This document shows, piece by piece, positions 1 through 64,000 of a stretch of 64,000 bases of DNA. The stretch spans positions 1,024,501-1,088,500 of the forward strand of contig NZ_CP045429.1 in the NCBI RefSeq assembly GCF_005886805.2, given 5' to 3'. The DNA is from Pseudoalteromonas rubra. GTDB lineage: Bacteria; Pseudomonadota; Gammaproteobacteria; Enterobacterales; Alteromonadaceae. The notes under the pieces were generated by a model. It was given only the letters and a program-made list of their open reading frames with translations, searched no databases and was not told the DNA's origin. Position 1 is the stretch's first letter; every line of letters begins with the position of its first letter. The position numbers were made by a program, and so were the translations under genes.

Positions 1-1
1 T

Positions 2-82
2 GCGATTCTGGCAGCTGCTGAGGTTGCTGATGTTGAGAAGTCTTTTGACGACATCATGAACCCACAACAGGCTGCTCAGTAA
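2..82 (+). CDS. tig: Trigger factor, C-terminal end (partial)
   Basis: Only the last 26 codons are present, in frame from base 2 and ending in TAA. The tail reads ...EKSFDDIMNPQQAAQ, the short polar C-terminus typical of gammaproteobacterial trigger factor, the ribosome-bound prolyl isomerase and chaperone that meets nascent chains. The assignment rests mainly on position: tig sits directly upstream of clpP-clpX-lon in this lineage. A terminator follows within 60 bp, so it is probably transcribed separately from clpP. Confidence 0.75.
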   Translation, partial: AILAAAEVADVEKSFDDIMNPQQAAQ

Positions 83-137
83 GCACTTTTGATCTCGTCA
101 AAGACGAAATTATTGACTTACTGTTAAGCTAACGTTT

Positions 138-190
138 AAATGGCTCGTATTGCTCTGTGTTTTGCAGTGCTGCGAGCCATTTTTGTTTTA
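138..190 (+). terminator. Rho-independent terminator after tig
   Basis: The arms ATGGCTCG (140-147) and CGAGCCAT (173-180) pair perfectly, with flanking A and T extending the stem. The T-rich tract TTTTGTTTTA follows at 181-190. It lies 57 bp after the tig stop codon. The loop of about 25 bases is long but can pair further internally. Confidence 0.75.
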
Positions 191-361
191 TTTGCTCAAA
201 GCAACACGGTTGTGTGTATACTTTTGTTTATCAGCATCTTTTGCATAAACTTCTGTCTATAAACTTCTTGTCAATTGAGTAAACAAATTGTGCTTGTCCT
301 TTGTATGAGACAGGCGGCCAGGTTTTGCAGTGCACTTCCCTGTTTATAAGGAATCTATAAA

Positions 362-979
362 ATGAATGACGGTATGTTTGATCCTCTAAACGCATTAGTC
401 CCTATGGTTGTTGAGCAAACAGCGAAAGGTGAGCGTTCTTATGACATTTATTCTCGTTTGCTAAAAGAGCGGATTATCTTCCTGACAGGTCAGGTTGAGG
501 ACCATATGGCAAACCTGATCGTTGCTCAGCTGCTGTTCTTGGAATCAGAAAGCCCTGAAAAAGACATTTATTTATACATCAACTCACCAGGTGGCTCGGT
601 GACTGCGGGTATGTCTATTTACGACACGATGAATTTTATCAAACCAGACGTTAGCACTGTGTGTGTTGGTCAGGCAGCCAGTATGGGCGCCTTTTTACTC
701 TCTGGTGGTGCCAAAGGCAAACGTTATTGCCTGCCAAATTCTCGCGTCATGATCCATCAACCTCTTGGCGGTTTCCAGGGCCAGGCGTCGGACTTTGAGA
801 TCCATGCAAAAGAAATTCTGACGATCAAAGAAAAGCTGAATCGTCTGATGGCTGAACATACTGGCCAACCTTATGATGTGATCGCGAATGACACTGATCG
901 TGACAACTTTATGAATGCTGAGCAAGCCGTGGATTACGGTTTGGTTGACGCTGTTCATAGCAGCAGAAATATTAAGTAA
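362..979 (+). CDS. clpP: ATP-dependent Clp protease proteolytic subunit
   Basis: ClpP is the serine peptidase whose double heptamer degrades substrates unfolded by ClpX or ClpA in the cytoplasm. The 205-residue length matches the family (207 in E. coli). The catalytic triad is visible: Ser107 in GQAASMGA, His132 in RVMIHQP, and Asp181 in the DTDRDNF segment. The substrate-binding INSPGGSV motif is at about 74-80. AAGGA (348-352) precedes the ATG. The 279 bp between the tig stop and this start hold the tig terminator and presumably the clpP promoter, though I see no convincing -35/-10 pair. clpX follows after 143 bp. Confidence 0.97.
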
Positions 980-1034
980 TCTATATTGGGCTGGCGTGTT
1001 TCTGATCGCTGTTAGATAAATGCATCTGGCCCGG

Positions 1035-1064
1035 CTATACCAAAGGCAAAATTCTTTGGTATAG
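1035..1064 (+). other. Perfect 11-bp hairpin between clpP and clpX
   Basis: CTATACCAAAG (1035-1045) and CTTTGGTATAG (1054-1064) form a perfect stem with an 8-base loop. No T run follows, so it is not a standard intrinsic terminator. It may be an RNA processing or stability element adjusting clpX expression relative to clpP, or part of a promoter region. Its function is inference. Confidence 0.5.
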
Positions 1065-1122
1065 TTAAAACATGTATTGTGTTATCGAAGTAGATAACTG
1101 ACCAAATTTAAGAGGTAGCTGA

Positions 1123-2406
1123 ATGTCAGACACTCCTACAGACGGCGACAAGAATAGTAAGCTCTTATACTGCTCATTTTGTGGTAAGAGCCAACATGAA
1201 GTACGCAAGTTGATCGCTGGTCCGTCAGTGTACATTTGTGATGAATGCGTCGAACTGTGTAACGACATCATTAGAGAAGAAATCAAGGATATAGCGCCGC
1301 AACATGATTCGTCTGATAAATTGCCGGTACCAAGAGAGATCCGCAATCACCTTGATGACTATGTGATTGGCCAGGAGCACGCTAAAAAAGTGCTCTCAGT
1401 TGCCGTTTATAACCATTACAAGCGACTGAAAAACCAAGGTTTAAAAGGCGATGTTGAGCTAGGCAAGAGTAACATCCTGCTTATCGGTCCAACAGGTAGT
1501 GGTAAAACACTGCTTGCAGAAACACTGGCACGCTTACTGGATGTGCCCTTTACTATGGCGGATGCAACCACATTAACCGAAGCGGGTTATGTGGGTGAGG
1601 ATGTCGAGAATATTATCCAGAAGCTTTTACAGAAGTGTGACTACGACGTAGAAAAAGCACAGCGCGGTATCGTTTATATCGACGAAATCGACAAAATTTC
1701 GCGTAAATCGGATAACCCATCTATCACGCGCGACGTGTCTGGTGAAGGCGTTCAACAGGCGCTACTCAAACTCATCGAAGGCACGGTAGCTTCGGTGCCG
1801 CCACAAGGCGGACGCAAGCATCCTCAGCAAGAGTTCTTACAAGTAGACACATCGAAAATCCTGTTTATTTGTGGCGGTGCCTTTGCTGGTCTGGACAAAG
1901 TGATTGAGCAGCGTAGCCATACCAACACTGGTATTGGTTTTGGCGCTCAGGTTAAATCGTCGGATAGCGAGCGTTCTTTAAGCGAAACCTTCAAAGATGT
2001 TGAACCCGAAGATTTGGTCAAATACGGTCTAATTCCTGAGTTTATCGGCCGATTGCCCGTGGTTGCGACCTTGGCTGAGCTAGATGAAGATGCCCTCATT
2101 CAAATCCTTAATGAGCCTAAAAACGCACTAACGAAACAATATGGTGCGTTGTTCAAAATGGAAGGGGTTGAACTTGAGTTCCGAGAGGATGCACTTAAGG
2201 CCATCGCGCACAAGGCAATGGAGAGAAAAACAGGTGCCCGTGGATTGCGCTCTATTGTTGAAGGCGTGTTGCTGGATACCATGTATGACCTGCCTTCAAT
2301 AGAAGACGTAAGTAAAGTTGTGGTAGACGAAACCGTCATTAAAGGTGAGTCTGACCCAATTTTAATTTACGAAAATAACAGTCAGGATAAAGCTGCGTCG
2401 GAGTGA
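1123..2406 (+). CDS. clpX: ATP-dependent Clp protease ATP-binding subunit ClpX
   Basis: ClpX is the AAA+ hexameric unfoldase that recognises tagged proteins and feeds them to ClpP. Visible features in order: N-terminal zinc-binding domain with Cys17/Cys20 and Cys39/Cys42; Walker A GPTGSGKT at 122-129; pore loop GYVG at 155-158; Walker B with Asp187-Glu188; the GGRKHP loop; the IGF loop (NTGIGFGA) that docks into ClpP; and sensor-2 GARGLRSI. The 427-residue length is typical (424 in E. coli). AGAGGTAG lies just before the ATG. A strong terminator follows, so lon is a separate unit. Confidence 0.97.
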
Positions 2407-2423
2407 CGATTTGGTTTTATCGC

Positions 2424-2450
2424 AAAAAGGAGCCTCAGGCTCCTTTTTTT
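2424..2450 (+). terminator. Rho-independent terminator after clpX
   Basis: AAAAAGGAGCC, a TCA loop and GGCTCC followed by seven T form a compact GC-rich stem with A and U flanks, 18 bp after the clpX stop. The A tract on the left arm may allow termination from either strand. Confidence 0.93.
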
Positions 2451-2518
2451 GTCTACAGTTTAGTTGTTCCAGCAATCAACAAACTCAAACTAGAAATTGA
2501 TATGGATTGGTATATAGG

Positions 2519-2546
2519 TTGAACTTTTTGAAGGCAATCCCCATAT
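2519..2546 (+). promoter_or_regulatory. Heat-shock (sigma32) promoter of lon
   Basis: TTGAAC (2519-2524) and CCCCATAT (2539-2546) are separated by 14 bases. They match the sigma32 -35 (CTTGAA) and -10 (CCCCATnT) consensus and resemble the known E. coli lon promoter, which also carries CCCCATATA. The element lies about 45 bp before the chosen lon start. lon is therefore probably induced by heat and misfolded protein. Confidence 0.85.
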
Positions 2547-2589
2547 ACCTCCCTAATCCTTGAAACTAATGAAGTGCGAAGAGAATATA

Positions 2590-4953
2590 ATGACGCTTGA
2601 GAGAATGGATCGAGTCGAGATACCCGTATTGGCACTGCGTGATGTGGTCGTATACCCTCATATGGTGATCCCGCTGTTTGTAGGCAGAGAAAAATCAATA
2701 AAATGCCTTGAAGCAGCGATGGAAAATGACAAGCAAATTTTTTTGGTGGCGCAAAAAGAAGCGTCAATTGATGACCCCGACACGGATGATATTTATCAAG
2801 TCGGTACCGTCGCTACTGTATTGCAGTTATTAAAGTTGCCTGATGGCACCGTCAAAGTGCTGGTTGAAGGTACTCAGCGTGCCAAAATCGAACGATTTTT
2901 GGTGACTGATGATTATTTCCTGGCCGAGGCGCAGTTTATTGCCTCTGAGAACATTGAAGGTCCTGAGCAGGATATCTTTATCCGCAGTGCCATCAGCCAG
3001 TTTGAAGGGTATGTAAAGCTTAACAAAAAGATCCCGCCCGAAGTACTGACGTCCGTCTCCGGTATTGACGAAACGGCACGTCTTGCTGACACAATGGCTG
3101 CGCACATGCCGATTAAAGTACCAGAAAAACAAAAGGTACTTGAGTTGTACAACGTTACTGACCGGTTAGAGTACCTGATGGCCTTAATGGAAGGCGAGAT
3201 TGATCTGCTTCAGGTAGAGAAAAAGATCCGTTCTCGGGTCAAAAAACAGATGGAAAAGTCTCAGCGCGAGTACTATCTCAATGAGCAGATGAAAGCCATT
3301 CAGAAAGAATTGGGTGAGCTGGATGATGTGCCAGATGAATTTGAAGCATTGAAAAAGCGCATCTCAGAGGCACAGATGCCCAAAGAGGCTGAAGAAAAGG
3401 CGACCTCTGAGCTAAATAAGCTAAAGATGATGTCACCGATGTCGGCTGAGGCAACAGTGGTGCGCTCTTATATTGATACGCTGATTGGTGTGCCTTGGAA
3501 AAAACGCTCAAAAGTTAAAAAAGACCTGGCCAATGCCCAAAAGATCCTGGATGCAGATCACTATGGCCTGGAGAAAGTCAAAGAGCGTATCATCGAGTAT
3601 TTGGCAGTACAGCAACGAACAAATAAGCTCAAAGGGCCTATTTTGTGTCTTGTAGGGCCTCCAGGGGTAGGTAAAACCAGTTTGGGGCAATCTATCGCAC
3701 GGTCAACAGGACGTAAATATGTGCGCATGGCGCTGGGCGGCGTGCGCGATGAAGCGGAGATACGAGGCCACAGACGTACTTACATTGGCTCAATGCCAGG
3801 CAAGCTGGTACAGAGCATGACCAAAGTGGGCGTGAAAAACCCGCTGTTCCTGTTAGACGAAATCGACAAAATGTCTTCGGATATGCGTGGTGATCCGGCT
3901 TCAGCCTTACTAGAGGTACTCGACCCGGAGCAAAACAGCAGTTTTGCCGATCACTACTTGGAAGTTGAGTATGATTTATCGGATGTGATGTTTGTTGCTA
4001 CGTCTAATAGCTTCAACATTCCGGGCCCTTTGCTTGACCGAATGGAAGTGATCCGCTTGTCAGGCTATACCGAAGACGAGAAGCTCAATATCTCTAAGCA
4101 GCATTTGATCCCGAAACAAATTAAGCGGAACGGATTGAAGGAGCAAGAGATTGAGATTGAGGACAGTGCCATCATTGATACTATCCGCTACTACACACGA
4201 GAAGCTGGCGTTCGTAACCTTGAGCGAGAGCTGTCAAAATTGTGTCGCAAAGCCGTCAAGAGCATTTTGCTGAGCAAGTCAAAAGATAAGGTTGTGATCA
4301 GTGCTGAAAACCTGGAGAGCTATCTGGGCGTACAGCGTTTTGATTACGGTAAGGCCGAAGATGGCGATCGCGTTGGTTTGGTTACTGGATTGGCCTGGAC
4401 TGAAGTGGGTGGCGATTTACTGACCATCGAATGTGCGGCAGTGCCCGGCAAGGGTAAGCTGGCGTATACAGGCTCTTTGGGTGATGTAATGCAGGAGTCG
4501 ATCCAGGCTGCTATGACTGTGGTACGCAACCGGGCTGAAAAGCTAAGGATCAATGGCGACTTCTATGAAAAGCGCGATATTCATGTACATGTTCCTGAAG
4601 GTGCGACGCCGAAAGATGGTCCAAGTGCTGGTATTGCCATGGTCACAGCACTGGTTTCAAGCTTAACGGGTAACCCGGTACGCAGTGATGTTGCAATGAC
4701 CGGTGAAATCACATTACGTGGTGAAGTTCTGCCGATTGGTGGACTCAAAGAGAAGTTGCTGGCAGCTCACCGTGGTGGCATCAAAACCGTCGTCATTCCT
4801 AAGAAGAATGAGCGGGACCTGAAAGAGATCCCGCAAAACGTACTGGAAGGTCTTGAAATCCATCCTGTGAGCTGGATTGACGATGTTTTATCTCTGGCAC
4901 TCGCTCACCCGGTAGACAGTTTTACGGTTGAGTCACAAAAGTCGCTTGGGTAA
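2590..4953 (+). CDS. lon: ATP-dependent protease La (Lon)
   Basis: Lon is a cytoplasmic homohexameric AAA+ serine protease that degrades damaged and regulatory proteins. The order is: N-terminal substrate-binding domain with coiled coil (about 1-300), AAA+ module with Walker A GPPGVGKT at 356-363, and proteolytic domain with the Ser679/Lys722 dyad (DGPSAG and GGLKEK). Both positions match E. coli numbering exactly when translation begins at the ATG at 2590 ([14 protein letters not shown]), preceded by GAAGAGA. An in-frame TTG at 2560 and ATG at 2569 would add up to ten residues and fit less well. Length is 787 residues. The upstream sigma32 promoter implies heat-shock control. Confidence 0.97.
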
Positions 4954-5027
4954 AGCAGAAAAAGTACATAAAAGTGCGTAAAAAGGGTTTTCAAATCTAC
5001 ATGGTATGCTAACTTAAGCACTGTATT

Positions 5028-5063
5028 AGCCTGGTAGCTCACAACCCCCGTGGTTACTAGGCT
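5028..5063 (+). other. Imperfect hairpin between lon and hupB
   Basis: AGCCTGGTA (5028-5036) and TACTAGGCT (5055-5063) pair with one G-T wobble around an 18-base loop. No clear T run follows. It lies in the 224-bp lon-hupB gap, which must hold the lon 3' end and the hupB promoter. It could be a weak terminator or an mRNA leader structure. Confidence 0.35.
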
Positions 5064-5177
5064 TTGAGACATTAGATGAAATAGAGAATCGTCAGATTTC
5101 TCTGAGTTAACTACAAAAGTGATGTTAGTGGTAAGCCCTCATCGCTCTTGATAATAACAATGTAAGAGGATGATATT

Positions 5178-5450
5178 GTGAATAAATCTCAATTAATCGA
5201 TCAAATCGCAGCTGATGCTGATATTTCTAAAGCGGCTGCTGGTCGTGCTCTGGATTCATTCATTGAGTCAGTAACTGGTGCGCTAAAAGACGGTGACTCA
5301 GTTGCCCTAGTCGGTTTTGGTACTTTCTCAGTGCGTGAGCGTGCAGCGCGTACCGGTCGTAACCCACAAACTGGTGCGGCAATCGAAATCGCTGCAGCTA
5401 ACATCCCATCTTTCAAAGCCGGTAAAGCTCTGAAAGACGCGGTAAACTAA
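5178..5450 (+). CDS. hupB: DNA-binding protein HU-beta
   Basis: HU-beta is a small histone-like dimer that bends and compacts DNA. The 90 residues carry the HU/IHF signature: N-terminal helices ([20 protein letters not shown]), the [21 protein letters not shown] segment leading into the beta arm, and the C-terminal helix ending [11 protein letters not shown]. It uses a GTG start at 5178, with AAGAGGA (5163-5169) at good spacing. Its position after lon is conserved in gammaproteobacteria. The terminator 70 bp downstream makes it a single-gene unit. Confidence 0.96.
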
Positions 5451-5520
5451 GCAGATTTCGCTCAGTCTGCCCAACAACCTATGTTAAAATAGTGTGATTG
5501 GGCCAGATAAGCTTCAAGAT

Positions 5521-5552
5521 AAAAAGCGTATCTGCTAAGATACGCTTTTTTT
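5521..5552 (+). terminator. Rho-independent terminator after hupB
   Basis: AAAAAGCGTATCT (5521-5533), loop GCTA, and AGATACGC followed by seven T (5538-5552) form a 13-bp perfect stem. A separate bulged stem, CCCAA with TTGGG (about 5465-5507), lies just before it. Confidence 0.93.
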
Positions 5553-5780
5553 ATATCAGTTGGATAGTGTCGCACATTGGCGAGGCTAATGGAGATGAAG
5601 CTAAGCGCGATATCACATATGCGCTTCGAAAAGTCTGCACATAAATACTTGCAATCGCCGCGCATATCCATATTAATAGGTACAGAAACAGGGCGCTGGT
5701 GTGTCATACTCAGCGGAACTGGGTACGCAGATAAACCCAAAGTACTGAGCGTGCTTTGACTTAGATAAGAGATAGAATAA

Positions 5781-7694
5781 ATGCTAGAAAAGATTAGAGA
5801 AGGCTCACAAGGCCTGGCAGCCAAAATTATTCTTGGTGTAGTGATCTTGTCTTTTGCGTTGGCAGGGATCGGTGGTTACCTAGGTCAAACCACAGAGCAA
5901 GCCGTAGCAGAAGTAAACGGAGTCAAGATAACGCAAATGGAATTTTCCCGCGCCTATGAAAATGAGCGTGCACGCCTTGAGCGTCAGTTTGGCGAATATT
6001 TCACACAAATCTCAGCAGATCCGGCATATATGGCTCAGATCCGCAGTGGTGTTATTGACCGTCTGGTACAACAAGAACTACAAAACCAGTTAGCCATTGA
6101 ATTAGGGCTGAGAGTCAGTGATGAGCAAGTTAAGGAAGCTATTTTTGAACTGCCTTACTTTCAGCTAGGTGGCGAATTCAGTAACGACAGATATTTACAG
6201 TTGATCCGCCAGATGAACTTCAAGCCTGATACGTTCCGTGAATACATGCGCGAAGAAATGACTCGTAATCAATTGGTTTCAGCGGTTGCAGGATCAGATT
6301 TTGTTTTAGATAACGAATTAAAGCAAACGTTGGCATTGCAGCAGCAAACACGTGATATTGACTACATGCTATTGAGCAAAGAGACCGTCAAAAGTGAAGT
6401 GGCTGTAACAGAAGCGGAAATTGCTGATTACTATGAGCTAAATCAGGAGCAGTTCCAGGCACCGGAGCAAATTGCTTTGCAGTACCTTGAGCTAACATCT
6501 GGCGATGTGACGCTGGATGAGCCTGTGACGGATGAACAAGTCCGCGCTTACTATGAAGAGAATCAGGCTCAGTACCTGGAAGAAGAGCGTCGTCGTGTAG
6601 CGCATATCCTGATTGAGAGTGCTGAAGATGCACAAGCGGCACAGCAAAAAGCGGAAGCTTTGTACCAGCAATTACAAGAAGGTAAAGATTTTGCTGAGCT
6701 TGCTGCAACTGAATCAGATGATGTCGCGTCTGCGGAAGTCGGTGGTGATCTGGATTGGATCGAGCGTGACATGATGGAGCCTGAGTTTGAAGAGGCTGCA
6801 TTTGCTCTCGCTAACGTCGGTGACTTCTCTCCTGTGGTTGAAACTGAGTTTGGTTTCCATATTATCCAGTTGACCGATTTACAGGCACAGCAGTCAAAAG
6901 CGTTTGAAGAAGTTGCCGTTGAGTTGCGCGCTGAGCTAGAGAACACAGCTAAAGCCAATGCATTTTATGAAAAACAATCGCAAATCGCAGAGCTGGCGTT
7001 TGAAGTGGCAGATTCATTAGAAGATGCAGCGGCTGTTGCAGATATTGAGTTGAAGAGCACTGAGTTGGTATCACGTGCGGCGCTACCTGCTCCGTTAAAT
7101 GATCCAAACATCGCTAATGCCATTTTCACACCTGAGCTAATCGAAGACCGAGTGAATTCAGAAGTGCTGGAAGCGGGGAGTGAGCATATTGTTGTTGTAC
7201 GTGTTTTGGACCATAAACCAGCCACTGTGAAGCCTTTGGAAGAGGTCACTGCGCAGATCAAAACGCGCCTTGAGAACGAAAAAGCGTCAGAGCTTATCAA
7301 AGAGAAAGCGAACACCTTGTATGCACAGCTGGAAGATGGTAAAGCACTGAGTGACATCGCAGCGGCAGAATCTACGGAAGTGAAAACGGAAGCAGCCCTG
7401 AAACGTCAGAGCTTTACTGTTGCTCCAGAAATTGTCCAACAGGCATTTAAATTGGCACACCCGGATAGCGAACAGACGCAGTCAGCTTTGGTTGAACTAA
7501 ATAGCGGTGATGCCGCGCTGTTGGTGCTGAAAGCCGTTACAGTTGCTGAGGTGACCGGTGAAGTTGAACCACAGCAGAAGCAGAATATCACTATGTCAGT
7601 GGTTAATAAGAACTTCTTAGCACTGCTTGGTGCATTGGAATCTGATGCTGAAGTAGTGCGTCCAACGCTGCAATTTAGCGACGAGATGCAGTAA
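5781..7694 (+). CDS. ppiD: Periplasmic folding chaperone PpiD (SurA/parvulin type)
   Basis: PpiD is an inner-membrane-anchored periplasmic chaperone that receives proteins leaving the Sec translocon. A single N-terminal transmembrane segment (about 15-34, IILGVVILSFALAGIGGYL) follows a short positively charged start. A SurA-N-like chaperone region comes next, then one parvulin domain at about 267-370 (from RRVAHILIES to FGFHIIQLTD), and a long C-terminal helical region. Length is 637 residues against 623 in E. coli. The start MLEKIREGSQG matches the family; a weak AGAGAT precedes it. The 330 bp upstream hold the hupB terminator and otherwise nothing I can name. This is the last conserved gene before the accessory region. 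Confidence 0.95.
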   Translation: MLEKIREGSQGLAAKIILGVVILSFALAGIGGYLGQTTEQAVAEVNGVKITQMEFSRAYENERARLERQFGEYFTQISADPAYMAQIRSGVIDRLVQQELQNQLAIELGLRVSDEQVKEAIFELPYFQLGGEFSNDRYLQLIRQMNFKPDTFREYMREEMTRNQLVSAVAGSDFVLDNELKQTLALQQQTRDIDYMLLSKETVKSEVAVTEAEIADYYELNQEQFQAPEQIALQYLELTSGDVTLDEPVTDEQVRAYYEENQAQYLEEERRRVAHILIESAEDAQAAQQKAEALYQQLQEGKDFAELAATESDDVASAEVGGDLDWIERDMMEPEFEEAAFALANVGDFSPVVETEFGFHIIQLTDLQAQQSKAFEEVAVELRAELENTAKANAFYEKQSQIAELAFEVADSLEDAAAVADIELKSTELVSRAALPAPLNDPNIANAIFTPELIEDRVNSEVLEAGSEHIVVVRVLDHKPATVKPLEEVTAQIKTRLENEKASELIKEKANTLYAQLEDGKALSDIAAAESTEVKTEAALKRQSFTVAPEIVQQAFKLAHPDSEQTQSALVELNSGDAALLVLKAVTVAEVTGEVEPQQKQNITMSVVNKNFLALLGALESDAEVVRPTLQFSDEMQ

Positions 7695-7772
7695 TCACAG
7701 TATCCGCTTACTGGTTGTGAGTGCCAGAGCTTAGCGTTAGTACTTACAATTAAGCAGCGACTGCTAAATGAA

Positions 7773-7808
7773 TAATCCGATATCAGTGTCCTGATATCGG
7801 ATTTTTTT
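7773..7808 (+). terminator. Rho-independent terminator after ppiD
   Basis: ATCCGATATCAG (7775-7786), loop TGTC, and CTGATATCGGAT (7791-7802) followed by a run of T to 7808. It is a perfect 12-bp stem. It marks the end of the conserved block. Confidence 0.93.
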
Positions 7809-7863
7809 ATATCTTTTGTCTTGCAAACCAAACCCCATGGTGACATTGCTAAAGTGGTCATTT

Positions 7864-8057
7864 ATATCAATTTCACTTAATACCTGGCCAATTTGAAGGA
7901 GTCGGTATGACGCTAACGGCGTTAAAAATTTCTCATTTAGAATCTTTGCCTAAGGTATGAACTCGCAAATTTTCGCCTCACCGACATATATGTAGGCGGT
8001 GCTATTGACCCTATTTTCTCGCCTCAAAATAGCGCACTCAATTAAGAAAATTGGTAT
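7864..8057. mobile_element. MITE-like element, copy 1 (about 194 bp)
   Basis: The terminal inverted repeats read ATATCAATTTCACTTAAT on the left and, reverse-complemented, ATACCAATTTTCTTAATTG on the right. The interior shares long stretches with copy 2 at 11531-11751, including ATGACGCTAACGGCGTTAAA and a TATTTT...AAAATA hairpin near the right end. It contains no transposase, so it would need one supplied in trans. I do not see a clean target-site duplication. Confidence 0.75.
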
Positions 8058-8524
8058 CACTTGCTTAGAGGGCAGCTCCAGCCGTTTTTGAGGTGATTCG
8101 AGTGCGCTGACATTGCGTTGAGCAGATTCGTTTTCTTTCGCTTTCTGTGCACCATTTTAAAGCAATATACATCCACGTAGTCATTCAGGTGAGCCTACAG
8201 TGTCGTTGTATTAGCACTAACAGGTGCCTTACCTGTAATCACTAAGCAGTGTTTTGACGTAAAAAACGTACTGGATTTAGCCTTAATTACTCTGCAAACC
8301 TATGCTGAGTGCTGTGAAACAGCGGCTTTCTTAAATGTTATGTTTTTTCAAACTGGTATCGTTAGTTTTATTGCTATTTAAATCAGGTGTTTATGTCTAA
8401 TTATTATGAAAAACGATAAGTTTTGATAATTAGTGTATTTCTGGGGTATTCGCTAAGGTTAAACATGTCACCAGGCAGGTGAACACGATACAACTAATTT
8501 GCTATAACAACAGGAAATCTGGTC
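8058..8524. other. AT-rich intergenic stretch before peptide 1
   Basis: I find no convincing gene here. Short frames are interrupted and have no ribosome-binding site. It probably contains the promoter for the peptide gene at 8525, but no strong sigma70 pair stands out. Confidence 0.5.
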
Positions 8525-8671
8525 ATGTTTAAGTTGAAAGCCAAAAAGTTAAAAAACCTTACTACAAAAGTGCTTCTTGCTCCTGGTAAAACACAGCTTG
8601 TCGCTGGCGGGGCTGCTCAACAGATAGATACACATAGCATCACACAAATAGACACGACTACAAACCCCTGA
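8525..8671 (+). CDS. Gly-Gly motif small peptide 1 (putative secreted/RiPP-type precursor)
   Basis: A 48-codon gene preceded by AGGAAA. The Lys-rich N-terminus (MFKLKAKKLKNLTTK) leads to a VAGG motif with Gly28-Gly29, followed by a 19-residue C-terminal part that contains DTHSITQ and ends TTTNP. A second gene at 10155 has the same length, the same Gly-Gly position and the same DTHSITQ. That conservation supports real coding and a leader-core design, as in double-glycine peptides or RiPP precursors. The Thr/Ser-rich core has no Cys, so lanthionine rings are not expected. No modifying enzyme or peptidase-containing ABC transporter is nearby. Function is unknown. Confidence 0.7.
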   Translation: MFKLKAKKLKNLTTKVLLAPGKTQLVAGGAAQQIDTHSITQIDTTTNP

Positions 8672-9021
8672 GTGTGGCACCTAGTGGTGCATGTTACGGG
8701 TTTAGCAATGCCGGTCATCGTCTTGCCTTAACCTCTCTAACGGTGCACCTGATACATTGGTACGCAGTTTAAAGAAGCTAAAATAATGCATAAACTTCGT
8801 TTTCCCTTATGTTCGATCGTCTGGGCCTGTCACCTGAGGGAATACCTTATACGTATCGTCCGAACTACCCAGGCTGTCAAACAAGCCGATAAGCCACGAC
8901 TCGATAGTTGATTGAACACAAGTGTATTCAGGTTCAATAGCATTCCTTTTGGTACTGATAAGGACAACCAAATACACATAGTCCTTCACTGATATCTGGA
9001 CTCATCCGGCACATCTGAACG
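8672..9021. other. Region between peptide 1 and tandem array, no clear gene
   Basis: There is a small GCACC/GGTGC hairpin just after the peptide stop. An unsupported 41-codon frame starts at 8786 (MHKLRFPLCSIVWACHL). No domain is recognisable; it may be decayed sequence. Confidence 0.4.
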
Positions 9022-9435
9022 CACTCTAATAGCCGACCTCAATCCAATAGTCGGCTTCAATCTTACAGCTGACCTCAATCTAACAGCTGACCTCAATCTA
9101 ACAGCTGACCTCAATCTAACAGCTGACCTCAATCTAACAGCTGACCTCAATCTAACAGCTGACCTCAATCCAATAGTCGGCTTCAATCTAACAGCCAACC
9201 CCAATCTAACAGCCAACCCCAATCTAACAGCCAACTTCAATCTAATAGCCAACCTCAATCTAATAGCCAACCTCAATCTAATAGCCAACCTCAATCTAAC
9301 AGCCAACCTCAATCTAACAGCCAACCTCAATCTAACAGCCAACCTCAATCTAACAGCCAACCTCAATCCAATAGCCAACCTCAATCTAACAGCCAACCTC
9401 AATCCGGTAGTCGATCTCAATCCGGTAGTCGATCT
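9022..9435. repeat. 18-bp tandem repeat array, about 23 units
   Basis: The consensus is CAATCTAACAGCCAACCT, with units starting at 9040 and every 18 bases to 9418, plus a diverged unit at 9022-9039. Variants are clustered: GCTGACCT units first (about 9058-9165), then GCCAACCCC, then GCCAACCT, and two GTAGTCGATCT units at the end. The 18-bp period keeps frames open, giving NLTANL and QSNSQP hexapeptides on + and LRLAVR on -, but none has a credible start. It is best described as a minisatellite likely to vary in copy number. Confidence 0.9.
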
Positions 9436-10154
9436 CAATCCGACATCTGGACCCGGTCCACCATTTGGGCGCCGAATTTGGGTTTGCGTTGTAGGAAAAC
9501 TTGAATGAGCCTGCTGTGCAAAAGGAAGTGCAGCACTGACCGGGTGAGCAGAGAAGTACTTTGTTAGTCAAGTCAGGCGGGACATTGCGCTCCAAATCTT
9601 GTGTGCCTCTTTGATTTCATTAACTGCCTGGATCTTTGAGACGAAGTGGTGTCTGGTCTTTGTTGGGCTTGGGCTTGGGTTTGTGAAGCAGGATAAACCG
9701 GCTGATGGAATAAGTGATGTGTTTTGCAATATATTTCAGTATTAGGCCAATATGATAAATTAAAGCCTGTTTAACTCTTTTTTTTAATGTCGGCAAATGT
9801 TTTCTTTTGGTTCTTGCTCTGAGTTTTTTCAAGATGTTTTTCACTTCCATTTCGCCAGGTTGTAGCAAATTTCATTTTTAACGTGTCTGTTTTCTTTGTT
9901 TTTCTTGCGTGATTTGGCTCACTTTTCTTGTTCTTTTTTGTATGTCGGTCAATACAAAGCTTATCATGTGAAAAGGTCTGGGTAATGTGTTTTTATATTC
10001 ATAAAAAACAATGGTTTAGTGTGTAATGTTATCTTCAAGAATAACGTTTCATAACTAGGTTTTTTAGCATCTCTGGTCAATGATAGTTGCATCACCACAA
10101 CGGTGTTTAACATTTAAAAATTAATTGAATAAACATTAAATAGAGATTGTCACG
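9436..10154. other. AT-rich intergenic region before peptide 2
   Basis: The region has long T-rich stretches and holds at most the small minus-strand frame at 9620-9850. The last 100 bases presumably carry the promoter for the peptide gene at 10155. No further feature is supported. Confidence 0.4.
9620..9850 (-). CDS. Possible small basic protein (weak)
   Basis: A 76-codon minus-strand frame from an ATG at 9850 (MEVKNILKKLRARTKRKH...). It has a very basic N-terminal half, a hydrophobic stretch (ALIYHIGLILKYIAKHI) and a KPKPKPN tail. There is no good ribosome-binding site. The AT-rich context makes a chance frame plausible, and I recognise no family. It is listed because no other gene occupies this stretch. 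Confidence 0.2.
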   Translation of the reverse strand: MEVKNILKKLRARTKRKHLPTLKKRVKQALIYHIGLILKYIAKHITYSISRFILLHKPKPKPNKDQTPLRLKDPGS

Positions 10155-10301
10155 ATGCTTAAACTTAAAACAAAAAAACTAAAAGAACTTACTAATAAAG
10201 AAATTAAAGATAATCGCCAGACTAAGTTTATTGCAGGTGGTACAGATACGCATAGTATTACTCAGGTAGGATTTATTAACCCTAAAAACATCACTGGTTA
10301 A
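10155..10301 (+). CDS. Gly-Gly motif small peptide 2 (paralogue of peptide 1)
   Basis: A 48-codon gene starting MLKLKTKKLKELTNK, with FIAGG (Gly28-Gly29) followed directly by TDTHSITQ and the tail INPKNITG. It aligns without gaps to peptide 1 through the Lys-rich leader and the Gly-Gly. The DTHSITQ block is shifted by a few residues within the 19-residue C-terminal part. Only a weak AGAGA lies upstream. The lipoyl-like gene at 10337 begins 35 bp later with its own AGGAG, and a terminator follows that gene, so the two are probably one transcript. Role inferred: leader peptide plus core released after Gly-Gly. Confidence 0.72.
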   Translation: MLKLKTKKLKELTNKEIKDNRQTKFIAGGTDTHSITQVGFINPKNITG

Positions 10302-10336
10302 TTAGAATATAAATAGTAATAGGAGTTGATAAATTG

Positions 10337-10891
10337 ATGGGATCCTATCTTGTGTTGGCAATGGGGGCCGGATTGCAGTCTGTTTCAGGTAATCTTGTGT
10401 TGCAAGAGCCCGCCAGTGAGTATCATTACTCCAGGGAAACTGGCCGAGTTGTAGAATTGGCTATTAAGGTTGGTAGTGAAGTAGCCAAGAAAAAAGTGAT
10501 GCTTGAGTATGTCTCTGAGGACAGCAAAAAAACGAAAACACTTATTTCTAACGAAAACGGGTATGTTGACTATGTAAACCCGAATGCCGTGCCCGGCAAG
10601 GTGTTCGCGCCTGGCGAGTTGTTGTTGAGAGTACAAAGCAACCGGGTTTTTGGCGCCCATTACTTCGAGCAAAAAGAAATTGAAAGTATGGAGTTTGCTC
10701 TGGAGATACAAGCAAAAGGGCGTCTGTGGTTGTGCTCAGATGCAAGACCTATTGAGGTTAGGGTGGATGATATTGCAAAAAACAGCCTGTTGGTCTCGAT
10801 GAAGCTAAAAAAAGAAGAGTATAGTCAGCTACAGCATACTATCACGGAGGGCAGTATTGCACTTCATCAGTCAATGCAGGCTTGTTTATAA
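10337..10891 (+). CDS. Biotinyl/lipoyl-like (HlyD-type) domain protein
   Basis: 184 residues from the ATG at 10337; an in-frame TTG at 10334 is also possible, and AGGAG is at 10321-10325. Residues of about 30-105 resemble the barrel-sandwich hybrid of membrane fusion proteins: GRVVELAIKVGSEVAKKKVML, then SNENGYVDYVN and PGELLLRVQ, with the usual two half-motifs. No lipoyl Lys motif (DK), no signal peptide and no transmembrane segment are clear, so it is not a complete HlyD protein. It sits 35 bp after peptide 2, suggesting a role in handling or exporting that peptide. That link is inference. Confidence 0.55.
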   Translation: MGSYLVLAMGAGLQSVSGNLVLQEPASEYHYSRETGRVVELAIKVGSEVAKKKVMLEYVSEDSKKTKTLISNENGYVDYVNPNAVPGKVFAPGELLLRVQSNRVFGAHYFEQKEIESMEFALEIQAKGRLWLCSDARPIEVRVDDIAKNSLLVSMKLKKEEYSQLQHTITEGSIALHQSMQACL

Positions 10892-10989
10892 CCCCCATTT
10901 TTACCTCCAGCATTCTGTGAGGCGGTCAGTGCTTGCTAGCATGCCATGTTCAAAGTCATTGTGTCATGTACATTCGTACTTCTCATTTG

Positions 10990-11022
10990 GGTCCACTTTC
11001 AAGTAGTGGATCTTTTTCCTTT
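10990..11022 (+). terminator. Probable terminator after the peptide 2 unit
   Basis: TCCACT (10992-10997) and AGTGGA (11005-11010) pair around a 7-base loop. TCTTTTTCCTTTTT follows. It lies 100 bp after the lipoyl-like gene. Confidence 0.6.
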
Positions 11023-11311
11023 TTGAAAAACTTCACACAAATTTGAATGGACTGAATCGGCGGTGTGACCCGTTAGTGTCCAAACTCCGAACGTTTTTGC
11101 CTGTTAAAAGATTACAGCAGGTAACCTGGTACCGATGTTTGTCAGGTGCTATTCTCTGTTATCCAGTTGCGCCACCTAGTTAACTGAACTAAACATCTAA
11201 CTAAGTCACAGTCATTGAATCCTTTCGGTTTGTGTTTTTGTCTTTTGAAACGCGGATTGTTAGGTATGTCGTTGGCCTGTTATCCATAGGGTGCCATTAG
11301 TCTTTTGATGT

Positions 11312-11563
11312 GTGTTTGCGTGGCTGACTTATGTTTGCACTGTACAACTTTTCCTGGTGCTGTTTACACTACCTCGCCCTGGCCAGATTGAATTGCCACT
11401 ATTCAGTGTCAATCTAGCTATCACATCTGCCGCCAGCGTGATTCTCTTTCTTGCCGCAATCAAAATTCGGTCTGTTTATTTGACCATGCACGACAGCACA
11501 TTTTCGATAGCTGTACGTACTCAAAAGGTTATACCAATTTCACTTAATACCTGTTCTATTTGA
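11312..11563 (+). pseudogene. Remnant of a small membrane protein, overrun by MITE copy 2
   Basis: An 83-codon frame from a GTG. It has two hydrophobic stretches (TYVCTVQLFLVLFTL and AITSAASVILFLAAI) that look like membrane segments. Its last ten or so codons (from IPISLN) lie inside the MITE-like element starting at 11531, so the original 3' end appears lost. There is no clear ribosome-binding site. It could instead be a chance frame. The rest of 10892-11530 holds only the terminator described above. Confidence 0.25.
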
Positions 11564-11751
11564 AAGAGCAAATATGACGCTAACGGCGTTAAAAATTTCT
11601 CATTTAGGATCTTTACCTAAGGTATAAGTTCGCAAATTTTTGCCTCGCCTATATGGACGATGGTGCCTCAACGATAGCAGGGCGCGGGTGCTGTGTTATC
11701 GACCTTATTTTCTCGCTTCAAAATAGAGCACTTAATTAAGTAAATTGGTAT
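11531..11751. mobile_element. MITE-like element, copy 2 (about 221 bp)
   Basis: The left end is ATACCAATTTCACTTAAT; the right end reverse-complements to ATACCAATTTACTTAATTAA. It shares most of its interior with copy 1 at 7864-8057. About 27 bp extra in the middle (around CAACGATAGCAGGGCGCGGG) accounts for the greater length. Both copies have the same orientation, 3.7 kb apart, and flank the peptide region. Confidence 0.78.
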
Positions 11752-12022
11752 TAGAGTTTATTGCACAATTTGGATGCATATGAAATGGGATAAATTAGTA
11801 GTAAATAAGCTCTCACATCGAGTCGTTACGGGATCCTCTGCGGGGTGATATCAATCAATATATAGCCAGTATTTCACCATAATAATTGGTATTAAAGTGT
11901 TGATTTTATTGGTTATGTTTTTATTTTTCGAGATTTGATTGCACGCGTTTGCTGGGGCACTATGAGTTCCATCAAAACAATAAACACGCTTTGCTTACTT
12001 GGCGCAAATTGAGGAGCTAACA

Positions 12023-12700
12023 ATGCAACAAAATACGACCCTTGGCCTGTTTGACACGCAGCACGAAATTAAACAGATGATTACTAAATTTGAGGAAGTA
12101 AACATCGCTGAAGAGCTAACAAGTACATTGAAGTCTATCTCAAAAGAGTCAGGCTACAATTGTCTGGGCTTTATCGATTTTTGCCCGGTATCTGCGTCCT
12201 CATACGAAGAAAAAGTTTATGGTGAGATTTCTGCCGAGTTGGCAGAGGAAATGTCAGACACTGCGATCTTTGAACATTGTAAGTCAGGTATTCGATTGTT
12301 GCCGTTGCACAGTATACTCAATCACAGCAATCAGAAAGGCCAGGTGTATGTGATGCCTATGCGGGGTGTGACAGGCATTTATGGAGGCTTGGTATTCGAT
12401 ATCCCAGAGAGCTTTTGCCAGCAGAAGAGTATTGAGTTTGTTGACTGGTGCTGGACGATTATCTCTCCCTATTTGCTGCAGGCTGCGTTGCGCTGCAGGG
12501 ATAAAAAGTTACATATTACAAAACGCGAAAAAGACTGCTTAATGTGGGCTTGTGAAGGTAAAACGTCTTGGGAAATCAGCCAGATACTTGGTATCTCTGA
12601 GCGCACGGTTAATTTTCATCTGTCTAACTGTATTGTGAAAACAGATAGTACAAACAGGCAGCAGGCGATCGTAAAGTGTATTATCAACAATTTGATCTAA
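12023..12700 (+). CDS. LuxR-type transcriptional regulator (solo, atypical sensor domain)
   Basis: 225 residues from the ATG at 12023, preceded by GAGGAG; a TTG at 11999 is in frame but lies before that site. The last 64 residues form a LuxR/GerE helix-turn-helix: TKREKDCLMWACEGKTSWEI through ISERTVNFHLSN. The first 160 residues are in the position of an autoinducer-binding domain but lack the usual W...Y...DP pattern, so acyl-homoserine-lactone binding is doubtful. No luxI-type gene is nearby. It stands alone between MITE copy 2 and a convergent CadC-like gene. It could control the NRPS operon or the peptides; this is inference. The 271 bp upstream are AT-rich with no named site. Confidence 0.8.
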   Translation: MQQNTTLGLFDTQHEIKQMITKFEEVNIAEELTSTLKSISKESGYNCLGFIDFCPVSASSYEEKVYGEISAELAEEMSDTAIFEHCKSGIRLLPLHSILNHSNQKGQVYVMPMRGVTGIYGGLVFDIPESFCQQKSIEFVDWCWTIISPYLLQAALRCRDKKLHITKREKDCLMWACEGKTSWEISQILGISERTVNFHLSNCIVKTDSTNRQQAIVKCIINNLI

Positions 12701-12748
12701 TCACGATGACTGACGTGCTTTTCGGTGTTGTATATCAGCGTTCATGGT

Positions 12749-12767
12749 TGGGGAGGTGTCCTCCCCA
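12749..12767. other. Hairpin between convergent luxR-type and cadC-type genes
   Basis: TGGGGAGG and CCTCCCCA form a perfect 8-bp GC-rich stem with a TGT loop, placed between two converging stop codons. Neither side has a T run, so it is a candidate bidirectional 3'-end structure rather than a proven terminator. Confidence 0.5.
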
Positions 12768-12777
12768 GTACGCCAGA

Positions 12778-14913
12778 TCATTCAGACTGGGTGATTTCTG
12801 CTTTGACCAGCTGGTTTTCAACGACTTCAATAATGTCGAGGTAAAGCGCATTGGTTTGTTGAGAAAAGCTGATCCTGTCTATGACATAGCTGGAACTGTC
12901 AATTTTGTATAATTCCTGCCTGGGCTCGGTATGGCTGAAATTAATCTTAAAGACGGTCTCACCGTCGGAGTGATACAAGGACCCATTGCCCGCAGCAATC
13001 GAGTGTTTATATTTGGCTTTTGACAGCTCAATTCTGTCAGTCTTTTCACCCGTATTGATATTGTATAAAGACACTTCATCATGTGATGATAAACTGGCAT
13101 AAAACTCACTATCAAGCTGCCCAAACCACAGTGGGCGTTCAATGGGTAATGGAATGCTCTTATCCGAATCGAGAGAGTGCATAAAGGCTTTTCCTCTCAA
13201 TGTTCTTGCATCCACAACGGTATAACCGATGCTATTTTCTTCAAGGTACTCAGCCGACACTATGGTGCCATCAACCTTGATAGAGCCAGTAAGCGTCAGG
13301 GTCTTACTATCATAGGTTTCGAGCCTATCATTGTAGTGGAGCAATAGTTCTTGTCTTTGCGCGCTATAATGAATTGATTCATAAGTCGACGCCTCAAGTG
13401 CAAGCGGTTCATGCTGACCATCAGGTAAAGCACGATAAATGGAACGCAGTCCACCTTCCTGACGCAAAAAAATCACACTGTCTTCAAAGTCAGTAGCTTG
13501 TACGTCATCATACTCACTTTTAACTAAAGGCTGCAGTTCGCCGCCCTCGGGGCTTAAGGTATATATGTCCTGTAAAAAGGGATAAGTCACTGCCAGTAAG
13601 GCGTCGTGGGACAGTGGCTGATTACTGGCATATTTAACATTATTTGGCAATTTCGCCGCTGAGGTAATGGCTTTCTTATCCAGCGAATAGGTAAACAAAA
13701 TATTCTCAACATTATCTAGCCAAATCAAAGAATTAATTTTCTTCTCGTAGGATAAAGTCCAGATCCGGTTGTTGGTGTCATGTAGTTTAACCTGGTTTCC
13801 ACCATCCAGGTCTGTCATGTAGAGTTCACTGCCCTGATAGTGATGCCTTTCAAAAATAATAACTTCCATATCAGGGATATAAGTCAAAAACCTATCTCCA
13901 TATGAATTCAAATTTGGTGATGTAATTTGAAATTCCTGGCCTGTTTCTATATCACGGCTGGCAAGTGCTGCGAGTTCATCCCTGTCGCGATAACCGCTCT
14001 TTGAATAAATGAGTCTGCCATCGCTGACACCTGCACCTGTGAAACCTTGCAAGCTACAGTCAAACAGGTATTTATTGGTACCGTCAAAACTGGTGTTTAT
14101 CAGCCATACTTCGCATTGTTCATTGTTAATGGCCCGATAGAAGACCTTATTGGAATCTGCTGACCAGCCGATAGGGAAGTAGTTAGTTCCTTCTTCTGCA
14201 AGGCGTTTTTCATGGCCTGTTTGTAGCGTTTTGACCACCAAAGAATAATTCTGACTATTCTTTTGAATAATAGAGAAGGCAACGAAGTTCTTATTGGGCG
14301 AGATATTTGGTCTGGTATACCTGCCATTGACCCAGGACAGTACTGTTTCCTGCACTTGCTTTTCTATGGGGCTAACAGAGGCGTCACTCAGCGCTGTGTC
14401 CTGGTTAATAAATGCCAGACTAATGCTGGCTGCTAGAGTACTGATGACCGCAGCAAAAATCCACGGGGCCTTTTTCCGCTTTACTGATCGTTCGGCTGGT
14501 GTCACTTTTGTGTTTAATTCGGTTGTAACCGCAGGGCTGGGTTTAGATTGGTCAACTGATTCCGTTTTGTGGTATTCAACAAACGGTTCAATGGCTAAGC
14601 TGTAACCCTTTCTATAGTGAGTTTTAACTATGATGCCCTTTTGGTTCTCTGATTTCAGTGTTTTCCTGAGTTCAGAGATTGCCCGGTTTATTGCATTGTC
14701 ATCAACATATTTCTGACACCAGACATCGTCCACTAAATTTTGTCGAGTGATGATAGTATCCGAATTTAAGATCAAATAACTAATGATGCGAAACAGAAGC
14801 GGTTCGAGTTCTTTTTCGATGTCGCCGTCAGTGAGCACCTGACGCTTTGGGTCAAGTTTCCAGGATCCAAGTGTGATCGATTTAACTGTTCTAGAGAAGC
14901 TGACTTCGTTCAT
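12778..14913 (-). CDS. CadC/ToxR-like membrane transcriptional regulator with beta-propeller-like periplasmic part
   Basis: 711 residues. Residues 1-107 form an OmpR-type winged helix (LGSWKLDPKRQVLTDGD, then DDNAINRAISELRKTL and THYRKGYSL). A Pro/Thr/Lys-rich linker leads to one transmembrane segment at about 149-168 (APWIFAAVISTLAASISLAF). The remaining 540 residues are probably periplasmic and carry TolB-like beta-propeller repeats (for example RPNISPNKNFVAFS and FPIGWSADSNKVFYRA). This is one-component signalling: the propeller senses a ligand and the cytoplasmic domain binds DNA. CAGGA precedes the ATG. Many Alteromonadales carry such proteins; the target genes are unknown. Confidence 0.85.
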   Translation of the reverse strand: MNEVSFSRTVKSITLGSWKLDPKRQVLTDGDIEKELEPLLFRIISYLILNSDTIITRQNLVDDVWCQKYVDDNAINRAISELRKTLKSENQKGIIVKTHYRKGYSLAIEPFVEYHKTESVDQSKPSPAVTTELNTKVTPAERSVKRKKAPWIFAAVISTLAASISLAFINQDTALSDASVSPIEKQVQETVLSWVNGRYTRPNISPNKNFVAFSIIQKNSQNYSLVVKTLQTGHEKRLAEEGTNYFPIGWSADSNKVFYRAINNEQCEVWLINTSFDGTNKYLFDCSLQGFTGAGVSDGRLIYSKSGYRDRDELAALASRDIETGQEFQITSPNLNSYGDRFLTYIPDMEVIIFERHHYQGSELYMTDLDGGNQVKLHDTNNRIWTLSYEKKINSLIWLDNVENILFTYSLDKKAITSAAKLPNNVKYASNQPLSHDALLAVTYPFLQDIYTLSPEGGELQPLVKSEYDDVQATDFEDSVIFLRQEGGLRSIYRALPDGQHEPLALEASTYESIHYSAQRQELLLHYNDRLETYDSKTLTLTGSIKVDGTIVSAEYLEENSIGYTVVDARTLRGKAFMHSLDSDKSIPLPIERPLWFGQLDSEFYASLSSHDEVSLYNINTGEKTDRIELSKAKYKHSIAAGNGSLYHSDGETVFKINFSHTEPRQELYKIDSSSYVIDRISFSQQTNALYLDIIEVVENQLVKAEITQSE

Positions 14914-15322
14914 TGTCCTGAATTTGTTGTTATTAGGAATATGTCAAGCGTTCAGACTATATCTATAGTCTTTTAAAAACTCAACAGAAAGATGGATAGG
15001 CGGTTTTATTTTACAAGTGTTATTTTCATTGTTGCCCAATGTTAAGAAAGTGAGGGTGAGAAACGATTTCTATTAAGTGTTTGATTGGTATGTGATTGTT
15101 CTGTTTTTTTGAATGGCTTGGTGGACCAGTGGTCGAAATGGTGAATATATAATTTCTTACAATATCGGGTCGGAGCGGACTCTAAGGCCGCTAAGCGACC
15201 ATTAGCATTTAACAAAGCCTGGAGGAACTATTGCAAAACACGAACCATTTTTTGCCTGATATGTTTTCCTGCAACAGCGTCACGTCCATTGTTGAGTGAG
15301 TTATTCCATGCGCCATTGGCTA
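14914..15322. other. Intergenic region with a strong hairpin (15168-15200)
   Basis: About 410 bp lie between two minus-strand genes. GGTCG (15168-15172) pairs with CGACC (15196-15200), and AGCGG (15174-15178) with CCGCT (15188-15192), giving a bulged 10-bp stem. No T run follows on either strand. The rest is AT-rich and must include the promoter of the CadC-like gene. Confidence 0.5.
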
Positions 15323-16417
15323 CTAACTGTCAGTTTCCTTAGTCTTACTATCCAATACCTCAATGACTTTTGCCAGGGTGTCCGTTACGGCTTTTCGATT
15401 GTCCCAGTCCACAGCTTGCCAATCTACCTCATCCACTAATTCTGTAATGTTGTGGGTCAGGAGCATTTTAATTGTTTCCACATGCTGAATGGGTTTTACC
15501 CTGAAAGCTTTTGTCTTAGGTTTGGTTGTCAATTTTTGCCCAGTGAGTTTGGCATGTATCCGTTTATTGATCTCGGCTTTGTCTGTCACGGTTAGCAGGG
15601 TTTTATCAAACTCGCTGTAATAGTCATTCTCAACCTGTTTAACGATTTTTTTAACGTTGATAAAAGGCAGCGTGACCAGCCCCTGTTCATACGCCTGAAT
15701 AACGCATTTATACCGGGTAAGCACATTGTAGTTATCAAAACTCCCCATGGAGATACCTAAGTTGGCCGCCATTTCTTTAACGGTTAGCTTTTTCTCACCG
15801 ACTTTTAATCTTGCCTGACTAAGGCTTTCCAGTTCCTGCATTGCACTGAGAAAAGCTTGCAGCTTGCCATATTGAGGCAGGTCGTCTCTGCTGGCATTCT
15901 CCTGAAATTGTTTAACTTTCGATAGCAATGGTTTGGCATCATACACTTTAAACTGGGCGCTTGAGTCATAACCATTGCTGTAAACCATGGCAAAAAATCG
16001 GCGATGTCCGGTCAGTATTTGATACTGTCCGTCCTCTAAAGGGTAGACGGTCGGCACTTGAATAACCTCGGCTACAGAGATGTTTTCGGCCAGTTCAAGC
16101 ACGGACTCTAGGGTTTGGTTCGCTTTTTTCCACTGGGCGGTGCCGTAGGCAAAGCAGTTTACAATGCAGTTCTTTCCTATTAGTACGTGGTCTTTTGCAT
16201 CATACATTTCAACTAGCTGGTTTTTGGTTAGCCAGCGTGAAGTGAATTGTCGTGCATGATCATCTTCCATGAACTTGGCTGGCAGAAATCGTGCATTGTG
16301 TGGATCAGGCGTCACAGAAGATAAGAATAAAGAGGTGTACTCAAAAGTTTCAGAATTCAGCCCTTTTCGACTGTTCACGTTAGCCAGCATCAGCTGGTCT
16401 AATTTTAGCTTATTCAT
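15323..16417 (-). CDS. ParB/RepB-like DNA-binding protein
   Basis: 364 residues. A ParB N-terminal-like domain is seen from about 35: PDPHNARFLP, then VIQVPTVYPLEDGQYQIL and the GHRR motif at 137-140 in place of the usual GERR. ENASRDDL at 173-180 matches the ParB (E/R)N-x-R-x-(D/E)L box. A helix-turn-helix follows at about 211-232 (LTVKEMAANLGISMGSFDNY). There is no ParA partner, so chromosome partitioning is unlikely. It resembles the lone ParB-like proteins of integrated elements, where they act as regulators or stability factors. It is divergent from the small gene at 16614 across about 200 bp that hold no other named feature. Confidence 0.75.
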   Translation of the reverse strand: MNKLKLDQLMLANVNSRKGLNSETFEYTSLFLSSVTPDPHNARFLPAKFMEDDHARQFTSRWLTKNQLVEMYDAKDHVLIGKNCIVNCFAYGTAQWKKANQTLESVLELAENISVAEVIQVPTVYPLEDGQYQILTGHRRFFAMVYSNGYDSSAQFKVYDAKPLLSKVKQFQENASRDDLPQYGKLQAFLSAMQELESLSQARLKVGEKKLTVKEMAANLGISMGSFDNYNVLTRYKCVIQAYEQGLVTLPFINVKKIVKQVENDYYSEFDKTLLTVTDKAEINKRIHAKLTGQKLTTKPKTKAFRVKPIQHVETIKMLLTHNITELVDEVDWQAVDWDNRKAVTDTLAKVIEVLDSKTKETDS

Positions 16418-16613
16418 AGGGTTAGGAACCTTTTACTGCACTTAAGGTTAGTGGTGAACACCTTAGTTGGTAGATCTAACAGGTATACACTCAAGGGTTA
16501 TCGATGCACCATGTGAACCATACTAACTAATCGCTCTGGTGTGAAGTCTTAAATCGACGCACAGCACAGCAGAATAAATTTAAAGCGCAGTTTACAAGCG
16601 GTGGAGTGAAGGT

Positions 16614-16808
16614 ATGAATATTGATTTAAGCATCATTGAATGGGCGTTTGAGAAGGGATACAACCTGGGCTCTGCAGATATGAGAGAGGGCGTTTATATC
16701 TCAGAGGAGGGCAGACGCTCCCTGTTAATGGCTGACATCAAAGCATTTGTGGAAAGCCATCAGGTGATTGCCTCCGAACAGGAAGCCCTTGCCGCAAGCC
16801 TGAATTGA
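16614..16808 (+). CDS. Small hypothetical protein
   Basis: 64 residues (MNIDLSIIEWAFEKGYNLGS...), acidic and mostly helical by inspection, with no signal peptide or transmembrane segment. GTGGAGTGAAGG lies just before the ATG, which supports translation. I recognise no family. It lies 126 bp upstream of the acylase start, on the same strand, and could be co-transcribed with the NRPS operon or belong to the ParB-like locus. Confidence 0.5.
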   Translation: MNIDLSIIEWAFEKGYNLGSADMREGVYISEEGRRSLLMADIKAFVESHQVIASEQEALAASLN

Positions 16809-16891
16809 CGATGACAGCACGCTGACGCATATCCGGTCGATGTCAGCGGAGACTCATTCCGACCTTAAACCTTGTTTTAATCAGTAGCAAT

Positions 16892-16909
16892 GATCTCATG
16901 CATGAGATC
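16892..16909. promoter_or_regulatory. 18-bp perfect palindrome in the acylase leader
   Basis: GATCTCATG/CATGAGATC, centred between 16900 and 16901 and 26 bp before the chosen acylase start. The identical 18-mer forms the core of the 32-bp palindrome at 46885-46916. It could be a dimeric-regulator operator or a dispersed palindromic repeat. Confidence 0.6.
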
Positions 16910-16934
16910 TCAAACTTCTGTTGGTAGTGAATAC

Positions 16935-19355
16935 ATGCAAATAAGAAATTGGTTTACACGACATCCTCTGTTGTGCCGGTTTGGCACCTTTATTTTGGCA
17001 CCGTCAGTACTGTGTGCTTATGTGGCATATCAGCAACAGGTCATTTCAGCTTTACCGCAAGCGGGGGCAAGTGCGGTCTCGGTTGCTGTCCAGGAGCAGG
17101 TTACGGTAACGCGCGACGCACATGGTGTGCCATATATTGATGCGGATTCAATGGCAGATGCTTATTTTGCGATGGGCTATCTGCATGCACAAGACAGGCT
17201 GTGGCAGTTAGAGTTACAACGCAGGCTCAGTGCCGGTAAGTTGAGTGAGGTGTTTGGCAAAGAGAGCCTGAACTATGACGTTTGGGTTCGCACGTTGGGG
17301 CTCTATGAGGTGGCTGAACAAAGTAAGGCTTATTTGTCTGAGCAGGCTTTGGCGTCATTGCAGTCTTATACGGCCGGGATCAATGAATTCCTGAACCAGC
17401 AACCTACACTGCCAATTGAGTTTACTATGCTCGGGATTACGCCAGCGCCATGGCGTGTTGAAGATTCACTGGCATGGATGAAAATGTTTTCTCTCAGTAT
17501 GTCGGGCAACCTGGAAGAAGAGATCCAGCGTAGTGTGGCATTAAAAACATTACCCAAAACCTTGTTCGCCGAGTTTTTCGGATCTGAACTGGTGCCGTCA
17601 GAGTCACTGGGCGAAGGGCAGGTTGCCAGCCTGTCGGGGTTACATCACACCATTAAGCAATTGGAAACCGACTATAAGATTGGCGGTAAACATATAGGCA
17701 GTAACGCTTGGGTGGTTTCTGCTGAAAAAAGTGCATCTGGCAGTGCTATCTTGGCCAATGACCCGCACCTGGGTCTGCAAATTCCCTCTTTGTGGTATGC
17801 CGTATCGCAGCAATTGCCAGACTCTCAGTTACAGGGTATGAGTTTGGTCGGGTTACCTGTCATTGTATTTGGTCAGAATAATTACATTGCCTGGGGTGGC
17901 ACCAATATGGAGGCTGACCTGCAAGATCTGATTGTGGAACAAATCCATCCGGAAGACCCCACGCTGTATCGCTACCAGCAACAGTGGCTACCTTTTACAG
18001 AGCGCACTGAATATATCAAAGTGAAAAGTGATTTTCCGAGTCTACTTAAGCCCACCTATCGGGATGTTGAACTGAAGATCAAAGAAACGCTGACCGGTCC
18101 CGTGATCAGTAAAGCCGGTTTGCCTCAGGCAGTGTCTCTGCGCTGGACGGCATTGCAGGCACAGGACACCACTTATGAAGGCTTTTTTCACATTAATCAT
18201 GCCCAGAACTGGCAGCAGTTTAAGCAGGCTGCGGATAAAATTGCATCACCCAGTCTGAATCTGTTTTATGCAGATAAGCAAGATAACATTGGTTTTACTG
18301 GCGCGGGTAATATTCCGGTTCGCGAGCGTGGCACAGGTATATTACCGACTAAACGGGGTGCTGAGGGAGATGTATGGCAAGGGTTCATTCCAAAAGATGA
18401 GATGCCGAGCGAATTCAATCCACCACGAGGTTACATCATTAATGCCAATAACCGTAATGTGGCATCGAGTTACCCTTATCATATTTCTTCCAGCTTTGCG
18501 GACCCTGCCCGTGCAGAGCGCATTGAACAGCTACTCAATACACAGCCACTGGATGTGAATTACATCAAACAGATGCAGATGGATGTAAAAGACCTGACGG
18601 TTATCAAGTTAAAGAGTGTGATGGAAACGGTCGTCGCGGAAGACCTGTGGCAGCAAGAAGCGCTTGACCATCTGAAAACCTGGCAAGGAGATGCTCCGAC
18701 CGACAGTATTGCCGCAACGATTTTTTATACCTGGGCGAGACAAATATACCGAGTCTTACTCAATGATGAGCTCATTCCTGCATGGAATGAGAAAGCGGCA
18801 ACGCGCCAGCTACTGGGTCTGCGTGGCAGAGTGAGTTACGACCAGCTGGCTGAGCTGCTGGCGCAAAACACCCCGCTATGTGACGACACCAACACGCTAG
18901 AAACAGAATCTTGTGAAGAAGTATTACTCTCAGCGCTAGACAGAACTTTAATCCTGAACAGTAAGTTACAGGGGGATGAAATTGACAACTGGCAATGGGG
19001 TAAGTTTCAGACGACTCGATACGACCATATGCCGTTTGGCAAGGTGAAGCATCTCAATAAGGTGTTCTCACGAGAGGTAGCGACCGGTGGTTCCACCAAT
19101 ACCGTTAATGTAGCGGCAGGTTTCTACGAAAAAGACAATGGCTTTATTCAGAACTATGGTGCCGGGTTCAGACAGATTATTGATTTGGGCGGACGCTATG
19201 AGTTTATGAACTCTACGGGGCAGTCTGGTCAGGTCGCCAGCGCGCATTATGACGACATGATCACTCTGTTCGCTAAGGGACAGTATGTGTCATTTGAATC
19301 ACCCACAGAGGCATCTCGCAAGCTAACGCTAACCCCGAATCAAGGGCAGGAGTAA
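16935..19355 (+). CDS. Penicillin-acylase-type Ntn hydrolase (peptidase S45 family), probable lipopeptide deacylase
   Basis: The family cleaves amide-linked acyl chains after self-processing into alpha and beta subunits. Counting from the ATG at 16935, the protein is 806 residues with an N-terminal signal or anchor (about 11-32, LLCRFGTFILAPSVLCAYVAY). The alpha region contains DAHGVPYIDADS and AYFAMGYLHAQDRLWQLE. The Gly-Ser cleavage point is at Ser256 (HIGSNAWVVS), which becomes the beta-subunit nucleophile; NDPHLGLQIPSLWY follows. In-frame ATGs at 16890 and 16902 are possible, but the first would put the palindrome inside the coding region. It leads the NRPS operon, 3 bp before the exporter. 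This suggests periplasmic removal of a fatty acid from the peptide, as PvdQ does for pyoverdine; quorum-signal acylase activity is an alternative. Confidence 0.88.
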   Translation: MQIRNWFTRHPLLCRFGTFILAPSVLCAYVAYQQQVISALPQAGASAVSVAVQEQVTVTRDAHGVPYIDADSMADAYFAMGYLHAQDRLWQLELQRRLSAGKLSEVFGKESLNYDVWVRTLGLYEVAEQSKAYLSEQALASLQSYTAGINEFLNQQPTLPIEFTMLGITPAPWRVEDSLAWMKMFSLSMSGNLEEEIQRSVALKTLPKTLFAEFFGSELVPSESLGEGQVASLSGLHHTIKQLETDYKIGGKHIGSNAWVVSAEKSASGSAILANDPHLGLQIPSLWYAVSQQLPDSQLQGMSLVGLPVIVFGQNNYIAWGGTNMEADLQDLIVEQIHPEDPTLYRYQQQWLPFTERTEYIKVKSDFPSLLKPTYRDVELKIKETLTGPVISKAGLPQAVSLRWTALQAQDTTYEGFFHINHAQNWQQFKQAADKIASPSLNLFYADKQDNIGFTGAGNIPVRERGTGILPTKRGAEGDVWQGFIPKDEMPSEFNPPRGYIINANNRNVASSYPYHISSSFADPARAERIEQLLNTQPLDVNYIKQMQMDVKDLTVIKLKSVMETVVAEDLWQQEALDHLKTWQGDAPTDSIAATIFYTWARQIYRVLLNDELIPAWNEKAATRQLLGLRGRVSYDQLAELLAQNTPLCDDTNTLETESCEEVLLSALDRTLILNSKLQGDEIDNWQWGKFQTTRYDHMPFGKVKHLNKVFSREVATGGSTNTVNVAAGFYEKDNGFIQNYGAGFRQIIDLGGRYEFMNSTGQSGQVASAHYDDMITLFAKGQYVSFESPTEASRKLTLTPNQGQE

Positions 19356-19358
19356 ACC

Positions 19359-21092
19359 GTGAATTTATTAAAACTATTTAGTGAGAGCTATCCCAACCGT
19401 GTGTTTATCTCGGTGTTGTTGGGAGCCATTTCAGGGATTTTATATTCGGGGCTTATTCCCTTTGTACTGATGAGTATTGAGAGTCCGACACCCGGATTGC
19501 AGTTGGCTGAAGTTCCGCATGCACGATATGGGCTACTGGAAGTCGCAAACTATAAACTGGCTGCGTTGTTTTTTCTGGCCTGTACATTCATTCTGATCAT
19601 GAGAAGCCTGTCAGAGATTTTACTGCAGCGCGTTGCAACGGATGTTGCCAGAAAACTTAGAGTGAGTTTTTACGATAAAATTTCCAGAACGCCTTTGTAT
19701 GCCATTGAGAAAATGGGCTCGTCTAAACTGGTTGCTTCTGTGAATCTGGATGTACCAAGGATCGTTAATGGCGCACGTGCATTACCCCTGTTGCTGATCA
19801 ATCTGGTGACTTTAGTCGGTATGCTGGGTTTTCTGGTCTACCTCAATGATGAAGTCTTTAAGATGGTGATGATCGCTATTGCGTTTGGCATCCTGGCGTA
19901 TCAAGTCCCCATGTATTTTGGCAACAAGCTGCTGACGCGTTCTCGAGAGTACCGGGATGCAATTCAGGAAGGTGTGAATGGTTTGCTCTCTGGCGCAAAG
20001 GAGCTCAAGCTCGATGCGCAAAAGCGTGCTTATTTTCATCAGGACGCTTTGCTGAGCAATGAAAAAAACATTCTTAAAAATGAGAAAGCCGCGCAATCTG
20101 TGCTGATATCAACCATCAACTTTGGTGATTTAATTTGTTTCTTTGTCATCGGTGCGCTGTGTTTTATTTTCGTGAATTACCACTCCATCAGTAATAGCGA
20201 GTTGGTCGCGGTAATCATGGCTTTATTGTACGTGACCGGCCCCATCGCTGTCTTGCTGAATGCTTTGCCTCAGATGATGATGGCGACGATTTCATACAAG
20301 AAGTTTAATACGCTGCTCAATGAATTACCTGAAGAGGAAATCGAGTATCAGATTTCAGATGTGCCTAGCTGGCAGACACTGCGCTTCGATAAAGTTGAGT
20401 TTGCTTATCCCAGTGATCAGGATGAGGCTGGCTTCGCTGTTGGTCCAATCGACCTGACACTGAATCGTGGCGAAATCGTCTTTATAGTTGGCTCGAATGG
20501 CTCCGGCAAATCAACTCTCAGTAAATTGTTGACGCTGCATTATCAGGCGGTTGGCGGGCACATTTATTTCGATGATGCGGCACTGAACAACACCAATATC
20601 GAAAGCTACAGACAAGGGATCAGTGCTATCTACTCTAACTACTACTTGTTTGCAAAAATTCTCAAAGAGTTGGATGACGCCACGATGGAGCTGATCCAGC
20701 ATTATCTGAAACTGTTACACCTGGATCACAAGGTCACGATAGAAGACGGTTATTTCTCTACCGTGTCGTTATCTGATGGTCAGCGTAAACGTCTCGCTTT
20801 GCTGGTGGCCTTTTTAGAAGACAAGCAGGTGTATTTGTTCGATGAATGGGCCGCTGATCAGGACCCAATTTTCAAAGAAGTCTTTTATAAACGCATCTTA
20901 CCCAGCCTCAAAGCAAAGCAGAAATTGGTCATTGCCATCACGCACGATGATAAGTATTTCGACCTGGCAGACAGGGTCATTGTGATGGAAGGCGGCAAGG
21001 TCGTAGAGCAGACCTCATACACACAATACTTCGACAAATTACAGTTAAACCAGTCCGCCAAAAACGATTTTCTGGCAGAGGTAGGAGCTTAA
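19359..21092 (+). CDS. Cyclic-peptide-export ABC transporter (SyrD/PvdE-like)
   Basis: 577 residues with fused membrane and nucleotide-binding domains. About six hydrophobic segments occupy residues 1-300 (for example FISVLLGAISGILYSGLIPF and GDLICFFVIGALCFIFV). The ATPase half has Walker A VGSNGSGKS at about 376-384, signature SLSDGQRKR at about 470, Walker B VYLFDEWAADQDP at about 491, and the H-loop AITHDD. The DEWAADQDP form is characteristic of the SyrD/PvdE group that carries NRPS products across the inner membrane. It starts at GTG 19359 with AGGAG overlapping the acylase stop. NRPS1 begins 1 bp after its stop, so synthesis, export and deacylation are one operon. Confidence 0.92.
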   Translation: MNLLKLFSESYPNRVFISVLLGAISGILYSGLIPFVLMSIESPTPGLQLAEVPHARYGLLEVANYKLAALFFLACTFILIMRSLSEILLQRVATDVARKLRVSFYDKISRTPLYAIEKMGSSKLVASVNLDVPRIVNGARALPLLLINLVTLVGMLGFLVYLNDEVFKMVMIAIAFGILAYQVPMYFGNKLLTRSREYRDAIQEGVNGLLSGAKELKLDAQKRAYFHQDALLSNEKNILKNEKAAQSVLISTINFGDLICFFVIGALCFIFVNYHSISNSELVAVIMALLYVTGPIAVLLNALPQMMMATISYKKFNTLLNELPEEEIEYQISDVPSWQTLRFDKVEFAYPSDQDEAGFAVGPIDLTLNRGEIVFIVGSNGSGKSTLSKLLTLHYQAVGGHIYFDDAALNNTNIESYRQGISAIYSNYYLFAKILKELDDATMELIQHYLKLLHLDHKVTIEDGYFSTVSLSDGQRKRLALLVAFLEDKQVYLFDEWAADQDPIFKEVFYKRILPSLKAKQKLVIAITHDDKYFDLADRVIVMEGGKVVEQTSYTQYFDKLQLNQSAKNDFLAEVGA

Positions 21093-21093
21093 G

Positions 21094-24000
21094 ATGACAC
21101 ACTCTCAATGGCAATTAACCGCTTCGCAGCGCGACATACTATTAGATCAGCTCTATTTCCCGGATAGCCCTATTTACAACATTGGTGGCTATATCGTCTG
21201 CGACAACATTGACTGCACCCAACTGGCACAGGCACATAAAGCACTGATTCACAGTCATGAAGCATTTCAGATGCGTATTAGTCAGCAAGGCGAAGAATTC
21301 ACCGCTTATCTGAGCCAGGATCTGGATGACAGCCTGCCAGTGATTGATTTTAGCGCCGAAGCAGAGGCTGAGCGCAGTGCTAAGGCCTGGCTCGAAACGC
21401 AGTTCGCTCGCACTCAGGCAGTGTTTGATACGCAACTGGCCAAAGGCTTCCTGCTTAAAATATCTCAGCAACAGCACTGGTATGTTGGCTTAAGTCATCA
21501 TCTTGCAATGGATGGTTTCGGTTTTGCGATCTGGGTTCAGCAGTTGGCTCATTTGTATAACGGTGAGCAGACACAGGACGATGCCAGATTGTCGCTCGAT
21601 GGGATAGCACAGTTAGATAATACTTATCGTGAGAGTGCTAAATATCAAAAAGACGCGGCATTTTGGCAGGAGTATCTCGACGATTATTTGGGGGAACGCC
21701 TGCCTGAACGCTACTTTAGTGATACGGATCAGCAACACAGCACCCGGGCCATTTATCCGCTTTCCAGAACGGTTTTTGATAGTTTGCATGCGCATGCAGG
21801 TCGTCATAAGTTAGGGGCCGCTCAGGTGTTGCTGGCAACACTGGCTTACTACTTTTCTTTGCATACCAATCAGGCAACCCTGTTGTTTGGCAATCCGAGC
21901 CACAACCGTAAAACGGCGCTGCAAAAACAAAAGCTGTCAGTCTTTACCAGCATTAGTCCATTGCTGATTTCCACACAGGGGGTGGACGTCATGAGCGAGC
22001 TGGTAAAACAGGTTGCGCAGACGCAAAAAGCAACCTACAGGCATCAGAAGTACCCACTGGGCCAGCTCCTCAAAGACCAGCAACACAGTGGTGAGCAGGG
22101 TAGCTTCTTTGATTTTAGTTTTAACTATCTGACGCTGAATTTTGCCGATATTCACTTTTCAAATCAGGCTGCACGTTTTCATTACCTCAATGCCAATGCT
22201 GAAAAGATCCCCTTCACTCTAACGGTATGGGATAACAATGACACGGACCTGGAACTACAAATTGATTTTAACCATCGTTACTTTGAGCAGGCTGATATTG
22301 ATGCCATAGAGCAAAGATATCAACGCGCACTGGCCTATCTGGGTGAGCATGGCCTCGATTGTGCACTGACCGACTTGCCATTTTCGAGCCCGGCGGAGCA
22401 GCAATGGTTGCTGGGACGTTCGGCCAGCCCACTTAGTTATGACACAGAACTCAGCCTGCACGAACAAATCAGCCGTCAGGCCCAGCTAACACCGGATGCC
22501 ATCGCCATTGATATGCCTGGCGGTCGCACACTGAGCTATGCCCAGCTGGACGCCGGTGCCAATCGCATTGCCGCGTACTTGCAGCAGCACTATTCACTCA
22601 GCGCCGACAGCATGGTGGGCGTCAGTACTGTGCGACATGCCGAGATGGTGATGGCCATACTGGCCATCCTGAAAACCGGTGCCGCCTATTTGCCGCTCGA
22701 TCCGGGCTATCCCAGTGCCCGACTGGCACAGATCATTGATGACGCTAAACCAGTCGTGACCCTCACCGATAACCCGGCCATCCTGCAAGGCCTGGCCACC
22801 GACACGCTGAGTCTGGCGACGCTGAATGATGCCGCTGTCTCCACTCCTTACCAACCGGTGGCACATCAGGGCGGTAATCTGGCCTACGCCATTTATACCT
22901 CAGGGTCGACCGGTAAACCTAAGGGCGTGGCGATCAGCCACCGTAACATCAATGCACTGCTGAGCTGGGCTGACACAGTCTACAGCCGCGAGGATTATGC
23001 CCGGGTGCTGTGCAGCACCTCCATCAACTTTGACCTGTCGGCGTTTGAATTGTTTTTCACCCTCACTCGCGGCGGCACCTGTGTACTGGTCGACAATGCC
23101 CTGAGCCTGCTGACGCAGCCGGTTGAGGTCTCCCTGATCAATACGGTGCCGTCGGCCATTAAAGCCCTGCTGGAGCAGGGGGGGATTCCGGCTGGCGTGC
23201 GGGTCGTGAACCTGGCCGGTGAGCCGCTGGGTCGCGACGTGGTCAATCAGTTACTGCGCGACGGACACTGCGAGCGGGTCTATAACCTTTATGGCCCCTC
23301 GGAAGACACCACCTATTCAACCAGTGCCTGCTTCACCGAGGAAATCGACCATGCGCCGGGGATCGGCCAGGTGATCAGCAACACCCAGGCGTTTATTCTG
23401 AATGACCAGCTGGCGCTGCTGCCGTATGGCGCAACCGGTGAGTTGTACCTGGGCGGTGACGGCCTGGCACGGGGCTACCTGAACCAGTCTGAGCTGAGTG
23501 CCGAGCGCTTTATTGATAACCCTTTTTATGACCCTGAGGTGGCAGGCAGTTCAACACGCTTGTACCGCACCGGCGACTTAGTGCGCTATCAGAGCGATGG
23601 TACGCTGGCGTTTGTGGGCCGGGCAGACGATCAGGTTAAAATTCGCGGCTTCCGGGTGGAGCTGGGTGAGATAAGCGAGCAGCTGAGCCGTCAGGCGGCC
23701 ATCGACAGTGCCGTGGTACTGGCGAAAAGCGGTGCCAACGGCACCTACCTGGTGGCCTATATTCAGCCAGCAGAGGCGCTGGATGAGGCGGCGCATTCTG
23801 ACTTTATCAGTGCGGCACTGAGCGAGCTGGCAGGGTGTTTACCCGATTACATGGTGCCGAAACTGGGCCGGGTGATCCCACACTGGCCACTGACCGCCAA
23901 CGGTAAAATTAATAAAAAGGCGCTGCCAGAGGTGGACCCGGGGGCGCAGCAGGACCACTACGTTGCCCCGCAAACTGACCTCGAGCAGGCGGTGTGTGAG

Positions 24001-27000
24001 ATCTGGGCTGAATTACTGCACCTTGATGCCACGCAGATCAGCACCACAGCGAGCTTCTTTGCATTGGGCGGACATTCCCTGTTATCGGTTAAGCTGGCCG
24101 CCACATTGCGCGCACAGCTGGCAGTGGAGCTGCCACTGAGTACGTTATTCAATGCCACCACCGTGGCTGAGCAGGCCAAAGCCGTTGCCGCAGCACAGGG
24201 GCAGGCATTGCGCGAGGACATTAAAGCCCTGCCCAGAGTGATGCAGGATGACCCTCGGCTGGGTCAGCATCGTGTTGCCCCGTTGTCTTATGCTCAGCAG
24301 CGGTTATGGTTTATCGACCAGCTGGAGCAGGGTACACCACAATACAATATGCCGGCGGCCTTTGCGGTTGACGGCGAGCTGGACCTGACGGTGGTTGAGG
24401 CCGTCCTGCAAACCATCATTGCCCGTCATGAGGTGCTCAGAACCGTATATCGCGATGACGTGCAGGTGATCCGCCAGGACGCCGGCTTCACCCTGAGCTA
24501 TGAGGATGTGCGGGCTCTGAGCGAGACGGCGCAGCAACAGGCGATTGCCGGGGCGATGGCGCAACAGCTGAGCCAGCCGTTTGACCTGACCCGCGAGGTG
24601 ATGGTGCGTGCAGGCTATATTCAGACCACTGAGCGCAGCGGCGTGCTGCTGTTCAATATGCACCACATTGCCTCCGACGGCTGGTCGATGCAGGTGCTGA
24701 TCAACGAATTTACAACACTCTATCAGGCATACAGCCAGGGCGAGGACAACCCGCTGGCCCCGCTGAGCATTCAGTATGCAGACTACGCACAGTGGCAGCA
24801 CACCCACTTAAATCACGAGGTGCTGGATACGCAGCTGGGTTACTGGCAGCAGCAACTGGCTGACTTGCCTTCTGTGCACAGTCTGCCGTTAGACTACCCG
24901 CGTCCGGCACTCAAGCAGCACCAGGGGGGGCAGGTGAAAAGTACCCTCAGTGCACAAGTGGCGCAGGGGCTGAGTAAACTGGCCAGTGCACAGGGGCTGA
25001 CGCCTTTCATGTTACTGCACGGGGCCTTGTCGCTGTTGCTGTCGAGACACAGTAATGCCCGGGACATCGTCATCGGGACACCGGTGGCCAACCGCATGCA
25101 GGCCGAGTTGGCACCGCTGATAGGCTTTTTTGTTAACACCCTGGTGCTGAACGTCAACACCGACCAGCCGAGCCTGGCAGACTACCTGGCCCATGTGAAA
25201 GCCGTCCATTTAGGTGCTCAGTCACATCAGGATGTGCCGTTCGAGCAGCTGGTTGAACAGCTGAATGTGCCCCGCAGCAGTGCCTACACGCCACTGTTTC
25301 AGGTGATGCTGACAACCCGCACCGACTATGCGGTAACGGAGCAGGCTACCAGTCAGGGCTGGTCTTTAGGCGAGGCGCAGCTGAGCCCGCTGGCAGAGGA
25401 TGCGGTGATTGCCAAGTTTGACCTGGACATCGACCTGACACTGAGCGACGCCGGGGTAGAGATGTGCTGGACCTACGACAAGGCGTTGTTCAGCGCAGCC
25501 CGGATTGAGACGCTGAGCCGTCATCTGGGTACCTTACTGACAACCCTGGCACAGCAGGCACCAGCCACCTTGCTGGCGCACGCTCCGGATACCCTTGCGA
25601 TGTTGTCGGCAGCCGAGCAACACACGCTGCTGTCAACACTGAACGACAACACACTGAGCTATGACACCACGCAGAGCATTCATGGCTTATTTGAACAACA
25701 GGTGCAGCGTACGCCACAGGCAACGGCACTGATTTTTAACGGGCAGCACATCAGCTATGAGGTGCTGAACCAGCGTGCCAATCAGCTGGCGCATTATCTG
25801 CTGAGCGAACATCAGGTGACACCGGAAACGCCGCTGGGCGTGTGCAGCAGCCGCTCGGTTGAGATGGTGGTGAGTATCCTGGCGATACTAAAAGCCGGTG
25901 GGGCGTATGTGCCGCTGGACCCGAGTTATCCGGCCAGCCGGTTAGGCTATATAGCCAAAGATGCGGGGCTGACACACATTCTGGCGTATGACGCAGGTCT
26001 GCCGGTTGCACAGGCGCTGATGGCAGAGCAGGGCGGCAGTGCCGTGGATATTGCGACGCTGACACTGAGCGCTTATGCGCAACACAACCCGGCGTTGACG
26101 GCCCTTGGTGGGGATAAGCTGGCCTATGCCATTTACACCTCAGGGTCGACCGGTCAGCCTAAGGGCGTGGCCATCAGCCACCGCAATGTCAACGCACTGC
26201 TGAGCTGGGCCGACACCGAATACAACCGTGAAGATTATGCGCGGATGTTATGCAGCACTTCAATCAACTTTGACCTGTCGGCCTTTGAACTGTTTTTACC
26301 TCTGACCCGTGGTGGCAGCTGTGTGCTGGTTGACAGTGCCCTGAGTTTGCTGACGACGCCGGTGGAGGTCACGTTAATCAATACGGTGCCCTCGGCGATT
26401 AAAGCGCTGCTGGAGCAGGGAGGCATTCCGGCGGGTGTACGGGTGGTGAACCTGGCAGGCGAGCCGCTGGGCCGCGACGTGGTGAATCAGTTACTCGCCG
26501 GTGAGCACTGTGAGCGGGTGTATAACCTCTACGGTCCGTCAGAAGACACCACTTATTCAACCTGTGCGCGCTTTACTCAGCCCCTGGACGAGGCGCCGAG
26601 TATCGGACGGGTGATTAACAACAGTCAGGCGTTCATCCTCAATGATAAGCTGGCGCTGCTGCCGTATGGCACCACCGGGGAGCTATACCTGGGCGGTGAC
26701 GGGCTGGCGCGGGGTTATCTGAATCAGCCACAGCTGAGTGCCGAACGCTTCATCGACAATCCATTTTATGATGCCAATGTGGCAGGCAGCTCAAAGCGCC
26801 TGTACCGCACCGGCGACTTAGTGCGCTATCAGGCGGATGGCAACTTAGCCTTCGTGGGACGCGCAGACGATCAAGTGAAGATCCGGGGTTTCCGGGTGGA
26901 GCTGGGCGAGATAAGCGAACAGCTGAGTCGTCAGGCGGCCATCGACAGCGCGGTGGTGCTGGCGAAAAGCGGAGCCAACGGCCTGTATCTGGTGGCTTAT

Positions 27001-27504
27001 GTTCATCCTGCTCAGACACTGGATGAGGCTGAGCACGCCGACTTCATCACGGCTGCACTGACGAGCCTGGCAGCGTGTTTACCGGAATACATGGTGCCGA
27101 GGCTGGGCAAGGTGGTCCCTGAGTGGCCGCTGACAGCCAGTGGCAAGATCAACAAAAAGGCGCTGCCGGAGGTGGATGCCACCGCACTGCAGGGCCGTTA
27201 CGTAGCGCCGCAAACAGACACAGAGCAGGCGGTATGTGAGATTTGGGCGCAGCTGCTCAATGTAGAGGCCAGCCAGATAAGTACACAGACAGACTTTTTC
27301 GAGCTGGGCGGACATTCACTGCTTGTGATGCGCCTGGTAACCCGACTTAACGACACTTTTGCGATCAACCTGGCTATTCAGGATTTATATCAGCAAATGA
27401 CCGTCGCCAACATCAGTCGCCATATCGACGACATCTTCACTTTGCATGCCAGTGACACGACGCACAGTCCCGCTGCATCCGACTTCGAGGAATTTACCCT
27501 ATGA
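21094..27504 (+). CDS. NRPS1: loading/initiation synthetase, modules 1-2 (Cstarter-A-T-C-A-T)
   Basis: 2136 residues. The first condensation domain (about 5-430, HHLAMDG) is unlike the others (YFPDSPIYNIGGYIV) and has no docking domain before it. This fits a starter domain acylating the first amino acid. A1 spans about 452-950, T1 Ser995 (LGGHSLLSV), C2 from about 1061 (HHIASDG), A2 from about 1527, and T2 Ser2075. Both A pockets read D-L-F-N-N-A-L-T-Y, which I recall as an alanine-type code. AGGAG precedes the ATG. The acidic C-terminal tail SDFEEFTL is a candidate docking motif for NRPS2. The stop overlaps the NRPS2 start (ATGA). From A1 onward it is nearly identical to NRPS2. Confidence 0.93.
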   Translation: MTHSQWQLTASQRDILLDQLYFPDSPIYNIGGYIVCDNIDCTQLAQAHKALIHSHEAFQMRISQQGEEFTAYLSQDLDDSLPVIDFSAEAEAERSAKAWLETQFARTQAVFDTQLAKGFLLKISQQQHWYVGLSHHLAMDGFGFAIWVQQLAHLYNGEQTQDDARLSLDGIAQLDNTYRESAKYQKDAAFWQEYLDDYLGERLPERYFSDTDQQHSTRAIYPLSRTVFDSLHAHAGRHKLGAAQVLLATLAYYFSLHTNQATLLFGNPSHNRKTALQKQKLSVFTSISPLLISTQGVDVMSELVKQVAQTQKATYRHQKYPLGQLLKDQQHSGEQGSFFDFSFNYLTLNFADIHFSNQAARFHYLNANAEKIPFTLTVWDNNDTDLELQIDFNHRYFEQADIDAIEQRYQRALAYLGEHGLDCALTDLPFSSPAEQQWLLGRSASPLSYDTELSLHEQISRQAQLTPDAIAIDMPGGRTLSYAQLDAGANRIAAYLQQHYSLSADSMVGVSTVRHAEMVMAILAILKTGAAYLPLDPGYPSARLAQIIDDAKPVVTLTDNPAILQGLATDTLSLATLNDAAVSTPYQPVAHQGGNLAYAIYTSGSTGKPKGVAISHRNINALLSWADTVYSREDYARVLCSTSINFDLSAFELFFTLTRGGTCVLVDNALSLLTQPVEVSLINTVPSAIKALLEQGGIPAGVRVVNLAGEPLGRDVVNQLLRDGHCERVYNLYGPSEDTTYSTSACFTEEIDHAPGIGQVISNTQAFILNDQLALLPYGATGELYLGGDGLARGYLNQSELSAERFIDNPFYDPEVAGSSTRLYRTGDLVRYQSDGTLAFVGRADDQVKIRGFRVELGEISEQLSRQAAIDSAVVLAKSGANGTYLVAYIQPAEALDEAAHSDFISAALSELAGCLPDYMVPKLGRVIPHWPLTANGKINKKALPEVDPGAQQDHYVAPQTDLEQAVCEIWAELLHLDATQISTTASFFALGGHSLLSVKLAATLRAQLAVELPLSTLFNATTVAEQAKAVAAAQGQALREDIKALPRVMQDDPRLGQHRVAPLSYAQQRLWFIDQLEQGTPQYNMPAAFAVDGELDLTVVEAVLQTIIARHEVLRTVYRDDVQVIRQDAGFTLSYEDVRALSETAQQQAIAGAMAQQLSQPFDLTREVMVRAGYIQTTERSGVLLFNMHHIASDGWSMQVLINEFTTLYQAYSQGEDNPLAPLSIQYADYAQWQHTHLNHEVLDTQLGYWQQQLADLPSVHSLPLDYPRPALKQHQGGQVKSTLSAQVAQGLSKLASAQGLTPFMLLHGALSLLLSRHSNARDIVIGTPVANRMQAELAPLIGFFVNTLVLNVNTDQPSLADYLAHVKAVHLGAQSHQDVPFEQLVEQLNVPRSSAYTPLFQVMLTTRTDYAVTEQATSQGWSLGEAQLSPLAEDAVIAKFDLDIDLTLSDAGVEMCWTYDKALFSAARIETLSRHLGTLLTTLAQQAPATLLAHAPDTLAMLSAAEQHTLLSTLNDNTLSYDTTQSIHGLFEQQVQRTPQATALIFNGQHISYEVLNQRANQLAHYLLSEHQVTPETPLGVCSSRSVEMVVSILAILKAGGAYVPLDPSYPASRLGYIAKDAGLTHILAYDAGLPVAQALMAEQGGSAVDIATLTLSAYAQHNPALTALGGDKLAYAIYTSGSTGQPKGVAISHRNVNALLSWADTEYNREDYARMLCSTSINFDLSAFELFLPLTRGGSCVLVDSALSLLTTPVEVTLINTVPSAIKALLEQGGIPAGVRVVNLAGEPLGRDVVNQLLAGEHCERVYNLYGPSEDTTYSTCARFTQPLDEAPSIGRVINNSQAFILNDKLALLPYGTTGELYLGGDGLARGYLNQPQLSAERFIDNPFYDANVAGSSKRLYRTGDLVRYQADGNLAFVGRADDQVKIRGFRVELGEISEQLSRQAAIDSAVVLAKSGANGLYLVAYVHPAQTLDEAEHADFITAALTSLAACLPEYMVPRLGKVVPEWPLTASGKINKKALPEVDATALQGRYVAPQTDTEQAVCEIWAQLLNVEASQISTQTDFFELGGHSLLVMRLVTRLNDTFAINLAIQDLYQQMTVANISRHIDDIFTLHASDTTHSPAASDFEEFTL
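22450..27325 (+). repeat. 4.9-kb A-T-C-A-T duplication, copy 1
   Basis: This block matches 29112-33987 at a constant offset of 6662 bases at both ends, so there is no net indel. About a dozen amino-acid differences fall mostly in A1 and T1; from the C2 domain to just before T2 (about 3 kb) I see none, only a few silent changes. Similarity drops sharply after GGHSLLV in T2. Confidence 0.9.
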
Positions 27505-30500
27505 TGATCCAAGAATTATACCGCGCTTTGCTGGAGCAAGGCGCCAGTGCACAGCACCACCAAGGCGAAGTGAAGCTACACCTTCCAAAAGCCCTGGATG
27601 CAGCGCTGAAACAACAGCTAATAGCAAGAAAAGACGAACTAAAACAGTATCTGTTGGGGTTATATGCCAGCGCTTCTCAGGCCCCTGTGATCACGCCAGT
27701 TGAGCGGACGCAGGCGCACTTTCCATTGTCATCAGCGCAGCAACGCTTGTGGTTTCTTGATCAGCTTCAGGGCAATACCATTGAATATAATATGTCAGCG
27801 GCATTCACTGTATCGGGTGAGTTTGACCTGGCGGTACTAGAGCAAACCATGCAGTCCATAGTGGCGCGTCATGAAGTACTGCGCACCCGGTTTATTGAAG
27901 TGGGAGGGGAAGGCAAACAGCAGCTGGTGAGCGCACCGGCACAGCTTGTGTCCTCGCACGACCTGAGTGACCTGACAGCGTCGGCGCAGCAAACACAGCT
28001 GGACGCTTTGCTGGCACAAGAGGCCGCTTACGCTTTTGACTTAAGTACAGACAGCTTGATCCGGGTTCATTACGTCACCCTTTCCCCGCAGCAGGGCGTG
28101 TTGATGTTCAACCTGCATCATATTGTGTCGGATGGTTATTCTGTGGCACTGCTGGTGAAGGAGTTTTCTCACACCTACAGCGCACTGGTTGCAGGCCAGG
28201 AGCCTGAACTGGCGCCACTGCCATTACATTACATTGATTACGCGCACTGGCAACAAAATGAAGCCCGGACACATTATCAAACTCAGCTGGACTATTGGGT
28301 GAAGCAGCTTGCTGATGCGCCAGAAGTACACACTTTGCCTGTGACGGGACAGCGAGACACTCATCAACATCCAGCACAAAAACTCACGCAGCAATTACCT
28401 GAAAACCAGGCCAAAGCCATTGCTGACAGTGCTGAAGCATTGCAGCTAAGTCCATTTGCATTTTTACATGCTTTATTGTCCTTGGTGGTCGCCAGACACA
28501 GTCATAGCCAGGATATCGTCATCGGCACCCCAGTTGAGAACCGGCTGCAAAGCGGACTGCAGTCGTTGCAGGGCTTTTTTGTCAATACCGTGCCACTGCG
28601 AGTGTCGACGGAATTTGACACTCTGACGGAGTATTTTGAGCACGTTAAAGGTATCAATCAGCAGGCGCTGGCGAATCAGGAGTTACCACTGGAACAGCTG
28701 ATTGAAGGGCTTCAGATCTCACGTAGTCAGGTTCATGCACCATTATTTCAGATCCTGCTGACGGTAGAGGGCACGCCTGCTCAGCCAGTGAGTACGCAGT
28801 TTAATGTTGCTGATGTGCAGTTAACGCAGCAAGCCTTACCTGTGACCAGTAGCAAATTCGACCTCGACATCAACCTGGTTTTTAACGAGCAGGGACTGGC
28901 GCTGAACTGGGTGTATGACAGTCACCTGTTTACTGCCGACTATATTACTAAGCTCAGTACGCATCTGAGTCAGCTTATTGCCGCTTTTGTGCCACAAAAC
29001 CTGGCTTCGCTCAGTCAACAGTCGCCGCAGCAGATCGATATGTTGAGTGAGCAGGAGCGCCAACACCTGGTGTATGATGTACAAAGCGAGACACTGGCTT
29101 ACAACGCTGAACTCAGTCTGCACGAACAAATCAGCCGTCAGGCCCAGCTAACACCGGATGCCATCGCCATTGATATGCCAGGTGGTCGCACGCTGAGCTA
29201 CGCCCAGCTGGACGCCGGTGCCAATCGCATCGCCGCGTACTTGCAGCAGCACTATACACTCAGCGCCGACAGCATGGTGGGCGTGAGCACTGAGCGACAT
29301 GCCGAGATGGTGATGGCCATACTGGCCATCCTGAAAACCGGTGCCGCCTATTTGCCGCTCGACCCGGGCTATCCCCGTGCCCGACTGGCACAGATCATTG
29401 ATGACGCTAAACCGGTCGTGACCCTCACCGATAACCCGGCCATCCTGCAAGGCCTGGCCACCGACACGCTGAGTCTGGCGACGCTGAATGATGCCGCTGT
29501 CTCCACTCCTTACCAACCGGTGGCACATCAGGGCGGTAATCTGGCCTACGCCATTTATACCTCAGGGTCGACCGGTAAACCTAAGGGCGTGGCGATCAGC
29601 CACCGTAACATCAATGCACTGCTGAGCTGGGCTGACACAGTCTACAGCCGCGAGGATTATGCCCGGGTGCTGTGCAGCACCTCCATCAACTTTGACCTGT
29701 CGGCGTTTGAATTGTTTTTCACCCTCACTCGCGGCGGCACCTGTGTACTGGTCGACAATGCCCTGAGCCTGCTGACGCAGCCGGTTGAGGTCTCCCTGAT
29801 CAATACGGTGCCGTCGGCCATTAAAGCCCTGCTGGAGCAGGGGGGGATTCCGGCTGGCGTGCGGGTCGTGAACCTGGCCGGTGAGCCGCTGGGTCGCGAC
29901 GTGGTCAATCAGTTACTGCGCGACGGACACTGCGAGCGGGTCTATAACCTTTATGGCCCGTCGGAAGACACCACCTATTCAACCTGTGCCTGCTTCACTC
30001 AGGAAATCGACCATGCGCCGGGGATCGGCCAGGTGATCAGCAACACCCAGGCGTTTATTCTGAATGACCAGCTGGCGCTGCTGCCGCATGGCGCAACCGG
30101 TGAGTTGTACCTGGGCGGTGACGGCCTGGCACGAGGCTACCTGAACCAGCCTGAGCTGAGTGCTGAGCGCTTTATTGATAACCCTTTTTATGACCCTGAG
30201 GTGGCAGGCAGTTCAACACGCTTGTACCGCACCGGCGACTTAGTGCGCTATCAGAGCGATGGTACGCTGGCGTTTGTGGGCCGGGCAGACGATCAGGTTA
30301 AAATTCGCGGCTTCCGGGTGGAGCTGGGTGAGATAAGCGAGCAGCTGAGCCGTCAGGCGGCCATCGACAGTGCCGTGGTACTGGCGAAAAGCGGTGCCAA
30401 CGGCACCTACCTGGTGGCCTATATTCAGCCAGCAGAGGCGCTGGATGAGGCGGCGCATTCTGACTTTATCAGTGCGGCACTGAGCGAGCTGGCAGGGTGT

Positions 30501-33500
30501 TTACCCGATTACATGGTGCCGAAACTGGGCCGGGTGATCCCACACTGGCCACTGACCGCCAACGGTAAAATTAATAAAAAGGCGCTGCCAGAGGTGGACC
30601 CGGGGGCGCAGCAGGACCACTACGTTGCCCCGCAAACTGACCTCGAGCAGGCGGTGTGTGAGATCTGGGCTGAATTACTGCACCTTGATGCCGCGCAGAT
30701 CAGCACCACAGCGAGCTTTTTTGCATTGGGCGGACATTCCCTGTTATCGGTTAAGCTGGCCGCCGCACTGCGCGCACAGCTGGCAGTGGAGCTGCCACTG
30801 AGTACGTTATTCAATGCCACCACCGTGGCTGAGCAGGCCAAAGCCGTTGCCGCAGCACAGGGGAAGGCATTGCGCGAGGACATTAAAGCCCTGCCCAGAG
30901 TGATGCAGGATGACCCTCAGCTGGGTCAGCATCGTGTTGCCCCGTTGTCTTATGCTCAGCAGCGGTTATGGTTTATCGACCAGCTGGAGCAGGGTACACC
31001 ACAATACAATATGCCGGCGGCCTTTGCGGTTGACGGCGAGCTGGACCTGACGGTGGTTGAGGCCGTCCTGCAAACCATCATTGCCCGTCATGAGGTGCTC
31101 AGAACCGTATATCGCGATGACGTGCAGGTGATCCGCCAGGACGCCGGCTTCACCCTGAGCTATGAGGATGTGCGGGCTCTGAGCGAGACGGCGCAGCAAC
31201 AGGCGATTGCCGGGGCGATGGCGCAACAGCTGAGCCAGCCGTTTGACCTGACCCGCGAGGTGATGGTGCGTGCAGGCTATATTCAGACCACTGAGCGCAG
31301 CGGCGTGCTGCTGTTCAATATGCACCACATTGCCTCCGACGGCTGGTCGATGCAGGTGCTGATCAACGAATTTACAACACTCTATCAGGCATACAGCCAG
31401 GGCGAGGACAACCCGCTGGCCCCGCTGAGCATTCAGTATGCAGACTACGCACAGTGGCAGCACACCCACTTAAATCACGAGGTGCTGGATACGCAGCTGG
31501 GTTACTGGCAGCAGCAACTGGCTGACTTGCCTTCTGTGCACAGTCTGCCGTTAGACTACCCGCGTCCGGCACTCAAGCAGCACCAGGGGGGGCAGGTGAA
31601 AAGTACCCTCAGTGCACAAGTGGCGCAGGGGCTGAGTAAACTGGCCAGTGCACAGGGGCTGACGCCTTTCATGTTACTGCACGGGGCCTTGTCGCTGTTG
31701 CTGTCGAGACACAGTAATGCCCGGGACATCGTCATCGGGACACCGGTGGCCAACCGCATGCAGGCCGAGCTGGCACCGCTGATTGGTTTTTTTGTTAACA
31801 CCCTGGTGCTGAACGTCAACACCGACCAGCCGAGCCTGGCAGACTACCTGGCTCATGTAAAAGCCGTCCATTTAGGTGCTCAGTCACATCAGGATGTGCC
31901 GTTCGAGCAGCTGGTTGAACAGCTGAATGTGCCCCGCAGCAGTGCCTATACGCCACTGTTTCAGGTGATGCTGACAACCCGTACCGACTATGCGGTAACG
32001 GAACAGGCTACCAGTCAGGGCTGGTCTTTAGGCGAGGCGCAGCTGAGCCCGCTGGCAGAGGATGCGGTGATTGCCAAGTTTGACCTGGACATCGACCTGA
32101 CACTGAGCGACGCCGGGGTAGAGATGTGCTGGACCTACGACAAGGCGTTGTTCAGCGCAGCCCGGATTGAGACGCTGAGCCGTCATCTGGGTACCTTACT
32201 GACAACCCTGGCACAGCAGGCACCAGCCACCTTGCTGGCGCACGCTCCGGATACCCTTGCGATGTTGTCGGCAGCCGAGCAACACACGCTGCTGTCAACA
32301 CTGAACGACAACACACTGAGCTATGACACCACGCAGAGCATTCATGGCTTATTTGAACAACAGGTGCAGCGTACGCCACAGGCAACGGCACTGATTTTTA
32401 ACGGGCAGCACATCAGCTATGAGGTGCTGAACCAGCGTGCCAATCAGCTGGCGCATTATCTGCTGAGCGAACATCAGGTGACACCGGAAACGCCGCTGGG
32501 CGTGTGCAGCAGCCGCTCGGTTGAGATGGTGGTGAGTATCCTGGCGATACTAAAAGCCGGTGGGGCGTATGTGCCGCTGGACCCGAGTTATCCGGCCAGC
32601 CGGTTAGGCTATATAGCCAAAGATGCGGGGCTGACACACATTCTGGCGTATGACGCAGGTCTGCCGGTTGCACAGGCGCTGATGGCAGAGCAGGGCGGCA
32701 GTGCCGTGGATATTGCGACGCTGACACTGAGCGCTTATGCGCAACACAACCCGGCGTTGACGGCCCTTGGTGGGGATAAGCTGGCCTATGCCATTTACAC
32801 CTCAGGGTCGACCGGTCAGCCTAAGGGCGTGGCCATCAGCCACCGCAATGTCAACGCACTGCTGAGCTGGGCCGACACCGAATACAACCGTGAAGATTAT
32901 GCGCGGATGTTATGCAGCACTTCAATCAACTTTGACCTGTCGGCCTTTGAACTGTTTTTACCTCTGACCCGTGGTGGCAGCTGTGTGCTGGTTGACAGTG
33001 CCCTGAGTTTGCTGACGACGCCGGTGGAGGTCACGTTAATCAATACGGTGCCCTCGGCGATTAAAGCGCTGCTGGAGCAGGGAGGCATTCCGGCGGGTGT
33101 ACGGGTGGTGAACCTGGCAGGCGAGCCGCTGGGCCGCGACGTGGTGAATCAGTTACTCGCCGGTGAGCACTGTGAGCGGGTGTATAACCTCTACGGTCCG
33201 TCAGAAGACACCACTTATTCAACCTGTGCGCGCTTTACTCAGCCCCTGGACGAGGCGCCGAGTATCGGACGGGTGATTAACAACAGTCAGGCGTTCATCC
33301 TCAATGATAAGCTGGCGCTGCTGCCGTATGGCACCACCGGGGAGCTATACCTGGGCGGTGACGGGCTGGCGCGGGGTTATCTGAATCAGCCACAGCTGAG
33401 TGCCGAACGCTTCATCGACAATCCATTTTATGATGCCAATGTGGCAGGCAGCTCAAAGCGCCTGTACCGCACCGGCGACTTAGTGCGCTATCAGGCGGAT

Positions 33501-36500
33501 GGCAACTTAGCCTTCGTGGGACGCGCAGACGATCAAGTGAAGATCCGGGGTTTCCGGGTGGAGCTGGGCGAGATAAGCGAACAGCTGAGTCGTCAGGCGG
33601 CCATCGACAGCGCGGTGGTGCTGGCGAAAAGCGGAGCCAACGGCCTGTATCTGGTGGCTTATGTTCATCCTGCTCAGACACTGGATGAGGCTGAGCACGC
33701 CGACTTCATCACGGCTGCACTGACGAGCCTGGCAGCGTGTTTACCGGAATACATGGTGCCGAGGCTGGGCAAGGTGGTCCCTGAGTGGCCGCTGACAGCC
33801 AGTGGCAAGATCAACAAAAAGGCGCTGCCGGAGGTGGATGCCACCGCACTGCAGGGCCGTTACGTAGCGCCGCAAACAGACACAGAGCAGGCGGTATGTG
33901 AGATTTGGGCGCAGCTACTCAATGTAGAGGCCAGCCAGATAAGCACACAGGCAGACTTTTTCGAGCTGGGCGGACATTCACTGCTGGTCGTTAAGCTGGC
34001 CGCTGCACTGCGCGCCGAGCTGGCGGTTGAGCTGCCAGTGAAAACGCTGTTTAACGTAACCACGCTTGCTGAGCAGGCCAAAGCCGTTGAAGCCCACCAG
34101 GGACAGGCGATACGTGCAGAGATCACTGCCCAGCCAAGAGTTATGCTGACAGACCCGCAATTGGGTCAGCACAGTCTCCAGCCACTGTCTTTTGCTCAGC
34201 AGCGCTTATGGTTTATCGATCAGCTCAACCAAGGCTCGGCGCAATACAATATGCCGGCGGCCTTTCATGTTCAGGGCGAACTGAATCTGGCTGTGGTTGA
34301 GGCTGTGTTGCAGACCATCGTTGACCGTCATGAAGTACTCAGAACCGTGTATCGCGATGATGCTCAGGTGATCCGCCAGCAGGCATCTTTTGAGCTCAGT
34401 TATGAGGATGTCCGCATGCTGAGTGAGACGGCGCAGCAACAGGCGATTGCCGGGGCGATGACGCAACAGCTGAGTCAGCCGTTTGACCTCAGCTGTGAGG
34501 TGATGATGCGTGCAGGCTATATTCAGACCTCACAAAGCAGCGGAGTGCTGTTGTTCAACATGCATCATATTGCCTCCGATGGCTGGTCAATGCAGGTACT
34601 GATCAAAGAATTTGTTGCACTCTACCTTGCCTACAGTCAGGGACAGGAGAATCCGCTGGCACCTCTGACTATTCAGTACGCAGATTACGCGCAGTGGCAA
34701 CGAACCTATTTAGAAGATGGCGTGCTAGACGAGCAGCTGGGTTACTGGCAACAGCAACTGGCACAATTGCCGGCAGTACACAGTCTGCCTCTGGACTTCC
34801 CTCGTCCGGACGTCAAGCAGCATCAGGGTGGCCAGGTTAAAAGTACACTCAATACTGAGGTCGCTCAGGGGCTGGCGGCGCTGGCAAAAGCGCAGGGGCT
34901 GACACCATTTATGTTACTCCATAGTGCGCTATCACTGCTGCTATCCAGACACAGTAATGCCCAAGACATTGTGATTGGCACGCCGGTAGCAAACCGTATG
35001 CAAGCAGAGCTTGCTCCTCTGATTGGCTTTTTTGTCAACACGCTGGTGCTGAATGTAAACACTGCACAGGCCACTTTGGCTGATTATCTGGCGCACGTTA
35101 AAGCAGTTCATTTGGATGCCCAGTCAAATCAGGATGTGCCATTTGAGCAGCTGGTAGAGCAGCTCAATGTGCCACGTAGCAGTGCTTATACCCCACTGTT
35201 TCAGGTGATGCTGACAACCACCACGGATTATGGGGTCACCGATCAGTCGATAGACAACAACTGGTCGTTAGGCGACGCACAGTTGAGTCCCCTGGCTGAT
35301 GACGCCGTGATTGCCAAGTTTGATCTCGATATAGATATGGCGCTGAGTGATACCGGAGTGGATATCTGCTGGACCTATGACAAGGCGCTGTTCAGCCAAG
35401 AGCGGATTGAAACCCTGAGTCGTCATCTTTGCACATTGCTGACAACGCTTGCCCAACAGACAACTGAGACATTACTCGCACAGGCACCAGGCGCACTCAC
35501 CATGCTGTCAGGGGCAGAACAACACGAGTTGCTGGTGACCTTTAATCAGCAGGTAGAAAGTTTTGATGCGACACAGTGCATACATACATTATTTGAACAG
35601 CAAGCCCAGGCCACGCCAGACGCCACTGCATTGGTCTTTAACGAGCAACACATTAGCTATGGTGCGCTGAACCAGCGCGCGAATCAACTGGCGCACTATC
35701 TGCTGAACGAGCATCAGCTGACACCAGAAACTTTAGTGGGTGTGTGTAGTAGCCGCTCTGTTGAGATGGTGGTGAGCATTCTGGCGATACTGAAAGCCGG
35801 GGGTGCCTACGTACCGCTCGACCCAAGCTATCCGAACAGTCGTCTGAGTCATATGGCATCAGATGCGAAGTTGCAACACATTCTTAGCTACGACACTGGC
35901 CTGAGCGTGGCTGCTGGACTGATGACTGAGCTTGGCGGCACAGCCATAGATATTGCGTCGCTTGGCCTCAATGGATATCCGCAGGACAACCCTGCTCAGG
36001 TAGAAGTGTCCGGTAACAACCTGGCCTATGTCATATATACCTCAGGTTCTACCGGAAAACCCAAAGGGGTTGCAGTAGAGCATAGCTCGCTGGTCAATTA
36101 TCAATGCCACTGTCGCACGCAATATGAGCTGACCGCTGAAGATGTGATGTTGCAGTTCTCAACCATGAGCTTCGATATTTTTGTTGAAGAGTTGTTTGGG
36201 GCCTTGTGCCAGGGGGCTTCTCTGGTACTGCGTAATGAAGAGTGCCTTGGCAGCGCAGCGGCGTTCAACGCATTTTGTAGCACGCTTCAAGTTACAGTAA
36301 TGAGCCTGCCAACCGCGTTCTGGAAGCAAATGACCGATATGGAGGGGGCATTTGCCATTGCAACACTGCGTGCGGTGATCATCGGTGGTGAAGCCATGGG
36401 GCAAACCCACATGGAGCGCTTCTTTAGCGCAGCACCTACAGTGACTTTGTTCAACAGTTATGGACCGACAGAAGCAACGATAACGGCGACCACATCACGT

Positions 36501-37439
36501 TTGCATGCGGCGTCGGGCGCTGAGCTTGTCACCATAGGCAAGGCTAATGTCAATAACACTTTGCTAGTACTCAATGACGACGGCGGATTAGTGCCTAAGG
36601 GCTGTGAAGGCGAGTTGTACATTGGTGGACCAGGTGTGGCGCGAGGTTATCTGAACCAACCTCAGCTCAGTGCCGAGCGGTTTATCAGCAACCCTTATGC
36701 TGATCAGTGTTTGGCGATAGAGGCACCACGCTTGTATCGCACCGGCGACCTGGTGCGTTACACCGACCAGGGGGAGCTGATCTTCATTGGTCGTAACGAC
36801 GACCAAGTCAAGCTACGAGGATTTCGTGTGGAACTGGGTGAGCTGAGCGGGATTTTAGCCCAGCAGCCTCAGGTTCAGGATGCCGCTGTAACTGTCTTTA
36901 AGGTTGATACAGAGCAGCACCTGGCCGCTTACCTTAAGTTGCATGCGAGCGATTCAGAAGCCGAACCACAAGACACCTTGCAGGCGATACGCAATCAGCT
37001 GGCAGAGCAACTGCCACAGTATATGCAGCCAGGCAGCCTGAACATTGTCGATGAACTGCCGCTGACAGTGAACGGCAAGCTAGATGTGGCTGCTTTGCCT
37101 GAGCCCAAACTCAATATGCAACAAAGCGAATACTGTGCGCCAACGACTGAGCTGGAGCATCAACTGGTTGCAATCTGGGCGCAGTTACTGTCCCGCGAAA
37201 CGCAGGACATCGGGGTCACAACCAGCTTCTTTAATCTCGGCGGCCATTCGCTGCTGATCTTAAAAGCCGTCTCTCAGATCCAGACACAATTTGAAGTATC
37301 TCTGACGGTACAAACCATTTTTGAAAACGACACGGTAGCCACACTGGCTGCCCAAATCGAGCGCCAACGCAATCAACAAGCATTAAAACAACAAATTAAC
37401 GATGCCAGCGCAGACCAAATTGAAAGGGTAGAATTCTAA
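27501..37439 (+). CDS. NRPS2: modules 3-5 (TubC-dock, three C-A-T modules)
   Basis: 3312 residues. An N-terminal TubC-like docking domain (about 1-58) precedes C1 at about 74 (HHIVSDG), A1 at about 538, T1 Ser1080, C2 at about 1147, A2 at about 1613, T2 Ser2160, C3 at about 2227, A3 at about 2693 and T3 Ser3250. A1 and A2 share the D-L-F-N-N-A-L-T-Y pocket (Ala-like). A3 reads D-I-E-S-I-G-S-I-T, closest to Lys/Orn-type codes I remember, so a basic residue is a weak guess. There is no epimerase. The tail DQIERVEF is a candidate docking motif. Its stop shares a base with the NRPS3 start (TAATG), implying translational coupling. The A1-A2 stretch duplicates NRPS1. Confidence 0.93.
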   Translation: MMIQELYRALLEQGASAQHHQGEVKLHLPKALDAALKQQLIARKDELKQYLLGLYASASQAPVITPVERTQAHFPLSSAQQRLWFLDQLQGNTIEYNMSAAFTVSGEFDLAVLEQTMQSIVARHEVLRTRFIEVGGEGKQQLVSAPAQLVSSHDLSDLTASAQQTQLDALLAQEAAYAFDLSTDSLIRVHYVTLSPQQGVLMFNLHHIVSDGYSVALLVKEFSHTYSALVAGQEPELAPLPLHYIDYAHWQQNEARTHYQTQLDYWVKQLADAPEVHTLPVTGQRDTHQHPAQKLTQQLPENQAKAIADSAEALQLSPFAFLHALLSLVVARHSHSQDIVIGTPVENRLQSGLQSLQGFFVNTVPLRVSTEFDTLTEYFEHVKGINQQALANQELPLEQLIEGLQISRSQVHAPLFQILLTVEGTPAQPVSTQFNVADVQLTQQALPVTSSKFDLDINLVFNEQGLALNWVYDSHLFTADYITKLSTHLSQLIAAFVPQNLASLSQQSPQQIDMLSEQERQHLVYDVQSETLAYNAELSLHEQISRQAQLTPDAIAIDMPGGRTLSYAQLDAGANRIAAYLQQHYTLSADSMVGVSTERHAEMVMAILAILKTGAAYLPLDPGYPRARLAQIIDDAKPVVTLTDNPAILQGLATDTLSLATLNDAAVSTPYQPVAHQGGNLAYAIYTSGSTGKPKGVAISHRNINALLSWADTVYSREDYARVLCSTSINFDLSAFELFFTLTRGGTCVLVDNALSLLTQPVEVSLINTVPSAIKALLEQGGIPAGVRVVNLAGEPLGRDVVNQLLRDGHCERVYNLYGPSEDTTYSTCACFTQEIDHAPGIGQVISNTQAFILNDQLALLPHGATGELYLGGDGLARGYLNQPELSAERFIDNPFYDPEVAGSSTRLYRTGDLVRYQSDGTLAFVGRADDQVKIRGFRVELGEISEQLSRQAAIDSAVVLAKSGANGTYLVAYIQPAEALDEAAHSDFISAALSELAGCLPDYMVPKLGRVIPHWPLTANGKINKKALPEVDPGAQQDHYVAPQTDLEQAVCEIWAELLHLDAAQISTTASFFALGGHSLLSVKLAAALRAQLAVELPLSTLFNATTVAEQAKAVAAAQGKALREDIKALPRVMQDDPQLGQHRVAPLSYAQQRLWFIDQLEQGTPQYNMPAAFAVDGELDLTVVEAVLQTIIARHEVLRTVYRDDVQVIRQDAGFTLSYEDVRALSETAQQQAIAGAMAQQLSQPFDLTREVMVRAGYIQTTERSGVLLFNMHHIASDGWSMQVLINEFTTLYQAYSQGEDNPLAPLSIQYADYAQWQHTHLNHEVLDTQLGYWQQQLADLPSVHSLPLDYPRPALKQHQGGQVKSTLSAQVAQGLSKLASAQGLTPFMLLHGALSLLLSRHSNARDIVIGTPVANRMQAELAPLIGFFVNTLVLNVNTDQPSLADYLAHVKAVHLGAQSHQDVPFEQLVEQLNVPRSSAYTPLFQVMLTTRTDYAVTEQATSQGWSLGEAQLSPLAEDAVIAKFDLDIDLTLSDAGVEMCWTYDKALFSAARIETLSRHLGTLLTTLAQQAPATLLAHAPDTLAMLSAAEQHTLLSTLNDNTLSYDTTQSIHGLFEQQVQRTPQATALIFNGQHISYEVLNQRANQLAHYLLSEHQVTPETPLGVCSSRSVEMVVSILAILKAGGAYVPLDPSYPASRLGYIAKDAGLTHILAYDAGLPVAQALMAEQGGSAVDIATLTLSAYAQHNPALTALGGDKLAYAIYTSGSTGQPKGVAISHRNVNALLSWADTEYNREDYARMLCSTSINFDLSAFELFLPLTRGGSCVLVDSALSLLTTPVEVTLINTVPSAIKALLEQGGIPAGVRVVNLAGEPLGRDVVNQLLAGEHCERVYNLYGPSEDTTYSTCARFTQPLDEAPSIGRVINNSQAFILNDKLALLPYGTTGELYLGGDGLARGYLNQPQLSAERFIDNPFYDANVAGSSKRLYRTGDLVRYQADGNLAFVGRADDQVKIRGFRVELGEISEQLSRQAAIDSAVVLAKSGANGLYLVAYVHPAQTLDEAEHADFITAALTSLAACLPEYMVPRLGKVVPEWPLTASGKINKKALPEVDATALQGRYVAPQTDTEQAVCEIWAQLLNVEASQISTQADFFELGGHSLLVVKLAAALRAELAVELPVKTLFNVTTLAEQAKAVEAHQGQAIRAEITAQPRVMLTDPQLGQHSLQPLSFAQQRLWFIDQLNQGSAQYNMPAAFHVQGELNLAVVEAVLQTIVDRHEVLRTVYRDDAQVIRQQASFELSYEDVRMLSETAQQQAIAGAMTQQLSQPFDLSCEVMMRAGYIQTSQSSGVLLFNMHHIASDGWSMQVLIKEFVALYLAYSQGQENPLAPLTIQYADYAQWQRTYLEDGVLDEQLGYWQQQLAQLPAVHSLPLDFPRPDVKQHQGGQVKSTLNTEVAQGLAALAKAQGLTPFMLLHSALSLLLSRHSNAQDIVIGTPVANRMQAELAPLIGFFVNTLVLNVNTAQATLADYLAHVKAVHLDAQSNQDVPFEQLVEQLNVPRSSAYTPLFQVMLTTTTDYGVTDQSIDNNWSLGDAQLSPLADDAVIAKFDLDIDMALSDTGVDICWTYDKALFSQERIETLSRHLCTLLTTLAQQTTETLLAQAPGALTMLSGAEQHELLVTFNQQVESFDATQCIHTLFEQQAQATPDATALVFNEQHISYGALNQRANQLAHYLLNEHQLTPETLVGVCSSRSVEMVVSILAILKAGGAYVPLDPSYPNSRLSHMASDAKLQHILSYDTGLSVAAGLMTELGGTAIDIASLGLNGYPQDNPAQVEVSGNNLAYVIYTSGSTGKPKGVAVEHSSLVNYQCHCRTQYELTAEDVMLQFSTMSFDIFVEELFGALCQGASLVLRNEECLGSAAAFNAFCSTLQVTVMSLPTAFWKQMTDMEGAFAIATLRAVIIGGEAMGQTHMERFFSAAPTVTLFNSYGPTEATITATTSRLHAASGAELVTIGKANVNNTLLVLNDDGGLVPKGCEGELYIGGPGVARGYLNQPQLSAERFISNPYADQCLAIEAPRLYRTGDLVRYTDQGELIFIGRNDDQVKLRGFRVELGELSGILAQQPQVQDAAVTVFKVDTEQHLAAYLKLHASDSEAEPQDTLQAIRNQLAEQLPQYMQPGSLNIVDELPLTVNGKLDVAALPEPKLNMQQSEYCAPTTELEHQLVAIWAQLLSRETQDIGVTTSFFNLGGHSLLILKAVSQIQTQFEVSLTVQTIFENDTVATLAAQIERQRNQQALKQQINDASADQIERVEF
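29112..33987 (+). repeat. 4.9-kb A-T-C-A-T duplication, copy 2
   Basis: Partner of 22450-27325, offset 6662 bases. It places two near-copies of the module 1-2 core within NRPS2 as modules 3-4. Differences in A1 include V/E, S/R, S/C, Y/H and S/P changes. Confidence 0.9.
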
Positions 37440-40400
37440 TGAACACACAAGCAATTATCGATCAATTAACTCACAACCAAATCCTACTTTCTGTTAATGG
37501 TGACCGTCTTGCGGTGGAGGCCAAAAAGGGCGCATTGACCGCTGAGCTGGCTAGCTTGATCCGTGACAATAAGCCGGCATTGATGGAGTATTTGTCACAG
37601 CAGCAAGCGCCCCTAGCGGTTGCGAACCCGATTCAGCCTGTGGTGCGTGAAGCCGGGAAAAGCTACCCTTTGTCTTCTGCACAAAAACGTTTCTGGTTTA
37701 TTGACCAGCTGCGCGGTGGTTCCAGTGATTACCATATGCCGCTGGCATTCACCCTGACCGATGCTGTGTCTATGGCACATCTTGAGAGCGCGCTTAATCA
37801 TGTGTTGAAAAAGCATGAAATCTTGCGCAGTCGTTATGTGTTGGCCGCCGATGGTGCCACTGAGCAGCAACTGAGCGACGAGTCGATCAGCATTCGCTAT
37901 CACGACAGTGCCAGCTGCGATGAACAGACGTTTAAAGCTGACATCCAGGCCTGCATTGCGGCCCCCTTTGCACTGGACAGCGACCTGATGATCCGTGTTG
38001 ATCATTTCCGCACCCCTGACGCACTGCACGCAGATGCCTTGCTCATTATCAATATTCACCATATTGCTTGTGACGCCTGGTCTTTAGATATTCTGAAACA
38101 AGATTTGATGACCGCATATATGCAGTTGCAAGGGGGTATGCAGCCTCAGGCTGAGTTGCCTCTGCAGTACCTGGATTACGCCAGCTGGCAACAGGACTGG
38201 CTGAACGGTGAGCAATGTGTACAACAAACCGATTACTGGCGCAATAAACTGGCGGGTATGGCGCAATTACACAGTCTGCCGCTGGATCATGCGCGTCAGG
38301 CAGATAAAGCCAACTTTGGTAAGTTATACAGTGAAGCGCTGCCTGCTGAGCAGGTACCCGTGTTGCACTGCATTGCCAGGGAATACAAGTTAACGCCCTT
38401 TATGCTGCTACACAGTGCGCTGGCACTGGCGCTCTCTCAGTATGGCCAGTATCAGGATGTGGTAATGGGCACCACGATCTCCAACCGTGACAGCGAACAA
38501 TTACATCCTATGATTGGGTGCTTCCTGAATCGACTGGTACTGCGTTTGGATACCGACAGAGCACAGTCGCTGTCTGATTATCTGAAGCAGGTTGCGCGCA
38601 CGCATATAGAGGCGCAGAACAATCAGTTACTGCCGTTTGATAATCTGGTTGAAGCGCTGGATATCAACCGAGCTGCTAATTACAGCCCGTTGTTCCAGAT
38701 CCAGTTTACACTGGGCTCTGAGCTGGGCGAACTCTCAAGCCAGGATGCCGCTTTGCTGAGCAATGCCGGATTTGCAGGCTTTGAGCTGAGTAAAGAGACA
38801 GTCGTGGTGCGTGGCGACCTGGATATTCATGCCCGTATATCTGAGCAGAACATGGTCATTGACTGGTCCTATGACAACGAATTATTCGATACCCAAACCA
38901 TTGCCACGCTGAGCAGTTTGTTTCAGCAGATCTGCCGTAATCTGACCCAGGCATATCAGCAACAAACCATCACGACAGCCTGTGTTGCCGATGTGATGTT
39001 TAATCAGCCTCAGACTTTATATACCCAGGCGGGTGAGTGTCGTCTGGATGATGCCACAGGCCTGATTGAGCGATTTGAGCAGCAGGCTGCACTGACACCG
39101 GATGCGATTGCCGTACACAGTGACACCGAACAGCTTAGCTATGCGCAGCTTAATGCGCAGGCGGCTAAACTGGCTGACTGTTTGCAGGAGCAGGGCGTTG
39201 AGCCCGGCGATCTGGTGGGCGTGTGCATGCCACGCAGTGCCTGCCTGATGGTGAGCTTACTGGGCGTACTCAAAGCCGGGGCAGCTTATATTCCGTTTGA
39301 ACCCAGCAACACCAAAGCCCGCAACCAGCAGATTATCGCTGATGCCGCTCTGGAGTGGGTGATTGTCAGTGACGCACTGGCCGCCCGCGTTCCGGATGCC
39401 GGGGTTGACCTGTTGTTACTGGAGCAGGATGTCACTGATGCGAACTGGCTCAGTGGCTATGACAGCGATTTTGGCACGGAAACGGTTGCCCATGACAGTC
39501 CCGCTTATGTGATTTACACCTCAGGCTCTACGGGTACTCCCAAAGGCGTGGAGATAAGCCACCGGGCCCTGATGGATTATTTGAACTTTGCCCTCAAAGG
39601 CTACTATGCCGACCACCTTAACGGTTCACTGCTGGTGACATCACATGGTTTTGATATTGGTGTTCCGAGTTTGTACTTACCGCTATTGAGTGGTGGCAGT
39701 GTGCAACTGCTGGATAATCAGGAGTTGTTACCGGCCCTGAGTAAAGCCCTGAATAAAGCGGATGAGCCACGACTGGTGCGGATGACGCCGCATCATGTGG
39801 AAGGGATACTGGCCTTGCAGGAGGCGCCGCTTGCAGGTGTGCAGCACGTGTTTGTGATTGGCGGTGAGCGCTTTGAGCGCGATGTGGCACTGGCCTTACA
39901 AACCCAGTTCCCGGACAGTCAGGTATTTAACCACTATGGTCCGTCTGAGGCCACGGTGGGCTGTGTGATGTATGACATCAGTGCCAATCAGGCTGACTTA
40001 CCGGCGGAGCTGCCCATTGGTCGGGCCATGGACAACACCTATGCCTATGTACTGGATGCGCAGCTTAATGCCCTGCCACAGGGCGCCCGGGGGGAGCTGT
40101 TTGTCGGCGGGCCGTGTCTGGCCACAGGTTATGTGAATAACCCGACGCTGAGCGCTGAGCGCTTTATTGAAAACCCATTTTATGACCCCAGTGATGCGAC
40201 CAGCCCGGCGCGTTTGTATCGCACCGGCGATCAGGTGCGCTATCAAAACAGTGGCGAGCTGATGTTTTTAGGGCGCATAGACGAGCAGGTTAAGATCCGG
40301 GGTTTCCGGGTGGAGCTGGGTGATATCAGCAGCCAGCTGCAGCAAATTACGGGCGTTGAATCTGCAGAGGTGTTGTGTAAAGCCCTGGCTACCGGCCCGG

Positions 40401-43400
40401 AGCTGGTCGCCTATATCAAGGCACAAGACTCGGCGCAGCTGGGTGCTCTGCTGAGTGACTGCGAGCGTCTGCTGGGTGAGCAGTTACCTGCTTATATGGT
40501 ACCGGCCCACTTTGTCGGGCTGCAAAACTGGCCGCTGACGGCGAACGGTAAACTGGACAAAAAAGCACTGCCAGACCCGCAGGAAAAAGCCGCGGCCCAA
40601 CACGTTGCGCCACGCACAGCAACAGAGCAGCAGCTGGTTGAGCTGTGGTCTTCATTATTAAAGTTAACGCCGGAGCAGATAAGCGTAGACAGCAGCTTCT
40701 TTAAGCTGGGCGGACATTCTTTGTTGTCGGTGCGTTTAGTGGCGGCAATCAAACAGGCCTTCGGGGTTGAATTCAGTATCAGCGAGTTGTTCGAACATGC
40801 GAGCATCGCCAGCCAGGCACAACAGGTCGAGCATAAACAGGCACAGGGAGGCAGCACAGCACAGCGCATAGAAGTGCAGGCCCGTCCGCAAGATGGTCGC
40901 ATGGCCGCATCCTTTGCGCAGCAACGACTGTGGTTCATCGACCGCTTACAGGGTGGCTCGGCGCAATACAATATGCCAGCCGCATTTGAAGTGAGTGGTG
41001 AACTGGACCTGGACGCTGTTGAAGCAGCACTGAACACCATAGTTGCACGCCACGAAGTACTGCGCAGTTCATATTCAGAGGTGCAGGGAGAGATCTATCA
41101 ACAGGCACAGGCTCCTTACGATTGTCAGGTTGAGCGTTTCGATCTCAGTACCCTGGAGGCGTCGGCGCAGGCTGAAGCTTTAGAGCAAAACCTCATTACC
41201 TTTAGTCAACACGCTTTTGTGCTGCAAGAGGCACAAATGTTATCGGCGCGCTATCTGATCTTGTCGGATCAAAGCGGTGTGCTGGCGTTGAATATGCCGC
41301 ATATCGTATCAGACGGCTGGTCAATGCAATTACTGGTCAAAGAGTTTACGGCCCTGTATACCGCGCATCTGTCTGGTCAGCATGCCCAACTGGCACCCCT
41401 GCCCATTCAGTATGCTGATTATGCCCACTGGCAGCGCAACTGGTTGGCAGGAGATGCAGGGGTAAGTCAGCTGGACTACTGGAAAAAGCAATTAGATGGT
41501 GTGCCAACTGTACATGGTTTACCGATACAGGGACGCCGTGGGGAGATGAAAAACCACACTGGAGAGTCACTGGAGATGACCTTGTCTCAGTCAGTCAGTC
41601 GCCGTCTGACCGAGCTGGCCAGCACCCTTGAGATCACTCCGTTTATGTTGTTACATGGCGCGCTGGCGATTGTGCTTTCACGTCACAGCAACAGCCATGA
41701 TATTGTGATTGGTACCCCGGTGGCCAACCGTCAGCATGCTGATTTGACGTCGCTGATAGGGTTTTTTGTTAACTCACTGGTATTGAGACTGAACACCAGT
41801 GACAAAACCCTCGCGGCTTTCTTTGAACACGTTAAACAGACCCATATTGCTGCGCAGGAAAATCAGGATATTCCATTTGAGCAGCTGGTTGAGCACCTGG
41901 ACATAGAAACCAACACCAGCCAAAGCCCGCTGTTTCAGATTATGCTGCTGACGGACAACGATTATGGTCTGGATGCACCCAAAGCTCAGTCTACGCGACT
42001 GGGCGATGCGCAACTTAAGCCGATAGAAGATCCACAGGTCACAGTGAAGTTTGATCTGGACATTTTTATGTCAGTCAACGAGCACGGCGGCAAACTGAAA
42101 ATCAACTTCGATAACCACTTATTCAGTGCGCAATACATTGACAGCTTAATGAGTCACTTGGCGAATACACTGACTAATCTGGCACAGGCTGATATCACTC
42201 AGCAATCGGTGGCACGTCTGCCGATGCTGAGTGAGCAACAGAGCCAGGAGCTGATCTTTGGCCGTAACCAGACACAGCGTAGTTATGATGATGAGGCCTG
42301 CATTAACAGCATTTTTGAGCGTCATGTTGCGGCACAGCCTGACGCGCCGGCGCTGCAATTTGGTGAGTCGGTGCTGAGCTATCAGGCACTGAACGAGCGT
42401 GCAGAGCAGCTTGCCAGCTATCTGGTTGCGCAGCACCAAATCGTGCCAGATACGATAGTCGGCCTGTGTATGGAGCGCTCGGCAGACATGATCATTGCAA
42501 TGCTGGCTATCCTTAAAGCGGGCGGGGCTTACTTACCGCTAGATCCGGATTATCCGATAGAGCGCCTGGAGTACATGGTCGATGATGCCAAAGTCGCTCA
42601 GATCTTAAGTTATGGTCGGGGTGTTGAAGTGACTGACGCACTGTGTCAGGACAGAGACATCGCTAACCTCAATGTCAGCAATCTGTCAGAGGCTGCAGCG
42701 TCAGACGAACAGCCGCTGGGAATACTTAAATCGAATCATTCACTGGCGTATGTGATTTATACCTCAGGCTCAACAGGGCGTCCAAAAGGCGTGGGGCTGA
42801 GCCACAAAGGTGCGGTGAACCTCGCTGCCAACCAGCAGGTGCTGTTTGATATCACGCCTGCCAGTCGGGTATTGCAATTTGCATCAATCAGCTTTGATGC
42901 CGCGACCTGGGATTGGGTCATGGCTCTACTCAACGGCGCTACCCTAGTGATCTGTGATGAGCAGGCTCGTACCGAAGGGGGTAAGTTAGGTGAGGTGCTG
43001 AAACAACAAGCTATTACGCACGCAACCTTGCCACCGGCCTTGTTGAGCACCATGGCGTTACAAACAGACTTAGCCTTGCAGTGCCTGATTGTGGCGGGTG
43101 AAGCTTGTGAAGAGCAGGTTGTAGAGCGCTGGAGACGCCATTATCGCTTCTTTAATGCCTATGGTCCGTCGGAGACCTCTGTGTGCGCTACGGTGGGTGA
43201 AATTACGGATAACAGCATTCATATCGGGCGTCCTTTGTATAATGTGCAAACCCTGATTTTGGATGAGCATCAAAGCCTGGTGCCATTTGGCTGTGCCGGT
43301 GAACTGTATGTCGGTGGTGACGGCCTGGCACGTGGTTATCTGAATCAGCCACAGCTGACGGCTGAGCGTTTCATTGACAATCCTTTTTATGATGCCAGTG

Positions 43401-46400
43401 TGCCCGGCAGCTCTGAGCGTTTATACCGAACCGGTGACCTGGTGCGTTATCAGGCTGATGGTAACCTGGCCTTTATTGGCCGTACTGATGATCAGATCAA
43501 GATCCGCGGCTTCCGTGTTGAGCTGGGTGAAGTTGCCCAGCAGCTGAGTCAGCAAACGGGTGTTGAATCTGCCCTAGTGGTTGCTAAAACAGGCGCCATC
43601 GGCACCTATCTGGTTGCTTATTTGCAGCCAGCTCAGGCCGTTAGCGAGCTATCTGACAATGAATTTACTCAAGGTGCATTGGCCGAATTGGCCAGTCAGG
43701 TGCCCGACTATATGGTGCCCAAGTTGGGTGTGGTGGTCGCTGAGTGGCCTTTGACAGCCAACGGCAAAATTAATAAAAAGGCCCTGCCTGAGGCAGATAC
43801 AATGGCATTGCAGGGTGAATATGTGGCACCTGCCTGTGAGACTGAACGCGCCATTTGTCAGATCTGGGCTGAGTTGCTCGACATGGCACCGGAAACCATC
43901 AGTACCACGGCGAACTTCTTCCACTTAGGAGGCCACTCGCTGTTATCTGTCAGACTGGCTGCGGGACTGCGTGAGCAGCTGGGTGTTGAGCTGCCAGTGA
44001 AAACCCTGTTCAATGCCGCTACCGTTGCGGAGCAGGCTGAAGAAATTATGGCTCGTCGCGGGCAAGCGGTGCGCGAAGGCGTTAAAGCCCTGCCCAGAAT
44101 CACCATACAGGATGAGCAACTGGGCCAGTATAGTGCATTGCCACAGTCGTTTGCGCAGCAACGTCTATGGTTTATCGATCAGTTACACAGTGACTCGGTA
44201 CAATATAATATGCCAGCAGCTTTTGAAGTTGAAGGGGAGCTGGAGTTGGCCGTGGTTGAAGCGGCGCTGCAAACCATCATTGCCCGACATGAAGTGCTCA
44301 GAACGGTGTATCGTGATGGTGAGCACGGTGCTGAGCAGCTGATCCTGGATGAGGCACAATTTAGTCTCAGTTATGAAGATATCCGTATGTACAACCCGGC
44401 ACAGCAACAACAGGCGATTGCCGGGGCGATGGCACAGCTACTAAGTCAACCATTTGATTTGACCAAAGATGTGATGGTGCGTGCAGGGTATCTGCATACT
44501 TCACAGAGCAGTGGGGTGCTGCTGTTTAACATGCACCATATTGCCTCGGATGGCTGGTCAATGCAGGTGCTGGTGAAAGAGTTTGTGGCCTTGTATCAGG
44601 CCTACAGTCAGGGTCATGGTAATCCGCTGGCACCGCTGACCATTCAGTACGCCGATTATGCACAATGGCAGCGGGCATACTTAAGTGAGGCAGTGCTGGA
44701 GCAGCAACTGGGATATTGGCAGCAACAGCTGGCTGATGTACCACCGGTGCACAGTCTGCCTCTGGATCACCCACGTCCGGAAGTGAAGCAACATCAGGGG
44801 GCGCAGGTAACAGGCTCGCTTAGTAAAGAGATTGCACAAGGGCTCGCTGCACTGGCTAAGGCTGAAGGGTTGACGCCGTTTATGCTGCTGCATGGGGCAC
44901 TGTCATTGTTATTATCCAGACACAGTAATGCACAGAATATTGTGATAGGTACCCCGGTTGCCAACCGTACTCAGGCCGAGCTGGAGCCTCTAATTGGTTT
45001 CTTTGTTAATACCTTAGTGCTAAATGTCAATACTGATCAGGCGACACTGGCTGAGTATCTGGCACATGTTAAGAGCGTGCACCTCGATGCCCAGTCAAAT
45101 CAGGATGTGCCGTTTGAGCAATTGGTTGAGCAACTCAATGTACCACGCAGCACGGCACATACGCCGCTGTTCCAGGTCATGTTGCGCACCCAGACCGATT
45201 ATGGTCTGAATACGGGGATGGATGAGTCGGTGTTGTCTCTGGGAGACGCGCAGTTGAGCCCACTGGCAGAGGACTCTGTGGTGGCCAAGTTTGATCTCGA
45301 TGTGCATATGGCGTTGAGCGAGTCGGGTGTCGATATCTGCTGGACTTATGACACAGCCCTGTTCAGTGCGGCGCGTATCGAGACCCTTAACCGTCACTTG
45401 GGTGAGCTGTTGAGTGTACTGACGGCGTCTGAGCCGCAAGAGGTTCTGACCAGGGGGCCGGGCACCCTCAATATGCTGTCACAGGCAGAGCGCCAAGAGT
45501 TGCTGGTATCACTGAATCAAACAGAGCAAGACTATGATACACAGCTGTGCATCCATACTTTGTTTGAGCAACAGGCACAGCAGCAGCCGCAGGCGATGGC
45601 CCTGACAGGACCGCAGCGCACCTTGAGTTATGAGGCACTGAATACGCTGAGTAACCAATTCGCACATCATCTGATTGACGAGTACGGGATTGCACCGGGA
45701 CAGCGTGTCGGTATTTGTGTAGAGCGCTCGGAGTATATTTTGGTCACTATGCTGGCAGTACTTAAAGCCGGAGCTGCCTATGTGCCCTTCGATCATCACA
45801 ACACGCTGCATCGTAATCAACAGATCATAGACGATGCGCAGTTAGACGTGGTGTTTACCGACCCTGAGCGTATCGCAACCTTGCCGCAAAGCTGTGCACG
45901 CCTTGAGGTCGCGGCACTTGAAGCTTTGCTGAGCGGCCAGGGTAAGCGGGATAACCCACAACAGACTGTCAGTGCCGGTGATCTGGCCTATGTTATCTAC
46001 ACGTCGGGCACCACGGGCAAACCAAAAGGCGTTCAGCTGCGTCACTCTAATGTGTGTGACTATTTACAGTCGGTACAGCACAGATACTATACGCAGCCGC
46101 AGTCGTCATTACTGGTTACGTCTTATGCCTTCGATATCAGTGTACCTAGCTTATTCCTGCCGTTGATCAGCGGTACATCGGTCAATATCCTGGCCGGCGA
46201 AGCGCGCTTTGAAAGCATGAAACACGAATTACAGGAACAGTCCTATCTGCTGCGCATGACACCGCATCATGGTAAAGCCCTGGTGGCCTTTATGGGCGAA
46301 GAGGTGTGTCAGCTGACTCACACTTTCGTGATTGGTGGTGAAGCCTTCCCGCTGGAACTTTATGATCAACTGCAGGCGAAATTTCCAAACAGTGTTATCT

Positions 46401-47401
46401 ACAACCATTATGGTCCGACAGAAGCAACCGTCGGGGCAATTGCATTGAATGTCACGGCTCAGCGTGACCAAATCGGTGCCACTATGCCCATAGGTAGACC
46501 GCTTCCAAATACCAAAGTGTATATACTAAACAAAGAGTTAGGGCTTGTTCCTAAAGGTGCGATGGGCGAGCTGTATATTGCCGGACCAAGTGTTTCTAAA
46601 GGATACCTAAATCGAGATGAACTAACTCAAAAGAGCTTTGTTGTCAATCCATTTGAAGACGAAAATTCGCAATATAACCTGATGTATAAGACAGGTGACT
46701 TGGCTCGGTATATCGGCGAAGATTATCTCGAATATTGCGGACGCGTTGACGAGCAAATCAAGATCCGAGGCTTCAGAATTGAAGTGGGTGATATTGAGAG
46801 TCAGTTGTTGCAATTGCCTGAAGTCGATTCTGCTGTAGTGCAGGCGAAAGAGTTGGCCGGGCAGCTGCAGTTGGTGGCTTATGTCAAATTTGATCTCATG
46901 CATGAGATCAAATTTGCCTCGAGTGAGTCGCAGCTTCAGGATAATGAACGCAAGCTGGCAGCAATCAAGCGCAGCCTGGCGGGTCAATTGCCTGAGTATA
47001 TGCTGCCCAGTCAGTATCTGGTGATGACTGACTGGCCATTGTCGGCAAACGGTAAGCTGGATAAGAAAGCGCTGCCGGAGCCATCGCTAACTGAACTCTC
47101 CTCAGTGGCGGTGCAGCCGGTCAGTGAGACAGAAGTGCGTTTAGTGCAGATTTGGTCTGAGGTTTTGCAAACCTCGGAGGAGCACATCAGCGTGGTTGAG
47201 AGCTTCTTCTCACTGGGAGGCAACTCCTTGTCCCTGATGTTGTTGCTGAATAAATTGCGCAGCGAATTTGGTGCAGCATTGCAACTGCGTGAGTTGTACC
47301 AAAGTTCAGACATTCAGAGCATGGCCAAGCGCATTGAGCACCTGCTGTGGATGGAACAAGACGATGATGATGAGTATGAGGGGGAGCTACTCGTACTTTA
47401 A
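37439..47401 (+). CDS. NRPS3: modules 6-8 (TubC-dock, three C-A-T modules)
   Basis: 3320 residues. A TubC-like dock (1-60) precedes C1 at about 76, A1 at about 541, T1 Ser1094, C2 at about 1155, A2 at about 1620, T2 Ser2167, C3 at about 2230, A3 at about 2704 and T3 Ser3263 (LGGNSL). A2 reads D-A-W-T-I-A-A-V-C, the Phe code of gramicidin/tyrocidine type. A1 and A3 read D-I-P-R-V-G-H-V-G, which I cannot assign; the H-V-G end resembles Asp pockets. C1 has HHIACDA and C2 has PHIVSDG in place of HHxxxDG. The A3 C-terminal part (46490-46830) is AT-richer and is followed by a 32-bp palindrome. The acidic tail DDDDEYEGELLVL is a candidate docking motif. Confidence 0.93.
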   Translation: MNTQAIIDQLTHNQILLSVNGDRLAVEAKKGALTAELASLIRDNKPALMEYLSQQQAPLAVANPIQPVVREAGKSYPLSSAQKRFWFIDQLRGGSSDYHMPLAFTLTDAVSMAHLESALNHVLKKHEILRSRYVLAADGATEQQLSDESISIRYHDSASCDEQTFKADIQACIAAPFALDSDLMIRVDHFRTPDALHADALLIINIHHIACDAWSLDILKQDLMTAYMQLQGGMQPQAELPLQYLDYASWQQDWLNGEQCVQQTDYWRNKLAGMAQLHSLPLDHARQADKANFGKLYSEALPAEQVPVLHCIAREYKLTPFMLLHSALALALSQYGQYQDVVMGTTISNRDSEQLHPMIGCFLNRLVLRLDTDRAQSLSDYLKQVARTHIEAQNNQLLPFDNLVEALDINRAANYSPLFQIQFTLGSELGELSSQDAALLSNAGFAGFELSKETVVVRGDLDIHARISEQNMVIDWSYDNELFDTQTIATLSSLFQQICRNLTQAYQQQTITTACVADVMFNQPQTLYTQAGECRLDDATGLIERFEQQAALTPDAIAVHSDTEQLSYAQLNAQAAKLADCLQEQGVEPGDLVGVCMPRSACLMVSLLGVLKAGAAYIPFEPSNTKARNQQIIADAALEWVIVSDALAARVPDAGVDLLLLEQDVTDANWLSGYDSDFGTETVAHDSPAYVIYTSGSTGTPKGVEISHRALMDYLNFALKGYYADHLNGSLLVTSHGFDIGVPSLYLPLLSGGSVQLLDNQELLPALSKALNKADEPRLVRMTPHHVEGILALQEAPLAGVQHVFVIGGERFERDVALALQTQFPDSQVFNHYGPSEATVGCVMYDISANQADLPAELPIGRAMDNTYAYVLDAQLNALPQGARGELFVGGPCLATGYVNNPTLSAERFIENPFYDPSDATSPARLYRTGDQVRYQNSGELMFLGRIDEQVKIRGFRVELGDISSQLQQITGVESAEVLCKALATGPELVAYIKAQDSAQLGALLSDCERLLGEQLPAYMVPAHFVGLQNWPLTANGKLDKKALPDPQEKAAAQHVAPRTATEQQLVELWSSLLKLTPEQISVDSSFFKLGGHSLLSVRLVAAIKQAFGVEFSISELFEHASIASQAQQVEHKQAQGGSTAQRIEVQARPQDGRMAASFAQQRLWFIDRLQGGSAQYNMPAAFEVSGELDLDAVEAALNTIVARHEVLRSSYSEVQGEIYQQAQAPYDCQVERFDLSTLEASAQAEALEQNLITFSQHAFVLQEAQMLSARYLILSDQSGVLALNMPHIVSDGWSMQLLVKEFTALYTAHLSGQHAQLAPLPIQYADYAHWQRNWLAGDAGVSQLDYWKKQLDGVPTVHGLPIQGRRGEMKNHTGESLEMTLSQSVSRRLTELASTLEITPFMLLHGALAIVLSRHSNSHDIVIGTPVANRQHADLTSLIGFFVNSLVLRLNTSDKTLAAFFEHVKQTHIAAQENQDIPFEQLVEHLDIETNTSQSPLFQIMLLTDNDYGLDAPKAQSTRLGDAQLKPIEDPQVTVKFDLDIFMSVNEHGGKLKINFDNHLFSAQYIDSLMSHLANTLTNLAQADITQQSVARLPMLSEQQSQELIFGRNQTQRSYDDEACINSIFERHVAAQPDAPALQFGESVLSYQALNERAEQLASYLVAQHQIVPDTIVGLCMERSADMIIAMLAILKAGGAYLPLDPDYPIERLEYMVDDAKVAQILSYGRGVEVTDALCQDRDIANLNVSNLSEAAASDEQPLGILKSNHSLAYVIYTSGSTGRPKGVGLSHKGAVNLAANQQVLFDITPASRVLQFASISFDAATWDWVMALLNGATLVICDEQARTEGGKLGEVLKQQAITHATLPPALLSTMALQTDLALQCLIVAGEACEEQVVERWRRHYRFFNAYGPSETSVCATVGEITDNSIHIGRPLYNVQTLILDEHQSLVPFGCAGELYVGGDGLARGYLNQPQLTAERFIDNPFYDASVPGSSERLYRTGDLVRYQADGNLAFIGRTDDQIKIRGFRVELGEVAQQLSQQTGVESALVVAKTGAIGTYLVAYLQPAQAVSELSDNEFTQGALAELASQVPDYMVPKLGVVVAEWPLTANGKINKKALPEADTMALQGEYVAPACETERAICQIWAELLDMAPETISTTANFFHLGGHSLLSVRLAAGLREQLGVELPVKTLFNAATVAEQAEEIMARRGQAVREGVKALPRITIQDEQLGQYSALPQSFAQQRLWFIDQLHSDSVQYNMPAAFEVEGELELAVVEAALQTIIARHEVLRTVYRDGEHGAEQLILDEAQFSLSYEDIRMYNPAQQQQAIAGAMAQLLSQPFDLTKDVMVRAGYLHTSQSSGVLLFNMHHIASDGWSMQVLVKEFVALYQAYSQGHGNPLAPLTIQYADYAQWQRAYLSEAVLEQQLGYWQQQLADVPPVHSLPLDHPRPEVKQHQGAQVTGSLSKEIAQGLAALAKAEGLTPFMLLHGALSLLLSRHSNAQNIVIGTPVANRTQAELEPLIGFFVNTLVLNVNTDQATLAEYLAHVKSVHLDAQSNQDVPFEQLVEQLNVPRSTAHTPLFQVMLRTQTDYGLNTGMDESVLSLGDAQLSPLAEDSVVAKFDLDVHMALSESGVDICWTYDTALFSAARIETLNRHLGELLSVLTASEPQEVLTRGPGTLNMLSQAERQELLVSLNQTEQDYDTQLCIHTLFEQQAQQQPQAMALTGPQRTLSYEALNTLSNQFAHHLIDEYGIAPGQRVGICVERSEYILVTMLAVLKAGAAYVPFDHHNTLHRNQQIIDDAQLDVVFTDPERIATLPQSCARLEVAALEALLSGQGKRDNPQQTVSAGDLAYVIYTSGTTGKPKGVQLRHSNVCDYLQSVQHRYYTQPQSSLLVTSYAFDISVPSLFLPLISGTSVNILAGEARFESMKHELQEQSYLLRMTPHHGKALVAFMGEEVCQLTHTFVIGGEAFPLELYDQLQAKFPNSVIYNHYGPTEATVGAIALNVTAQRDQIGATMPIGRPLPNTKVYILNKELGLVPKGAMGELYIAGPSVSKGYLNRDELTQKSFVVNPFEDENSQYNLMYKTGDLARYIGEDYLEYCGRVDEQIKIRGFRIEVGDIESQLLQLPEVDSAVVQAKELAGQLQLVAYVKFDLMHEIKFASSESQLQDNERKLAAIKRSLAGQLPEYMLPSQYLVMTDWPLSANGKLDKKALPEPSLTELSSVAVQPVSETEVRLVQIWSEVLQTSEEHISVVESFFSLGGNSLSLMLLLNKLRSEFGAALQLRELYQSSDIQSMAKRIEHLLWMEQDDDDEYEGELLVL
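46885..46916. repeat. 32-bp perfect palindrome inside NRPS3
   Basis: The left half is CAAATTTGATCTCATG and the right half is its exact reverse complement, centred between 46900 and 46901. The frame reads through as KFDLMHEIKF in a variable stretch between adenylation motifs. The central 18 bp equal the palindrome at 16892-16909. It looks like an in-frame inserted repeat or a protein-binding site. Confidence 0.85.
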
Positions 47402-47410
47402 ATTGATTTA

Positions 47411-47441
47411 TCGGTGCGTCATGGGAGTCATGGCGCACCGA
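47411..47441 (+). other. Hairpin between NRPS3 and the oxygenase gene
   Basis: TCGGTGCG (47411-47418) and CGCACCGA (47434-47441) form a perfect 8-bp GC-rich stem around a 15-base loop in the 65-bp gap. No T run follows. It could slow or partly stop transcription, or protect the upstream mRNA end. Confidence 0.6.
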
Positions 47442-47466
47442 CTTATAATGACAAAAAGGAACCCGT

Positions 47467-48450
47467 ATGGCTTTGACTATCACTATGCCCGAGGTCGCAA
47501 AATTAAACGACCAGGCACACAGTCCGGTAGTGATACAGTTACATCAGGATAGTGCACCGTATGAGCAAGTCGTTGCTTTGCAAGACACGATTGAGCAACA
47601 CCTGGCGGATGCCGGGGCGGTACTGCTGCGTGGTGGTAACTTTGGCTCACCCGCTCAGGTCGAACAACTGGCTGCCTGTTTTATGACACAGGTGCTGACC
47701 AATAATACCGAGCATCGTCCGGCAAGCACCAATGGTAATGTGCAACGACCGGTTGAATACTCAGAGTCTGAATTCCTTCTTTGGCACAATGAAAATACCT
47801 TTAATCAACGCTTTCCCGGCCGTGCGATTTTTGCCTGCGAACAACCCGCGCTGAGCGGTGGGCAAACACCGATAGCCGATGCCCGCTCTGTGCTGTCCCA
47901 GTTACCCGCCGATCTAGTTCAGGAGTTTATCGACAAACAGGTTATGTATGTCCGTAACTACCAGGCCGACGACTTTGTTGGGCTGGGCTGGAAAACCATT
48001 TTTCAAACGGAGAATAAGGCTGAGGTAGAGGCGAAATGTCGAGATCAGGCACTGGAGTTTGAGTGGCGCGGCGAGCAATTAACCACGCGCGCGATCCGAC
48101 CGGCCGTGGTTATTCACCCTGCCACTCAGGCACCTTGTTGGGTGACCCAGGCACAGCACTGGCATTTCAGTTGCTTGAATGAGGATCTCAAGGAAAACCT
48201 GGCCATTATGTTTGACGATGAGGCCGATTATCCGCGCAACTGCTATTTTGGCAATGGCGACAGAATTTCCGATCAGACCATGGCCCAGATACTTCAGGTC
48301 TATCAGGCCAATCATCAGCAGTTCGACTGGCAGCAAGGTGATGTCATGTTGGTCGACAATATATTAAAAGCCCATGCCCGAAACCCGTATCAGGGTGCCA
48401 GAAAAATTTTGGTGTGTTTTGGCGATCCCATCAGTTTCTCTCAACTGTAA
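47467..48450 (+). CDS. TauD/TfdA-family Fe(II)/2-oxoglutarate oxygenase (SyrP-like)
   Basis: 327 residues. The facial triad is His107-x-Glu109 (LLWHNENTF) with distal His303 (NILKAHARNPYQGARK), and Arg312 probably binds 2-oxoglutarate. The H-x-E form and the layout match SyrP-like and clavaminate-synthase-like enzymes, which hydroxylate amino acids carried on NRPS thiolation domains, typically Asp, Asn or Arg at the beta carbon. AAGGA precedes the ATG. It lies between NRPS3 and NRPS4 in the same operon, so it probably hydroxylates a residue of this peptide. NRPS4 (predicted Asn) or the Asp-like modules of NRPS3 are the natural candidates. Confidence 0.85.
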   Translation: MALTITMPEVAKLNDQAHSPVVIQLHQDSAPYEQVVALQDTIEQHLADAGAVLLRGGNFGSPAQVEQLAACFMTQVLTNNTEHRPASTNGNVQRPVEYSESEFLLWHNENTFNQRFPGRAIFACEQPALSGGQTPIADARSVLSQLPADLVQEFIDKQVMYVRNYQADDFVGLGWKTIFQTENKAEVEAKCRDQALEFEWRGEQLTTRAIRPAVVIHPATQAPCWVTQAQHWHFSCLNEDLKENLAIMFDDEADYPRNCYFGNGDRISDQTMAQILQVYQANHQQFDWQQGDVMLVDNILKAHARNPYQGARKILVCFGDPISFSQL

Positions 48451-48501
48451 TTCAGGGTCTCCCTTAGCCGTAATCAACCGCATTAAGTCAGGAATAGCGA
48501 A

Positions 48502-51500
48502 GTGAATATAACAGCATTAGTCGATCAGCTCATCGCAGCTGGCGTTAAACTCAAAATCAAAGACAATAACCTTGTCGTGAAGTTACCTAAAGTCATCTCG
48601 GCCGACCTGCGTGAGCAGATCATTGCGAATAAAACGCAATTGAAGGAGTACTATCTGGCAATGGCCAGCAGCGAAAGCCCGGCTGATCAGATTACTGTGC
48701 AACCACATAGCGAAGCCATGCCTTTGTCATTCTCTCAACAGGCGTTGTGGTTTTCAGAGCAAAGTGATAGTCAGGCCAATTACAATGTGCCTGTTAACTT
48801 AAAAATCACCGGTAAGTTTGATGTCGAGCTGGCACAACAAGCACTGAATGGCATTATGGATCGCCACCTGATCCTCAAAACGACGTATTCAACAGATGCC
48901 CAGGAGACACTCCGTCAGGTGATCCATCACGATGCTCAGCTGAGCATTCATCGTGAGACGTTGCCAGCAGCCCAGCTGGATGATGCAAAAATACAGTGTA
49001 TCGTCAATGAAGAAGCACAACGCGGCTTTGATCTGCAGAATGAATTGCCGATCCGGTGTCGCGCGATAGCGCTGACGGGGGGATCAGAGCCGGTGACTTT
49101 ATTGCTGTTAACCCTCCACCATATCGCGACGGATGGCTGGTCGATGGCCTTGCTGGTCAAAGAATTCACAACCCTGTATGAGAGCCTGATTAAAGGGGAA
49201 GCAGCACAGCTGACTGCGATGGACATTCAATATGCCGACTTTGCCCAGTGGCAGCATCAATATAACTCAGATAAATCAGCTAAGCAGTTAGACTACTGGC
49301 GCGCGCAGCTGGATGGCCTGCCGCATACTCATAGTCTGCCTCTGGATGGTCCGCGTGATAGCCAGGCCAGGGGGCAGGGGGGGATACTGAACAGAGTCCT
49401 GCCTGAAACAGTCAAACAGGGCTTGCAGACGCTGGCAAGTCGCTTTGATATGACCACCTTTATGCTATTGCATGCCGCTCTGGCACTGGTGTTTTCCCGT
49501 CACAGTCGGAGCCATGATATTGTTATTGGCAGTCCGCAGGCGAACCGCCAGAACCCACAGTTACATAACCTGATTGGTTTCTTCGTCAATACGCTGGTCT
49601 ATCGGGTCAATACGGATCAGGCGTCTCTGGCGGATTATTTACATCATGTCAGACAGGTGCATATTGATGCACAATTGAATCAGGAGGTGCCGTTTGAAGC
49701 CCTTGTTCAGGCACTGACACCCTCCCGAACATCAGGCCAGACACCCTTATTTCAAATCATAGTCGACACCGACAATGATTATCAGCAGTCCAACACGTCA
49801 GGCCTGCCGGGTATTAAACTGGAGCCACTGACTCACAGTGCGGTCACAATTAAATATGACTTAGACTTAGCGCTGAAGATGACCGAGAGCGGAGTCAGTT
49901 GTTACTGGGCTTATGATCGGGGGCTGTTCACTGAGCACCATGTCGGCCAACTGGCGGACGATCTGTGCAATGTCCTGACTCATCTGAGTCAGCCATCACC
50001 AGCTTCTGACATGACACTGCAAGCGCTCTACGCCAGTATGGCCGGGAACACACTGACACCGGAGATAAATACCTCGTCATCAGCAACGCATTCAATCCTG
50101 GAGCAGGTTTCACAGATTGCACAGTTCGCACCTGAGCGTGTGGCTGCACAGTACCAACAACACAGTCTGAGCTATGCGGCTTTGGAGGCGCGGGGGAACA
50201 AGCTGGCTGACTGGCTGATAGCACAGAACTACGGTGGTCGTGACAAGATCATTGCCATTGAAGCCAGCCGCACACTCGATACTCTGGTTGCCATTTTGGC
50301 TATCTGGAAAGCGGGGTGTGCCTACCTGCCGATTGATCCGGCACATCCACAACAGCGGATCCAGTTTATGCTTGAAGACAGCTGCGCGATTGCGGTATTA
50401 GGTCGTGCAGGTACGAGCGCCCTGCAAACTGCTGCCGGTCAAAGTGCAGTCCCGTATCTCGATATGACGCAGTGCGATGAAGCAGACCTTGTTGCGGGCA
50501 GCGTAAGACAAACTTCACCGGATGCAGACAGCCTGGCCTATGTGATTTATACCTCAGGCACCACCGGGAAGCCGAAAGGGGTGATAATTGAACACGCTAA
50601 CCTGAATCATTATCTGACGCACCTGAACACTCAGTTAGCAGCACAAGTGACCGATGGTGTAGTCAGTACATCACTGAGCTTTGATGCTACCGTAACAAGC
50701 CTGTTTATGCCGTTACTCAGAGGTGGCGTGGTTAACCTAACCTGTGACGAAGATAAAGCATGTGAACAGGTGGTACAGGCGCTGGAGACGGCACAAGCCG
50801 CATTGCTATTTAAACTGACACCCGCACATCTGCAACTGATAGCCGCTAAAATGACACAACAAAATTCCCACAAGCACGTCATTATTCTAGGTGGAGAGCA
50901 GCTCAATTTAGACACCATTGCGCAGTTACGCAGCTACCTGCCTGAGACGGTGTTTGTAAACGAGTACGGGCCTACAGAAACGACGGTCGGCAGTCACTGG
51001 AAGTGTATCGAGGAAGGCCATCAGACGCCTATTTCTATGGGCGCACCGATAACAAATATGCAAGGTATTGTGCTGGATGAAGAAGGCCAGCCAGTTCCCC
51101 CTTACGCCATCGGGGAGCTATACCTGACGGGGCCGGGAGTGGCCCGTGGTTATCTTAATCGACCTCAGTTAAGTGCCGAGCGGTTCATTGATAACCCGGC
51201 CTACCAGAGCGGCCAGCCGGCCTGTTACCGCAAGCTATATAAAACCGGTGACCTGGTCAGAACGCTGGGCAATTCAGAAATGACTTTTATCGGGCGTATC
51301 GATGAGCAGGTTAAGCTCAACGGATACCGAATTGAGCTCGAAGAAGTGAAGCGCCAGATAGCAGAGCAGGGGTTAGTCGAGCAGGCAGAAGTTCTGTTGG
51401 TTGAACAACAAGCGCAGATGCGACTGGTGGCCTTCATTGAACTGACTTCTGAAGGGACACTGCTGGTAAATCAGCAGGGCGAGGCGGCTATGACCGAAGG

Positions 51501-51948
51501 TCTGATACAGGCGTTGGCCGAGCAGCTACCAGAATACATGATCCCGGCTGACTATCTGGTGATTGAGCACTGGCCTTTGACGGTCAATGGCAAGCTCGAC
51601 AGCAATCAGTTGGCGCAACTGGCAACAACTCAGCAAAGCGCGGTGTATGCAGCGCCAGAGACGGAAATGGAAGCCCATATTAACCAACTCTGGGCCGATA
51701 TTCTGTCGTTGCAGGAGCGGGAAATTGGTCGTGACGGACATTTCTTCAAGCTCGGTGGTAACTCTATTTTGCTGATAAAAATGCTCGGTAGTTTGAAAAA
51801 GCAATGGGGCATTTCGCTTGCATTTAATGAGGTCTTTAATCGCGTGGTGCTGCGAGATCTGGCCCAGTACGTCCAGCAGAAAGTGACTGAAAAGCAAGCC
51901 CAAGAGGCATTGGAAGAAAAAGCCACAGAGGCGGAGGGGTGGTTATGA
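48502..51948 (+). CDS. NRPS4: module 9 (TubC-dock, C-A-T)
   Basis: 1148 residues, the only single-module synthetase here. A TubC-like dock (1-55) precedes C at about 73 (HHIATDG), A at about 530 and T Ser1088 (LGGNSILLI). The A pocket reads D-A-T-K-I-G-E-V-G, close to the Asn code DLTKLGEVG. It starts at GTG 48502 with AGGAA upstream. The sequence is clearly more diverged from the other modules than they are from each other, suggesting a separate origin. The tail EEKATEAEGWL is a candidate docking motif. The stop overlaps the NRPS5 ATG (ATGA). Confidence 0.92.
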   Translation: MNITALVDQLIAAGVKLKIKDNNLVVKLPKVISADLREQIIANKTQLKEYYLAMASSESPADQITVQPHSEAMPLSFSQQALWFSEQSDSQANYNVPVNLKITGKFDVELAQQALNGIMDRHLILKTTYSTDAQETLRQVIHHDAQLSIHRETLPAAQLDDAKIQCIVNEEAQRGFDLQNELPIRCRAIALTGGSEPVTLLLLTLHHIATDGWSMALLVKEFTTLYESLIKGEAAQLTAMDIQYADFAQWQHQYNSDKSAKQLDYWRAQLDGLPHTHSLPLDGPRDSQARGQGGILNRVLPETVKQGLQTLASRFDMTTFMLLHAALALVFSRHSRSHDIVIGSPQANRQNPQLHNLIGFFVNTLVYRVNTDQASLADYLHHVRQVHIDAQLNQEVPFEALVQALTPSRTSGQTPLFQIIVDTDNDYQQSNTSGLPGIKLEPLTHSAVTIKYDLDLALKMTESGVSCYWAYDRGLFTEHHVGQLADDLCNVLTHLSQPSPASDMTLQALYASMAGNTLTPEINTSSSATHSILEQVSQIAQFAPERVAAQYQQHSLSYAALEARGNKLADWLIAQNYGGRDKIIAIEASRTLDTLVAILAIWKAGCAYLPIDPAHPQQRIQFMLEDSCAIAVLGRAGTSALQTAAGQSAVPYLDMTQCDEADLVAGSVRQTSPDADSLAYVIYTSGTTGKPKGVIIEHANLNHYLTHLNTQLAAQVTDGVVSTSLSFDATVTSLFMPLLRGGVVNLTCDEDKACEQVVQALETAQAALLFKLTPAHLQLIAAKMTQQNSHKHVIILGGEQLNLDTIAQLRSYLPETVFVNEYGPTETTVGSHWKCIEEGHQTPISMGAPITNMQGIVLDEEGQPVPPYAIGELYLTGPGVARGYLNRPQLSAERFIDNPAYQSGQPACYRKLYKTGDLVRTLGNSEMTFIGRIDEQVKLNGYRIELEEVKRQIAEQGLVEQAEVLLVEQQAQMRLVAFIELTSEGTLLVNQQGEAAMTEGLIQALAEQLPEYMIPADYLVIEHWPLTVNGKLDSNQLAQLATTQQSAVYAAPETEMEAHINQLWADILSLQEREIGRDGHFFKLGGNSILLIKMLGSLKKQWGISLAFNEVFNRVVLRDLAQYVQQKVTEKQAQEALEEKATEAEGWL

Positions 51949-54900
51949 TAGCCAAGCAAATTATTGATGAAGCGATTGCCAGTGATATTTTACTGTTTAC
52001 CGAAGCGGGTAAGCTGGGCTTTAAGCAAAAATCCGCAGCACCTTTTCCAGAGGCGCTGAAAAAGCAAATTCAGGCCCATAAAGCGGACATCATCGCGTTT
52101 CTGGCAAACCAGCACAATGACCTCGACATTCCACAGCGGCCTGCTGACAAGACGCGACTGCCCTTGTCGAACGCGCAGCAAAGGCTGTGGTTTATCGACA
52201 GCCTGAAGCAGGGGTCGGCCGAGTATAACCAACCATTGGCGTTTACGGTGAGCGGGCAACCGGATCTGACAAAGATTGAAGCCGTTCTGAATGTCATTGT
52301 TGAAAGGCATGAAATCTTACGAACGACTTACCATCAGGATGACACGGGGGCTTACCAACAGGTGAACACCAGTCAGCCATGCCGGGTAAAGGTCCATGAC
52401 TTGTCACAGGTCGATAACTGGCCGTCACAGATAGCCGAGGTGATCGCCACTGAGTCGGCAAAGTGTTTTGACCTGAGCGCGGATCTGATGCTCCGGGTCG
52501 ACTACTTTAAGGCACCTGCCACTGAAGAGACGAGCGGTGTGCTGTTATTCAATACCCATCACATTGCCTCCGATGGCTGGTCACAGCAAATTTTACTGCG
52601 TGAGTTTGTGACTGTGTATGAGCAGCTCAACGCCGGGCAAAGTGCTGAACTGGCCCCGCTGGAAATCCAGTATGGCGATTTTGCACTGTGGCAGCAGCAA
52701 CGCGCAGAGAATGGTGCGCTGGATGACGCCTTGTCTTACTGGCAGCAGCAGCTGGACGATGCGCCACTGGTGCATGACCTGCCATTGTGTCAGACGCGTC
52801 CGGCGACCAAACAACATGCCGGTGGCCATGTTCAGGGTCGGCTGGCAAGCAAGGTTGCGCAGCCTTTGCTGGCCCTGGCACTACGCCTTCAGGTCACACC
52901 GTTTATGCTGATGCATGCCTTGTTGTCGTTATTATTGAGTCGTTATAGTAACAGCACTGATATCGTGATTGGCACACCCGTGGCGAACCGCATTTTGCCG
53001 CAACTGGACAAGCTGATCGGCTTTTTTGTCAATACTCTGCCATTGCGTGTGGACACTGACCAGCAGAACTTGCATGAGCTGGTGGCGCACGTTAAAGAGG
53101 TCCACCTGGCAGCTCAGCAGCACCAGCAGGTGCAATTTGATCAGCTGGTAGAGCACCTAAATATCCCGCGCAGCGTACAGTATGCGCCTCTGTGTCAGAT
53201 TATGCTCACCACAGCAAGCGAGTTTGGCATTAATCAGAACCGCAATATGTTGGCTGCTGCACTGGCCTCTGACGGACTGGCACTGGCGCCTTTTGGAGTA
53301 GAGCGGGTGGTTGCCAGGTTCGATATTGATATGCATATCAATATCAGCGATGGTGGCGTTGAGCTGGACTGGCTGTATGACAGCAGCATTTTTTCTCATG
53401 CTTTTATTGCCCGGTTGAATCAGAACTTTGCAGCCTTGCTGTGTCAGGTGAGTGCGCAAGGTGAAGCGGATCTACCATTAGGCGACATTTCGACCTTGTG
53501 TGACTCTGAGCGTCAGCAATTGGTTAGTACAGGGGAGCAGCAGCGTCTTGAGTATGATACCAGCCGCTGCATTCACCATTTATTTGAACAGCAGGTGGAG
53601 GCTGCACCGGAGGCAACTGCCCTGGTGTTCCAGAACCAATCCATCAGTTACGCCGAGCTAAACCAGCGGGCCAATCAGCTGGCCCATTACCTGTTGAGTG
53701 AGCAACAGATCACACCTGAAACCCTGGTAGGGGTATGTAGCAGCCGCTCTATGGAGATGATGGTGAGCATGCTGGCGATACTCAAAGCAGGCGGAGCCTA
53801 TGTCCCACTAGACCCGGATTATCCGGCCAGCCGTTTGAGCTATATGGCAGCCGACGCGGGTCTTAAGCAAGTGATTGGGTATGGCAGTGGCCTGACCGTG
53901 GCTCAGACCTTAATGAGTGAACAAGCCGGCACCGCCATAGATATTGCAGCCCTGACGCTTGATGACTATCCACATCACAATCCGGCGCTGGATGAGATTT
54001 GTAACGACAGCCTGGCCTATGTGATCTATACCTCAGGTTCAACCGGCCAGCCCAAGGGCGTGCAGCTTATTCATCAGGGCGCAGTAAACCTGGCTCACAA
54101 CCAGCAGGCCCGTTTTGCTACCTGTGGCGACAGTAAGGTGCTGCAATTTGCATCCATCAGTTTTGATGCGGCGACCTGGGAGTGGCTGATGGCCTTGATC
54201 CCGGGGGGTACTCTGGTGATTGCCGACGAATCACAACGTACGGATGTACAGCAGCTGTCTGAGCTGTTAAAAACGCAGCAGATCACCCATGCAACTTTGC
54301 CACCGGCGTTGTTGTCGACCATGACGTTGCAGACAGATCTGGCGCTGCAATGTTTAATTGTGGCAGGGGAAGCCTGTGAAGAAAATGTGGTGGCACGCTG
54401 GCGCGCACATTATCCTTTCTATAATGCTTATGGCCCGTCGGAGACCTCTGTCTGTGCGACTGTGGGTGAAATTACCGATGACACCATACACATCGGCACA
54501 CCTTTGTGTAATGTTCAGACCTATGTGCTGGATCAGCAACAGAACTTATTGCCTCAAGGTAGCTTAGGCGAGCTGTATGTCGGTGGCGACGGTCTGGCGC
54601 GTGGCTATCTGGGTCAGCCTGATCTGACGGCTGAGCGCTTTATTGACAATCCATTTTATGACCCCGAGGTGGCAGGCAGCTCGAAACGCTTGTATCGCAC
54701 CGGCGATTTAGTGCGCTATCTGGCCGATGGCAACCTGGCCTTCGTGGGTCGTGCCGACGACCAAATTAAAATTCGCGGTTTCCGGGTTGAGCTGGGCGAG
54801 ATAGCTCAGCAGCTGAGCCGCCAGACACAAGTAGACAGTGCACTGGTGCTGGCCAAGAACGGTCCGGCAGGCACCTATTTGGTGGCGTATGTCCAGCCTG

Positions 54901-57900
54901 TTGAGACCATCGCAGAGCAAGCACAGCCTGAGTTTATGGCTCAGACGCTGGCCACGCTGGCACAATCCTTACCGGATTACATGGTGCCTAAGCTGGGTGT
55001 GGTGATTGACGACTGGCCGCTGACTGCCAACGGTAAAGTAAACAAAAAAGCCCTGCCTGAAGCAGATACGTCGGCATTGCAGGGCACTTATGTGGCGCCG
55101 CAGGGGGAACGCGAGCAATTAGTGGTTACGCTGTGTGGCGAATTGCTGGCACAGCCTGCTGAGCAGCTTAGCGTCACGGCAAACTTTTTCACTCTGGGTG
55201 GGCATTCCCTGTTGCTTATGCAGCTGGCCAGCCGACTCAGACAACAAGGTTTTGAGGTGGATGCGCAGGCGTTGTTCGCTGCCCAGTCCTTACAGGAAAT
55301 GGCACAGGGACTGAGCCGTGCCACAACAAGCGACGCAGATGAAAGCCGCAGCCTGATCCCGGCTGGTTGCACCGCCATTACGCCGGATATGGTGCCGCTG
55401 GCTTCACTGAGCCAGGCTGAGCTGAACGACATCGCCGCCGAGATCCCTGGGGGCATGGCCAACATTCAGGATATCTATCCGCTGGCGCCGTTACAGGAAG
55501 GGGTGCTGTTCGTACACAGTATGGACCCGGATAACGACCCTTATGTCACTAACTATCTTTATGAAATAAAAAGTGATGCGGCACTGACTCAGTTTACTGA
55601 CAGCCTGAACTTTTTGCTGGCCCGTCATGATGTGCTGCGTACTGCCATTCTCTGGCAGGGTAAGCGTCAGGCATTGCAGGTGGTACAGCGCACAGTTACG
55701 CTGCCAGTGACACAGCTTGCCTGTGCTGAGGGACTGAGTGCACAGCAGACCATCACCGCGCTGGCCGATGGTCCACAGTGGCTGGATCTGGCTCTGGCAC
55801 CATTGTTACGCTTGCAGGTGTGTCAGGATCCGGACACGGGTTCCCACTATGCACTATTACAGGCACACCACCTGATCATCGACCATGTTGCCATGGCGGT
55901 GATCCAGGATGAACTACACAGTTACAGCGCAGGTAAGGCACAGAGCTTGCCTGCGCCGGCGTCTTACCGCCAGTTTATCAGCGATACTCTGGCGCGCATG
56001 GAAACGCTCGATATAGAAGGGTTTTTCTCTGAGTCGCTGGGCCATATCAGCGAGCCGACACTGCCTTTTGGGTTGCAGGATACTCAGGGCAACGGCGACA
56101 CTATTCAAGAGCATAAAGTGGCTCTGAGTGACGCGCTCAGTACCGCCATCCGCACTTATGCAAAACAGCATGAAGTCAGTCCGGCAGCGATTTTCCACGC
56201 CGCCTGGGCACTGGTGCTGGGGGCTTGCAGCAACCAGCAGGAAGTGGTGTTCGGCACCGTGATGAGCGGTCGGATGAATGGCGGCGCAGGTGTAGAACGC
56301 CTGCTGGGGATGTTGATCAACACCTTACCCGTGGCGGTTGAGTTACAGGGATCTTCGGTCGCAGACTATATTAAAGACGTGGACAAACGACTGAAAGCGT
56401 TGCTGCCTTATGAGCAGGTATCGCTGGCACAGGCGCAGAAACACAGCGCGGTGGGCTCAGATGGTCCGTTATTCAGCGCGATGCTGAACTATCGTCACAC
56501 CGAGCGGGATGAAGCCGATACGCCAGCACAAGACAGCGATATTCAGGGTCTGAGCGCACAGGAGCGCACCAACTACCCGTTTAACTTATCAGTGAATGAT
56601 TATGGCGCAGCCCATGTGTTCAGCCTGGACTTACAAATTGATGAGCAGGTCGAGATCAGCCGCATCGCAGAGTATGTGATTACGGCGCTGAGTCAGCTAA
56701 CGGAAGCAACCCAAACACAACCAGTAAGTGAACTGAGCGTACTGCCGACGGATGAAGTGGCCAGATTACTGACACAGGGTCAGCGCAGCTTAGGCTACGA
56801 CGACACGGCCTGTATTCACCATTTATTTGAACAACAGGCAGAGGCAGCGCCTGAGGCAACCGCCCTGGTGTTCCAGAACCAATCCATCAGTTATGAGACG
56901 CTCAATCAGCGTGCCAATCAGCTGGCCCATTATCTGCTGAGTGAGCAGCACATCACACCTGGCACCCTGATTGGGGTATGCAGCAGTCGTTCGGTAGAGA
57001 TGGTGGTGAGCATACTGGCGATACTCAAAGCCGGTGGGGCGTATGTGCCACTGGACCCGAATTACCCGGCCAGCCGCCTGAGCTATATGGCGGTTGATGC
57101 AGGTCTGAAGCAAGTAATTGGGTATGGCAGTGGTCTGGCAGTAGCCCAGAGCCTGATGAGCGAACAGGCAGGCACCGCCATAGATATTGCGGTCCTGACG
57201 CTTGATGATTATCCGCTGCACACCCCCGCTTTGGAAACGCTTAGCGGTGATGCGCTGGCCTATGTGATTTATACCTCAGGCTCAACCGGTCAGCCCAAAG
57301 GCGTGCTGACCCCGCATCGTGCGGTACAGCGTCTTATTAGCATGCCGCATTTTATGACCCTGGACAGCGACACGGTATTCCTGCACAGCGCCAACATTGC
57401 CTTTGATGCGGCAACCATAGAGCTGTGGGGACCCTTACTCAATGGTGGACGTTGTGTGCTGTATCCGCAGGACCAGCTGGACATTCATGCACTCAATACA
57501 CTGATTGACAGTCAGGCCATTAACAGCATGTGGCTGACGGCCGGTTTGTTCAGTGAGTGGAGCAACCACTGTGACGGTCGCACTTCTCTGCGTTATGTGC
57601 TGGCTGGCGGCGACATAGTCCACGGCGCCGATGTGATGCGGGTGCAGCAAGCATTGCCGCAGGCACAAGTCATCAACGGCTATGGCCCGACGGAAAACAC
57701 CACCTTCAGCTGTTGTTACGCGATACCGACATTACATCAAAGTCAGGACATTGCCATAGGTACGCCACTGAATGGCGATCAGGCCCTGGTGCTAAGCGAT
57801 GAACTGAGTTTGGTACCGTATGGCAGTGTGGGTGAATTGTGTGTGGGCGGCGACGGTCTGGCACAGGGTTATCTGAATCAGCCTGAGCTGACGGCCGAGC

Positions 57901-60900
57901 GCTTTATTGACAATCCATTTTATGACCCCAAGGTGGCAGGCAGCTCGAAACGCCTGTATCGCACCGGCGATTTAGTGCGCTACCTGGCCGATGGCAATCT
58001 GGCCTTCGTGGGCCGTGCCGACGACCAAATTAAAATTCGCGGCTTCCGGGTTGAACTGGGCGAGATAGCTCAACAGCTGAGCCGCCAGAGTGACATAGAC
58101 AGTGCGCTGGTGCTGGCCAAAAACGGCCCGGCAGGCACCTATTTAGTGGCGTACGTCCAGCCAGTTGAGGCTGTTACAGAACAAGCACAGCCAGAGTTTA
58201 TGACTCAGACGCTGGCCACGCTGGCACAATCCTTACCGGATTACATGGTGCCTAAGCTGGGTGTGGTGATTGACGAGTGGCCACTGACCGCCAACGGTAA
58301 AGTAAACAAAAAAGCTCTGCCTGAAGCGGATACCTCGGCGCTCCATGGTACCTATGTGGCACCCGCAAATGAGGTTGAACAGGCATTATGCCAGATCTGG
58401 GCGCAATTACTGGATTTAGAGGCCGGTCGTATCAGTACCACGGATAACTTCTTTGACCTCGGAGGGCACTCTTTACTTTCGGTAAGACTGGCCGCCGAGC
58501 TGCGAGCGCAGCTGGCCGTCGAGTTACCCATCAAAGTGCTGTTTAATGCTGCGACGATTGCAGATCAGGCCCGGGAAGTGGCAGCGCATCACGGAGAGCA
58601 GGTTCGCGAACAGATCACTGCACTGCCCAGAGCACTGCAGACAGATCCGCAGCTTGGTGAGCATAGCGCGTTCCCACTGTCTTTTGCCCAGCAACGTTTG
58701 TGGTTTATCGAACAGCTCCATAAGGGCTCGACGCAATACAATATGCCAGCTGCCTTTGATGTCAGCGGTACGCTGGATCTGACAGTGGTGGAAGCAGTGT
58801 TACAAACCATCATTGACCGCCACGAAGTACTTAAAACCGTTTATCGTGATGGTGAGCAGGGCGCAGAGCAGCTGATCCGTCAGGATGCCCGCTTTATCCT
58901 CAGTTATGATGATGTGCGGATGTGCAACGAAGCGCAGCAACAACAGGCCATCGCCACAGCCATGACGCAACAGCTTAATCAGCCGTTTGATCTGACCCGC
59001 GACGTGATGATCCGCGCCGGCTATATTCAGACTGCAGACAACGAAGGGGTGTTGCTGTTCAACATGCACCACATTGCCTCCGACGGTTGGTCGATGCAGG
59101 TATTGATCAAAGAATTTGTCCAGCTGTATCAGGCATACAGTCAGAAGCAGAGTAATCCACTGGCTCCTTTGGCCATTCAGTACGCGGATTATGCGCAGTG
59201 GCAACGGGATTACCTCAGTGATGCGGTGCTTGAACAACAGCTGGCGTACTGGCAGCAGCAACTGGCAGATGTGCCGCCGGTACACAGTTTACCGCTGGAC
59301 TATCCGCGCCCGGATATCAAACAACATCAGGGTGCACAGGTTAAAAGCACGCTGAGCAAAGAAGTCGCACAGGGGCTGGCTGCACTGGCGAAGGCCGAAG
59401 GGCTGACGCCGTTTATGCTCCTTCATGGCGCTTTGTCTTTGCTGTTGTCGCGACACAGTAATGCCCGGGATATCGTCATTGGTACGCCGGTGGCCAACCG
59501 CATGCAGGCCGAGCTGGAACCGTTAATTGGGTTCTTCGTCAATACCTTAGTTTTGAATGTGAATACCGCTCACACAACCCTGGCGGAGTATCTGGCACAC
59601 GTTAAAGCCGTCCATCTGGGCGCGCAATCAAACCAGGATGTGCCGTTCGAGCAGCTGGTTGAGCAGCTGAATGTACCGCGCAGTACGGCGCACACACCGC
59701 TGTTTCAGGTGATGCTGACAACCCGCACCGATTATGGTCTGACCGGAGAAGTCGAAGACAGTGCCTGGTCGCTGGGTGGGGCTCAGCTGAGTCCTCGCAG
59801 TGATGGCTCGGTCGTGGCCAAGTTTGACCTGGATGTGAATATGGCGTTGAGTGAGACCGGGGTTGAACTATGCTGGACCTATGACACGGCCTTGTTCAGC
59901 GAAGCACACATTGACACCCTTAATCGTCACCTGGGCACCTTACTGACGACGCTGACACACAGCGACAGTGTGAGTCTGCTCGCTCAGGCACCGGGCACCC
60001 TGACCTTGCTCTGTGATGCAGAGCAGCAGGCTTTGCTGGTATCACCAAATCAGAGCGAACAAAATTATGATGCCACACTGAGCATTCATCAGGCCTTTGA
60101 GCAACAGGTTGCGGCAGCGCCCGAGGCAACCGCCCTGGTGTTCCAGGATCAATCCATTAGCTATGAGGCGCTCAATCAGCGGGCCAATCAGCTGGCTCAT
60201 TACCTGCTGAGTGAGCAGCACATCACACCTGGCACCCTGATTGGAGTATGCAGCAGCCGATCGGTAGAGATGGTGGTGAGCATACTGGCGATACTCAAAG
60301 CCGGTGGCGCATATGTGCCACTGGACCCGAATTACCCGGCCAGTCGCCTGAGTTATATGGCAGTTGATGCAGGCCTGAAGCAAGTGATTGGGTATGGCAG
60401 TGGGCTGGCCGTGGCCCACTGCCTGATGAACGAACAAGCGGGCACCGCCATAGATATTGCGGCCCTTGAGTTGGATGATTATCCGCTGCACAACCCCGCT
60501 CTGGAAACGCTTAGCGGTGATGCGCTGGCTTATGTGATTTACACCTCAGGCTCAACCGGTCAGCCCAAAGGCGTGCTGACCCCGCATCGTGCGGTACAGC
60601 GTCTTATTAGCACGCCGCACTTTATGACCCTGGACAGCGACACGGTATTCCTGCATAGCGCCAATATTGCTTTTGATGCGGCAACCATAGAGCTGTGGGG
60701 ACCCTTACTCAATGGTGGACGTTGTGTGCTGTATCCGCAGGACCAGCTGGACATTCATGCACTCAACACACTGATTGATAGTCAGGCCATTAACAGTATG
60801 TGGCTGACGGCCGGTCTGTTCAGTGAGTGGAGCCACCACTGTGACGGTCGCACCTCTTTACGTTATGTACTGGCTGGCGGCGACATAGTCCACGGCGCCG

Positions 60901-61916
60901 ATGTGATGCGGGTGCAGCAGGCATTGCCGCAGGCACAAGTCATCAACGGCTATGGCCCGACGGAAAACACCACCTTCAGCTGTTGTTACGCGATACCGAC
61001 ATTACATCAAAGTCAGGACATTGCCATAGGTACGCCACTGAATGGCGATCAGGCCCTGGTGCTAAGCGATGAACTGAGTTTGGTACCGTATGGCAGTGTG
61101 GGTGAATTGTGTGTGGGCGGCGACGGTCTGGCACAGGGTTATCTGAATCAGCCTGAGCTGACGGCCGAGCGCTTTATTGACAATCCATTTTATGACCCCA
61201 AGGTGGCAGGCAGCTCGAAACGCCTGTATCGCACCGGCGATTTAGTGCGCTACCTGGCCGATGGCAATCTGGCCTTCGTGGGCCGTGCCGACGACCAAAT
61301 TAAAATTCGCGGCTTCCGGGTTGAACTGGGCGAGATAGCTCAACAGCTGAGCCGCCAGAGTGACATAGACAGTGCGCTGGTGCTGGCCAAAAACGGCCCG
61401 GCAGGCACCTATTTAGTGGCGTACGTCCAGCCAGTTGAGGCTGTTACAGAACAAGCACAGCCAGAGTTTATGACTCAGACGCTGGCCACGCTGGCACAAT
61501 CCTTACCGGATTACATGGTGCCTAAGCTGGGTGTGGTGATTGACGACTGGCCACTGACCGCCAACGGTAAAATAAACAAAAAAGCCCTGCCTGAAGCAGA
61601 TAGCAGCGCGCTTCAGGATACCTATGTGGCACCTGAAAATGACATTGAGCAGACCTTGTGTGAGATCTGGTCTCAGCTGTTGGGCATAGCGCATCAGGAC
61701 ATTAGCACGCAAAGCCACTTCTTCGACTTGGGCGGCCATTCGCTGCTGGTCGTGAAACTGGCAACTCAGGTGCGTGAAACCTTCAACATTGAGTTCAGTA
61801 TTCAGGAGCTCTACGACGCAACCAGGATCTGCGATCAGGCGGTCCACATTGAATATTTGCAGCTTAAGTCTAATCGCGACACGCAAACAGAAGCGTGTGA
61901 AGAGCTGGAATGGTAA
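51945..61916 (+). CDS. NRPS5: modules 10-12 (TubC-dock, C-A-T, dual-type C-A-T, C-A-T)
   Basis: 3323 residues from the ATG at 51945, which overlaps the NRPS4 stop; a GTG at 51939 is in frame, but the ATGA junction mirrors NRPS1/2. A TubC-like dock precedes C1 at about 69, A1 at about 542, T1 Ser1088, a distinct C2 at about 1145-1600, A2 at about 1622, T2 Ser2176, C3 at about 2242, A3 at about 2712 and T3 Ser3266. C2 has the preamble ITPDMVPLASLSQAEL and HHLIIDH, typical of dual epimerisation/condensation domains, so the module 10 residue may be D. A1 reads as Phe (D-A-W-T-I-A-A-V-C); A2 and A3 read D-A-I-W-L-G-G-T-F, near the Val code. The tail EACEELEW is a candidate docking motif. Confidence 0.93.
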   Translation: MIAKQIIDEAIASDILLFTEAGKLGFKQKSAAPFPEALKKQIQAHKADIIAFLANQHNDLDIPQRPADKTRLPLSNAQQRLWFIDSLKQGSAEYNQPLAFTVSGQPDLTKIEAVLNVIVERHEILRTTYHQDDTGAYQQVNTSQPCRVKVHDLSQVDNWPSQIAEVIATESAKCFDLSADLMLRVDYFKAPATEETSGVLLFNTHHIASDGWSQQILLREFVTVYEQLNAGQSAELAPLEIQYGDFALWQQQRAENGALDDALSYWQQQLDDAPLVHDLPLCQTRPATKQHAGGHVQGRLASKVAQPLLALALRLQVTPFMLMHALLSLLLSRYSNSTDIVIGTPVANRILPQLDKLIGFFVNTLPLRVDTDQQNLHELVAHVKEVHLAAQQHQQVQFDQLVEHLNIPRSVQYAPLCQIMLTTASEFGINQNRNMLAAALASDGLALAPFGVERVVARFDIDMHINISDGGVELDWLYDSSIFSHAFIARLNQNFAALLCQVSAQGEADLPLGDISTLCDSERQQLVSTGEQQRLEYDTSRCIHHLFEQQVEAAPEATALVFQNQSISYAELNQRANQLAHYLLSEQQITPETLVGVCSSRSMEMMVSMLAILKAGGAYVPLDPDYPASRLSYMAADAGLKQVIGYGSGLTVAQTLMSEQAGTAIDIAALTLDDYPHHNPALDEICNDSLAYVIYTSGSTGQPKGVQLIHQGAVNLAHNQQARFATCGDSKVLQFASISFDAATWEWLMALIPGGTLVIADESQRTDVQQLSELLKTQQITHATLPPALLSTMTLQTDLALQCLIVAGEACEENVVARWRAHYPFYNAYGPSETSVCATVGEITDDTIHIGTPLCNVQTYVLDQQQNLLPQGSLGELYVGGDGLARGYLGQPDLTAERFIDNPFYDPEVAGSSKRLYRTGDLVRYLADGNLAFVGRADDQIKIRGFRVELGEIAQQLSRQTQVDSALVLAKNGPAGTYLVAYVQPVETIAEQAQPEFMAQTLATLAQSLPDYMVPKLGVVIDDWPLTANGKVNKKALPEADTSALQGTYVAPQGEREQLVVTLCGELLAQPAEQLSVTANFFTLGGHSLLLMQLASRLRQQGFEVDAQALFAAQSLQEMAQGLSRATTSDADESRSLIPAGCTAITPDMVPLASLSQAELNDIAAEIPGGMANIQDIYPLAPLQEGVLFVHSMDPDNDPYVTNYLYEIKSDAALTQFTDSLNFLLARHDVLRTAILWQGKRQALQVVQRTVTLPVTQLACAEGLSAQQTITALADGPQWLDLALAPLLRLQVCQDPDTGSHYALLQAHHLIIDHVAMAVIQDELHSYSAGKAQSLPAPASYRQFISDTLARMETLDIEGFFSESLGHISEPTLPFGLQDTQGNGDTIQEHKVALSDALSTAIRTYAKQHEVSPAAIFHAAWALVLGACSNQQEVVFGTVMSGRMNGGAGVERLLGMLINTLPVAVELQGSSVADYIKDVDKRLKALLPYEQVSLAQAQKHSAVGSDGPLFSAMLNYRHTERDEADTPAQDSDIQGLSAQERTNYPFNLSVNDYGAAHVFSLDLQIDEQVEISRIAEYVITALSQLTEATQTQPVSELSVLPTDEVARLLTQGQRSLGYDDTACIHHLFEQQAEAAPEATALVFQNQSISYETLNQRANQLAHYLLSEQHITPGTLIGVCSSRSVEMVVSILAILKAGGAYVPLDPNYPASRLSYMAVDAGLKQVIGYGSGLAVAQSLMSEQAGTAIDIAVLTLDDYPLHTPALETLSGDALAYVIYTSGSTGQPKGVLTPHRAVQRLISMPHFMTLDSDTVFLHSANIAFDAATIELWGPLLNGGRCVLYPQDQLDIHALNTLIDSQAINSMWLTAGLFSEWSNHCDGRTSLRYVLAGGDIVHGADVMRVQQALPQAQVINGYGPTENTTFSCCYAIPTLHQSQDIAIGTPLNGDQALVLSDELSLVPYGSVGELCVGGDGLAQGYLNQPELTAERFIDNPFYDPKVAGSSKRLYRTGDLVRYLADGNLAFVGRADDQIKIRGFRVELGEIAQQLSRQSDIDSALVLAKNGPAGTYLVAYVQPVEAVTEQAQPEFMTQTLATLAQSLPDYMVPKLGVVIDEWPLTANGKVNKKALPEADTSALHGTYVAPANEVEQALCQIWAQLLDLEAGRISTTDNFFDLGGHSLLSVRLAAELRAQLAVELPIKVLFNAATIADQAREVAAHHGEQVREQITALPRALQTDPQLGEHSAFPLSFAQQRLWFIEQLHKGSTQYNMPAAFDVSGTLDLTVVEAVLQTIIDRHEVLKTVYRDGEQGAEQLIRQDARFILSYDDVRMCNEAQQQQAIATAMTQQLNQPFDLTRDVMIRAGYIQTADNEGVLLFNMHHIASDGWSMQVLIKEFVQLYQAYSQKQSNPLAPLAIQYADYAQWQRDYLSDAVLEQQLAYWQQQLADVPPVHSLPLDYPRPDIKQHQGAQVKSTLSKEVAQGLAALAKAEGLTPFMLLHGALSLLLSRHSNARDIVIGTPVANRMQAELEPLIGFFVNTLVLNVNTAHTTLAEYLAHVKAVHLGAQSNQDVPFEQLVEQLNVPRSTAHTPLFQVMLTTRTDYGLTGEVEDSAWSLGGAQLSPRSDGSVVAKFDLDVNMALSETGVELCWTYDTALFSEAHIDTLNRHLGTLLTTLTHSDSVSLLAQAPGTLTLLCDAEQQALLVSPNQSEQNYDATLSIHQAFEQQVAAAPEATALVFQDQSISYEALNQRANQLAHYLLSEQHITPGTLIGVCSSRSVEMVVSILAILKAGGAYVPLDPNYPASRLSYMAVDAGLKQVIGYGSGLAVAHCLMNEQAGTAIDIAALELDDYPLHNPALETLSGDALAYVIYTSGSTGQPKGVLTPHRAVQRLISTPHFMTLDSDTVFLHSANIAFDAATIELWGPLLNGGRCVLYPQDQLDIHALNTLIDSQAINSMWLTAGLFSEWSHHCDGRTSLRYVLAGGDIVHGADVMRVQQALPQAQVINGYGPTENTTFSCCYAIPTLHQSQDIAIGTPLNGDQALVLSDELSLVPYGSVGELCVGGDGLAQGYLNQPELTAERFIDNPFYDPKVAGSSKRLYRTGDLVRYLADGNLAFVGRADDQIKIRGFRVELGEIAQQLSRQSDIDSALVLAKNGPAGTYLVAYVQPVEAVTEQAQPEFMTQTLATLAQSLPDYMVPKLGVVIDDWPLTANGKINKKALPEADSSALQDTYVAPENDIEQTLCEIWSQLLGIAHQDISTQSHFFDLGGHSLLVVKLATQVRETFNIEFSIQELYDATRICDQAVHIEYLQLKSNRDTQTEACEELEW
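56811..58325 (+). repeat. 1.5-kb adenylation-domain duplication in NRPS5, copy 1
   Basis: This block matches 60081-61595 at a constant offset of 3270 bases, covering essentially the whole A2 domain. Long stretches (for example 57641-58250) appear almost identical. Similarity drops just past the NGK motif. Confidence 0.85.
58675..60080 (+). repeat. 1.4-kb condensation-domain repeat, NRPS5 copy
   Basis: Near-identical to 62191-63596 in NRPS6 at a constant offset of 3516 bases. Together with the neighbouring A repeat it implies that C-A units were copied as blocks. Confidence 0.85.
60081..61595 (+). repeat. 1.5-kb adenylation-domain duplication in NRPS5, copy 2
   Basis: Partner of 56811-58325, covering the A3 domain. 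Both encode the same predicted Val pocket, so two adjacent residues should be identical. Confidence 0.85.
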
Positions 61917-61961
61917 CCACGGCGTCCGACATTTAATCGACAGAATTTTAAGAAGAAAACA

Positions 61962-64000
61962 ATGAATACAATTAAAAAGTTAATCATAGAACTAGAAAAA
62001 CAGGGCGTCAGTTTTTATCTCGACAATGGCAAGCTCAAGTCAAAAGCCAGACAAGGTGCAATCACACCTCAGATAGCCGCTCAGGTAAAACAAAATAAGG
62101 CGGCATTGATTGAATTTTTAGCCTCAGAGCAACAGCAAAATACTCAGGTGCGCGCTAAAGTCACACCCAGAGTCGCATCGGATATCGCACCACTGTCTTT
62201 TGCCCAGCAGCGCCTGTGGTTTATTGATCAGCTCCATAAGGGGTCGTCGCAGTATAATATGCCGGCTGCCTTTGATGTCAGCGGTACGCTGGATCTGACA
62301 GTGGTGGAAGCAGTGTTACAAACCATCATTGACCGCCACGAAGTACTTAAAACCGTTTATCGTGATGGCGAGCAGGGCGCGGAGCAGCTGATCCGTCAGG
62401 ATGCCCGCTTTACCCTCAGTTATGATGATGTGCGGATGTGCAACGAAGCGCAGCAGCAACAGGCTATCACCACAGCCATGACGCAACAGCTTAATCAGCC
62501 ATTTGATCTGACCCGCGACGTGATGATCCGCGCCGGTTATATTCAGACTGCAGACAATGAAGGGGTGTTGCTGTTTAACATGCACCACATTGCCTCCGAT
62601 GGCTGGTCGATGCAGGTCTTGATTAAAGAATTTGTCCAGCTGTATCAGGCATACAGTCAGAAGCAAAGTAATCCACTGGCTCCTTTGGCCATTCAGTACG
62701 CGGATTATGCGCAGTGGCAACGGGATTACCTCAGTGATGCGGTGCTTGAACAGCAGCTTGAGTATTGGCAGCAACAACTGGCAGATTTGCCCCCGGTACA
62801 CAGCTTACCGCTGGACTATCCGCGTCCGGACATCAAACAACATCAGGGTGCACAGGTTAAAAGCACGCTGAGCAAAGAAGTGGCACAGGGGCTGGCTGCG
62901 CTGGCTAAGGCCGAAGGACTGACGCCGTTTATGCTCCTTCATGGCGCTTTGTCTTTGCTGTTGTCGCGCCACAGTAATGCCCGGGATATCGTCATTGGTA
63001 CGCCGGTGGCCAACCGCATGCAGGCCGAGCTGGAGCCGTTAATTGGCTTCTTCGTCAATACCTTAGTTCTGAATGTTAATACCGCTCAGGCAACCCTGAC
63101 GGAGTATCTGGCACACGTTAAAGCCGTCCATCTGGGCGCGCAGTCAAACCAGGATGTGCCGTTCGAGCAGTTGGTTGAGCAGCTGAATGTACCGCGCAGC
63201 ACGGCGCACACACCGCTGTTTCAGGTGATGCTGACAACCCGCACCGATTATGGTCTGACCGGGGAAGTCGAAGACAGTGCCTGGTCGCTGGGTGGGGCTC
63301 AGCTGAGTCCTCGCAGTGATGGCTCGGTCGTGGCCAAGTTTGACCTGGATGTGAATATGGCGCTGAGCGAGACCGGCGTTGAGCTGTGCTGGACCTATGA
63401 CACAGCCTTGTTCAGCGAAGCACATATTGACACCCTTAATCGTCATCTGGGCACTTTACTGACGACGCTGACACACAGCGACAGTGCGAGCCTGCTCGCT
63501 CAGGCACCGGGCACCCTGACCTTGCTCTCTGATACAGAGCAGCAGACTTTGCTGGTATCACCAAATCAGAGTGAACAAAATTATGATGCCACACTGAGCA
63601 TTCATCAGGCCTTTGAGCAACAGACTGAGGCAGCGCCCGAGGCAACCGCCCTGGTGTTCCAGAACCAATCCATTAGTTACGCCGAGCTCAATCAGCGGGC
63701 CAATCAGCTGGCCCATTACCTGCTGAGTGAGCAGCAGGTCACACCTGAAACCCTGATAGGGGTATGCAGCAGCCGCTCGGTAGAGATGGTGGTGAGCATA
63801 CTGGCGATACTCAAAGCCGGTGGCGCGTATGTGCCACTGGATCCGAATTACCCGGCCAGCCGCCTGAGCTATATGGCGGTTGATGCAGGTCTGAAGCAAG
63901 TAATTGGGTATGGCAGTGGTCTGGCAGTAGCCCAGAGCCTGATGAGCGAACAGGCGGGCACCGCCATAGATATTGCGGCTCTGACGCTTGATGACTATCC
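61962..64000 (+). CDS. NRPS6: module 13 onward, truncated by window end (TubC-dock, C, partial A)
   Basis: An open frame of 679 codons runs off the window. AAGAAGAAAACA precedes the ATG, 45 bp after the NRPS5 stop. A TubC-like dock (MNTIKKLIIELEKQGVSF...) precedes a C domain from about 78 (LSFAQQRLWFIDQLHKG, HHIASDG) that is nearly the same as NRPS5 C3. The A domain begins at about 548 (SIHQAFEQQ) and is cut before the pocket residues, so substrate cannot be read. Its start resembles the NRPS5 Val-type domains. A thioesterase or further modules would lie beyond the window. Confidence 0.93.
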   Translation, partial: MNTIKKLIIELEKQGVSFYLDNGKLKSKARQGAITPQIAAQVKQNKAALIEFLASEQQQNTQVRAKVTPRVASDIAPLSFAQQRLWFIDQLHKGSSQYNMPAAFDVSGTLDLTVVEAVLQTIIDRHEVLKTVYRDGEQGAEQLIRQDARFTLSYDDVRMCNEAQQQQAITTAMTQQLNQPFDLTRDVMIRAGYIQTADNEGVLLFNMHHIASDGWSMQVLIKEFVQLYQAYSQKQSNPLAPLAIQYADYAQWQRDYLSDAVLEQQLEYWQQQLADLPPVHSLPLDYPRPDIKQHQGAQVKSTLSKEVAQGLAALAKAEGLTPFMLLHGALSLLLSRHSNARDIVIGTPVANRMQAELEPLIGFFVNTLVLNVNTAQATLTEYLAHVKAVHLGAQSNQDVPFEQLVEQLNVPRSTAHTPLFQVMLTTRTDYGLTGEVEDSAWSLGGAQLSPRSDGSVVAKFDLDVNMALSETGVELCWTYDTALFSEAHIDTLNRHLGTLLTTLTHSDSASLLAQAPGTLTLLSDTEQQTLLVSPNQSEQNYDATLSIHQAFEQQTEAAPEATALVFQNQSISYAELNQRANQLAHYLLSEQQVTPETLIGVCSSRSVEMVVSILAILKAGGAYVPLDPNYPASRLSYMAVDAGLKQVIGYGSGLAVAQSLMSEQAGTAIDIAALTLDDY
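62191..63596 (+). repeat. 1.4-kb condensation-domain repeat, NRPS6 copy
   Basis: Partner of 58675-60080, offset 3516. Similarity continues into the A domain up to the window end. Confidence 0.85.

Follow-up and report, generated by a model that had tools for sequence, protein, structure and literature searches.

Prochlorosins and synechococsins are families in which one enzyme, ProcM or SyncM, serves many precursors that share a common Gly-Gly leader, carry variable cores and may be scattered over the genome (PMC10783134, in excerpt). The name 'cyanotins' has been proposed for peptides of cyanobacteria whose cores are highly diverse and in some cases lack Cys (PMC7268733, in excerpt). Class I lanthipeptides have been described from Pseudoalteromonas itself, namely PciA of P. 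citrea, which underwent modification when expressed in E. coli (PMC9993889, in excerpt), and pseudorosins A-C with PsfB of P. flavipulchra (PMC12819058, in excerpt). These share genus and enzyme class with the system reported here, a likeness drawn from their descriptions, and the excerpts of both papers mention neither dispersed precursors nor Cys-free peptides of the alternating-Thr (TxT) kind. The excerpted open-access PMC literature, which covers PMC12328550, PMC10880069, PMC10727000 and PMC10456417 and to which the pseudorosin study does not belong, holds no report that Pseudoalteromonas has class I precursors dispersed over the genome or TxT peptides without Cys. The novelty of a dispersed class I precursor system is not established.

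The present study concerns two short genes in a stretch of 64,000 nucleotides of Pseudoalteromonas rubra DNA (the window). In the reading that we consider likely, mechanism included, both are real precursors of a class I lanthipeptide-type system encoded by the same genome, and they represent a Cys-free subclass with alternating-Thr (TxTxT-like) cores. The locus is composed as follows.

8525..8671, + strand: precursor peptide gene 1 (ORF; leader 8525-8611, core AAQQIDTHSITQIDTTTNP 8612-8668, stop)
9025..9441, no strand: 18-bp minisatellite of about 23 copies between the peptide genes (TRF)
10155..10301, + strand: precursor peptide gene 2 (ORF; leader 10155-10241, core TDTHSITQVGFINPKNITG 10242-10298, stop)
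10337..10891, + strand: partner protein of 184 aa, membrane-fusion type (leader peptides beside it, alignments, AF2 model, fold matches)
12023..12700, + strand: LuxR-type transcription regulator, module member (Pfam GerE 1.3e-16, HTH at the C-terminus)
12778..14913, - strand: CadC/ToxR-type regulator, module member (Pfam Trans_reg_C 8e-14)
15323..16417, - strand: ParB-N-like protein of 364 aa (Pfam ParB_N 6.5e-4, below cut-off)

There is no evidence that the minisatellite belongs to the peptide system.

The ORF translations give 48 aa for gene 1 (MFKLKAKKLKNLTTKVLLAPGKTQLVAGGAAQQIDTHSITQIDTTTNP) and 48 aa for gene 2 (MLKLKTKKLKELTNKEIKDNRQTKFIAGGTDTHSITQVGFINPKNITG). The first-pass annotation had described two 48-residue Gly-Gly genes with a Lys-rich leader, Gly28-Gly29 and a 19-residue C-terminal part that contains DTHSITQ and lacks Cys, and the translations confirm all of this; in gene 1, the leader ends in Gly28-Gly29 with the 19-residue part after it, and Cys is absent from both cores. 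Among 248 window ORFs of 40-70 aa, only four have GG within residues 26-31, and the two of these with at least six Lys in the first 15 residues are the peptide genes. This rarity, the orthologues and the substitution pattern together rule out a chance-ORF reading. Pfam and NCBIfam searches up to E 10, in which the HMMER filters drop most weak matches, returned no family for either peptide. A scan of 8300-10950 found promoters and terminators near chance numbers (four against 5.7 expected and three against 1.9 expected), and no Rfam family reached its gathering score between 7600 and 13000 of the window.

Orthologues of both genes occur in genome G007 and in Pseudoalteromonas sp. OOF1S-7 (locus L008; taken to be G093). 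Against G007, gene 1 differs by 12 synonymous and 6 nonsynonymous changes (dN 0.056 vs dS 0.484) and gene 2 by 5 and 1 (dN 0.009 vs dS 0.186). The corresponding figures against G093 are 14.5 and 13.5 for the first 42 codons of gene 1 (dN 0.152 vs dS 0.87) and 12 and 10 for gene 2 (dN 0.094 vs dS 0.549). Judged by these alignments, both genes are under purifying selection; the counts, and dN < dS in both comparisons, fit coding constraint. The gene 1 core alone shows 7 synonymous and 0 nonsynonymous changes against G007; its leader, with 5 and 6 (dN 0.097 vs dS 0.286), appears weakly constrained. Among the orthologues compared, exact DTHSITQ is found only in the genome of the window (the host genome) and G007, and OOF1S-7 has DTDSITQ in both paralogues. 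The supposition that gene finders would miss the genes was only partly right, because the OOF1S-7 orthologue of gene 2 is annotated as a named 48-aa hypothetical protein. A protein search with gene 2 matched only itself and OOF1S-7, a contig scan gave one locus (L008) and a plasmid search gave no match; protein searches depend on shared words, and six-frame genome searches recovered far more.

Those searches place the two leaders in a large dispersed family. The host genome holds about 28-32 scattered short precursors with the common leader: 28 at E<=0.61 with profile A2, and 32 matches at E<=0.01 with profile A3, a count that is partly circular because A3 was built from the 28 host-genome leaders of the A2 search. 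The window genes match at 1.3e-12 (gene 1) and 2.9e-15 (gene 2) with a profile that itself includes both leaders. One match, L048, sits inside a long protein and was left out of the peptide count. A further locus, L049 (E 6.8), resembles a genuine precursor and lies outside profile A3. At E<=0.01, the leader profile matches 51 of 108 Pseudoalteromonas genomes, with 1-69 copies per genome among the matches listed and at least 1302 in total. Beyond the genus it is rare: an order-wide sample yielded 5 of 394 genomes, two of them Pseudoalteromonas including the host genome, and a class-wide search yielded 2 of 369 (G000 and G783, of which G783 lies outside the LanB comparison).

No LanB, LanC or C39 match of the host genome falls inside the window. 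The enzymes are encoded in one operon at C1:4.54 Mb, 3.5 Mb from the peptides on contig coordinates, in the order HlyD - C39-ABC - LanC - LanB (PF04738 5.9e-134, PF14028 7.8e-61, PF05147 7.3e-38), with 'AECG', 'CYG', 'CHG' and Walker A present. The genome has one LanB, and its sole C39 match (1.9e-36 at C1:4549652) lies in a protein that combines C39, ABC_membrane and ABC_tran; apart from LanC itself, a LanC domain was found only in a RamC_N-Pkinase-LanC protein of class III type. No leader was found in the 36 kb examined around the operon (L012, L013). An orphan or new system, as proposed in the first-pass annotation, is not supported, since LanB, LanC and C39 are present elsewhere in the genome and the peptide module adjoins the lan operon in several related species. 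The pair is also not a two-member family, both peptides belonging to a genus-wide subclass. The proposal of a leader-core precursor cut after Gly-Gly gains support from the leader common to about 30 dispersed precursors and from the C39-ABC exporter, so that such a cut is a sound prediction from sequence.

The distribution of the leader follows that of LanB. PF04738 matches the same 51 of 108 Pseudoalteromonas genomes as the leader profile, and neither has a match in the other 57; in the order-wide sample, LanB occurs in 7 of 394 genomes, among which are all five that bear the leader. These co-occurrences rest on few independent events: the LanB-bearing genomes form five lineages, with 5 Fitch changes, on a midpoint-rooted tree of one gene, Lon, whose 81 tips cover 25 of the 51 LanB-bearing and 56 of the 57 LanB-free genomes. 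A leader lies within 5 kb of the LanB match at 10 of 20 lan loci examined, five of which (G041, G043, G014, G047, G070) had been picked for leaders nearby; the loci not so picked give 5 of 15, and three of the 20 have no leader in 19 kb. Three genomes of other genera (G360, G444, G203) have leaders at a distance of about 1.5-1.6 kb from their LanB match. One distant set of lanthipeptide enzymes most likely serves both the window peptides and the approximately 30 scattered peptides that share the tag.

Whether the Cys-free peptides meet LanB at all can be argued. They might bypass it, the leader serving the C39-ABC exporter only, and leave the cell unmodified like class II-type bacteriocins or ComC-like pheromones, which we regard as a possible though doubtful account. 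A rule for one C39 protease requires hydrophobic residues at -4, -7 and -12 (PMC10885120, in excerpt); the window leaders, which have Ile/Val at -4, Leu at -12 (gene 1) or Ile at -13 (gene 2) and Thr at -7, fit the rule partly, and the absence of Cys from the cores is in keeping with export alone. However, the N-terminal K/L-rich part of the leader is the same as in precursors beside LanB, the cores keep alternating Thr/Ser usable by a dehydratase, and the leader has no match in the 57 LanB-free genomes of the genus or in any LanB-free genome of the order-wide sample. We consider the window peptides as probable LanB-system substrates, probably dehydrated at Thr/Ser. They share with class I lanthipeptide precursors the presence of LanB and LanC in the genome and a leader common to lanB-adjacent precursors, but differ in the Cys-free core.

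The window pair are the sole Cys-free cores among 30 of the host genome. They resemble peptides found beside homologues of the partner gene, where 40 of 46 unique cores are Cys-free (Cys present in 6 of 46) vs 2 of 30 in the host-genome set. Thr makes up 21.6% of the residues in partner-locus cores vs 8.7% in the Cys-bearing cores of the host genome, and a TxTxT-like pattern occurs in 36 of 46 vs 1 of 28. The residue after the conserved Thr of the leader is K/Q/R in 44 of 46 partner-locus peptides vs P in 24 of 28 Cys-type peptides of the host genome, a difference that could mark the different handling expected if the leader served export only. These counts cover 30 partner loci (L100-L129, the window's own included) and ORFs of 30-200 aa. 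Leader peptides lie close by, at E<0.05, at 28 of the 30 loci (G106 and G080 are the two without); a few matches, L112 at 1065, L125 and L127 among them, are incomplete or weak. On sequence grounds, the window pair belongs to a conserved genus-wide subclass with alternating-Thr, NTDTVTQ-like cores. The earlier suggestion of Asp, Thr, Ser or His chemistry finds support in its direction, the conserved alternating Thr being possible LanB dehydration sites; the modification itself is putative.

The partner protein accompanies this subclass. Its gene would encode 185 aa if a TTG three bases upstream were the start. The AF2 model (pLDDT 84.9) contains a barrel-sandwich (lipoyl-like) domain with fold matches to BCCP and adaptor proteins, and it lacks a coiled-coil alpha-helical hairpin because no helix of four or more residues precedes residue 112. 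Unlike HlyD/RND membrane-fusion (periplasmic adaptor) proteins, the partner is 184 aa long, hairpin-less in the model and without a Pfam or NCBIfam match above cut-off, and in the window its gene stands beside the peptides rather than a transporter. A PDB sequence search gave nothing convincing (best E 0.3), a protein search found three proteins (itself, OOF1S-7 and P. rubra), and a search with a 21-row alignment found six. A 180-aa protein beside the host genome's LanB was considered as a relative and shows no relation (E 56). Genome searches retained 44 of 58 rows, including four weak ones (G034, G040, G046, G107); the 14 dropped rows had E values between 7.5e-4 and 7.5e-3 and frames 391-402 aa long. 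The 44 rows fall in 35 genomes, all LanB-bearing, that is, in 35 of the 51 genomes with LanB; 25 rows are on the contig of LanB, 18 of them within 30 kb of it.

Cys133 and the C-terminal Cys183 of the partner are each present in every aligned row that reaches the position. This conservation would suit an intermolecular thioether, in which LanB-dehydrated TxT peptides are joined to an external thiol of the partner Cys, glutathione or another peptide; glutathione adducts have been seen on dehydrated peptides after E. coli expression (PMC9993889, in excerpt). Since the two Cys may simply form a disulfide and the sequences bear no sign of conjugation, we hold this idea to be quite improbable. Still further from our preference, and disfavoured as highly improbable, is decay, with the Cys-free members as dead or selfish relatives of lanthipeptide genes. 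The many scattered copies per genome (in the range given above) could be so explained, as could G052 (L125), where a stop interrupts the partner frame and the leader matches only weakly, but the purifying selection, most evident in the silent-only changes of the gene 1 core, and the genus-wide conservation of core motif and partner gene argue against it.

The neighbourhoods of 18 of the 44 partner loci revealed a conserved module of the form [CadC-like regulator] - [1-5 TxT peptides] - [mini-adaptor] - [LuxR-type regulator], the mini-adaptor being the partner. The CadC/ToxR-type family is found at 17 of the 18 loci and the LuxR-type family at 14. The former has an N-terminal winged helix, a hydrophobic segment at 151-169 and a C-terminal TolB-like propeller region; its NCBIfam matches to CadC and TolB stay below cut-off. 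The profile of the latter matches CviR, LasR and SdiA mostly across the HTH (LasR chains from chain residue about 105); its Pfam listing shows no autoinducer-binding domain, and its AF2 model is poor (pLDDT 42). The ParB-N-like protein is a recurrent neighbour (family at 6 of 18 loci) whose membership is uncertain. In G032, G104, G085 (with glmU between) and G031, the module adjoins HlyD and C39-ABC.

According to the LanB-substrate reading that we prefer, the leader would deliver the peptide to LanB in trans, as with prochlorosins, and LanB would dehydrate core Thr/Ser to Dhb/Dha at sites of the T-D-T-V-T type (D-T-H-S-I-T here). No internal lanthionine could follow, because the cores of the window peptides have no Cys. 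The C39-ABC/HlyD exporter would cut after Gly-Gly and release a linear 19-residue dehydro-peptide. We guess that the mini-adaptor helps to export the peptide or binds it in the envelope, that the neighbouring regulators control or detect it, and that the window peptides have a regulatory or signal role. ComC-type pheromone systems of Gram-positive bacteria employ the histidine kinase ComD. The peptides resemble such pheromones in the short core after a Gly-Gly leader, the C39-ABC exporter in the genome and the regulators nearby; they differ in the LanB-linked leader, in having CadC- and LuxR-type regulators rather than a histidine kinase, and in a signal role that is putative. A bolder version, which we think unlikely, makes the TxT peptides a Gram-negative signal that is linear, dehydrobutyrine-rich, made by LanB, exported by C39, handled in the envelope by the hairpin-less adaptor, sensed by the CadC-like and/or LuxR-type regulator and perhaps in control of the scattered lanthipeptides of the genus.

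As in prochlorosin systems, then, the host genome has a single enzyme locus and, far from it, many precursors with a common Gly-Gly leader. Unlike prochlorosins, which depend on class II LanM, it uses class I LanB and LanC with a K/L-rich leader of about 29 residues that has no Nif11-type match, and its Cys-free members stand apart as a subclass distinguished by core motif, partner protein and regulators. Our findings suggest that the strategy of prochlorosins, in which a single promiscuous enzyme serves dozens of scattered substrates, extends to enzymes of class I (LanB/LanC). The genus concerned is marine, culturable and editable (PMC12819058, in excerpt). Genome mining restricted to the vicinity of lanB would miss most precursors of this genome. 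Furthermore, the conservation of a subclass that lacks Cys and has a partner and regulators to itself raises the question of why these bacteria keep substrates incapable of forming lanthionine.

Both peptides of the window have the traits ascribed to them in the first-pass annotation: a length of 48 residues, a Lys-rich leader, Gly28-Gly29 and a 19-residue, Cys-free core in which DTHSITQ is common to the two. A GG at residues 26 to 31 together with at least six Lys in the first 15 residues occurs in only 2 of the 248 window ORFs of 40 to 70 aa.

Features of the window and of the rest of its genome (C1 and C2, contigs; L014, a locus on C2):
8525-8671, + strand: precursor gene 1, ORF of 48 codons
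9025-9441: 18-bp minisatellite of ~23 copies, between both peptide genes
10155-10301, + strand: precursor gene 2, ORF of 48 codons
10337-10891, + strand: partner, a membrane-fusion-like protein of 184/185 aa, encoded beside the peptides and starting 35 bases after gene 2
12023-12700, + strand: LuxR-type regulator, module member
12778-14913, - strand: CadC-like regulator, module member
16890-19352: penicillin-amidase family protein
~C1:4.543-4.551 Mb: gene row HlyD - C39-ABC - LanC - LanB, by family matches
L014 (C2:165001-184000) 10032-12755, - strand: class III-type lanthipeptide synthetase (RamC_N, Pkinase, LanC), a second LanC-domain protein

The expectation of homologues with a conserved DTHSITQ was partly borne out. 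Genome G007 carries orthologues of both peptides with the motif unchanged, whereas the orthologues in Pseudoalteromonas sp. OOF1S-7 (L008 6666-6809 and 8001-8147; taken as the same genome as G093) have DTDSITQ in each paralogue. This change in concert points to gene conversion or to a binding partner common to both peptides. The minisatellite is left out of the region's BLAST matches to G007 and OOF1S-7. The substitution pattern agrees with the proposed coding constraint on both peptides, dN being lower than dS in every comparison with G007 and G093. Synonymous and nonsynonymous differences from G007 were 12 and 6 for gene 1 (7 and 0 in the 19-codon core alone) and 5 and 1 for gene 2; the corresponding values against G093 were 14.5 and 13.5 (42 codons compared) and 12 and 10. 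The gene 1 leader, with 5 and 6 against G007 (dN 0.097, dS 0.286), is by itself weakly constrained.

It had also been stated that no known maturation enzyme lies nearby. LanB, LanC and C39 are indeed outside the window, but all three are encoded in the same genome. A single LanB (PF04738 + PF14028) with LanC beside it, and a single C39 match, make up the lan gene row, away from the window peptides at C1:1.033-1.035 Mb. The operon proteins carry the motifs 'CYG' and 'CHG' of LanC and 'AECG' of C39, and a Walker A. The L014 synthetase, which has an S9 peptidase and an ABC transporter as near neighbours, is a second, separate lanthipeptide system of this genome.

Searching the genome with the gene 2 peptide gave 7 matches, including leader-like ORFs at other places, and the leader alignment gave 31 at E<=10. 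The best 28 of the latter (to E 0.61) come from short ORFs that broadly fit the pattern MKLxLxKKxxKxLs....L....TPx[VI]AGG and continue into cores unrelated to one another and mostly with Cys; among 30 own-genome cores, Cys is absent from the window pair only. None of the alignment matches falls in the lan operon, and no leader peptides were found in the 36 kb around it (L012, L013).

At E<=0.01 a profile of these 28 leaders matches 51 of the 108 Pseudoalteromonas genomes sampled, with at least 1302 matches (from 1 to at least 69 per genome; the counts are a lower bound in the richest genomes, where 75 candidates were scored). PF04738 likewise matches 51 of 108, and the two genome lists are identical (Fisher p ~5e-32, kinship ignored). 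An 81-tip Lon tree divides the LanB-positive genomes into five lineages (five parsimony changes); the independent events behind the association are thus few, and none contradicts it. In an order-wide sample of 394 genomes the leader occurs in 5, two of them Pseudoalteromonas (one being the present genome), and LanB in 7, including all 5 leader genomes; in the remaining two, G479 and G225, the LanB matches are much weaker. Leaders lie ~1.5-1.6 kb from the LanB match in G360, G444 and G203. A leader gene was found within 5 kb of the LanB match at 10 of 20 lan loci examined, five of which had been pre-picked for nearby leaders (5/15 among the others); at 3 of the 20 there was none within 19 kb.

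The partner search returned 58 rows in 41 of 108 genomes, of which 44 were kept (35 genomes, all LanB-positive) and 14 weak rows with ~400-aa frames were dropped. Leader peptides are close to the partner at 28 of 30 loci taken, usually one to five directly upstream. Their cores carry NTDTVTQ, NTDTVTR, NTDTITQ, TNTETFTG, TNTVTG and similar motifs, and some deviate, such as the EAITHDYTSYTTG group. Counting gene 2 of the window, 40 of 46 unique cores are Cys-free. Thr accounts for 21.6% of the residues in these 46 cores versus 8.7% of the genome's own Cys-bearing cores, and a TxTxT-like pattern occurs in 36/46 versus 1/28. The leader's conserved Thr is followed by K, Q or R in 44/46 partner-locus precursors and by P in 24/28 own Cys-bearing ones. 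By sequence, the window pair belongs to this Cys-free subclass; given the NTDTVTQ-like cores, DTHSITQ is most simply read as a local form of a genus-wide motif. Some precursors of this alternating-Thr (TxT) type (L111, L114, L115) have three NTDTVTQ/R repeats within a single core, as if one precursor might yield several heptapeptide copies. In G027, four Cys-free leader peptides are encoded in tandem ~7 kb from LanB (L088 17725-18580), three of them with SSDTSVTNPS-like ends; the 108-genome search found no partner homologue there.

Of 18 partner loci examined, 17 encode a CadC-like winged-helix/propeller regulator (the sequence of the exception, G009, ends at the partner) and 14 a LuxR-type regulator. 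With atp, glmU, lon, hupB and ppiD assigned by eye from sequence, G032, G104 and G085 share the order atp genes - CadC-like - peptides - partner - LuxR-type - glmU - HlyD - C39-ABC; LanC comes next in G032 and G085 (the G104 stretch stops at C39-ABC). G031 is similar, but a second CadC-like gene replaces glmU; in G009 the partner and peptides lie past glmU of the lan operon with no LuxR-type gene in between. Among kept partner rows on LanB's contig, 18 of 25 are within 30 kb of LanB. In the window lineage (the present genome, G000, together with G007 and OOF1S-7) the module adjoins lon-hupB-ppiD instead of the lan operon, the simplest reading being that it moved off and left its enzymes behind. 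The family of the window's penicillin-amidase protein recurs near the module in 3 of the other 17 loci (G093, G012, G021); certain proteins of the superfamily break down acyl-homoserine lactones.

Dispersed precursors that share one enzyme are described for prochlorosins and synechococsins (PMC10783134), and cyanobacterial cores lacking Cys have been noted (PMC7268733). Within Pseudoalteromonas, P. citrea has a class I lanthipeptide that was expressed in E. coli (PMC9993889), and pseudorosins and the dehydratase PsfB are mentioned for P. flavipulchra (PMC12819058). Literature searches, which covered open-access papers, turned up no report of dispersed class I precursors in Pseudoalteromonas or of Cys-free TxT peptides.

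The common leader and the single enzyme set point to a most likely route in which LanB would recognise the leader in trans and C39-ABC with HlyD would export the peptide, cutting after Gly-Gly; the presence of LanB and the conserved Thr suggest that Thr/Ser of the core would be dehydrated in between. Lacking Cys, the window peptides cannot yield lanthipeptides as strictly defined and are not classed as such. For these Cys-free peptides our favoured guess, albeit one of low probability, is a role as a signal or in regulation, because two regulators and an adaptor-like protein regularly accompany them, their core motif is conserved and they occur in tandem copies.
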